From Clostridia bacterium (lineage in GTDB: Bacteria > Bacillota > Clostridia > Acetivibrionales > STF1-152), in contig JANQLN010000087.1 of NCBI GenBank assembly GCA_028280575.1, positions 1 through 37,120 of the forward strand: a DNA stretch of 37,120 bases, in the 5' to 3' direction. A model generated the notes under the pieces. The model was not told the origin of the DNA and ran no database searches. It worked only from the letters and a program-made list of their open reading frames with translations. This document shows, one piece after another, positions 1-37,120 of the stretch (the stretch's first letter is position 1; each line of letters opens with the position of its first letter). The translations under genes and the position numbers were made by a program.

Positions 1-99
1 TTCAAGCAAGGAGCATACTAAATGTTGTATATGCTTATTATTCATACTACTAAATTTAGTATGCTCCATTAAGAAAATCATAACATAAGCAAATTGCTC
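1..99 (-). mobile_element. Left-edge repeat; probable 5' end of an IS transposase gene
   Basis: This stretch recurs at 26533-26631 in the same orientation with 98 of 99 bases identical (the only difference is at position 27). On the minus strand an ATG at 69-67 opens a reading frame that runs off the window edge; its product starts MEHTKFSSMNNKHIQ and continues HLVCSLLE. The second copy reads on to EIDTTQIA and stops. This looks like the first helices of an IS1595-type transposase helix-turn-helix, which is an inference from pattern only. A 14-bp perfect inverted repeat (10-23 with 54-67) lies inside. A complete element could lie to the left of the window. Confidence 0.5.
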
Positions 100-224
100 A
101 TAAGAGCGTAACACTTGCCAAAAAATTTAAAATACTATAGTATATTAAAGTAATATATAGTAGCTAGTGAAATAAAGCAAAATAGTCAAATAAATACCTT
201 TATTGGAGATGGGTGTCATAAGTC

Positions 225-806
225 ATGAAAGATTTGTCCGCTAAAAAAAAGATTATTGAGGGGACCATAAATTGTATAGAAAAATACGGTTTAGATTCCG
301 TGACAATCCGGGCAATTGCAAAGGAATCAGATGTAACATTGTCGTCTGTCCATTACTATTTCGATTCGAAGGAAGCTTTACTTGAAATTTCCATTCAAAC
401 AGCTATTTCAGGAGCTTTCAAAGACCTTCAGACTATCTGGAATGAAAATGCCAATGATGTATATATAGCGGTTTCCAGGATTCTTACTTATTTATTTGAC
501 GGTGCTGTAAAATTTCCCGGGATTACAAAGGCCGGTTTATATCCATTGATTATTCAGAATAAGGAAGACAATTTTTTTATGTCGGGACTTAACAGTTTTC
601 TGGAAAAAATATCAGGAGACATTGCGCTGCAGCTTAATATGGATTGCAAAGAAATAAAAATAGGGTTAACCGGTATTTTTTCAAGTATTTTATTTCTCGG
701 TATGGCCCCTTCGTCATTTCATAATTTTGCAGGATACAGCTTTCTTGAAAAAAATGTTAGAAAAAGCTATATTGATTCAATTTTAAATAAGCTATTTCAA
801 AACTGA
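225..806 (+). CDS. TetR/AcrR-family transcriptional regulator
   Basis: A 193-residue protein of normal TetR length. Residues about 8-55 form the DNA-binding helix-turn-helix, with the family pattern IAKESDVTLSSVHYYFDSKEALL. The rest is a helical ligand-binding and dimerisation domain with no recognisable ligand signature. The start at ATG 225 follows GGAG (205-208) and GGGTG; an ATG at 209 is out of frame. A perfect 12-bp palindrome, ATACTATAGTAT (132-143), lies upstream and could be its own operator; that is inference. The gene converges on the cation exporter downstream with a 26-bp gap, so it is not co-transcribed with it. The regulated target is unknown and may be left of the window. Confidence 0.85.
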   Translation: MKDLSAKKKIIEGTINCIEKYGLDSVTIRAIAKESDVTLSSVHYYFDSKEALLEISIQTAISGAFKDLQTIWNENANDVYIAVSRILTYLFDGAVKFPGITKAGLYPLIIQNKEDNFFMSGLNSFLEKISGDIALQLNMDCKEIKIGLTGIFSSILFLGMAPSSFHNFAGYSFLEKNVRKSYIDSILNKLFQN

Positions 807-832
807 ATTAATCATCAGGCGGTACTTGCAAT

Positions 833-1747
833 TTATTCATTTATCACAGCCAATTTCGAAGTGCAGGGCTCTATGTGCACAAGCACGTCACAGACGTCAC
901 TGACATTTTGCTTAATGTGCTTCTTTGCCGAATCGGCGATGTCATGTCCTTCTTTCACAGTAATTGACTGGTTTACCTTAATTTCTATATCTACATAAAG
1001 ATGCTGCCCGGTATAACGGGCCCTGATCCATGAAACGGATACAATTCCATCAGCTTTAGAAACACTATCCCTTATTTGATTTATTTTTTCTTTATCAGGT
1101 GAAGTGTCCATTAAACCTTTCAGCGAAGGTTTTAATATATCATATGCAATCTTAAAAATCATACAGGCTACCGCCACACCTGCCAGTGGATCAAGGTACT
1201 CAAGAAAACGGATATTAAACCGTTTTCCGGCCATACTTCCAAGAATCCCAAAAAATGTACCTATAGATGACAATGCATCGGACCTGTGGTGCATGGCATC
1301 CGCAATTATTGACTGGCTGTTGATTCTCTTCCCTGCCCCATAAGTCACTCTATACATTATTTCTTTGATAATTACAGATAAAACGGCTGCTATAAGTGCA
1401 ATAAAAGTAGGTGTTGCAAATGAATGGCTTATTATAGCTTCAATGATATTTTTTATAATCATAAATGCAGCAAAAACCAGCGTTATTCCTACAAAACCTG
1501 CAGTAATAGGTTCGATCTTGCCGTGTCCATAGGGGTGTTCGCTGTCATAAGGTTTTTTGGCAATTTTAATGCCTATGAATACAACCGTAGTTGAAACTAT
1601 ATCTGAAACAGAATGCAGCCCGTCCGCAATCATTGCCTTACTGCCTCCGAATATTCCGGAAAGCAGTTTAAAAAGGCTTAACAAAATATTGCCAGCTATA
1701 CATGCAAGTGTGATTTTCTCTCCCTGGCTATAGTCAATTTTTCTCAT
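833..1747 (-). CDS. Cation diffusion facilitator (CDF) divalent-metal exporter
   Basis: A 304-residue inner-membrane metal/proton antiporter of the CDF family, with about six membrane segments in the first 210 residues and a cytosolic ferredoxin-like C-terminal domain (about 210-295). The transport site is intact: H45 and D49 in GLHSVSD, and H153 and D157 in HHRSD. These align with the four site-A residues of YiiP but with His instead of Asp at the first position. That His/Asp set is often seen in Zn-type CDFs, yet the leader carries a NiCo-type riboswitch, so the physiological ion (Ni, Co, Fe or Zn) is open. The start follows GGAAGGGAAG. The gene is the only one in its transcript, driven by the promoter at 1899-1928. 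Confidence 0.9.
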   Translation of the reverse strand: MRKIDYSQGEKITLACIAGNILLSLFKLLSGIFGGSKAMIADGLHSVSDIVSTTVVFIGIKIAKKPYDSEHPYGHGKIEPITAGFVGITLVFAAFMIIKNIIEAIISHSFATPTFIALIAAVLSVIIKEIMYRVTYGAGKRINSQSIIADAMHHRSDALSSIGTFFGILGSMAGKRFNIRFLEYLDPLAGVAVACMIFKIAYDILKPSLKGLMDTSPDKEKINQIRDSVSKADGIVSVSWIRARYTGQHLYVDIEIKVNQSITVKEGHDIADSAKKHIKQNVSDVCDVLVHIEPCTSKLAVINE

Positions 1748-1776
1748 TTACATAACTTCCCTTCCCGTGCCCGCAG

Positions 1777-1826
1777 AAAAAATACCTGTGGCACTGTATT
1801 ATTTAATTTACAGTCCCACAGGTATT
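1777..1826 (-). terminator. Riboswitch-controlled intrinsic terminator before the CDF gene
   Basis: On the minus strand the segment ATACCTGTGGGACTGT pairs with ACAGTGCCACAGGTAT across a short A/T loop and is followed by a run of U. It is a strong intrinsic terminator. Its 5' arm is also the last arm of the aptamer at 1810-1884, so the two folds exclude one another. This is the expected expression platform for an ON switch: the metal-bound aptamer sequesters the 5' arm and lets transcription proceed. Confidence 0.85.
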
Positions 1827-1884
1827 CTTACCTGCTGCCGGAAAACCGGCCCAGCCCCATGCAAATTAGCATCGCCTGCTCTGT
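1810..1884 (-). ncRNA. NiCo (czcD-type) riboswitch aptamer
   Basis: The minus-strand RNA folds as a four-way junction. The outer stem pairs ACAG (1884-1881) with CUGU (1813-1810). Three inner hairpins follow: GAUGC/GCAU, GCCGG/CCGGC with a UUUU loop, and CAGGUA/UACCUG. The 3' end carries the GGGACUGU segment I associate with the NiCo motif. The position directly in front of a CDF exporter is typical for this class. Published work describes NiCo RNAs as Ni/Co sensors, and later work reports Fe(II) sensing. A covariance-model search (Rfam NiCo) would settle the identity. Confidence 0.8.
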
Positions 1885-1898
1885 TTTGTATATAATCT

Positions 1899-1928
1899 AT
1901 TATATGTAAGTAAAAAGGTTTTTGTCAA
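1899..1928 (-). promoter_or_regulatory. Sigma-A promoter of the riboswitch-CDF transcript
   Basis: TTGACA (1928-1923) and TATAAT (1904-1899) are both perfect consensus hexamers, separated by 18 bases. The predicted start near 1892 leaves only a few bases before the aptamer. Confidence 0.8.
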
Positions 1929-2016
1929 ACTTATTTTGGTTTAAGTTTTCCCACCTTTTTTAATACAGGTTGATTTATGCATATTATGAAATAATTTAAG
2001 CAGGAGGCAACATTAA

Positions 2017-3030
2017 TCACTTGCTATTACATATATTTTTATCAAAGTACTGGATTTCTCTTCTCTCTGCCGATAATCTAGCTTTCAGGCATGCTTCCGT
2101 TACAATAAAGGCACTCTCTGCGTCGTTCATTGCCTGAGTTCCACCTTTTATCATATTTACAAAATCTTCAAAAACAGACGGGCCTTCAACCATATCAAGC
2201 TCTGCTCTGCCTTTAGCAGCGGAATTGATAAGGTATACCCTTTCATCCTTAACTTCAATTACACCTTCAGTTCCCGCTATCCTGATACGGTCGTCCCCGT
2301 GAGAAACGGCGGATTCAGGACGTAAATAATCAATATTGGCAGAACCAAATACTTCATTGCTAAAGGTAAAGTGGCAAAGGGCTGAAACCTCAAGATCACC
2401 ATGTCCGTTATTAAACATTGAAGAGTGAGAGGCAAAAACCGATTCGAATTTTTCTCCGCTCATCCAGTGCATCCAATCAACCGCATGGCTTCCCACCCAT
2501 GGTATGGTTCCTCCATATATTTCACGCTTCTTAAAATTGATTCCGCGCCTTCCAAGCTTATATGATTTCTGGGCATTCATCAGCCTGACTTTGCCGATGA
2601 CACCATCATCAATAGATTTCTTTGCTGTTAAAAACCACGGGGTATAACGCAATCCGAACATTGCACACAATTTAGCATTGGAACGGTCATAAGCTTTTTT
2701 CAAGGATTCCAGATCTTCCATTGTAGTTGCCAAAGGTTTTTCAGAAAAAACATTTATTCCATGCCCCAGTGCATTCATACTAACCCGGGCGTGGTCCTTA
2801 AAATAACATGCCGTTACGGCAATATCCGGTTTCTCCATATCAAGCATTCTTTCATAATCACAATACTTTTTCGGCCGTATGCCATAAACTTCTAGTTTTT
2901 TTAAAAATCCGTCGGTATTTTCACCTTCGGAACCGGGTGCCACAGCAGCTAATTCTATTTCGTCATATTTTTTTAATCCTTCCAAAACGTAGCCAAGATG
3001 CCCTGTTACCCCAACTATGCAAACCTTCAT
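2017..3030 (-). CDS. Gfo/Idh/MocA-family oxidoreductase
   Basis: A 337-residue NAD(P)-dependent sugar or inositol dehydrogenase-like protein. The N-terminal Rossmann fold starts MKVCIVGVTGHLGYVL. The family EKP motif is in NVFSEKPLAT (about residue 97 on), with the C-terminal substrate domain after it (GGTIPWVGSHAVDWMHW). I start it at ATG 3030, 6 bases after GGAGAGG; a TTG at 3045 lies inside that ribosome binding site and would add five residues. It lies 41 bases downstream of another member of the same family and is probably its operon partner. The pair may oxidise and reduce successive intermediates of one sugar or cyclitol pathway. The substrate cannot be read from the sequence. Confidence 0.85.
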   Translation of the reverse strand: MKVCIVGVTGHLGYVLEGLKKYDEIELAAVAPGSEGENTDGFLKKLEVYGIRPKKYCDYERMLDMEKPDIAVTACYFKDHARVSMNALGHGINVFSEKPLATTMEDLESLKKAYDRSNAKLCAMFGLRYTPWFLTAKKSIDDGVIGKVRLMNAQKSYKLGRRGINFKKREIYGGTIPWVGSHAVDWMHWMSGEKFESVFASHSSMFNNGHGDLEVSALCHFTFSNEVFGSANIDYLRPESAVSHGDDRIRIAGTEGVIEVKDERVYLINSAAKGRAELDMVEGPSVFEDFVNMIKGGTQAMNDAESAFIVTEACLKARLSAERREIQYFDKNICNSK

Positions 3031-3071
3031 TATATACCTCTCCAATACAACAAGAGTTTTATCTATAGCTT

Positions 3072-4289
3072 CTAGGAACGATAGACATCCTCATAATCCG
3101 GAATATTTATTTCATTTCCCTTTTCTGCCCATTCAATTCCCATTTCAGAAGGCATTTCCCAATTGATGTAGGACTTTCTAAGTACATCGGACAATCCTTC
3201 CACATATATTCCCTGCCAATCATCACCATGCAGAATTCCCTGCCTGATCAAATCTCCAGGAAATTTGACAATATGGGGAACCGATTTTTGAGCCCCGTCT
3301 ATACAAAGAGTATGAGAAAAAGCCGCCTGGGGAGTACATGGTATGGTCTTATTTTCGTGTATGTCATCTATCATAAGCCACAGCTTGTTCATTATACCGG
3401 CTTGTGGATTACCATATTGCTTGATTGTGCCGTCTTTAAATATGGCAACTATATTTTTCCCGGTACTTTCGTTATAAACTACATAAGCATTTTCAAACTC
3501 GTAGCAGAAGTTTGGGTCACTATGGCCCTTTACAGCATGAGAAGCAATATACATAATTTCAACATCATTTTCCGTATAAATCCGCATGGTACATGTATCA
3601 AAATTCTCAATATCATTGGCGCAATAAAGCTCCGCAGTAATACTTAAGGGCTTTATACTCCTGTCAATTTTATCCCCCAGTACAAAAAACATATTATGCA
3701 AATAATGGGCGGTGGCATTATTTGCCACACTGTCAAATATGTAATTCCCATTTTCATCCTGTTTTTTCCCTGCCCACCTGTTTCTATTGTAATATGAAAA
3801 CGGCCTTGCCCATAAAACCATTGTTTTAAGCTTCAACGGCTTTCCAAAAAGCCCGCCGGCTATATCTTTTTTAAGATCAAGTATTGCTTTACTGAATGAC
3901 CACTGGTAACCAATTCCCAATCTTTTACCTGTCCTTTTTACCTGCCGTATCATCTCAAGGCCTTCATTCACTGTTGCACACATAGGCTTTTCACATAGGA
4001 CATTACTGCCTTTTGAAAGTGCCAATATGCTCTGTTTTTTGTGAAAATGTATTGGTGAAGATATAATTACAAGATCGGCTGAATTATTTTTATAAAAGTC
4101 CTCCATATTATTAAAGAGCAGAATATTTCTTTTTCTTAATTCCTCATAGTACATTGAGCCTTCCGGTACAGGGTCCACTATACCGACAATTTTATAACAC
4201 CTGTTATTTTCATTTTCCAGCAAAGCTTTCGTGTATTTATTCCCATAACCTCCTATACCAACCTGCAATACCGATACAGAACCACCCAT
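3072..4289 (-). CDS. Gfo/Idh/MocA-family oxidoreductase, long form
   Basis: A 405-residue NAD(P)-dependent dehydrogenase-like protein. The Rossmann fold is at the N-terminus (VLQVGIGGYGNKYTKALL), with the conserved CEKPMCA motif near residue 98. A long C-terminal domain begins with WARPFSYYNRNRWAGK. The start at ATG 4289 follows AAGGGGAG at good spacing. It is the first gene of a two-gene minus-strand operon and diverges from nifH across 521 bases. Three GTAGCT hexamers on the minus strand between 4330 and 4380 lie near its likely promoter; their meaning is unknown. The substrate is not identifiable. Confidence 0.85.
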   Translation of the reverse strand: MGGSVSVLQVGIGGYGNKYTKALLENENNRCYKIVGIVDPVPEGSMYYEELRKRNILLFNNMEDFYKNNSADLVIISSPIHFHKKQSILALSKGSNVLCEKPMCATVNEGLEMIRQVKRTGKRLGIGYQWSFSKAILDLKKDIAGGLFGKPLKLKTMVLWARPFSYYNRNRWAGKKQDENGNYIFDSVANNATAHYLHNMFFVLGDKIDRSIKPLSITAELYCANDIENFDTCTMRIYTENDVEIMYIASHAVKGHSDPNFCYEFENAYVVYNESTGKNIVAIFKDGTIKQYGNPQAGIMNKLWLMIDDIHENKTIPCTPQAAFSHTLCIDGAQKSVPHIVKFPGDLIRQGILHGDDWQGIYVEGLSDVLRKSYINWEMPSEMGIEWAEKGNEINIPDYEDVYRS

Positions 4290-4566
4290 AAAATTCTCCC
4301 CTTCAACATATTATTAAATCGATAATTTTCCGCAGCTACTTGTTTGCCAAAAGCTACTCCATTTTATATTATAAAGCTACCGCAAAATAAATACTATATT
4401 TTGTTTGTTTAAAAATTAGCTTTTTTTGTTATATAATTTTTTTAAGTAATCACTTATTTTTATGCAAGTCTATATTGATTTTATTGCATTATGCCCTATT
4501 TTTTTGATTTTATTTTAAATTTTTCGTATATTTTTCATTAAATTGTGCAATTTTATATTTTTCTTC

Positions 4567-4595
4567 TTGCATTATTGTTTTAACTATGCTATAAT
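4567..4595 (+). promoter_or_regulatory. Strong sigma-A promoter for the nif operon, extended -10
   Basis: TTGCAT (4567-4572) and TATAAT (4590-4595) are 17 bases apart. A TG dinucleotide at 4587-4588 gives an extended -10 (TGCTATAAT). Transcription should start near 4602, giving a leader of about 210 bases before nifH. A basal promoter this good implies that regulation is downstream (attenuation) or by a repressor. Confidence 0.75.
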
Positions 4596-4631
4596 TTTTT
4601 TAAGTAAAAAAAGTTCTTTTCAAATGAATAT

Positions 4632-4663
4632 GTTACATGTTTCCAGAGCAGGATCCATGTAAC
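4632..4663 (+). promoter_or_regulatory. ANTAR-like hexaloop hairpin in the nifH leader RNA
   Basis: GUUACAUG (4632-4639) pairs perfectly with CAUGUAAC (4656-4663). Above a two-by-two internal loop, UCC (4642-4644) pairs with GGA (4651-4653) and closes a six-base loop, AGAGCA (4645-4650). The loop has A at position 1 and G at position 4, the signature described for RNA targets of ANTAR antitermination proteins. It lies about 50 bases before a strong terminator. A convincing second hexaloop hairpin was not found: AAUGAU loops at 4667-4672 and in the terminator apex have A1 and G4 but weak closing pairs. No ANTAR protein is encoded in the window. Confidence 0.45.
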
Positions 4664-4712
4664 GGCAATGATGTTAATCTATTTGGTTGTATAGCGGGTT
4701 TACCATGCTTGT

Positions 4713-4747
4713 AAGGCTCTGTGTCAATGATAACACAGGGCCTTTTT
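4713..4747 (+). terminator. Leader (attenuation) terminator upstream of nifH
   Basis: AAGGCTCTGTGT (4713-4724) pairs with ACACAGGGCCTT (4733-4744) as a 12-bp stem with one G-U pair and an eight-base loop, running into TTTTT. It lies between the only strong promoter and nifH, so it should stop most transcripts unless it is antiterminated. The arrangement suggests conditional read-through into the nif operon. Confidence 0.75.
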
Positions 4748-4804
4748 GTATACTTATTCATTGCTATATTTTAACTTAATTATTAAATTTTATTAAAGGA
4801 GTGA

Positions 4805-5632
<828 letters not shown>

Positions 5633-5647
5633 AGGAGGATAAATGGG

Positions 5648-5974
5648 ATGTTATTGGTCAGAGCTATCGTAAGGCCTGAAAAAAGCAATTTTGTACTGTC
5701 CGAATTAGGGGATGCCGGATTTCCTTCCGTAACAAAAATGGACGTAGTAGGGCGAGGAAAACAAAGAGGGGTAAAAGTAGGTGACATACATTATGACGAG
5801 ATACCAAAGGAAATGCTTTTAATGGTTATAGAGGACAAAAGCAGGGATGATGTCATTAATATAATTATGAAAAGTGCAAAGACGGGCACAAAGGGTGCCT
5901 TTGGCGATGGTAAGATCTTTATCAGCCCTGTAGAAGAGGCCTACACAATAAGCACCGGCACAAGCGGATTATAA
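5648..5974 (+). CDS. nifI1: PII-like nitrogenase regulator NifI1
   Basis: A 108-residue PII-family protein starting MLLVRAIVRPEK. It has the NifI1-type T-loop region GRGKQRGVKVGD and the C-terminal GDGKIF motif. In methanogens and some anaerobic bacteria NifI1 and NifI2 form a complex that binds dinitrogenase and blocks access of the Fe protein when ammonium is plentiful; 2-oxoglutarate and ATP reverse this. ATG 5648 follows AAAGGAGG, 15 bases after nifH, so it is translated with it. The location between nifH and nifD is the standard one for this system. Confidence 0.95.
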   Translation: MLLVRAIVRPEKSNFVLSELGDAGFPSVTKMDVVGRGKQRGVKVGDIHYDEIPKEMLLMVIEDKSRDDVINIIMKSAKTGTKGAFGDGKIFISPVEEAYTISTGTSGL

Positions 5975-5985
5975 GGAGGAGCGTC

Positions 5986-6369
5986 ATGAAGGAAATAATA
6001 GCAATTATAAGGATGAACAAGGTGAACCAGACAAAAAAGGCACTCATGAAAGCAGGCTTTTCATCTATAACAGCCAGAAAGGTTATGGGCAGAGGGAAAA
6101 AGAAAATCGACTATTCTCTTGTCGAAAAAATTATCGGCAACGAGAATCCTATTGACTTAAAGATTGGAGAACAGGTAGCAGAAGGACACAAGCTGATAGC
6201 AAAAAGGATATTTACAATGATTGTGGATAATAAGCAGGTCAAGGCAGCAGTTGATACCATAATAAATACAAACAGTACAGGATATCCGGGGGACGGAAAA
6301 ATATTTATACTGCCTGTTATAGATGCCATAAGGATACGTACAGGCGAATCAGGTGAATCGGCAATATGA
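5986..6369 (+). CDS. nifI2: PII-like nitrogenase regulator NifI2
   Basis: A 127-residue PII-family protein, the partner of NifI1. It starts MKEIIAIIRMNKV, has a longer T-loop region (GRGKKKIDYSLVEKI and on to about residue 60), and ends with PGDGKIFILPV and IRIRTGESG. Both the length and the expanded T-loop fit NifI2 rather than GlnB/GlnK. It lies 11 bases after nifI1 and 37 before nifD. It probably gives fast, reversible nitrogenase shut-off in response to the 2-oxoglutarate/ammonium state; this function comes from family knowledge. Confidence 0.95.
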   Translation: MKEIIAIIRMNKVNQTKKALMKAGFSSITARKVMGRGKKKIDYSLVEKIIGNENPIDLKIGEQVAEGHKLIAKRIFTMIVDNKQVKAAVDTIINTNSTGYPGDGKIFILPVIDAIRIRTGESGESAI

Positions 6370-6406
6370 TCTTTTTGATGAAACAACCGAGAAAGGAAGT
6401 GATATT

Positions 6407-8014
6407 ATGCGGGGAGAAAACACTTTGAAAAGGGCACTGGATAAATATCCTGCCAGGGTTTATAAAAACAGGAAGTCCCATATGCTGGTAAAGGACTCTT
6501 CATGCAAGACCCAGGAAATTGCAGCAAATACCAGGTCAATACCGGGAATCATAAGCAATAGAGGCTGCTGCTTTGCGGGCTGCAAAGGTGTTGTCCTGGG
6601 ACCGCTTAAGGACGTAGTCCATATAGTCCATGGTCCCGTCGGATGCTCATATTACACCTGGGGGACACGTAGGAATAAGGCAAGGAAGTCAATTAATGAG
6701 AAAAACTTCCTGCAATACTGTTTTTCAACTGATATGCAGGAAAGCGACATAGTATTCGGCGGCGAGAAAAAGCTGCGTAATGCAATAAAGGAAGCGGTTG
6801 AAATATTTTCACCAGAAGCAATTACAATCTCAGCTACATGTCCTGTGGGATTGATAGGCGACGATATCCATGCCGTAGCGGCTGAAGCTGAAAGAGAATA
6901 TGGCATCAAGGTCATGGCATTTAGCTGTGAGGGCTACAAGGGGGTCAGCCAATCCGCCGGACACCATATAGCCAACAACGGCCTGATGAAGAATGTAATA
7001 GGTACGGGAAAGGGAAAAAAATATGGTTCTTATCCTATTAATATACTTGGAGAATACAACATAGGTGGTGACGGCTGGGAAATATCAAGGGTTTTAGAAA
7101 AGATAGGCTATGATATTGTAACTATTATGACAGGTGACGGAAGTTATGCGGAGCTGAAAAATGCACACCTTGCAGGGCTTAATCTGGTACAATGCCACAG
7201 GTCTATAAACTATATCGCCGAAATGATTGAAAAAAAATACGGGACACATTGGCTGAAGGTAAACTTCCTCGGTATTTCAAGCACAATTCAATCACTTAAA
7301 AATATAGCTTTATATTTTGGAGATGAAAGCCTGATATCAAAAACTGAAGAAGTTATACAGGAAGAATACGGCATGGTTAAGGACCAATTGGAATACTACA
7401 AATCAAGACTTCAAGGCAGGACTGCCTTTATTTTCGTGGGAGGCTCCAGGGCACACCACTACCAGGTTTTACTTAATGACCTGGGAATTGAAAGTATACT
7501 GGCAGGATATGAATTCGGGCACAGGGACGACTATGAGGGCAGGGAGGTAATACCTGACATCAAAGCTGATGCAGACACTAAGAATATAGAAGAGCTTAAG
7601 GTAGAAAAGGATAAGAAATATTTCAGGGTAACCATGTCCCCGGAAAAGCTTGAAGAACTTAAGAAAACCATACCCTTAAGTTATTACGGAGGCATGCTGA
7701 AAGAAATGGCGCAAGGGAGCATAGTAGTGGATGATTTGAACCATCACGAAACTGAGGAGTTCATAAGGCTGCTTAAACCCGATATGTTTTTTTCAGGCAT
7801 CAAGGACAAATATATATCACAAAAAATGGGAGTTTATTCAAAACAGCTCCACTCATATGACTATTCGGGCCCTTACACAATGTTTAAGGGAGCAGGTATA
7901 TTTGCAAAGGACCTTGACATGGGTATGTATACACCGGCATGGCGCTTCGTAACTCCTCCGTGGAAAACCGGACCAATACTGGAAGCAGTACTTTTCGGAG
8001 GTGAGAAAGCATGA
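6407..8014 (+). CDS. nifD: Nitrogenase MoFe protein alpha chain
   Basis: A 535-residue subunit carrying the FeMo-cofactor. P-cluster ligands are C54 (RGCCFAG), the Cys of GPVGCSYYTW, and the Cys of ATCPVGLIGDD. FeMo-cofactor ligands are C263 (VQCHRSINYIA) and H482 (LHSYDYSGPY). The catalytic Gln/His pair is present in VSQSAGHHIANN. The length, like C. pasteurianum NifD, reflects the clostridial insertion of about 50 residues. I start at ATG 6407, after GAAAGGAAGTG; a longer in-frame start at 6353 would overlap nifI2 and has no ribosome binding site. The stop overlaps the nifK start by 4 bases (ATGA). Confidence 0.97.
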   Translation: MRGENTLKRALDKYPARVYKNRKSHMLVKDSSCKTQEIAANTRSIPGIISNRGCCFAGCKGVVLGPLKDVVHIVHGPVGCSYYTWGTRRNKARKSINEKNFLQYCFSTDMQESDIVFGGEKKLRNAIKEAVEIFSPEAITISATCPVGLIGDDIHAVAAEAEREYGIKVMAFSCEGYKGVSQSAGHHIANNGLMKNVIGTGKGKKYGSYPINILGEYNIGGDGWEISRVLEKIGYDIVTIMTGDGSYAELKNAHLAGLNLVQCHRSINYIAEMIEKKYGTHWLKVNFLGISSTIQSLKNIALYFGDESLISKTEEVIQEEYGMVKDQLEYYKSRLQGRTAFIFVGGSRAHHYQVLLNDLGIESILAGYEFGHRDDYEGREVIPDIKADADTKNIEELKVEKDKKYFRVTMSPEKLEELKKTIPLSYYGGMLKEMAQGSIVVDDLNHHETEEFIRLLKPDMFFSGIKDKYISQKMGVYSKQLHSYDYSGPYTMFKGAGIFAKDLDMGMYTPAWRFVTPPWKTGPILEAVLFGGEKA

Positions 8015-9375
8015 TAGAGCTTACCCCGGAAAAATTATACAACAGAAAATCCCTTGTAATCAATCCTGCAAAAACGTGTCAGCCCATTGGTGCGTTATAT
8101 GCCTCACTTGGAATACATAGATGCCTGCCCCACAGCCATGGTTCACAAGGGTGCTGTTCTTACCACAGGATGCAGCTGACAAGGCACTTCAAGGACCCGG
8201 TAATGGCATCTACAAGCTCCTTTACCGAGGGCTCCTCGGTATTTGGAGGTGCAAGCAATTTAAAGACAGCGGTTAAAAATATTTTTTCAATATACAATCC
8301 TGATATTATTGCAGTCCATACCACATGCCTTTCAGAAACAATCGGAGATGATTTGAACACCATAATAAGACAGATGGAAGTCCCTGAAGGCAAATTCGTT
8401 ATTCATGCAAACACACCAAGCTATAAAGGCTCACATATTACAGGTTTTGCAAATATGACTTCCGCTTTTGTAACATACTTTTGCGAAAGCTCGGGCCGTC
8501 CCAATAAAAAGGTAAATATAATTCCGGGATTTACAGGCCCTGCGGATATAAGAGAAATAAAAAAAATGCTGGCAATTGCAGGCATTGACTATTTGATTTT
8601 TCCTGATATATCAGGTGTTGCAGATGCTCCAATGACCGGTGATTACAAGATGTATCCCGACGGCGGCACAAGAATATGGGAGCTTCGGGATGCGGGAAAT
8701 TCAACATTGACCATCGCACTGGGCGAATTCAGCTCGCAGCCTGCCGCTGTAAACCTGGAAAACAAGTGCGGCATACCTTTTAAGGTATTTGAGATACCTA
8801 TAGGTATTGAGTCTACAGATAGGTTTATTACCGGGCTTGTTAATCTTTCATCAAAAGATATCCCCTATGAGCTGGAAGAAGAAAGGGGCCAATTGGTAGA
8901 CACCATGCTTGACAGCCATTCATACTTTTTTGGTAAAAAAGCTGCTGTTGCCGGAGATCCGGATGTGGTTGCGCCGCTTGCTGAATTCCTTTTAAGCCTT
9001 GGAATGATACCTAAATATGTATACACAGGTACTCCGGGCAAACAGTTTGACAAAAAAATGAATAAGCTTTTGGAAAATGCAGGATTTTCTGGCAGCATAG
9101 TAAAATCAAAGGGGGACCTGTTTGAAATGCATCAACACATTAAAAATGAACCTGTTGATATAATACTTGGCAACAGCCACTGTAAATACATATCAAAGGC
9201 TGAAAACATACCTCTTGTGAGGATTGGTTTCCCTATACTGGATAGGTACGCACATTCCTATTTCCCCATAATAGGCTACAAAGGCGCCTTGAGGCTTGTT
9301 GAAATGATGCTGAATGCTATTTTGGAAAAACAGGACAGGGAATGTAATGACGAAGATATGGAACTGGTAATGTAA
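8011..9375 (+). CDS. nifK: Nitrogenase MoFe protein beta chain
   Basis: A 454-residue subunit that shares the P-cluster with NifD. The ligands are the Cys of AKTCQPIGALY, the first Cys of GSQGCCSYHR, and the Cys of TTCLSETIGDD; the Ser next to the cluster is in NTPSYKGSHITGF. It lacks the roughly 50-residue N-terminal extension of the Azotobacter protein, which complements the insertion in clostridial NifD. It is translationally coupled to nifD (ATGA overlap, with GGAGGTGAG just before). Together they form the alpha2beta2 dinitrogenase. Confidence 0.97.
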   Translation: MIELTPEKLYNRKSLVINPAKTCQPIGALYASLGIHRCLPHSHGSQGCCSYHRMQLTRHFKDPVMASTSSFTEGSSVFGGASNLKTAVKNIFSIYNPDIIAVHTTCLSETIGDDLNTIIRQMEVPEGKFVIHANTPSYKGSHITGFANMTSAFVTYFCESSGRPNKKVNIIPGFTGPADIREIKKMLAIAGIDYLIFPDISGVADAPMTGDYKMYPDGGTRIWELRDAGNSTLTIALGEFSSQPAAVNLENKCGIPFKVFEIPIGIESTDRFITGLVNLSSKDIPYELEEERGQLVDTMLDSHSYFFGKKAAVAGDPDVVAPLAEFLLSLGMIPKYVYTGTPGKQFDKKMNKLLENAGFSGSIVKSKGDLFEMHQHIKNEPVDIILGNSHCKYISKAENIPLVRIGFPILDRYAHSYFPIIGYKGALRLVEMMLNAILEKQDRECNDEDMELVM

Positions 9376-9419
9376 AAGGTGAATCCATTTATATTATCCA
9401 TGAAAGGATAGTTGAAACT

Positions 9420-10784
9420 ATGAAGGCAGAAGCCCCAAATAAAATAATCAAGGAACGTAATGACTATATTCTTATAAAACAGGAAAGCAAAAACAGAAGC
9501 ATTAAGTGCGATTCCGACAGTATAGCAGGTTCAGTAAGCCAGAGGGCCTGTGTATACTGCGGGGCAAGAGTGGTTTTGAATCCAATCACCGACGCATGGC
9601 ATATAGTACACGGTCCAATCGGCTGTGCAAGCTATACATGGGATATCAGGGGCAGTTTATCAAGCGGGCCTGAAATATACAGGAACAGCTTTTCAACGGA
9701 CCTTGGGGAAGAAGAAGTGATATTCGGCGGTGAAAAAAAGCTTGAAAGGTCAATTGATGAAATTATCAAAGCAAATAGGGATAATCCTCCGCCGGTGATT
9801 TTTGTCTACGCAACCTGTATTATAGGAGTAATTGGTGACGATATTGAGGCAGTTTGCAAAAAAGTACAGACTAAACACAATATAAAAGTAGTACCTGTAA
9901 AATCACCGGGATTTGCCGGCAACAAATCTGCCGGATATAAAGCCGCATGCAATGCCCTCCTTGAGCTGATGGATAAAAACACCTCAAATATGGGCTCAAA
10001 CAGCTTGAATATCCTCGGTGATTTTAACCTTGCCGGAGAAATGTGGATTATTAAAAAATACCTTTCTCTTTTTAATATAAATGTCTGTTCACAGTTTACA
10101 GGAGATTCAAGATGCCGGGACATAAAAAAAGCTGCTTCCGCCCGGCTCAACATAGTGCAGTGTGCCGGTTCAATGACTTACCTTGCAAAAAAAATGAGAG
10201 CCCTGTATGGCATTCCCTTTATCAATGTAAGTTTTTTTGGAGTTGAAGATACAAAAGAATCACTTTTAAAAATAGCAGATGTAATGTGCGGCGAAGATAC
10301 TGTGAAAAAAGTGTATTTTTATTTAAGAAAAATGGAAAAAGAGGCAAATGAAAGGCTAAAGAAATACAAATGCCGCCTTGCGGGCAAAAAAGCAGCCATT
10401 TATGTAGGCGGCGGCTTTAAAGCCATATCACTGGTAAAACAGTTTAAGTCTTTAGGTATTAAAACCGTCGTAGTGGGCACACAAACCGGAAAAAAGGAAG
10501 AATATGAGTCAATGGGTGATTTGACGGACGCAGGAACAGTCATACTGGATGACAGCAATCCTTTCGAACTTGAAAAATTCATTGTAAAAACAGGTGCCCA
10601 CATCCTGGTTGGCGGAGTAAAGGAAAGGCCGCTTGCATATAAGCTTGGAATAGCATTTTGTGACCATAACCATGAGAGAAAACACCCTTTGGCCGGATTT
10701 GAAGGAGCCGTAAATTTCGCTAAAGAAATAGATTCAAGCATAAACAGTCCGGTATGGAACCTTTTGGGTGCGGGACAGCAATAG
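9420..10784 (+). CDS. nifE: FeMo-cofactor scaffold protein NifE
   Basis: A 454-residue paralogue of NifD. With NifN it forms the alpha2beta2 scaffold on which the NifB product is matured with Mo and homocitrate. NifE-type Cys positions are visible in RACVYCGARVV, GPIGCASYTW, ATCIIGVIGDD and VQCAGSMTYLA. The NifD-like catalytic His near the C-terminus is not in a HSYDYSGP context, which separates it from NifD. AAAGGA precedes ATG 9420. A 188-base gap to nifN follows, the longest inside the cluster, with no gene or clear terminator in it. Confidence 0.95.
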   Translation: MKAEAPNKIIKERNDYILIKQESKNRSIKCDSDSIAGSVSQRACVYCGARVVLNPITDAWHIVHGPIGCASYTWDIRGSLSSGPEIYRNSFSTDLGEEEVIFGGEKKLERSIDEIIKANRDNPPPVIFVYATCIIGVIGDDIEAVCKKVQTKHNIKVVPVKSPGFAGNKSAGYKAACNALLELMDKNTSNMGSNSLNILGDFNLAGEMWIIKKYLSLFNINVCSQFTGDSRCRDIKKAASARLNIVQCAGSMTYLAKKMRALYGIPFINVSFFGVEDTKESLLKIADVMCGEDTVKKVYFYLRKMEKEANERLKKYKCRLAGKKAAIYVGGGFKAISLVKQFKSLGIKTVVVGTQTGKKEEYESMGDLTDAGTVILDDSNPFELEKFIVKTGAHILVGGVKERPLAYKLGIAFCDHNHERKHPLAGFEGAVNFAKEIDSSINSPVWNLLGAGQQ

Positions 10785-10972
10785 CCGCATTCTCCTTATG
10801 CTTTTTAAGCAGCGCACAACAGTTAAACCTCTTATAAGTATTGCACTATGACTTTTAAATACTCAAAGGATACGGCAGTCTGCAGAATATAAATTTAGTC
10901 ATGCTGTATGGAATTATAAAATTGATGGAAAGCACAGACTATTTAGAAAATTTGGGAAGCTGGTGAAGTAAT

Positions 10973-12328
10973 ATGGATAGAAATTACGTTAATCTGACGG
11001 TAAATCCCTGTAAGATGTGCATGCCCATGGGAATGGTAGCCGCATTAAAGGGTATATCCGGTTCCATGGTCATCCTCCATGGCTCACAGGGCTGCAGTAC
11101 TTATATAAGACGCCACATGGCTACACATTATAACGAACCTGTGGATATTGCTTCTTCCTCTCTCACTGAGCAAGGCACGGTATTTGGCGGCTCCGAAAAC
11201 CTTAAAAAGGCAATATACAATGTTATAGGGCTTTATGAGCCTTCAGTCATTGGAATAGGTACTACATGCCTTGCCGAAACAATAGGAGAGGACACCGCCC
11301 GCATGGTAAAGGAAATGAAAACGGACCCTTCCTTAAAAAGCATCTCCCTGATTCCTATATCAACACCAGGATATGCCGGAACTCAATTTGAAGGCTACTT
11401 CAATGCTTTAAAAGCCATAGTGGAGGATACCGCCGTAATTACCGGAAAAAGCAGGGCACTCAATGTAATAGTACCTCTTTTATCACCTGCCGATATAAGG
11501 CATTTAAAGCTTATACTTGAGATGTTCGGCATTGAATACATAATGCTGCCTGACATATCGGACACGCTTGATGCTCCATATACCAGGGAATATAAACGCA
11601 TTCCAAAAGGCGGCACAGCCTTATCAAGTATTGCAAGGATGCCTGGAGCCATGGCTACTTTGGAAATAGGCACAACGATTCCGGAAAAACTGTCTCCCGG
11701 CAAATTCTTGAAAGACAAATTTGGAGTTCCTTTATATAGATGTCCCCTGCCTATGGGTATTGAAGGTACTGACACGCTGATATCATTGCTGGCCGAGTTT
11801 TCGGGCCGAAAAGTACCTCACATGATAACAGAACAACGGGGCAGATTAATGGACTCAATGATAGATTCCCATAAATACAACAGTGAATTCAGTGCAGCAG
11901 TTTACGGCGAACCGGAGCTGGTGCTGGGAATACTAAACATATGCCTTGAGAATGGAATAGGGTTGAGGCTTGCTGCGACAGGCTGTAAAAGTCCGCTTCT
12001 AAAACCTGCCGTGGAAAACCTTGAGGAAAAATTTAAAAATAACCTTAGTGTTATGACAGATACTGATTTTGAAAAAATACAAAAATTTGTTGCCGGCTGC
12101 CATGTTGATGTCCTGATAGGAAATTCGGACGGAAAATGGATTGAAGAAAAGGAAGGCATCCCCCTTGTCAGGATAGGTTTTCCAATACACGACAGAATCG
12201 GCGGGCAAAGGCTTTTAAGTATATGTTATGAAGGTACAATGAGGCTGTTGGACGAAATTACTAATACTTACCTGTCTTTTAAGGAAAGTACATACAGAAA
12301 AAGAATGTACCAAAAATATTTCAATTAA
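10973..12328 (+). CDS. nifN: FeMo-cofactor scaffold protein NifN
   Basis: A 451-residue paralogue of NifK. It has the N-terminal NPCKMCMPMG motif, HGSQGCSTYIRRH, and TTCLAETIGED. In C. pasteurianum NifN is fused to NifB, but here the two are separate genes with 51 bases between them. It partners NifE in FeMo-cofactor assembly. ATG 10973 follows GGTGAAG. The 10785-10972 spacer contains only a weak imperfect hairpin (ATACGGCA with TGCTGTAT, about 10870-10910), so nifN could have reduced or separate expression; I see no strong promoter there. Confidence 0.93.
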   Translation: MDRNYVNLTVNPCKMCMPMGMVAALKGISGSMVILHGSQGCSTYIRRHMATHYNEPVDIASSSLTEQGTVFGGSENLKKAIYNVIGLYEPSVIGIGTTCLAETIGEDTARMVKEMKTDPSLKSISLIPISTPGYAGTQFEGYFNALKAIVEDTAVITGKSRALNVIVPLLSPADIRHLKLILEMFGIEYIMLPDISDTLDAPYTREYKRIPKGGTALSSIARMPGAMATLEIGTTIPEKLSPGKFLKDKFGVPLYRCPLPMGIEGTDTLISLLAEFSGRKVPHMITEQRGRLMDSMIDSHKYNSEFSAAVYGEPELVLGILNICLENGIGLRLAATGCKSPLLKPAVENLEEKFKNNLSVMTDTDFEKIQKFVAGCHVDVLIGNSDGKWIEEKEGIPLVRIGFPIHDRIGGQRLLSICYEGTMRLLDEITNTYLSFKESTYRKRMYQKYFN

Positions 12329-12379
12329 GTCTAAAAAAGCTTATACTTAAATTGATTCTAAAAGAAAGGGTGGCAAAAA

Positions 12380-13225
12380 TTGAATGTATCAATTAACAAT
12401 ACCAATAGCATGAAAGCATCAAAGTACCATCCCTGCTTCAATCCCCATGCAAAAATGTATGCCAGGCTGCACCTGCCGGTGGCACCCGGGTGCAATATCA
12501 GGTGTAATTACTGCAATAGGAAATACGACTGCACAAACGAAAGCAGGCCTGGTGTAACGAGCAAAATTCTAACCCCAAAAGAGGCTTTTGACAAATACCT
12601 GGATGCCAAAAGCACACTTGAAAATCTTAAGGTTATAGGCATTTCAGGCCCCGGTGACCCACTCCACGAATTTGAAAAGACAAGAAGGACACTTGAACTG
12701 ATACGCAAAAAAGATACACGGATACTTTTCTGTTTATCAACTAACGGATTAATGCTTCCCTCTTATGGGGATTCACTTATTGATATCGGAGTATCCCATA
12801 TAACGGTAACAATAAATGCGGTAGATGTGAAAATTGCCTCTATGATGTATGAATATATATATTATAACAAAAAAAGATATACGGGAGCCGAGGCTGCAAA
12901 AATTCTCATAAGCAATCAGCTTGAAGGGCTTTCTAAAATGTCCTCGGCAGGGGCCGTATGCAAAGTAAACATAGTGATGGTAAACGGTATTAACGACAGG
13001 CATGTAATAGACGTAGTTTCTGCTGCGAAAAATTATGGAGCATATATGACCAATATAACGAAAATGATTCCCGTTAACGGCAGTACTTTTGAAAAACTTG
13101 AACCGGTGGACAACAACACTCTCAATATTACCAGGTTAAAATCTGAAAGGCACATCAGACAAATGTATCACTGCAGGCAGTGCCGTGCGGACGCAGCAGG
13201 AATGCTGGAAAAATATAATATATAG
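12380..13225 (+). CDS. nifB: Radical SAM FeMo-cofactor synthase NifB, minimal form
   Basis: A 281-residue radical SAM enzyme that fuses two [4Fe-4S] units and inserts a carbide to make the NifB-co precursor. The N-terminal HPCF motif is followed by the SAM-cluster motif in APGCNIRCNYCNRKYDC. Further NifB signatures are SRPGVTS, ISGPGDPL and the C-terminal CRQCRADAAGML. It lacks the NifX-like C-terminal domain found in many proteobacterial NifB proteins, so it is the stand-alone minimal type. The start is TTG 12380, 7 bases after AAGGGTGG; the next in-frame ATG (12410) leaves no spacing fit. modA follows 22 bases later. Confidence 0.95.
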   Translation: MNVSINNTNSMKASKYHPCFNPHAKMYARLHLPVAPGCNIRCNYCNRKYDCTNESRPGVTSKILTPKEAFDKYLDAKSTLENLKVIGISGPGDPLHEFEKTRRTLELIRKKDTRILFCLSTNGLMLPSYGDSLIDIGVSHITVTINAVDVKIASMMYEYIYYNKKRYTGAEAAKILISNQLEGLSKMSSAGAVCKVNIVMVNGINDRHVIDVVSAAKNYGAYMTNITKMIPVNGSTFEKLEPVDNNTLNITRLKSERHIRQMYHCRQCRADAAGMLEKYNI

Positions 13226-13247
13226 GTTTTAAGGATGTTTTATTATC

Positions 13248-14057
13248 ATGAAAGGTGTATTTGAAAAAACCGGGATTGTATTTATTTTATCTATTTTCCT
13301 GGTGCTTGCCTCATGCAGCCAGGAAAATAGGGATAAAGCAATACATATATTTGCAGCCGCCAGCATGACCGGACCCATAAGTGAAGCCGCCGCCGAATTT
13401 GAAGAGGCTTTTGGCAAAAAAGCGATTTTGAATTTTGCCGGCAGCCAGTCCCTGGCAACATCAATAATGGCTGGTGCAAGAGCCGATATTTACATATCTG
13501 CAAACTATGAATGTATGGATAAGCTAACATCCTCCGGATACATTAAAAACAGCACGATACTTGCAAAAAACAGGCTTACATTATGTTACGCAAAAAACGG
13601 CAGTATTCGTATAAATTCACTGTCCGACCTGGCCCAAACCGGATTAATACTGGTCACAGGCGAAGAAAGTGTTCCTGCAGGCAGTTATTTTTTCAGTATT
13701 CTTGATAAAGCTGTAAACAGCAATACCCTGGGCATGGATGAAAAAAATTCAATATTGGAAAATATTAAAAGCAGGGAACTCAGTGTAAAAAATGTGCTTT
13801 CAAAAGTCCTGGCCGGTGAAGCAGATGTTGGAATTGTTTACCGGACAGATATTGAGGATGAATTATGCAAAACACTGGGCAGTAGAGATTTGCCCGTTTT
13901 TGAAAGCACTTTTGCAAATTACCATACAGGCGTTTTAAATGCTTCAAAAAATAAGGACGCCGCAGTAAAATTCACAGGTTATATTACAGGAAAAAACGGT
14001 AAAAGAATATTTAAGAAGCATGGGTTTATAACGGAAGGATTTAATCGGCAAAATTAA
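13248..14057 (+). CDS. modA: Molybdate ABC transporter substrate-binding lipoprotein
   Basis: A 269-residue extracellular lipoprotein. It has a signal peptide with lipobox LASC (C23 is lipidated) and then a ModA-type fold (IHIFAAASMTGPISEAA, and AGSQSLATSIMAGARADIYIS). It delivers molybdate to ModB to supply FeMo-cofactor synthesis. The gene lies between nifB and modB, as in C. pasteurianum. AAGGATG lies 13 bases before the ATG, a rather long spacing. The ATPase ModC is not encoded nearby. Tungstate or a related oxyanion is possible, but the nif context favours molybdate. Confidence 0.92.
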   Translation: MKGVFEKTGIVFILSIFLVLASCSQENRDKAIHIFAAASMTGPISEAAAEFEEAFGKKAILNFAGSQSLATSIMAGARADIYISANYECMDKLTSSGYIKNSTILAKNRLTLCYAKNGSIRINSLSDLAQTGLILVTGEESVPAGSYFFSILDKAVNSNTLGMDEKNSILENIKSRELSVKNVLSKVLAGEADVGIVYRTDIEDELCKTLGSRDLPVFESTFANYHTGVLNASKNKDAAVKFTGYITGKNGKRIFKKHGFITEGFNRQN

Positions 14058-14106
14058 AGCTAAAGCCAAAGGAAATCCTTAAAAACGGATAAGGAGGAAT
14101 TAGTAT

Positions 14107-14940
14107 ATGGAAAGGACATGCGGCTGCTCTAAAAAAAATATGCCGGTCAACAATAGTATGGCATCTTTGCCTGCTGCTTTAGCTTTCGTAATTTATACAG
14201 CTTTTTTAATTCTGCCTGTCTATGCAATACTCAGCTATAGTTATCCATGGATTTTGTCAATGTCTGAAAATCTTACCGATTATATACCTGCCATCAGGCT
14301 CAGTTTTACTACATCGCTTATTTCAACATTTATCTGCTTTGTATTTGGGACTGCCGCTGTTTTTCATACGGTTAATATAAAAAACCGTGCATTGAAAAGA
14401 TTTATGGAAATCCTTTTCCAGCTCCCTGTCGTATTCCCTCCTGCAATTGCAGGAATAGGGCTCTTACTTGTTTTCGGCAGGAATGGAATCATAGGGAGGG
14501 TTTTGGTTGATTGGGGAATCCATATTTCATTTTCTTCAAAAGCGGTAATAATAGCCCAGGTGTTTGTTTCTTCCCCTTTTTATGTGCAGGTCATGAAATC
14601 CGCAATAGAAGCAATTCCACCCCAGGTATATGAAGCTTCCTATCTTTGCGGTGCCGGCAAATTGATCACGATATTTAAAATTATACTCCCTATGCTTTCG
14701 GGACATATCATATCAGCCCTTACACTATCATGGGTACGGGCAATGGGTGAATTCGGCGCAACAATCACATTTGCCGGAAATCTTGAAGGTATGACACAAA
14801 CAATACCCTTGAAAATTTACACCTTGATGCAAACTGACATTAAGGCTGCATCCTTACTGGCAGCCATTCTTTTGCTTTTGTCATTCACCATGCTGGTATT
14901 TGTTAAAATAGTTTCCTCAAAAAAGGAGTGGAGCTTTTGA
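14107..14940 (+). CDS. modB: Molybdate ABC transporter permease
   Basis: A 277-residue inner-membrane permease with about six membrane helices. The ABC-binding EAA-type loop (AIPPQVYEASYLCGAGKLITIFKIILP, spanning about residues 170-196) is intact. A hydrophilic N-terminal extension of about 22 residues (CGCSKKN) precedes the first helix. ATAAGGAGG precedes ATG 14107. The stop TGA overlaps the TTG start of the next gene, so the two are coupled. It must use an ATPase encoded elsewhere because no modC follows. Confidence 0.92.
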   Translation: MERTCGCSKKNMPVNNSMASLPAALAFVIYTAFLILPVYAILSYSYPWILSMSENLTDYIPAIRLSFTTSLISTFICFVFGTAAVFHTVNIKNRALKRFMEILFQLPVVFPPAIAGIGLLLVFGRNGIIGRVLVDWGIHISFSSKAVIIAQVFVSSPFYVQVMKSAIEAIPPQVYEASYLCGAGKLITIFKIILPMLSGHIISALTLSWVRAMGEFGATITFAGNLEGMTQTIPLKIYTLMQTDIKAASLLAAILLLLSFTMLVFVKIVSSKKEWSF

Positions 14941-15821
14941 TAAAGCAGATAAAAACAATCGATATGAGCCTTTTGTATCTATATAAAAGGAAAAGGCAAG
15001 TATCCCCCGATATGATAAAAAAATATATAAAGCTTTTGAATAAAACATGTGCGGACATACTGGAAATAAATACTTATGCATTAAGCTTGTTTGATATTTC
15101 AAAAGTAAAGGCAGAATTTGCCTTAAGGATTGAAAATGAAAAAGATTTATTAAAAGCTTCCGAAAAGAATATAACTCATTTAATATGCCCGTCCGGTAAT
15201 TTATATATAAATTGGCCTTTATCACTGCTTGAAGAAAAAAAGATAATTTTTGAAACGGACATAAAAAGCAATAAAAATTTAGAGCTTTTTAACTCTTGTA
15301 TAACAAAGCCTTCAGAGCATATTGACATTATCCGGATAAAGGGTATTGCTACATTTTCACGCAAGTATTTTGAAAGATTGCTTGAATTAAAAAAACTCAA
15401 TCCACGAATAAACATTGATTTATGTGCAGGCAACAAATACTATTGTGCAACCGCCTTAAGTTATGAAGCATGCAAATACGGCTTTTACAGCATCAGCGGA
15501 ACATTCACAGGGTTTGGCCCTTTAGGCGGGCATACACCTATTGAGGAATTGATTATGGCTGTGTCTGTGATTGATAATATTGCAACAGGGCATGACACTA
15601 AATATTTTTCGCAGCTTGCAAAGCTGTACGAACAAGTATTCGGCAGCCCTGTCAGCAGCTTCAAACCTGTTATCGGCAATAAAATATTTGAATGCGAATC
15701 AGGAATACATGTGGACGGTATAACCAAGGATTGTAAAACCTATGAACCCTACCCTCCTGAAATTGTCGGGTTAAAGCGCAAATTCATACGAGGTAAGCAT
15801 TCTAAAAAAGCAGTCCAATAA
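14937..15821 (+). CDS. nifV-omega: Homocitrate synthase omega subunit
   Basis: A 294-residue protein that supplies the C-terminal part of a split homocitrate synthase. A degenerate TIM-barrel portion comes first (it keeps GTFTGFGPLGGHTPIEEL but has no RDGEQ motif). The LeuA/NifV linker and C-terminal region follows: ESGIHVDGI, YEPYPPEIVG and a final GKHSKKAVQ. I choose TTG 14937, overlapping the modB stop and 8 bases after AAAAGGAG; a GTG at 14928 falls inside that ribosome binding site. It works with the alpha protein encoded next, making homocitrate, the organic ligand of FeMo-cofactor, from acetyl-CoA and 2-oxoglutarate. Confidence 0.88.
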   Translation: MIKQIKTIDMSLLYLYKRKRQVSPDMIKKYIKLLNKTCADILEINTYALSLFDISKVKAEFALRIENEKDLLKASEKNITHLICPSGNLYINWPLSLLEEKKIIFETDIKSNKNLELFNSCITKPSEHIDIIRIKGIATFSRKYFERLLELKKLNPRINIDLCAGNKYYCATALSYEACKYGFYSISGTFTGFGPLGGHTPIEELIMAVSVIDNIATGHDTKYFSQLAKLYEQVFGSPVSSFKPVIGNKIFECESGIHVDGITKDCKTYEPYPPEIVGLKRKFIRGKHSKKAVQ

Positions 15822-15844
15822 ATTTACGAAAGGAAGCTGCCGGT

Positions 15845-16639
15845 ATAAAAATAACAGATACTACAATGAGGGACGGCGAACAGCGGCCGGGTCTTGCTCT
15901 TTCAATTGAACAAAAGCTTGAAATAGCTCTTATTATGGATGATCTGGGAATATTCCAGATCGAAGCCGGTACTCCCGCTATGGGGGGAGATGAGATGGCC
16001 GCTGTGTGCAAAATTTCAAAATTGGGTCTCTCCAGCAGAATTTCAGCCTGGAATAGAATGAAGAGGGAAGATATCATGTGCTCTATGGATTGCGGCGTTG
16101 ACATAATTCATATTTCGGTCCCCTCATCAGATCTTCATATTAATAAAAAACTGGGAAAGGACAGGCCCTGGATAGAAGGCCATATGATAGCTTGCATAAA
16201 ATTCATAGTAGAAAATAAATTCAAAGCTTCTGTAGGTTTTGAGGATGCATCCAGAGCCGATATTTCCTTTTTGAAGCATCTTGCCTCATCCGCACGGGAC
16301 GAGGGTGCGGAAATGATAAGATATGCTGATACCCTCGGCATTTTGACACCTGCCAAGTCAGAAAACATCATCGGTACATTAAAAAGATCAATTAATGCTC
16401 CACTCCAGTTTCACGGACATAACGATTTTGGAATGGCCGCTGCGAATTCACTTGCTGCTGCTAAAGGAGGTGCAGATTATATAGACTGTACTTTCGGGGG
16501 CCTGGGTGAGCGCAGCGGAAACTGTAATATAATACATTTTATGAAATCTTACAGCAAAGTATTTGGTATAAATGCACCCGTGGAGGGATTTATAAACGCT
16601 GAAAAAAAAATACTTGACATATTTATGAAGCCAAAATAA
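15845..16639 (+). CDS. nifV-alpha: Homocitrate synthase alpha subunit, possible ATA start
   Basis: The catalytic DRE-TIM half of homocitrate synthase. It has the metal and substrate motif MRDGEQRPG at the N-terminus, HISVPSSDLH, GFEDASRAD, YADTLGILTP and the metal-binding HGHNDFGMA. The first ATG (15866) would begin right at MRDGEQ and delete beta strand 1, and it lies 29 bases from the ribosome binding site. The family sequence IKITDTT is encoded directly upstream, starting at an ATA codon (15845), 8 bases after AAAGGAAG. There is no ATG, GTG or TTG between the upstream stop (15803) and 15866. I therefore call an ATA start, giving 264 residues; a sequencing error is the alternative. Confidence 0.85.
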   Translation: MKITDTTMRDGEQRPGLALSIEQKLEIALIMDDLGIFQIEAGTPAMGGDEMAAVCKISKLGLSSRISAWNRMKREDIMCSMDCGVDIIHISVPSSDLHINKKLGKDRPWIEGHMIACIKFIVENKFKASVGFEDASRADISFLKHLASSARDEGAEMIRYADTLGILTPAKSENIIGTLKRSINAPLQFHGHNDFGMAAANSLAAAKGGADYIDCTFGGLGERSGNCNIIHFMKSYSKVFGINAPVEGFINAEKKILDIFMKPK

Positions 16640-16664
16640 TAATCCGTTTTTATGCCTATTGGGT

Positions 16665-16777
16665 ATTTGCTTATGTTACCATTTTTTTAAGTAAAATACA
16701 CTATGTTTAGTAGTATGAACAACAAGGTATGCAGCATTTTGCATATTCTTTACATGAAATCAATACAAGGCAAATGA
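16665..16777 (+). repeat. Diverged copy of the edge repeat, downstream of nifV-alpha
   Basis: ATTTGCTTATGTTA (16665-16678) and TTTAGTAGTATGAA (16706-16719) match the minus strand of the repeats at 1-99 and 26533-26631, with almost the same spacing (27 versus 26 bases). A short frame from ATG 16703 to TGA 16777 encodes MFSSMNNKVCSILHI and a few more residues, resembling KFSSMNNK...VCSLL of the other copies with about five codons missing. The third-base changes are silent (AAT to AAC), hinting that the ancestor was coding. I read it as an old transposase-end remnant. Confidence 0.4.
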
Positions 16778-16795
16778 AATTATTGTATTTTCTGT

Positions 16796-16824
16796 TTGAA
16801 TTTCGTCACAATATAATATATAAT
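16796..16824 (+). promoter_or_regulatory. Sigma-A promoter for the chemoreceptor-glycosyltransferase gene
   Basis: TTGAAT (16796-16801) and TATAAT (16819-16824) are 17 bases apart. The gene starts at 16882, so it has its own promoter and need not depend on read-through from the nif operon, although no clear terminator separates them. Confidence 0.6.
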
Positions 16825-16881
16825 TTTTATTAATAAATATTTAAACGAAATTTAATTTTTAATGTCTGGTGGCGATGTATT

Positions 16882-18630
16882 GTGTTGAAAAAACTAAAAT
16901 TTGAGCTTTCAATGAAATTTTTTATTTTGTCCGTTTTTATTATTTTATCATTAGTGCTGGTATACTCACTGGTTAATTCATTCATTATCCAAATTGCTTC
17001 AGCCGTATTTTTGGCAGCTTTTGCATTTATTGTATCAATTGTAATCTTAAAAAAGCTGCATACCATAGAGAAACAAATTTCAGAGCACGAAGCCTTCAGG
17101 CAAAATATGCAAAATTTTGCAAATTCCATTGAAACAGCCGCAAAAAGAGGTATCATCAAGCCGGGAAACGATATAGAAACAAAGCTTATTTCAAAATCAT
17201 TCAATTTTCTTATCGGGAACATCAGCAGCTTTATAGACGAACTTGACAAAATTTCGGAGAAAGCCCTGGATGTGAGCAGGAATCTGGCATCTACTACAGA
17301 CGGAGCCACAAGCAATATGGAAAATGTTACAACTGCTTTGAATGAATTTGCAAATGTCACCGATGACCTTATAAAGAGTTCAAACGATGTTACCGATAAT
17401 GCGGATAAGGTTGAACATCTTGCCCAGGAGGGTATGGAAAAGATGAATAGCCTTGAAATAATGATGGAAAATATTAAAAATGACTCATTAAAAGCTGCTT
17501 CCCAGATAGAAGACCTTCATACGGCAGTGGGATATATTGAAAATATAACCGGTGTAATTTCTGAGATAGCCGATAATACCAATATGCTGGCATTAAATGC
17601 TTCCATTGAAGCGGCAAGGGCAGGAGAAAGCGGCAAGGGTTTTACAGTTGTTGCACAGGAAATCAGAAAGCTTGCACAGGAAACCCAGAACTCTCTTAAA
17701 ACAATACGACAGCAGACAGATAATTTAAAGGACCGTACAACTGTTGCAGTAAGTACTATAAAAAGCAATAATGAACAGGTCATCAACGGTGAAGGTCTTA
17801 TGAAGGATACTCTGGAAAAATTCAAATCCATTACAAGAGATATGGACTTGATGATTGAGGGAATTACATTGACAGCACAGGTAAGTTCCAATATAACAAA
17901 GGGAAGAGAAGAGATTGCTTCAGCTTCCGAAGAGCAAATTGCTTCCATAAAGGAAATAGACGATATGGCTAAACAGCTTGCAAAAATGGCGGCTGAACTC
18001 AAGGAAAAGCTTGCTGATACACAGGTTGGCGGTACCAAATTAGAGATTGACCTTGAAAAGTTTGATAAAAGCATGCTCAATGTAACAGATAATATGAAAG
18101 AGACCTTGATTAATAATCTGGGAGTTTCAAATAAATTTGTAATTTCAGTTGTAGCAAGGCTTGAAGCAGTTAAAGGACATGAATTTCTTTTCAATGCACT
18201 TAAAAAATTAAAAGCACAGCACAGCAATTGGATATGCCTGGTTGTAGGTGACGGCTCGCTTGATGAAAAACTTAAAAATTTTACAAAGTCAGAGGGGTTG
18301 TCGGAGCATATAAAATTCCTTGGCTTCAGAAAAGATATTCAGCTTATACTTGCTATATCGGATGCAGCAATATTGACATCAAAAAAAGAAGGCATGCCCC
18401 CCAACATTCTCCTTGAAGCAATGGCTTCGTCCAAAGCCATAGTGGCAACAGAATTAAACGGCACAAAGTATATAGTACAGGATAACAAAACAGGTTTTCT
18501 TGTAAATTACGGGGATACCGAACAGCTGGCAAAAAAAATAGGCCTTTTGATAGAGGAGCCTGACAAATGCATCGAATTTGGCAAAAAGGCCAGAAAAACT
18601 CTTGAAGAGCTTGTTGAAATCCAGGATTAA
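16882..18630 (+). CDS. Chemoreceptor signalling domain fused to a GT4 glycosyltransferase half-domain
   Basis: A 582-residue protein. Residues about 12-56 are two adjacent membrane helices with almost no outside loop, so there is no extracellular sensor. Residues about 60-380 are a long helical methyl-accepting (MCP) domain with a canonical tip ([18 protein letters not shown], from E228, to AGE at 249) that binds CheA/CheW. Residues about 386-582 match the C-terminal, nucleotide-sugar-binding Rossmann half of GT4 glycosyltransferases: [21 protein letters not shown] (R426, K431), [18 protein letters not shown], and [13 protein letters not shown] (E503 and E512, one residue wider than the usual EX7E). 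The acceptor-binding N-terminal GT half is absent. GTG start at 16882 with a weak ribosome binding site. Role unknown; a cytosolic sensor of sugar nucleotides is a plausible inference. Confidence 0.85.
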
Positions 18631-18641
18631 AGAATATATGC

Positions 18642-18681
18642 AAAATACGTGAGGATATTTAAAAGTATTCTCACGTATTTT
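18642..18681. terminator. Bidirectional terminator between convergent genes
   Basis: AAAATACGTGAG (18642-18653) pairs perfectly with CTCACGTATTTT (18670-18681). A/T tracts on both sides let it serve the plus-strand fusion gene and the minus-strand ABC operon that converges on it. Confidence 0.8.
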
Positions 18682-18710
18682 GTTCTGTCTTAATTGACAC
18701 CGGTTGTCTT

Positions 18711-19349
18711 TCAATCCTTTTTAGCGGCAATCCATATATTTAAAAGCGCCAGAAACAATACCGGCAGCAGTAAATTCAACTTTCCTGGGAAATTATTCTC
18801 AAGGAGGCTCATAAGGTAGAACCTGCCCGTATATCTCCCTGCCGTAAACCATTCAAACATGAAATAAGCAAAGGATAACAGGTAGCCGCTGACATGGCTT
18901 TTACTGATGCTTGTCACCGTCATGCCGAAAAAACCCAGAAGCAAAGCAGATATAAATGTTCCGGTCCATATTTCCCATAAAGGGAAAGTTCCTCCTGACG
19001 CTTTTGCAGTTAATACTATAAGTCCTATTGATAAAAAAGTAACGGAAATAGCAAGCATAAGCCTTAGAACGAAAGTATAAACATGTGGAGCCGTCCTGGA
19101 ATAAACTATATCACAGGCATCGAAATTCTCCTCAATATTACCTATATGTGATATAAGCAGTATACCTAAAACTGCAAGAAAACGCTCGCCTATTACCGCA
19201 GCCGTTTCAAAATCAACCAGCTTCAAACTGAAAATTACAGGTATGACAGCTAACAGTGCTGCTGCTGCAATCATATTATACCCGGTTATTATTTTGATAT
19301 TATATTTTGAAATTGTAAAAAATGCCCTTGCCGAAAAAACTTGAACCAC
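18711..19349 (-). CDS. Multi-pass membrane protein of the ECF-linked ABC system
   Basis: A protein of up to 212 residues with about five to six membrane helices and no recognised catalytic motif. It resembles the membrane half of ABC-2 type exporters and is last in the sigma-ABC operon. The start is uncertain. A GTG at 19349 lies inside the end of the upstream gene, only a base or two after GGAGG. An ATG at 19274 (MIAAAALLAVIPV) would begin within the first helix and lacks a good ribosome binding site. Overlap with the upstream gene (about 50 bases with the GTG) indicates coupling. It probably forms a complex with the 482-residue permease and the ATPase. Confidence 0.65.
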   Translation of the reverse strand: MVQVFSARAFFTISKYNIKIITGYNMIAAAALLAVIPVIFSLKLVDFETAAVIGERFLAVLGILLISHIGNIEENFDACDIVYSRTAPHVYTFVLRLMLAISVTFLSIGLIVLTAKASGGTFPLWEIWTGTFISALLLGFFGMTVTSISKSHVSGYLLSFAYFMFEWFTAGRYTGRFYLMSLLENNFPGKLNLLLPVLFLALLNIWIAAKKD

Positions 19350-20748
19350 TCCTCCTTTTTGACCAGATAAACACTGTTAGCATGAACAGGAGTACGGATA
19401 CAAATAAGAAAAACATCCTGTTAGTATTAATTGCCAGGCTCCACTGTAAATATACATCATGGCTTGAAACCTGGTTGAATCTGATAACCGGTTTGAATAT
19501 TCTGTAATCGCCCGACAATGGCATCATTGATATAAACCATATAAAAAACTGAACAGGTATGGCCGGTACACCACTTTTTATAATAATTGATATGCACATA
19601 CCCAAAGCAACTGTGAAAAGCAGTGTCGGCAGCACCCATATTAAGCAGTATTTATAAAAGGCAAAATAATCTATCCTATACCCATTAGCTTTTGCAAAAT
19701 TATGAAAAAGCAATGTAGCATGAGTAGATAAGAGCAGGTAAATGACAGTTACAAATATAACAATACTCATATATTTTGCTGCAATATACACTGTTGAACT
19801 TACTTTCCGGCTGTTTATCAGCTCATGCATTTTTCTCCTCCGGTCCTTAATTAGAATAAATGCTGCTAAAAAAACAGGAAAAAAGCCCGCCGTTATTCCC
19901 ATATAATCGGCAAATATCCTTGCATATGCATTAGTTATCATGTCTTTTTCGACAATAGTATTAAATCTTACCATAGCCTCTTCATATGTCATGGAAGTTG
20001 TCATCAGGCCATCCCTCATCATACTGTTATAACGGGTCATCCCTCCAAGCTTTTTATCCAGTGTGTCGAGAATATCGGCAAATTCGCTTTCATCAATATT
20101 AAATCTGGTATCCTGAAAATCTTTCGGCGGAAAATCAAGTATATTTGTTCCTCCTGCCTTCATTTTATTCATTGCGTCTCTGATAGCCTGTTTCTCATTT
20201 TCACCAAACCTTATTGTCCTTGCCATTCCAAACCTGTAGCTATATATTTCTCCTTTGCGATAATCCAGGGACATCCACTTTAGCATAATCCTCATTCTAT
20301 CCTGGGAGTCATCCATAGGTTTTTGCCCATAATTAAGAGAAATTCTTAAAAATTCCTCTCTTAAACGGTCTCCATAGTAAGTATCGCCCCCAAGCTCTTT
20401 ATCCAGCTTTCCAAGTATATCCAAATACTTTTCACGGATTAAACCGACAACCTCCTTATCCCCCTTCATGTTGTCCATAGCCTTTTTTACCGCCTTTTTA
20501 TCCTCACTTGACAATTCTTTTCCGGCCCCTGTAATAATATTCGAGGATAAGCTTCCATTTTCATAATCCTTTGCCATTGTATTATAAATAAACTCCATTT
20601 CACTTACGGGTTTTATGGAATCATTGATTCCCGGCGGCTCAAACTGGGAAAAATAAAAAGCAATAATTACAACTAAAAGCAGATAGCTGCTTATGCTTCC
20701 AAGCAAGTACTTGATTTCTTTATTCAACAGCTTTATAAACACTTTCAT
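19300..20748 (-). CDS. ABC-2-type permease with a large extracytoplasmic domain
   Basis: A 482-residue membrane protein. One N-terminal helix (about 14-33, YLLGSISSYLLLVVIIAFYFSQ) is followed by a hydrophilic region of roughly 240 residues (about 35-275) and then about five helices. This resembles ABC-2 permeases of bacteriocin or stress-response exporters. The hydrophilic region has an internal repeat-like feel: KAVKKAMDNMKG...LDKELGGDTYYGDRLREEFL recurs as KQAIRDAMNKMKA...LDKKLGGMTRYNSMMRDGLM. ATG 20748 follows GGGGGAGG and overlaps the ATPase stop (ATGA). It is the main membrane partner of that ATPase. The substrate is unknown. Confidence 0.75.
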   Translation of the reverse strand: MKVFIKLLNKEIKYLLGSISSYLLLVVIIAFYFSQFEPPGINDSIKPVSEMEFIYNTMAKDYENGSLSSNIITGAGKELSSEDKKAVKKAMDNMKGDKEVVGLIREKYLDILGKLDKELGGDTYYGDRLREEFLRISLNYGQKPMDDSQDRMRIMLKWMSLDYRKGEIYSYRFGMARTIRFGENEKQAIRDAMNKMKAGGTNILDFPPKDFQDTRFNIDESEFADILDTLDKKLGGMTRYNSMMRDGLMTTSMTYEEAMVRFNTIVEKDMITNAYARIFADYMGITAGFFPVFLAAFILIKDRRRKMHELINSRKVSSTVYIAAKYMSIVIFVTVIYLLLSTHATLLFHNFAKANGYRIDYFAFYKYCLIWVLPTLLFTVALGMCISIIIKSGVPAIPVQFFIWFISMMPLSGDYRIFKPVIRFNQVSSHDVYLQWSLAINTNRMFFLFVSVLLFMLTVFIWSKRRSGSSFFGKGIFYNFKI

Positions 20749-21611
20749 TCCTCCCCCTTCATTATATACATATAGGCATCTTCCACTGTAGGCTCCGCTG
20801 GGACGGCCTCACTTGCCGGACTTTTGCCGGCGATAAGCCTCACCTTTATCCTGTCATCTCCGGCAACTGTAGATATTACCGGGTATTTCCGGTTCAAAAA
20901 ACTAAAATCCTTTTGCATTGCATGTACGACCCATACTTTATTTTTTGCTCTTTCTAAAAGCCCGTAAACGCTTCCCTTGTATCTTATCCAGCCTTCATCC
21001 AATATTGCAAGATTCTTGCAGCTATATTCTACATCACCTGCAATATGTGTAGAGAGTATAACCACTCTTTTACCGGAGAATTCTGCAAGCAGGTTCCTGA
21101 ATCTTATCCTTTCCTCAGGGTCCAGCCCTGCCGTCGGTTCGTCAACAATGAGGATTTTAGGGTCATTTATAAGGGCCTGTGCAATTCCAAGTCTTCTTTT
21201 CATGCCTCCTGAAAGTGCTCTCACCCTGGTTTTTATATTATTTTCAAGATTCACTTTTTCAAGCAGCCTGTAGATGTTTCCTTTTCTTTCTCTTCTATCC
21301 TTAATACCTGAAAGGATGGAAAGATAGTCCATAGCTTCAAAAACACTCATTGACGGAAACATGGAAAAATCCTGCGGAAGATACCCCAGCATGGAACGGA
21401 TCTCCTTTTTGTTTGATATGTCAAGCCCTCCCACATCAACCATCCCACTGCTTTTGTCCAGTATGGCTGCAAGTATTCGCATAAGCGTGGTTTTCCCCGC
21501 TCCATTAGGTCCCAACAATCCAAACATGCCCTCGCCTATATCAAGGTCCACATTGCGAAGCGCCTGCTTTGAACCATAATTCTTTGTAAGGTCTTTTATT
21601 TTAATTTTCAT
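20745..21611 (-). CDS. ABC transporter ATP-binding protein
   Basis: A 288-residue ATPase. The Walker A motif is GPNGAGKTT (about 34-42), the Q-loop is in GYLPQDFSMFP, the signature is ALSGGMKRRL, Walker B is ILIVDEPTAGLDP, and the H-loop is STHIAGD. A C-terminal extension of about 70 residues follows. It powers the two membrane proteins encoded downstream. Its start overlaps the upstream small-protein gene by 11 bases and its stop overlaps the next start by 4. This is a transporter of the exporter (ABC-2) type, not an uptake system, since no binding protein is present. Confidence 0.92.
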   Translation of the reverse strand: MKIKIKDLTKNYGSKQALRNVDLDIGEGMFGLLGPNGAGKTTLMRILAAILDKSSGMVDVGGLDISNKKEIRSMLGYLPQDFSMFPSMSVFEAMDYLSILSGIKDRRERKGNIYRLLEKVNLENNIKTRVRALSGGMKRRLGIAQALINDPKILIVDEPTAGLDPEERIRFRNLLAEFSGKRVVILSTHIAGDVEYSCKNLAILDEGWIRYKGSVYGLLERAKNKVWVVHAMQKDFSFLNRKYPVISTVAGDDRIKVRLIAGKSPASEAVPAEPTVEDAYMYIMKGEE

Positions 21612-21915
21612 GATGGCTCCTCTCTGTTAAAAGGGACTCAATAAAGGATTCATATATCACTCCAATTGATAAAACAACAATACCCGAGTACATTATAAAA
21701 AACATATCAAACCCATTTATGAAAAAAGCAGGGAGTATAAAAGCTGCTGCAGCTGCAGATGTAAAAAGAGCAATCTTCAGAGTTTTTTTTAGAATCTTTT
21801 TTTCAGCACAGCTTGTTATTTCTTCCTCAGATTTAAGATATTCCAGGTATTTTACCTTTCTCCAGACTCCGTTAACAAATTCCCTTTCATCCTTTATCAG
21901 TTTATTTCTACTCAT
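21601..21915 (-). CDS. Small membrane protein, candidate anti-sigma factor
   Basis: A 104-residue protein. A charged cytosolic N-terminus of about 45 residues (MSRNKLIKDEREFVNGVWRK) is followed by two membrane helices (about 46-68 and 70-92) and a short charged tail. I do not recognise a family. Its position directly after, and overlapping (ATGA), an ECF sigma gene, with one cytosolic and one membrane part, is what anti-sigma factors look like. No zinc-binding HxxxCxxC motif is present, so the anti-sigma role is inference. It may instead be an accessory subunit of the ABC transporter. Confidence 0.6.
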   Translation of the reverse strand: MSRNKLIKDEREFVNGVWRKVKYLEYLKSEEEITSCAEKKILKKTLKIALFTSAAAAAFILPAFFINGFDMFFIMYSGIVVLSIGVIYESFIESLLTERSHHEN

Positions 21916-22436
21916 AAAACATCCTCCAGCATCTTTTTCAGTTTACACCTTGCACGATATATAACCGATTTTATCTGCACAAGGTTTTTACCCATAATCT
22001 CGGCCGCTTCCCTGTAACTCATATCCTCGTACTCAATAAGATATAATGCTGTTTTGTAGTCCTCATTCAACTTCATGATTTTTTCTCTTACAATATTTCT
22101 TATTTCTTTTTTAAAGAAGATTTCCTCCGGAGTATTTTCGTCTTCCTTTATTACTTCCATAAAAACAAGCCGTTTATTTTTGCGCAAATAATCTATGCTC
22201 TTGTTCTTTACAATACTGAACAGGTAGGTTTTGAAAGTACACCTATTATCATACTTGTCTTTGTTTACATATAAGCTGGCAAAGCTTTCTTGTACAACGT
22301 CTTGAGCTGCCTCACTGCATTTTACATACCTTTTTGCAAAGGCTAAGGCATTCGGCCTGTATTTTAAAACAAGATACTCAAAGCTTTCCCTGCAGCCGGC
22401 CTTCACTTTTTTCATAAGTTCATTATCATCTGGCAC
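21912..22436 (-). CDS. ECF-type RNA polymerase sigma factor
   Basis: A 174-residue sigma-70 family protein of ECF architecture. Region 2 is about residues 20-90 (YVKCSEAAQDVVQESFASLY, then FKTYLFSIVKNKSIDYLRK). A linker follows, then region 4 at about 120-170 (YREAAEIMGKNLVQIKSVIY, then RARCKL). It is the first gene of a five-gene minus-strand operon with overlapping stops and starts. An ECF-type promoter, TGTAAC-16-CGTATA, lies directly upstream, so it probably drives its own operon. The triggering signal is unknown; envelope or antimicrobial stress is typical of such sigma-ABC clusters. Confidence 0.92.
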   Translation of the reverse strand: MPDDNELMKKVKAGCRESFEYLVLKYRPNALAFAKRYVKCSEAAQDVVQESFASLYVNKDKYDNRCTFKTYLFSIVKNKSIDYLRKNKRLVFMEVIKEDENTPEEIFFKKEIRNIVREKIMKLNEDYKTALYLIEYEDMSYREAAEIMGKNLVQIKSVIYRARCKLKKMLEDVL

Positions 22437-22464
22437 ATCCTATCCCCCTGTCCTTTATACTTCT

Positions 22465-22492
22465 TATACGAACATGCGGAAAAAAAGTTACA
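22465..22492 (-). promoter_or_regulatory. ECF-sigma-type promoter of the sigma-ABC operon
   Basis: TGTAAC (22492-22487) and CGTATA (22470-22465) are 16 bases apart. This fits the Bacillus sigma-W/sigma-X-like ECF pattern (AAC in the -35, CGT in the -10, 16-17 spacer) and lacks a sigma-A match. It supports autoregulation by the sigma factor encoded just downstream. Confidence 0.65.
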
Positions 22493-22511
22493 CTTGTTCT
22501 TTAATTTTTAG

Positions 22512-22935
22512 GAGTGTCCCTTTATTTTTCTGAAATCAGCAGGTGAGAAACCTGATAAGTATTACGAAAAAAGTGAAGAATTGCTTAAATATTTTGAAAA
22601 ACGCTTCCATAAGTTGATGTCCCTGGATGTAAAACCTGATTTTATTTGCACAGGCGGTTCCGGCACACTTATTCACCAGACACCTGAAATCTTTAGGGAA
22701 CTGGCACTGCCAATTGTCAAAAGGATAACATCACCGGCAAAAAATTATAAAATCCCCTCACATATCCATTCATGCGGATCGGAAAAAGAGCTTGTAAAGA
22801 TCATGGCGGAAGAAACGGATTTAGTAGTGATAGACCCCCTGGAAATACCGCCAATGGGAGATTGCAATCTCAGGGAGCTAAAAAAACTGTATGGTGACAA
22901 ATTGGTGTTAAAAGACAACATACACACTACAAAAG
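22512..22935 (+). pseudogene. Truncated URO-D family gene remnant
   Basis: An open frame without a plausible start encodes the middle and C-terminal part of a uroporphyrinogen-decarboxylase-family protein. It runs from LKSAGEKPDKYYEKSEELL through VKPDFICTGGSGTLIHQTPE and IPSHIHSCGSEKELV to KLVLKDNIHTT. The N-terminal barrel half is missing. The frame then runs into antisense sequence of the convergent URO-D gene. It is related in family to the intact neighbour at 22939-24009 but lies on the opposite strand, so it is a decayed second homologue rather than a tandem duplicate. The 5' break lies within about 30 bases of the ECF promoter, which may mark a deletion junction. Confidence 0.75.
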
Positions 22936-22938
22936 TAA

Positions 22939-24009
22939 TTAAACTATTCCCATACATTCATCAAACATGGCTGCAATGTTTTTAACCGGTATATCCTTAT
23001 CAAGTCCCTGGGAACCGCACAGGATATATCCTCCATCTCCCTTGAAAAGGTCTATCACTCTTCTTACTTCCCTTCTGACATCCTCTTCGCTCCCTTCAGG
23101 CAAAAGGTGCTGTGTATCTATTCCACCACATAATGTGATATCTTTTCCAAAGTCATTTTTTATCCTGTCAATATCCATACCTTCGGCATTGACCTGAACA
23201 GGATTCAATATGTCCGCTCCAATCTCAATCAAATCAGGTATGATTTCTCTTATTGCGCCACAGGAATGCTGGAAAACAAAAGCATCATGATTTTTTATAA
23301 CATCATATAATCTTTTGAAAATCGGTTTGAAATACTTCCTGAATATTTCAGGATTCATGATGGTATTTATTTGTGTGCCAAAATCATTACAGTTCTGAAT
23401 AATATCAATCCTGCCTTTTCCAAGCTCAAGAGTTTTTTTGGTATATGCAATCCAGAAATCAGATATTCTCGAAAGTATTGCTTTGGAGATTTCAGGTTCA
23501 ATTGACAAAAGGACAAGTGCATTTTCAAAACCGCACATCCATGTCATATTATGAAATACAGGAGCCCATACTCCTCCAATGATTGCGTAGTCCTTATACA
23601 ACTCAAACATATCTTCCAAATCATCTATGGGTACAAAATCATTTATATCCGGCCAATTGTATTCCTCCACTTCCTTAACGGAGGTTACATTCGCAAAAGG
23701 TCTCAAGTCGTCATTATCACTCTTATTCTCTTTTTTGCTTTTAAGGGGAACTCCCCAATAATCAGCTTCTATGCCGCTGAAAAAACGTGTTGGTCCAATA
23801 TATTTCAGCGGATGGAATTCACGTATATCAACACCTGATCTTATATTGAATTCTTCTTCGTTTGATAAATTCAATTCCTTGCTTATCCGCTTAACCATAT
23901 CAGGACCAGTACCAAATGTGCTTATGGGTACCCTGTCTGTTTCTTGTCTGCCTACGGCTCTTCTAACCCTCTCTTTTGAGTTCACATGCAACACCTTCTT
24001 TTCCATCAT
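22939..24009 (-). CDS. URO-D (uroporphyrinogen decarboxylase) family protein
   Basis: A 356-residue protein of the URO-D barrel family. N-terminal SKERVRRAVGRQETDRVPIS is typical of the methyltransferase-like subgroup rather than HemE. Other landmarks are FQHSCGAIREIIPDL, LNPVQVNAEGMD and CGGIDTQHLLPEG. Proteins of this subgroup work in corrinoid-dependent methyl transfer or related demethylation; no corrinoid protein is encoded beside it. ATG 24009 (or 24006) has no strong ribosome binding site. The gene diverges from an AraC regulator, which may control it. The exact substrate is unknown. Confidence 0.85.
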   Translation of the reverse strand: MMEKKVLHVNSKERVRRAVGRQETDRVPISTFGTGPDMVKRISKELNLSNEEEFNIRSGVDIREFHPLKYIGPTRFFSGIEADYWGVPLKSKKENKSDNDDLRPFANVTSVKEVEEYNWPDINDFVPIDDLEDMFELYKDYAIIGGVWAPVFHNMTWMCGFENALVLLSIEPEISKAILSRISDFWIAYTKKTLELGKGRIDIIQNCNDFGTQINTIMNPEIFRKYFKPIFKRLYDVIKNHDAFVFQHSCGAIREIIPDLIEIGADILNPVQVNAEGMDIDRIKNDFGKDITLCGGIDTQHLLPEGSEEDVRREVRRVIDLFKGDGGYILCGSQGLDKDIPVKNIAAMFDECMGIV

Positions 24010-24157
24010 ATAATAAAATATTGACTATATGATTTTATATTTTTACCTCTTATAAAGTAATTATATAACCACTATTACTATAAGTCATTATTGATAATCG
24101 ACTTTATATAGTATATAATTGACCTGTATTAATATCCAAATAAAAGGAGAGGTAAAA

Positions 24158-24973
24158 GTGCAATATTTCATTAATAAGGAATACATCAGCAATAATTCAT
24201 TACTATACTATTATGATAGTGTGGGGCATGTACAGGTCAATTCGACACATGACATCAAAAGAAACAACTTTCCCGGAAACATTGTTCATATTGTAACTTC
24301 AGGCCAGGGAACAATAATATATAAAAATCAAAAACACGACATCAAAAAAGGCGATATGTTTATTTTCAATGCATATGAACCCCACAGGTATTTTGCAAAC
24401 AAAACCAATCCCTATAAAGTCAAGTGGATTGTCATTATGGGAGGAGACAGCCTGAAAATATTCAACTGGCTGGTTGACAGGTTCAATCTTGCCAATGATG
24501 AAAGAACAGTTGAATCAGTAGGTAAAAAAATTGATTTGATAATATCAATGGTTAAAAAAAATGATAAGGATAAATACCGTATTTCACAGATAATTTATCA
24601 ATTGCTTCTTGACCTTGTAGGATATGGCAGCAATATTAATTACAATAATAATGCAGGAAAATTCATTACAGAAATTGATAAATACATAAGTAAAAATTTG
24701 AATAAGAAAATCACCGTAAAAGAGCTTTCTCAGTTTATGAATTATAATGAGAGCTATTTCATAAGGTATTTTAAAAAAACATTAGGCACTACGCCGTATC
24801 AATATATTATTGAAAAAAAGATAGTGGCATCAAAGGAACTGATGTCCTTTACCCATAAAACCATATCTGAAATATCAGATGACCTGTCATTTTTAAACGC
24901 CAGTCATTTTATCAGGGTATTCAAAAATTCGGTCGGTTTGACACCCAACCATTACAGGAAGTCAATTGTATAG
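24158..24973 (+). CDS. AraC-family transcriptional regulator
   Basis: A 271-residue protein. An N-terminal cupin-like sensing domain (about 1-130, with GNIVHIVTSGQGTIIY and FIFNAYEPHRYF) is followed by the double helix-turn-helix AraC domain (about 170-270, KITVKELSQFMNYNESYF, IRYFKKTLGTTPYQYI, and ASHFIRVFKNSVGLTPNHYR). This is the sugar-responsive AraC type. GTG 24158 follows AAAGGAGAGG; a TTG at 24119 would add 13 residues without a ribosome binding site. It diverges from the URO-D gene. Nearby promoters with the shared 26-bp motif (26483-26508 and 28401-28426) are candidate targets by inference. Confidence 0.9.
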   Translation: MQYFINKEYISNNSLLYYYDSVGHVQVNSTHDIKRNNFPGNIVHIVTSGQGTIIYKNQKHDIKKGDMFIFNAYEPHRYFANKTNPYKVKWIVIMGGDSLKIFNWLVDRFNLANDERTVESVGKKIDLIISMVKKNDKDKYRISQIIYQLLLDLVGYGSNINYNNNAGKFITEIDKYISKNLNKKITVKELSQFMNYNESYFIRYFKKTLGTTPYQYIIEKKIVASKELMSFTHKTISEISDDLSFLNASHFIRVFKNSVGLTPNHYRKSIV

Positions 24974-24995
24974 GTTTATACAATTCTCTTTTAGT
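24964..24995. terminator. Hairpin terminator after the AraC gene
   Basis: AATTGTATA (24964-24972) pairs with TATACAATT (24977-24985), beginning inside the last codons of the AraC gene and followed by a T-rich tail on the plus strand. It may also end the minus-strand remnant's transcript. Confidence 0.5.
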
Positions 24996-24997
24996 TT

Positions 24998-25377
24998 TTA
25001 TGTTTCCTTCCGAATTTCCGTAGGAGTAATTCCATAATATTTTTTGAATACGGAATAAAAATAATTTTTATTTTTGAATCCCACCATTGACGCTATATCA
25101 TTTACCTTTATATTTGTATTTTTCAGCAGGTCAATTGACTTATTTACCCTTACTTTACTTACATAACTGGTATCTTCAAAAATATCATTGGGATTTCCTT
25201 TGTTCTGCTTTATTGCTTTAATCGTAATTACAACCAACTCAATTATGACGTTATAGACGTAGCCTGGATTGGAATATGCTATAGTTTCACTTTTTTTAAT
25301 TTGTCCAGGTACTCCTTCATTTTTTCATAATCACAGCATCCCACAATTTTTTCAACCATGTCACAGTCTATTTCCAT
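24998..25377 (-). pseudogene. Frameshifted AraC-type response regulator remnant
   Basis: The C-terminal 79 residues (NPNDIFEDTSYVSKVRVNKS, then IKVNDIASMVGFKNKNYF and YSVFKKYYGITPTEIRK) are half of an AraC DNA-binding domain as found in YesN-type response regulators. Upstream the frame continues through SNPGYVYNVIIELVVIT. Beyond a run of seven A (T at 25291-25297 on the plus strand) the matching frame shifts to MEIDCDMVEKIVGCCDYEK and MKEYLDKLKK. The receiver domain is gone. So the gene is 5'-truncated and frameshifted in a homopolymer; it is not expected to be functional. Confidence 0.75.
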
Positions 25378-25449
25378 ACTCTAGGATCAAGCCTTTTATT
25401 CGGCTTTTTTACATCATTCCATGGATAATGTGTAATCTTTTACTATCTC

Positions 25450-26394
25450 TTATCCTAAAAGCAATTCCTCTCTTTCCCTTACATAATTTGCAGTCTTAAT
25501 TACAAGTTCTTCCATCAGTCCTTTATTCGGCTTTCCGTACATTGCGGGATATGGGGCTCCTCCAGGCCCTAAAGGCTCAGGAGTTATATACCTTTCACCT
25601 TCGTTATAACCTATAAGGTATAAAGCCATTATTATAGTGTCGATGTCCATGGACCCATCACCAAGCGCACAACGGTTACTGTCCGCCATATGCAGGTTCA
25701 CAAGCATTTCTCCTGCATCAACTATAGCTTCAGCAATATGTGATTCTTCTACCTGCATATGATACAAGTCACCATTTATATGGCATACTCCGGGATGGTT
25801 TACAGCTTTTATATACTCCTTAGCCTCATGGAAGGTATGGATAAAGCTTACCTCAGCCGCACGTATCGGTTCAATTGCCCCTTTTACATTATATTTAACA
25901 AAAAGGTCTGCAACCAGCCTCAAGGACTCAACGCTTCGCTCGAATTCGGTATCATCGTAAGCTTCAGGCCTGCCACAGGCTCCGGGTACTATAAGCATGT
26001 ACTTTGCACCAACGGCAGCAGCAAATTCCAATTCCCTTTTTATGTAATCAAGAGCTGCCTGTCTTTTAATTGCCCTGTTGCTTGATAAATCATTGTCATT
26101 AGAGAACATTCCGCAAATACCTGCTGGCTTTATGCCGTGGTTTCCAAGCAACTTAAGGGTTTCGCCTGCCTTATAGCCAAGATCCTCTCCATAATGATTA
26201 CCATGCAGTTCCATATACTTTATTCCTGCTTTTTCAAGACGTGCTGCAGACTCTGCAAGCGTTTCCATTCCAAATCCCCAGTTGCTCCATGAAAGCTTTA
26301 ATCTGTTCTTGAGCTTTTCAGGGCTGTTCCTTTTCAATTCCAGAAATGCCTTCTTTATCTTTTCATTTTTTAACTCAAAATTTTGTTTTTTCAT
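25450..26394 (-). CDS. Sugar phosphate isomerase/epimerase family (TIM barrel) protein
   Basis: A 314-residue protein of the xylose-isomerase-like (AP-endonuclease-2) barrel family, which includes tagatose/psicose 3-epimerases and inosose dehydratases. The metal-site strands are visible: YMELHGNHYG, GAIEPIR, CHINGDLYHM, VNLHMADSN and YITPEPLGPGG. ATG 26394 follows TAAGGAGGATC. It is transcribed alone from the promoter at 26467-26494. It may act in the same sugar or cyclitol route as the Gfo/Idh proteins at 2017-4289, a common genomic pairing, but here they are 21 kb apart. Confidence 0.85.
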   Translation of the reverse strand: MKKQNFELKNEKIKKAFLELKRNSPEKLKNRLKLSWSNWGFGMETLAESAARLEKAGIKYMELHGNHYGEDLGYKAGETLKLLGNHGIKPAGICGMFSNDNDLSSNRAIKRQAALDYIKRELEFAAAVGAKYMLIVPGACGRPEAYDDTEFERSVESLRLVADLFVKYNVKGAIEPIRAAEVSFIHTFHEAKEYIKAVNHPGVCHINGDLYHMQVEESHIAEAIVDAGEMLVNLHMADSNRCALGDGSMDIDTIIMALYLIGYNEGERYITPEPLGPGGAPYPAMYGKPNKGLMEELVIKTANYVREREELLLG

Positions 26395-26466
26395 TATTGA
26401 TCCTCCTTAACTGAAACTCAATTAAAACACAATTTGCTTTCTTTGCGGAAATGACTCTCTAATTTC

Positions 26467-26508
26467 ATTATACTATAAAATTTATAGTTTTCAATACAAA
26501 TTTATTTT
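26467..26508 (-). promoter_or_regulatory. Promoter of the epimerase gene with shared motif
   Basis: TTGAAA (26494-26489) and TATAAT (26472-26467) are 16 bases apart. The spacer holds a 7-1-7 perfect palindrome, CTATAAATTTTATAG. The stretch 26483-26508 is 25/26 identical to 28401-28426, in front of the FAD-dependent oxidoreductase gene, covering the -35 and the bases upstream of it where an activator would bind. Confidence 0.6.
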
Positions 26509-26631
26509 CTAAGCAATTTGTGTTGTATCAATTTCAAGCAAGGAGCATACTAAATGTTTTATATGCTTATTATTCATACTACTAAATTTAGTATGCTCCA
26601 TTAAGAAAATCATAACATAAGCAAATTGCTC
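26509..26631 (-). mobile_element. IS-end remnant, second copy of the edge repeat
   Basis: 26533-26631 repeats 1-99 at 98/99 identity. The minus-strand frame from ATG 26601 to TAG 26511-26509 encodes 30 residues (MEHTKFSSMNNKHIK, HLVCSLLE, IDTTQIA), then stops against the epimerase promoter. It reads like the first helices of a transposase cut off by a deletion. The promoter motif of the epimerase gene begins at the next base. Confidence 0.5.
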
Positions 26632-26642
26632 TTTTCTGCGAA

Positions 26643-26855
26643 CTAGTACCTCATTTTACATCAAAATACGGGTACCTTACTGCATATTTTTTCACAATGC
26701 TGCGTTGTCGTCAATGAAGTGTCGTACCTACCGGAACGACACACATGCTCGCACCCGTTACATCGCAATATCCAGATATTACTCAATCCTCCGCCTTACC
26801 TTGTGAAAAAATCCACAGCAATTTACCCGCAAGTTGACGTGAAATGAGGTACTAG
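26643..26855. mobile_element. 213-bp foldback (MITE-like) element
   Basis: The ends CTAGTACCTCATTT and AAATGAGGTACTAG are perfect inverted repeats, and the pairing continues with interruptions inward (ACATCAA/TTGACGT, TGCATATTTTTTCACAA against TTGTGAAAAAATCC...AGCA). The apex is GTGTCGT/ACGACAC around 26730. There is no gene inside. The base composition is more GC-rich than the flanks. The terminal CTAG supplies the TAG stop codon of the adjacent FAD-dependent oxidoreductase gene. No second copy is present in the window. Confidence 0.65.
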
Positions 26856-28240
26856 CGTTGACCGGTAAATTCTGCTCCATTTTGTATCATCGCTTTTCGT
26901 ATTTCCATACCGTCTATTTCCCCCACACTAATGTTTCGAATACATGACATTGCAGCTGCAATTCCTGCTGCTTCGCCCATTGCTCTGCATGTGGGTTGAA
27001 TGCGTATACAGGATTGGACTACAAAGCTTGAGGAAATACATCGTCCGGCTGCAAGCAAATTTGCAATATTCTCAGGCACCAAGCACCTAAAAGGAACTTC
27101 AAAATATTCTCCCCTTTGAAACGGCTTCACCTTGCCTTCGGACTGATTCTCGCCATGGATATCTATGGGATAACCGGTCTGGGCAATAGCATCCGCAAAT
27201 TTTCTCCGATGATTATAATCCTCTTCTGTCAATACATACTGTCCTTTAATTCTACGCGATTCCCTTATACCGGGCATTGAAGCAACAGATATTATATAAC
27301 TGCTTTCAAATCCTTCAATATATTCTTTAAGAAAATTATGAAGACGTCGGATAGCTCCTCTACACTCCACAACAGCATTGGTAACACACCCGGAATCATT
27401 GGCCCTGTCGTATCCGACAGCTTCAGGACAATTGAATGACATCACACCTGGCATTCCGGGAACGGTAAAAGCCTGAAAATATGATGCATCATTATATTCA
27501 ATAACCCCTCTCCTTACCCCCTGTCTGAAAATATCCGTAAGGGGGGATTCATAGCTCCACAAAGAAGCTATTTCTAAAAACGGATACTCAAGTTCACAGC
27601 AAATACCTATTTCAGCAAGAAAACTAATGACTTTTTTGATATCAATGTTTCCCAGCATAAACCTGAGTGACATCGGCTGATTCCTGCCATTTTCTTCGCT
27701 GCCTTCAAAACAGGGAACGCCTGACTTGTATGAAAGGGCTGCATCACCTGTTGCATCAATGAAAACCTTTGCCTTTATAAATTGAAGCCCTCCGCGATTA
27801 TGTACGACGACTCCTTCCATTATCCCATCCTTTAAAACAGGATATATCAATTCAGTCCCGTATAAAAGCTTACCCCCATTTTGCAAAAGCATATCTTCCA
27901 GAGTGAACTTTAGCATTTCAGGATTAAACCAGCCGTCATTCCCATAGATATCCGAATCGGCATATCCCTGTTCCAAAAGTCCGGCATTTACTTTACGGCT
28001 GATGAAAGAATTATCAAGATTACCAGGTATGTGATTTGACATCATAGGAGTTACCTGCCCACCCGAAGCCGTCCCGCCCAAAAAGCACTCTCTTTCAATT
28101 ACCACTGTTTCAGCTTGATACATTGCAGCAGCAATAGCCGCTATTGAACCTGCTGTTCCTCCACCCAAAACTGCCACATCAAAAGTCTGGGGGTAATTTC
28201 TACATTCTTCATAAAGGTTTAACTTATTATTTTTCATCAT
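26852..28240 (-). CDS. FAD-dependent oxidoreductase (FAD_oxidored family)
   Basis: A 462-residue flavoprotein. The N-terminal dinucleotide-binding motif is VLGGGTAGSIAAIAAAMY (about 24-41), followed by the acidic VIERECFLGGTASGG loop. FIDATGDAAL (mid-protein) and the C-terminal FAD contact LLAAGRCISSSFVVQSCIR and GEAAGIAAAM are typical of this family. Substrates are mostly unknown; members often lie with sugar or polysaccharide-use genes. The start is ATG 28240 or 28237 with only a weak ribosome binding site. The TAG stop lies in the terminal repeat of the foldback element at 26643-26855, so the last residues may have been altered by that insertion. Confidence 0.85.
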   Translation of the reverse strand: MMKNNKLNLYEECRNYPQTFDVAVLGGGTAGSIAAIAAAMYQAETVVIERECFLGGTASGGQVTPMMSNHIPGNLDNSFISRKVNAGLLEQGYADSDIYGNDGWFNPEMLKFTLEDMLLQNGGKLLYGTELIYPVLKDGIMEGVVVHNRGGLQFIKAKVFIDATGDAALSYKSGVPCFEGSEENGRNQPMSLRFMLGNIDIKKVISFLAEIGICCELEYPFLEIASLWSYESPLTDIFRQGVRRGVIEYNDASYFQAFTVPGMPGVMSFNCPEAVGYDRANDSGCVTNAVVECRGAIRRLHNFLKEYIEGFESSYIISVASMPGIRESRRIKGQYVLTEEDYNHRRKFADAIAQTGYPIDIHGENQSEGKVKPFQRGEYFEVPFRCLVPENIANLLAAGRCISSSFVVQSCIRIQPTCRAMGEAAGIAAAMSCIRNISVGEIDGMEIRKAMIQNGAEFTGQR

Positions 28241-28562
28241 ATCACCAACTTAATCTTTTTTATTTATAATATATAATACAGCTTTTCATTCCAACCACAA
28301 AATGCCTTTCATATTGTTATTGCAGCAAAAACTATCCATTTTGACTTCACTATATTTTAGAAGTTTTTGTTTGCCATTTTATTATAATAATATGTAAGGC
28401 TATAGTTTTCAATATAAATTTATTTTGAGTTTCCCTGTTTGATTAATTTTTCGGCCCCTTTATTTTTGCAGTGCGGTAATATATAATATTAGCGTCGAAT
28501 CTATTGCAGGATACTTTAAAGCAAGGCTGTAAATTTACTATGCGAAAATACGGAGGGTGTGT
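28241..28562. promoter_or_regulatory. Divergent control region, FAD oxidoreductase and DtxR regulator
   Basis: No gene is seen in these 322 bases. On the minus strand TTGAAA (28412-28407) and TATTAT (28389-28384), 17 apart, give a promoter for the FAD-dependent gene. The 26-bp motif shared with the epimerase promoter is at 28401-28426. I found no convincing promoter for the plus-strand DtxR gene; AT-rich hexamers occur around 28480-28490 but the spacing is poor. Confidence 0.5.
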
Positions 28563-28940
28563 ATGGAAAAACTATCCTTCACAATGGAAAACTATCTCGA
28601 AGCAATATTTGAACTGTCAAATACCGGAACAGGAGCACGGGTATCGGATATTGCCCGCCGATTAGGTGTTACAAAAGCAAGCACTAACAGCGCCATGTCC
28701 ACTCTTGCCGAAAAGGGGCTGATCATCAATGAAAAATACAAGGAAGTATTTCTTACTCCGGAAGGGTTGAAGCTGGCCGAAATTACTTCAAAAAAGCACC
28801 ATGTAATACAAAAATTCTTAATAAAAATATTAAAAGTACCGCCTTCCATAGCCAAAAATGATGCCTGCGCAATTGAACATGTAATAAGCAGCGAATCCAT
28901 TGCAGCCATGGATGAATTTATGCAGGCAGACATGAAATGA
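28563..28940 (+). CDS. DtxR/MntR-family metal-dependent regulator
   Basis: A 125-residue protein: an N-terminal winged helix (MENYLEAIFELSNTG, VSDIARRLGVTKASTNSAM), then the helical dimerisation and metal-binding domain (KKHHVIQKFLIKIL, then NDACAIEHVISSES). The metal-site pattern DACxxEH is kept, so it probably senses Fe(II) or Mn(II). No third (SH3-like) domain is present, as in short MntR-type members. I start at ATG 28563, 5 bases after GGAGGG; a GTG at 28557 overlaps that site. Iron control would suit a nitrogen fixer, but its targets are not evident here. Confidence 0.88.
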   Translation: MEKLSFTMENYLEAIFELSNTGTGARVSDIARRLGVTKASTNSAMSTLAEKGLIINEKYKEVFLTPEGLKLAEITSKKHHVIQKFLIKILKVPPSIAKNDACAIEHVISSESIAAMDEFMQADMK

Positions 28941-29002
28941 GGCACATCTCATTAACATAAAACATATGATAATATTATAATCCTGTGAAAGGAATGAGCA
29001 AT

Positions 29003-29623
29003 ATGTATAATGCGCATAAAACGTATCCCCATCCTTATTACGCTAATACACCAATGTACAACTCAAACAATATGCATAATTTTTATAAACCTTATCCGTA
29101 TCCCTGCTTTGTTAACACACTAATGTATAACCCAGGCTTTTGGAAACAATTTTCTAAAAAGCATATTCCTTTTACCGATACATCAGAAAACTGTTTTTTA
29201 ATTAAATTAAAGGATTATGGGCCAGAACCGTTTGTTGTCAATCTTGAAAAGGCTACCCGGCAAAACAATACTTACCGTACTGCTTTATGGACAGGAGACC
29301 ATTTACAGCTTACCTTGATGAGCATAAATGCAGGTGATGACATAGGTTTAGAGGTTCATCCCAACCTTGACCAATTCATACGTATTGAAGAAGGCCAAGG
29401 GCTTGTTAAAATGGGTGACAGTAAATATAACTTGGATTTCCAAAGAAAAGTCTATGATGATTTTGCATTTATTATCCCTGCCGGTAAATGGCACAATGTA
29501 ATAAACACAGGCAATGAACCACTTAAACTGTACTCTATCTATGCACCACCTCAACACCCGCGCGGTACGGTTCATGAAACTAAAAAAGATGCACAAGCTG
29601 CTGAAGAAAACTACGGCCATTAA
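29003..29623 (+). CDS. Cupin-domain protein with duplicated Tyr/Pro-rich N-terminus
   Basis: A 206-residue protein. The first 45 or so residues contain two related Tyr/Pro/Asn-rich units (YPHPYYANTPMYN and YPYPCFVNTLMYN). A single cupin barrel follows (about 85-190), with metal-site motifs EVHPNLDQFIRIEEGQG and IPAGKWHNVINTG. The end is charged (HPRGTVHETKKDAQAAEE). Related clostridial cupins resemble mannose-6-phosphate-isomerase-like or spore-coat-associated proteins; no enzymatic role can be assigned. I start at ATG 29003, 9 bases after AAAGGA; a GTG 18 bases earlier is also in frame. It follows the DtxR gene by 62 bases and may be co-transcribed. Confidence 0.8.
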   Translation: MYNAHKTYPHPYYANTPMYNSNNMHNFYKPYPYPCFVNTLMYNPGFWKQFSKKHIPFTDTSENCFLIKLKDYGPEPFVVNLEKATRQNNTYRTALWTGDHLQLTLMSINAGDDIGLEVHPNLDQFIRIEEGQGLVKMGDSKYNLDFQRKVYDDFAFIIPAGKWHNVINTGNEPLKLYSIYAPPQHPRGTVHETKKDAQAAEENYGH

Positions 29624-29650
29624 TTCACGTAAAATATATTTTTTTATTTA

Positions 29651-30391
29651 TCATTTTCTTCTCTTCACCACTACAGAGACTGAAACGAAACTTACCAGCA
29701 TCCAGGTAATCACTATAAGCAAGGCCTTCGCAGGCGAAGCAACTTCATATGTGGTTAGCGAGCCCCGTACCAGATCGGCCATGTAGGTTAACGGAAATAT
29801 TTCATGCACCCTCTGCAGCCAGTTCGGCAGGCGTTCCAAAGGATAATTGATCGGTGAAAACAACAAAACTACAAACAAGTAAAGTTGAGTAATCAGTGAA
29901 ATGATCTGCGGCTTTTCTATAAAATGCGCTACGGTATAACCCAGGCAGCTTGCCGTAATACTGACCAAAAGCATTACCGGCAATATCATCCAGCTAATGG
30001 AAAGAGAAAATCCATAATGCCAGCTCCCCACAACAAGAGCCAGGACAACTCCCGGCAGCGTTGAAAAAAACCACACGGTGAGATCCGCGAACAGATAGGT
30101 AATCCTGGAAATGGGGAGAGACCAGATATATGTTAGGCTCCCCGAGCTCTTGTCTTCAGCAATCAGCTGCGGTACCAACACTAGTCCCACCGTGACCGTA
30201 ATAAGTGTTGGAGCCCCTGTTACGAAAAAAAGGGCTGTTGACGGGTCTATGTCCGGGACAAAAAAGCCAAGCCCCACAATAAAACCGATCCCCATCATTA
30301 TTTGGACCAATGCGAAAAGAGGAACGACTATCCTTAACTTAAGCAATTGCCATTTCAATAATAAAAAGTACTGCTTGATATAGATACGCAT
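29651..30391 (-). CDS. ABC-2-type transporter permease
   Basis: A 246-residue integral membrane protein with about six helices. ABC-2 exporter features are SPINYPLERLPNWLQRVHEI (the conserved region before the last helix pair) and IFPLTYMADLVRGSL. Its ATG overlaps the stop of the ATPase gene by one base (TAATG), with GGAGGATAG just upstream. With that ATPase it forms a drug- or lipid-exporter of the DrrAB/NodIJ type. The operon is divergent from a TetR gene, which is the usual arrangement for repressor-controlled efflux. Confidence 0.88.
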   Translation of the reverse strand: MRIYIKQYFLLLKWQLLKLRIVVPLFALVQIMMGIGFIVGLGFFVPDIDPSTALFFVTGAPTLITVTVGLVLVPQLIAEDKSSGSLTYIWSLPISRITYLFADLTVWFFSTLPGVVLALVVGSWHYGFSLSISWMILPVMLLVSITASCLGYTVAHFIEKPQIISLITQLYLFVVLLFSPINYPLERLPNWLQRVHEIFPLTYMADLVRGSLTTYEVASPAKALLIVITWMLVSFVSVSVVVKRRK

Positions 30392-31347
30392 TATCTATCC
30401 TCCTGTAAATTATTTGAGACTGTTCCGTCACTGCCTTCACCGTCGGCTATAATCTGTAAATAAGACTCCTCCAGGCTCGGAGGGTTGATGGAATATTCCT
30501 CAATCAGCTGTTTATTCATAAGCTCATTGGCCCAATGCACACGCTCAGCCACTTCCCCAATCGTTACAGGGCAGAAAATTCTTCGTCCCGTCTGTACGGC
30601 ATTGGCTTCCTGTGCCAGTATGTCTGCAGGAGTTTTACCCGGTTCCAGGATCAGCTCAAGGATCATATTCTCTTCCTCTTTGCTCCGAAAAGAGGCAGGG
30701 GTTCCCTGCCGGATCAACCGGGCTTTGTGTATGATGGCAAGTCTGTCGGTAGAACGCTCCGCTTCCAGTACATTATGGGTTACCAAAATTATCGCACTGC
30801 CCCCATCAGCAATGGTTTTTATCTCTCTCCATAAAAGACGCCGGCGCTGCGGATCAACATCGTTGGTAGGCTCATCGAGCACTACGGCCTTGGCTGGTGC
30901 AACGCAGGCCATGCAAAAAGCGGTCAGCCTCCGGACGCCGCCGGAAAGATCCTCTCCGCGTGTTTTGGCCCATTGTTCAAGCTGCAGCCTTTCAATGAGA
31001 CTTTTTGTCCGGAGCCGGGCAGTCTTCCTGTCCATGCCGCGGATACGTCCGGTCAGCTCAATGGCTTCCAAGGGAGTAAGTCCATCAATTAGAACCTGGC
31101 TTTGGGGCTGAAAGGAACAAAGCCGTCTGGACGCATCAGGGTCTGCCACAACATCCACCCCATCAATGGTAATGGTACCCGATGTTGGTTTCAACAGCCC
31201 TATCAGCTGGTTGACCAAAGTGGTTTTACCGGCACCGTTTGGTCCGAGCAGACCGAAAACCTCTCCCGGCGCTATCTTCAGTGAAATTCCCTCATTCGCT
31301 ACGCAGCCATTTTTGTACTGCTTGGTCAGATTGGTAATTTCAATCAT
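30391..31347 (-). CDS. ABC transporter ATP-binding protein (drug-export type)
   Basis: A 318-residue ATPase. Walker A is GPNGAGKTT (about 35-43), the Q-loop is in FQPQSQVLIDG, the signature is the variant DLSGGVRRL, Walker B is AVVLDEPTNDVDP, and the H-loop is VTHNVLEAE. A C-terminal extension of about 95 residues follows. The N in TNDVDP replaces the usual A of TAGLDP. The start follows AAGGAGGG. It partners the permease encoded directly downstream. Base use is more GC-rich than the surroundings, which could mean horizontal transfer of the efflux cassette with its TetR regulator. Confidence 0.92.
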   Translation of the reverse strand: MIEITNLTKQYKNGCVANEGISLKIAPGEVFGLLGPNGAGKTTLVNQLIGLLKPTSGTITIDGVDVVADPDASRRLCSFQPQSQVLIDGLTPLEAIELTGRIRGMDRKTARLRTKSLIERLQLEQWAKTRGEDLSGGVRRLTAFCMACVAPAKAVVLDEPTNDVDPQRRRLLWREIKTIADGGSAIILVTHNVLEAERSTDRLAIIHKARLIRQGTPASFRSKEEENMILELILEPGKTPADILAQEANAVQTGRRIFCPVTIGEVAERVHWANELMNKQLIEEYSINPPSLEESYLQIIADGEGSDGTVSNNLQEDR

Positions 31348-31372
31348 AAGTGCTTTCCCTCCTTGCGTTTTT

Positions 31373-31432
31373 TTGGTATACTTATTAGTGTTTAAATCCC
31401 TTTACGTATTAATATTCTATATAGTATACCAA
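31373..31432. promoter_or_regulatory. Candidate TetR operator pair between efflux operon and its regulator
   Basis: TTGGTATACT (31373-31382) and AGTATACCAA (31423-31432) are perfect inverted copies 40 bases apart, and ATTAGT-like hexamers lie next to each. They span the region where both divergent promoters must lie. Repression of both directions by the TetR protein at 31492 is the natural reading. Confidence 0.55.
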
Positions 31433-31491
31433 TACTAATGGGTATGTCAATAGTAAATTAAAAATAGATGACAGCTAAAAGGAGGTTCTAC

Positions 31492-32100
31492 ATGAAGGAT
31501 ATACCAAAAAAAACACGCTTAAGCCGTGCAGAAGCCAAGACTCAAACCAGGGAGGAGCTGCTTAAAGCGGCACGGACCTTATTTGCCCGTTACGGCTTTC
31601 ATGGTACCAGTCTTGACATGGTGGCCGAAACTGCAGGATACACCAAAGGAGCAGTTTATGCCAATTTTTCCGGTAAAGAGGATCTCTACCTCGCCTTGCT
31701 GGATGACAATATTGAAAAAGGCCATAAAGACCTTGAGGATTTAATCACATCAGACGTTTCTTTCGAATCAATCAGTAACGAAATCAACAAAAATTTTTTC
31801 ACAGAGCTTGAAGATTCACGTGATTGGGCCGCCTTTACGGTGGAGTTTTTTGTCCATGCCATGCGGGATGATAACATACGCAAAAAACTCACCGAACGCA
31901 TACGCGTTGCCCAGGAATACTATACAAGCTGCCTGGAAAAAAGGATAGCCGCAACAGGTGCAGAGCTTCCCATGCCGGTTGGGCAGACAGCTACAGCCCT
32001 GCTGTTATTCACCAATGCTCTTGAACTGATGGCTCTGCTAAATCCGCAGCCGGAATTGCCGCACATTTATGTCAGGATGCTGAAAATGCTGCTGGGTTAG
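31492..32100 (+). CDS. TetR/AcrR-family regulator of the ABC exporter
   Basis: A 202-residue protein. The helix-turn-helix is at about 17-62 (RTLFARYGFHGTSLDMVAET, AGYTKGAVYANFSGKEDLYL), with a helical ligand domain after it. ATG 31492 follows AAAGGAGG; an upstream start at 31468 would add eight residues and lies before the ribosome binding site. It diverges from the ABC exporter operon across a spacer with paired inverted repeats, so it most likely represses that operon until a toxic compound binds. GC content is above that of the nif region. Confidence 0.9.
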   Translation: MKDIPKKTRLSRAEAKTQTREELLKAARTLFARYGFHGTSLDMVAETAGYTKGAVYANFSGKEDLYLALLDDNIEKGHKDLEDLITSDVSFESISNEINKNFFTELEDSRDWAAFTVEFFVHAMRDDNIRKKLTERIRVAQEYYTSCLEKRIAATGAELPMPVGQTATALLLFTNALELMALLNPQPELPHIYVRMLKMLLG

Positions 32101-32141
32101 GGCAGACAATCCGTTGAAATGCAGCAAACCCCGTTATTATA

Positions 32142-32309
32142 TATGAGCCTGTGTCAGAACTCTTGCAAGACATCTTTTCGTCCTTTATTTCCGCCCAAAT
32201 CCTTCAAAAAAAGCGTTAAATATCCAGATATTCGCCGTTTTTTTGAAGAATCTGGACGGAAAAAAATGAATCGAAAATCTGCATACAAGAGTTCTGACAC
32301 AGGCTCATA
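32142..32309. mobile_element. 168-bp foldback (MITE-like) element
   Basis: Perfect terminal inverted repeats of about 24 bp (GAGCCTGTGTCAGAAC within the left end, its complement at the right end) frame an imperfect palindrome. Inner arms such as ATCCTTCAAAAAAAGCG pair with CGCCGTTTTTTTGAAGA, and the apex is AATATC/GATATT near 32220-32230. The short open frame across it is a by-product. It has no resemblance to the element at 26643. It lies between convergent TetR and sulfatase genes, where it can double as a terminator for both. Confidence 0.7.
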
Positions 32310-32357
32310 GTGGTCTGTAGACCTTGGTAATAAAGGCCTTGTTCACCATAAATTTTA

Positions 32358-33827
32358 TTATGTCAAAATATGGAATCGTTCAAATATCTCATCCGGACTG
32401 TCATTTTCTATAAGCAATTGCTTTATTTCTTCTTTTATTTCAGCATACACTTTTTCATCTTCAATGGGCCTTAACTGTTTACAGTCTGATATATTGTCAA
32501 ACATAACTGTCTTTTCTATATTCTCGGGATACATGGCATCCATTGCTTTTGCAGGTATCTTGTAAACAGGATAGTTCGTGTGTTTCAGAAAACGGCCTGT
32601 TTCTATTTCATTTTCATGTCCAACTCCCAGGTAATGCCACAATGTGGTAGCAATAGAACAATACTGGTATATGGGGACATTTCTATCCGGAGCAATATAC
32701 AATGAATATTTATCGTCCGCATAACTTAAGCTGCCCGAAAACATGCCGAAAATACAGCTCTCACGTACACGGTCTTGTGTTCCTTCAAGAACGCCTTTTA
32801 AAGATTTCCCTCTTACCTGGGCAGGCAGCTTAAAATTCCAGTAATCTAAAATAGTGGGCATCAAATCAATATTCTGTGTTATGCATTCTCTGGTTTCACC
32901 CGCATTTTTATGCTGTGGAAGATGTACAAGCATAGGAATTGCCGATAACTCATTGTAATGATGAAAAAGATTTTTTCCGGTTAAATTGCGCTCTCCTAAC
33001 AGCAAACCATGGTCTGAAATGAAGAAAATCAATGTATCGTCATAAAGGTCATTTCTTTTCAAAGAATCAATGAATTTTCCAAACCACAGGTCTGCCATTG
33101 TTAAGGTAGCCCGGTAACTATTACGGACATGCTCTATAGCGTCGGCAGGCTCAGTAACCTTTCCGTAATTTATCCAGTTGTAATGAGGACCGTCGTATCG
33201 TTCTTCATAGAGGCGAAGATATTCTTCCGGGCAATCAAAAGGCTCATGGGGATCAAAACCCTCAACCATCAGGAAAAAGTTATCCGCACCTTTGTTGTTA
33301 TCTGCCCAATCACAAGCTGTTTTAAAGGTTTTTGGCGTCGGATAATCCTGCTCGGACGCAAACATGGTTCTGTTGTTTTGATATTGCTCATTGACCTTGC
33401 CGTAGTACTCATCATACATGACAGGCTTTTTTGCCCGTGACACCCAGGCATCATATTCCTGGCCCCTGATTATATCCCACGTCTGGAATTGCTGCAGGTA
33501 GTTCTCTCCTCCAATTTCCACATAATGGGTATGATCTGTAATCATATGGGTAAGGACGCCATTTCTTTTTAACAAATCCGGTAAAGTTACGTCAAAAGGC
33601 TCAATACCACCCCAAAATCTTTCGAGGAAATTATACCTGCCGGTAAAAATATCACGCCTTGCCGGCATACATGGTGCCGATCCGATGTAGTGTTTATTAA
33701 ATAATATACTGTCATTTCTGAAAGCATCAATATTCGGAGTTTTTGCTGTCGCATTCTCATTGTATGCTTTTAAATAATGCTTATTCAAGCTATCCAATAA
33801 AACTATTATACATTTTTGACCAGACAA
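32358..33827 (-). CDS. Sulfatase (type I, Cys-type)
   Basis: A 489-residue cytosolic-looking sulfatase without a signal peptide. Metal ligands include D12 (VLLDSL) and the later FISDHGLLLGE. The active-site motif is C53-M-P-A-R57, in which Cys is converted to formylglycine; in anaerobes this needs a radical SAM maturase (anSME), which is not seen here. The protein starts with TTG at 33827, since no ATG gives the conserved first strand; the ribosome binding site is weak. It is the last gene after an ABC sugar-uptake set, 111 bases from the permease, so it may release sulfate from an imported sulfated sugar. Phosphonate or arylsulfate substrates are possible. Confidence 0.85.
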   Translation of the reverse strand: MSGQKCIIVLLDSLNKHYLKAYNENATAKTPNIDAFRNDSILFNKHYIGSAPCMPARRDIFTGRYNFLERFWGGIEPFDVTLPDLLKRNGVLTHMITDHTHYVEIGGENYLQQFQTWDIIRGQEYDAWVSRAKKPVMYDEYYGKVNEQYQNNRTMFASEQDYPTPKTFKTACDWADNNKGADNFFLMVEGFDPHEPFDCPEEYLRLYEERYDGPHYNWINYGKVTEPADAIEHVRNSYRATLTMADLWFGKFIDSLKRNDLYDDTLIFFISDHGLLLGERNLTGKNLFHHYNELSAIPMLVHLPQHKNAGETRECITQNIDLMPTILDYWNFKLPAQVRGKSLKGVLEGTQDRVRESCIFGMFSGSLSYADDKYSLYIAPDRNVPIYQYCSIATTLWHYLGVGHENEIETGRFLKHTNYPVYKIPAKAMDAMYPENIEKTVMFDNISDCKQLRPIEDEKVYAEIKEEIKQLLIENDSPDEIFERFHILT

Positions 33828-33938
33828 ACCTAACTCTCATCCTTTCTTTAATAAAATTCCAATTCAATAACTTTAAGGAGAACTATTATGTCTCTAAGCA
33901 GCAGATATTTAAAATGGTATATTAAGCCTGCTCCCTCT

Positions 33939-34940
33939 TTAACACCGCTTTTCCTTAAGGTATTTGATGTTTGCCTGCTTAGCTCTTTCCCTTCTTGCAC
34001 GCCACGCAGAAACATGCCCCATATTGGAAGAGATGCATAAGAGCACCAAAAGGAACAATCCTGTTGTAATATTACGTATTGTCGTCGAAAGGCCAAGTGA
34101 AACCAACCCTGCTGTCAGCATTTTCATTGTAAATGCTCCAATAACAATACCTATGGCCATATTGCAATAACGAGACAGGAAAATAGCTATAAAAAATCCC
34201 ATCATAGCGTCAAACACCATCGTAACTGAAGACATTGACGCGCCCACTTGAATCTTGCCCTTTGATGAAATATATATCACCGCAGCCATCCCCAAAAAGA
34301 CTCCTCCAAGTACAAAGGAAAAGAATTTTATTTTGGAAGGGTTCAGACCCAGGTTTTTAGCAAGAATAGAATTTTTGCCATATGCCCGCACATTATGACC
34401 AAATGTTGTATAGTTAAATATTATATAGAATATTGCAAACATCACCCCAAGGATAATAAAGCAATAAGGACTCCTGGCTAATTTTGTCAGCTTTCCGCTT
34501 ATAAAAGCACCTGCACCGTCATATACCAGATAGGGTAAGGTTTCGTAAACCAAAACAAGCCCTATGGTAAAAACCATGCTTGGAACTTTCAATATATTAT
34601 ATAAAAGCCCGGTCAAAGTAGTCATTAAAACTGCTGTCAGCACGCAGAAAATAATTAACCCAAAAAGATCCAGCCCGGTTGCTCTTGCCAGATTACCTCC
34701 GATAATGGAAGCAAAGACTACAACTGCACCTGCAGAAAAATCCCACATTCCCATTACCATATTGCAGGTTATTCCAAGCGCCAATAATGCTGATATTACA
34801 GCCTGGCGCGCAATAAGTGTCATTCCCAGCCAGGTCCCAAACCTCCCTCTGCTAAGCAGAGCAAAAACAATATAGACAAGAAGCGGAACAAGAAGCGTTT
34901 TGAATATTCTGCCGGAATATGATTCTATTGTTTTGATCAT
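33939..34940 (-). CDS. ABC sugar transporter permease (RbsC-like)
   Basis: A 333-residue membrane permease of the ribose/autoinducer-2 type with about eight to ten helices. The family signature GANVLALGI-type region appears as ISALLALGITCNMVMGMWDF and SAGAVVVFASIIGGNLA, and the EAA-like NLGLNPSKIKFFSFVLGG is present. I start at ATG 34940, just after AAAAGGTGG; a longer frame from 34988 would run through a 13-bp hairpin. It follows the binding-protein gene in the same operon and probably pairs with the other permease at the right edge as a heterodimer. The C-terminus (RRERAKQANIKYLKEKRC) is long and basic. Confidence 0.88.
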   Translation of the reverse strand: MIKTIESYSGRIFKTLLVPLLVYIVFALLSRGRFGTWLGMTLIARQAVISALLALGITCNMVMGMWDFSAGAVVVFASIIGGNLARATGLDLFGLIIFCVLTAVLMTTLTGLLYNILKVPSMVFTIGLVLVYETLPYLVYDGAGAFISGKLTKLARSPYCFIILGVMFAIFYIIFNYTTFGHNVRAYGKNSILAKNLGLNPSKIKFFSFVLGGVFLGMAAVIYISSKGKIQVGASMSSVTMVFDAMMGFFIAIFLSRYCNMAIGIVIGAFTMKMLTAGLVSLGLSTTIRNITTGLFLLVLLCISSNMGHVSAWRARRERAKQANIKYLKEKRC

Positions 34941-34959
34941 AACAAACCACCTTTTGGAA

Positions 34960-34996
34960 GCAGCCGGATGTTTTTTATGCAAGAACATCCGGCTGC
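34960..34996 (-). promoter_or_regulatory. Intercistronic hairpin between binding-protein and permease genes
   Basis: GCAGCCGGATGTT pairs perfectly with AACATCCGGCTGC around an 11-base loop. No U-run follows on the minus strand, so it is more likely an mRNA-stabilising or partial-termination hairpin that raises the binding protein above the permease, as is common for such operons. Confidence 0.6.
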
Positions 34997-35031
34997 GAAG
35001 TTGTATAATATACTAAAGAACAAACATGTTA

Positions 35032-36198
35032 CTAATCTATCAAGCTGCCATGCCTTGCAATAATGTCTTCCAGGCTGTATGAGTCTGCCCATTCCCGGTA
35101 CAAGGACTCGGTTGAATCCGGATTATACTCTTTCACCAGTTGTTTGAGCTCATCACCGGTATAAGGAGGTATTTCACCTTCTACATATTTGGAAAAATTC
35201 TTGAATTCTTCCGCACTGTTAATTTCCAGGAAAGGTCTATATAATGTTTTAGTTGGATCGGAAATTATTTTATCACCATTTAGTGCATTGTAAAGCAAAG
35301 TAAAACCAACACCAACTGTAGGGAAATGCCCGCCCCTTATGGAGGCCAGCTGTCCATTTTCAAAACGCTCCAGCGTGCCTTCTCCTATACCGGCGGTTGA
35401 AAGCTTAACGCCGCGCTCAGATAGCCCCTCAGTTTCCATTACCTGATAAACAGTTTCAGTCGATCCGGCAGCACCACCAGTTAGAATGATCCCGTCTATT
35501 TCAGGATATGTTACGGCAAAGTTCTGGAGTGCTTCTCCATATTCATCGCCGCGGTAATTGCTTAAAAGTACCATGTCCGGATGCTCTTTTACAAAAGCTT
35601 CTATGCCGCGTACTCGATTATCGTGATTTGCTATTCCAGGTGCGGGCGCAAGATACACAATATTACGTGAACCGATGTCATACAGGGATTCAGCCTCAGA
35701 ATATCCGCATTTGTAGTCATCCTCTGTTATCATGCCAACAAAATATTTGCTGTTTTTTATGATTTCAAGAGTACTTTCATCTATCACCTCATTTTGAGTT
35801 TGCATAAAGTAAACTCCAGCTTTTTCGCATGCATCAATCATACCTGCATACGCAAAAACACTGATAATGCCGTCGCAGCCTGACTGTATGAGGTTTTCTG
35901 TTGCAGCCACCAGTGCATCCGCATTAAAAGCTTCTGCAAATACCAGCTCACAATTAAACACTTCTCCCACGTACTCCAAATATTTCTTAACCGAAGCACC
36001 GGTGGGGTCTGTATATCCCCAATACAGTATCCCTATTTTGTACCTGGCTTCCTTATCCTCATTTTCCGGAGCTGTCCCGGGCGATCCGGTTTTTTCCGTT
36101 TGGGTTTTTGATGCCCCGTCATCAGGCGATTTAGAACATCCGGCAAATGAAAACAGACAGATACATAAAGCCATAAGTAATGCAAATAGTTTTTTCAT
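35032..36198 (-). CDS. Sugar ABC transporter substrate-binding lipoprotein
   Basis: A 388-residue extracellular lipoprotein with signal peptide and lipobox (SFAGC, C21), then a low-complexity linker rich in T/E/P (about 25-50). A periplasmic-binding-protein fold of the ribose/galactose type follows: YKIGILYWGYTDPTGASVKK, the YLAPAPGIANHDNRVRGIEA hinge region, and DGIILTGGAAGSTE. ATG 36198 follows AAAGGAG. It lies between two permease genes of one operon. The ligand is unknown; the sulfatase downstream hints at a sulfated or acidic sugar, which is inference. Confidence 0.9.
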   Translation of the reverse strand: MKKLFALLMALCICLFSFAGCSKSPDDGASKTQTEKTGSPGTAPENEDKEARYKIGILYWGYTDPTGASVKKYLEYVGEVFNCELVFAEAFNADALVAATENLIQSGCDGIISVFAYAGMIDACEKAGVYFMQTQNEVIDESTLEIIKNSKYFVGMITEDDYKCGYSEAESLYDIGSRNIVYLAPAPGIANHDNRVRGIEAFVKEHPDMVLLSNYRGDEYGEALQNFAVTYPEIDGIILTGGAAGSTETVYQVMETEGLSERGVKLSTAGIGEGTLERFENGQLASIRGGHFPTVGVGFTLLYNALNGDKIISDPTKTLYRPFLEINSAEEFKNFSKYVEGEIPPYTGDELKQLVKEYNPDSTESLYREWADSYSLEDIIARHGSLID

Positions 36199-36226
36199 GA
36201 TTTTAACTCCTTTTTTTTATTATTAT

Positions 36227-37120
36227 TTAATTTACAATTTCACCCTTTTTCCTTACGTAAGAAATTCCTACAATCATAATGAACATTACTCCTTTTATTC
36301 CATAAATAATGCTCGGGTCAAGTCCGATAAGCGTCAACCCATTGGTGAGAACTGCAACTGTTACCGCGCCAATAATAGCTGAGCGGATTTTCGCTCTGGC
36401 ACCACCCTTAATTGGAAATCCGCCCAGAACTATAGCAGTCATTGCATCAAATTCCATACCTACTCCGGTAGTCGCAGTTACATTGCCAACACGCGCCAGG
36501 GAAAACATGGACACAATACCGATGGCAATACCCAGGATAATATATGCCCCCCATATATACCGGGATGTTTTTACTCCGCTGTGATAAGACATGGTTTTGT
36601 TCCCGCCGATAGATTTCAAGCTTTTACCTACCGCAGTGTATTCATACAAAACATAACCGGCTGCAATAACTATAATTAATACGAATAATTTAAGCACCCC
36701 ATTATTCAACCCGTTGTATTTGTTATAATCTATATACATATCATTTTCACTCACCAGTGTTGTCAATATGCCGCTGCATATATACCTTACACATAGAGAA
36801 GCTACAAATACCGGCACTCTGGCAACAATATGCACCGTACTGGTAATGAATGTAAATGCCATCGCAATCAATATGGCTATAATAAAGCCCGAAAATCCAG
36901 GCATCTTATCCATATTCCAGACCATTGCACCTATATAGGAAGACACACCCAGAACCGAACCAATTGACATATCCATGCCCCCGTGTGCAAAGACAAAACT
37001 GATACCGACAGCAATTATTATAACATTAAAGCACTGGTTTACAAGATTTGTCATATTACTTATGCTTGCAAACCGTCCGTTTGTGGTAAAAGAGAATACC
37101 AAAGTGATAAAAATGAGTCC
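36227..37120 (-). CDS. ABC sugar transporter permease, partial (N-terminus outside window)
   Basis: At least 297 residues of an RbsC-like permease. The frame remains open to the last base of the window (first visible codons encode GLIFITLVFSF), so the true start and first helix lie beyond the edge. The family landmark FAHGGMDMSIGSVLGVSSYIG is intact, and the C-terminus ends GISYVRKKGEIVN. It is the second permease type in this operon; an ATP-binding gene has not been seen and should lie upstream, to the right. It lies 28 bases before the binding-protein gene. Confidence 0.88.
   Translation of the reverse strand, partial: GLIFITLVFSFTTNGRFASISNMTNLVNQCFNVIIIAVGISFVFAHGGMDMSIGSVLGVSSYIGAMVWNMDKMPGFSGFIIAILIAMAFTFITSTVHIVARVPVFVASLCVRYICSGILTTLVSENDMYIDYNKYNGLNNGVLKLFVLIIVIAAGYVLYEYTAVGKSLKSIGGNKTMSYHSGVKTSRYIWGAYIILGIAIGIVSMFSLARVGNVTATTGVGMEFDAMTAIVLGGFPIKGGARAKIRSAIIGAVTVAVLTNGLTLIGLDPSIIYGIKGVMFIMIVGISYVRKKGEIVN

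Follow-up and report, generated by a model that had tools for sequence, protein, structure and literature searches.

The stretch of DNA analysed here (the window; 37,120 nucleotides of a Clostridia bacterium contig) carries a gene that joins a chemoreceptor (MCP) to the C-terminal half of a GT4 glycosyltransferase (GT) within one uninterrupted frame (Table 1). The 582-codon frame claimed in a preliminary description of this DNA was thereby confirmed, and GGTGG at 16868-16872, as read by eye, is a plausible ribosome site for its GTG start. The Pfam search that the same description had proposed placed both domains in this frame far over cut-off: MCPsignal at residues 172-351 (E 5e-33, 114.8 bits versus a cut-off of 34.6) and Glycos_transf_1 at residues 412-572 (E 8.7e-36, 123.5 bits versus 26.4), each more than three times its bit cut-off. 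Weak Pfam matches to RdRP_2 and Snf7 fell below cut-off and were set aside as chance coiled-coil or compositional matches. In NCBIfam, many models of MCPs and of GT4 enzymes were matched in part, with no equivalog above its cut-off among the 25 matches listed. Among solved structures, the first part of the protein matched bacterial MCPs, and the second part matched the GT4 enzymes Alr3699, PglA-type, BshA-type and TarM. The gene had been credited with its own promoter and terminator. The terminator-like hairpin is convincing; the promoter is weak, with 10 promoter-like sites within 16500-18800 versus 7.7 +/- 3.1 in shuffled sequences.

Table 1. Features of the fusion gene and its product, with positions in the window.
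Feature	Position	Strand	Remarks
Fusion gene	16882..18630	+	582 codons plus stop, GTG start
Two transmembrane helices with almost no periplasmic loop	16909..17046	+	residues about 10-31 and 34-55; predicted from hydropathy
Juxtamembrane segment, degenerate HAMP-like	17047..17235	+	residues about 56-118; HAMP likeness inferred from alignment
Complete MCP signalling hairpin, 38H class	17236..18021	+	tip at residues 239-249, end at about 380
Methylation-consensus site	17917..17946	+	residues 346-355; one full consensus
Junction/linker TQVGGTKLE	18019..18045	+	residues about 380-388; alignment on both sides
GT4 C-terminal (donor-binding) Rossmann domain	18046..18627	+	residues 389-582; without final cross-over helix
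Altered EX7E motif E503-GMPPNILL-E512 (EX8E)	18388..18417	+	extra CCC codon in C6 run
Intrinsic terminator-like hairpin after stop	18640..18683	+	20 pairs

Upstream of the fusion gene a nif cluster comes to its end, with a homocitrate synthase encoded by two genes, and downstream lie ABC-transporter genes on the opposite strand; no glycan gene stands beside the fusion gene. The split homocitrate synthase consists of NifV-omega-like and NifV-alpha-like genes (14928-15821 and 15866-16639, + strand), preceded by molybdate-transport-like genes, as in Clostridium pasteurianum. Since the nifV-alpha loci that we inspected in the order all lack an MCP within about 1.5 kb, we rejected a nif-linked MCP as a conserved unit. 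A loose pattern flagged one locus (L066), in which the flagged frame is the nifV-alpha frame itself. As the related nifV-alpha loci inspected are without an MCP at this distance, the neighbourhood is uninformative on function: the earlier statement that the gene adjoins the nif cluster is correct, and this proximity carries no information. Elsewhere in the window, a NiCo riboswitch (RF02683; 1809-1893, - strand; 69.8 bits versus a gathering threshold of 37) is located directly upstream of a cation-efflux-like gene (833-1747, - strand). Additionally, a 134-aa frame (22581-22985, + strand) that by eye resembles a methyltransferase/uroporphyrinogen-decarboxylase-like fragment is convergent with, and overlaps, a full-length counterpart (22939-24009, - strand), and is possibly a gene remnant.

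The two N-terminal membrane helices of the preliminary description were recovered as hydrophobic stretches separated by almost no loop. No Pfam sensor or HAMP family was matched in residues 1-173, in agreement with the earlier statement that an extracellular sensor domain is absent, and residues about 100-118 seem to resemble helix 2 of a HAMP in degenerate form. By Pfam, the protein thus lacks the N-terminal sensor and HAMP by which an MCP might be recognised; these are not obligatory, as another MCP of the same genome (L014) is also sensorless. The signalling hairpin had been called complete, and this is borne out by the MCPsignal match, by the conserved tip residues N239, E243, R246 and E249, and by arms of 129 + 141 residues between shared alignment columns, which correspond to 38 heptads (38H). 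The same arm lengths, hairpin and tip motif recur in L084-L092, nine MCPs (about 31-38% identity) that belong to other families of the phylum, and L014 shares the hairpin, the tip motif and the two transmembrane helices without a sensor domain. In contrast to the fusion protein, all of these receptors end at the position of its residue 375-386 or thereabouts, and none has a GT domain. Because its arm lengths match those of the 38H relatives and it reaches their usual C-terminus, the MCP half is, judging from these alignments, a whole receptor and not a truncated one.

The Glycos_transf_1 match and the GT4 structure matches support the earlier assignment of the remainder, from about residue 386, to the C-terminal Rossmann half of a GT-B enzyme. 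The start of this domain carries an N-G-[VI]-D motif (N-G-V-D in GT4 relatives), versus K-L-E-I-D from residue 386 here, and the join sits at the GT C-domain border. As had also been described, the acceptor-binding half is missing: no GT match was found before residue about 388, and the MCP fills the part where the N-terminal Rossmann domain would be. At the other end, the protein terminates 4 residues past a column with F/Y in its relatives, which continue into a cross-over helix that is absent from the GT half in the alignment; in WsaF, this helix packs on the N-domain (PMC3898925). Of 16 columns conserved in at least 85% of 31 full-length GT relatives, 15 are kept, and the nearest GT relative is 38% identical. 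The GT4 glycosyltransferase L011 (G055:C7), with 38% identity to residues 389-573, shares the C-terminal Rossmann domain with its R, K, E and E, but is a full two-domain enzyme with a normal EX7E, whereas the fusion protein has the C-half only, EX8E, and no cross-over helix. AlphaFold2 predictions were of low confidence both for the GT half alone (pLDDT 42) and for the full protein with three alignment rows (pLDDT 53, pTM 0.34). The believable elements are limited to the long helices and the hairpin turn near residue 247, and both models are too poor for the donor pocket to be judged.

The GT half had been described as having its donor-site residues. R426, K431, E503 and E512 are indeed present, as is G456, but the site is not canonical, owing to EX8E, P519A and Y530. 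The two glutamates are 9 positions apart, a spacing (EX8E) seen in 0/31 relatives, with EX7E in 31/31. The extra proline codon lies within a CCCCCC run (ATG-CCC-CCC-AAC, 18394 onward), and the motif with a single CCC would equal the common GT4 form; three-base slippage would be the simplest origin of EX8E. Position 519 has A in PglA-type enzymes as well, and Y530 replaces an E or D found throughout a panel of 13. In GT4 structures, the first glutamate of EX7E is in contact with the donor sugar, and the second with the ribose (PMC3898925), so the EX8E change may alter sugar recognition. EX7E is described in the GT4 structures compared in that work, and WsaF itself is without the first Glu (PMC3898925); the activity of WsaF shows that the loop can tolerate change in an active enzyme. 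Given EX8E, P519A and Y530, the earlier case for nucleotide-sugar binding was overstated.

These data bear on the earlier suggestion that the protein is an active glycosyltransferase recruited to chemoreceptor arrays. Although R426, K431, E503 and E512 would suit a transferase, EX7E is disrupted, and the cross-over helix is missing along with the acceptor half, the part that would supply the acceptor site and the second wall of the catalytic cleft. In split GT-B enzymes of the Alg13/Alg14 type, the C-terminal GT-B half is a separate module and the N-half comes from a partner protein. The fusion likewise carries its C-terminal GT-B half as a module; unlike in Alg13/Alg14, no orphan N-half was found in the genome by a search with PF13439, all matches to which lie in frames of at least 335 aa. 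With the acceptor half missing, no orphan partner by PF13439 and EX7E altered, transferase activity is, from sequence, very unlikely, and its recruitment to arrays is hardly credible.

A draft genome of 143 contigs and a unique architecture would be compatible with an assembly chimera, i.e., unrelated sequences joined within a contig. However, the join is in frame and at the borders of both domains, with a linker of fewer than 10 residues. The 160 bp of junction DNA are unique in the genome (the best other match being 25 bp at 88%), making a repeat-driven misjoin within the genome unlikely. The two sides of the join are equal in base composition (GC 0.372/0.376, GC3 0.350/0.351). Strong homology apart, the open GT frame is not due to chance, as in 0/20,000 base shuffles did the GT part stay open over 200 codons. 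A real gene is supported by the frame, by the borders of the domains and by the terminator-like hairpin immediately 3' of the stop, and we consider a chimera improbable.

No second fusion was found among 58 genomes of the order, 391 of the class and 398 of the phylum, nor among 59 genomes of the class to which the closest MCPs belong. Matches in those genomes covered one half or the other, never both, at no more than 38% identity, and in close relatives neither half exceeded about 38% identity. The searches used thresholds of E 1e-30 to 1e-40 and, in the larger ones, the best few candidates per genome, settings that would reveal a close fusion but might overlook one that is very diverged. The sole other genome examined of the same family, a small one, is without the gene. 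A scan of a genome-contig collection produced no fusion and two ordinary MCPs only (L009 and L010), viral contigs (IMG/VR) yielded no homologue and no fusion, and a plasmid collection gave single-domain matches only, none covering at least 80% of the query. The preliminary description had proposed a count of the architecture in other genomes, which thus stands at zero further instances among those searched, and it had stated that no system of this kind is described; in line with this, our literature search found no paper with an MCP-glycosyltransferase fusion. One match in these searches, G851:C36:46-1041, is an MCP-like stretch with seven in-frame stops that aligns to query residues 99-431, and is probably either an MCP pseudogene or an alignment that continues beyond the receptor's stop.

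Six MCP genes and six CheW-domain loci (by Pfam) were counted in the genome, and two of the CheW-domain loci belong to frames (680 and 710 aa) that are compatible with CheA. A cheB-cheA-cheW-cheC-cheD-like set lies beside a sigma-28-like gene on contig C21, and a cheA-cheW-MCP-cheR-like set on contig C3 (CheW by Pfam in both, the remainder read from translations). The CheA-linked MCP of C3 (L013) has a tip-to-end length of 141, one heptad below the 38H relatives, i.e., 36H, and three other MCPs (L014, L015 and L018) are 44H. A further MCP (L017; G000:C127:46241-47500) carries a CZB domain at its C-terminus (E 5e-11); no transmembrane part is evident, and its hairpin measures about 38-40H by alignment. 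With L017, the cell already uses a plan of a hairpin followed by a C-terminal domain.

We tentatively favour a lineage-specific chemoreceptor in which the GT half, if it has any role, serves as a cytosolic input domain at the C-terminus. A full-length, sensorless, membrane-anchored 38H chemoreceptor would have acquired, in a single lineage, a free-standing GT4 donor-binding Rossmann domain at its C-terminus. Since MCP C-termini emerge beside the membrane-proximal end of the hairpin, the GT domain would be expected to hang in the cytosol near the membrane and the adaptation region. There, a nucleotide sugar, a related ligand or a partner might bind in the manner of CZB receptors, and binding would be passed to the hairpin and on to CheA/CheW, with no sugar transferred. 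We infer the near-membrane position, the ligand input and the coupling to CheA.

Several observations are consistent with such an input domain: both domains score well over cut-off in one frame, the MCP ends and the GT starts at natural borders, and 15 of the 16 GT columns, the tip residues for contact with CheA/CheW and one methylation site are conserved. The CheA/CheW sets and the CZB-bearing MCP of the genome point the same way, and the C-domain is where most of the GT4 donor site is located (WsaF, PMC3898925). Moreover, ligand-binding domains of no fewer than 17 Pfam types are known to follow MCP domains on the C-terminal side (PMC7390727). Against it count the donor-motif changes EX8E, P519A and Y530. 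The fusion being a single instance, conservation offers no evidence of selection on the fused state. Furthermore, the other MCPs of the genome are 44H or 36H and so make no obvious natural partners for a 38H receptor in an array. The earlier argument that a receptor without a sensor needs an internal input is not compelling, because L014 has neither a sensor nor a C-terminal domain, and no input domain is therefore required.

A silent, accidental fusion is a close reading and almost as likely. Here a working MCP would carry a drifting GT passenger, gained by stop loss plus rearrangement and tolerated because MCP C-termini accept extensions. The occurrence in one genome, the completeness of the MCP half and the tail-less, sensorless MCP of the same genome are all as expected for such a passenger, as is a GT half that is cut at both ends and altered in the EX7E loop, P519 and the acidic residue at 530. 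Nevertheless, 200 codons without a stop or frameshift, and the retention of 15 of 16 highly conserved columns at only 38% identity to the nearest GT relative, speak against drift; both objections would fail for a recent fusion whose donor gene is simply unsampled.

Within the input-domain reading, a more specific proposal is that the receptor reads the nucleotide-sugar pool via a captured GT donor domain, whose altered EX7E loop would bind without catalysis and link envelope-precursor or carbon status to motility; this we regard as rather unlikely. Alternatively, the GT half could serve as a membrane tether or scaffold, docking the receptor to envelope-glycan enzymes or substrates with no small-molecule sensing. 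Its expected site near the inner membrane face, home of many GT4 enzymes and lipid-linked sugars, would suit this role, but no glycan gene adjoins, the PF13439 search of the genome found no orphan N-terminal GT half, and GT4 acceptor contact lies in the missing N-half. We therefore hold a tether to be a slim prospect.

To return to the favoured input domain, its closest known counterparts are the MCP-CZB receptors, such as L017. Similar to these, the fusion places a small cytosolic domain downstream of the hairpin, past the normal receptor end, and a ligand bound there would be predicted to change CheA activity. It differs in having a GT4 donor-binding Rossmann domain in place of the zinc-binding CZB, in being membrane-anchored, and in that its ligand is putative. 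C-terminal MCP input domains are of a known kind, and a GT domain in that place appears to be new. With one example and an altered donor motif, the fusion should be taken as a lead, not as a system. C-terminal chemoreceptor input domains are poorly characterised and, if the proposed reading is true, a GT-B half-domain in this place would represent a new kind of sensory input and exemplify the reuse of the substrate-binding half of an enzyme as a receptor.
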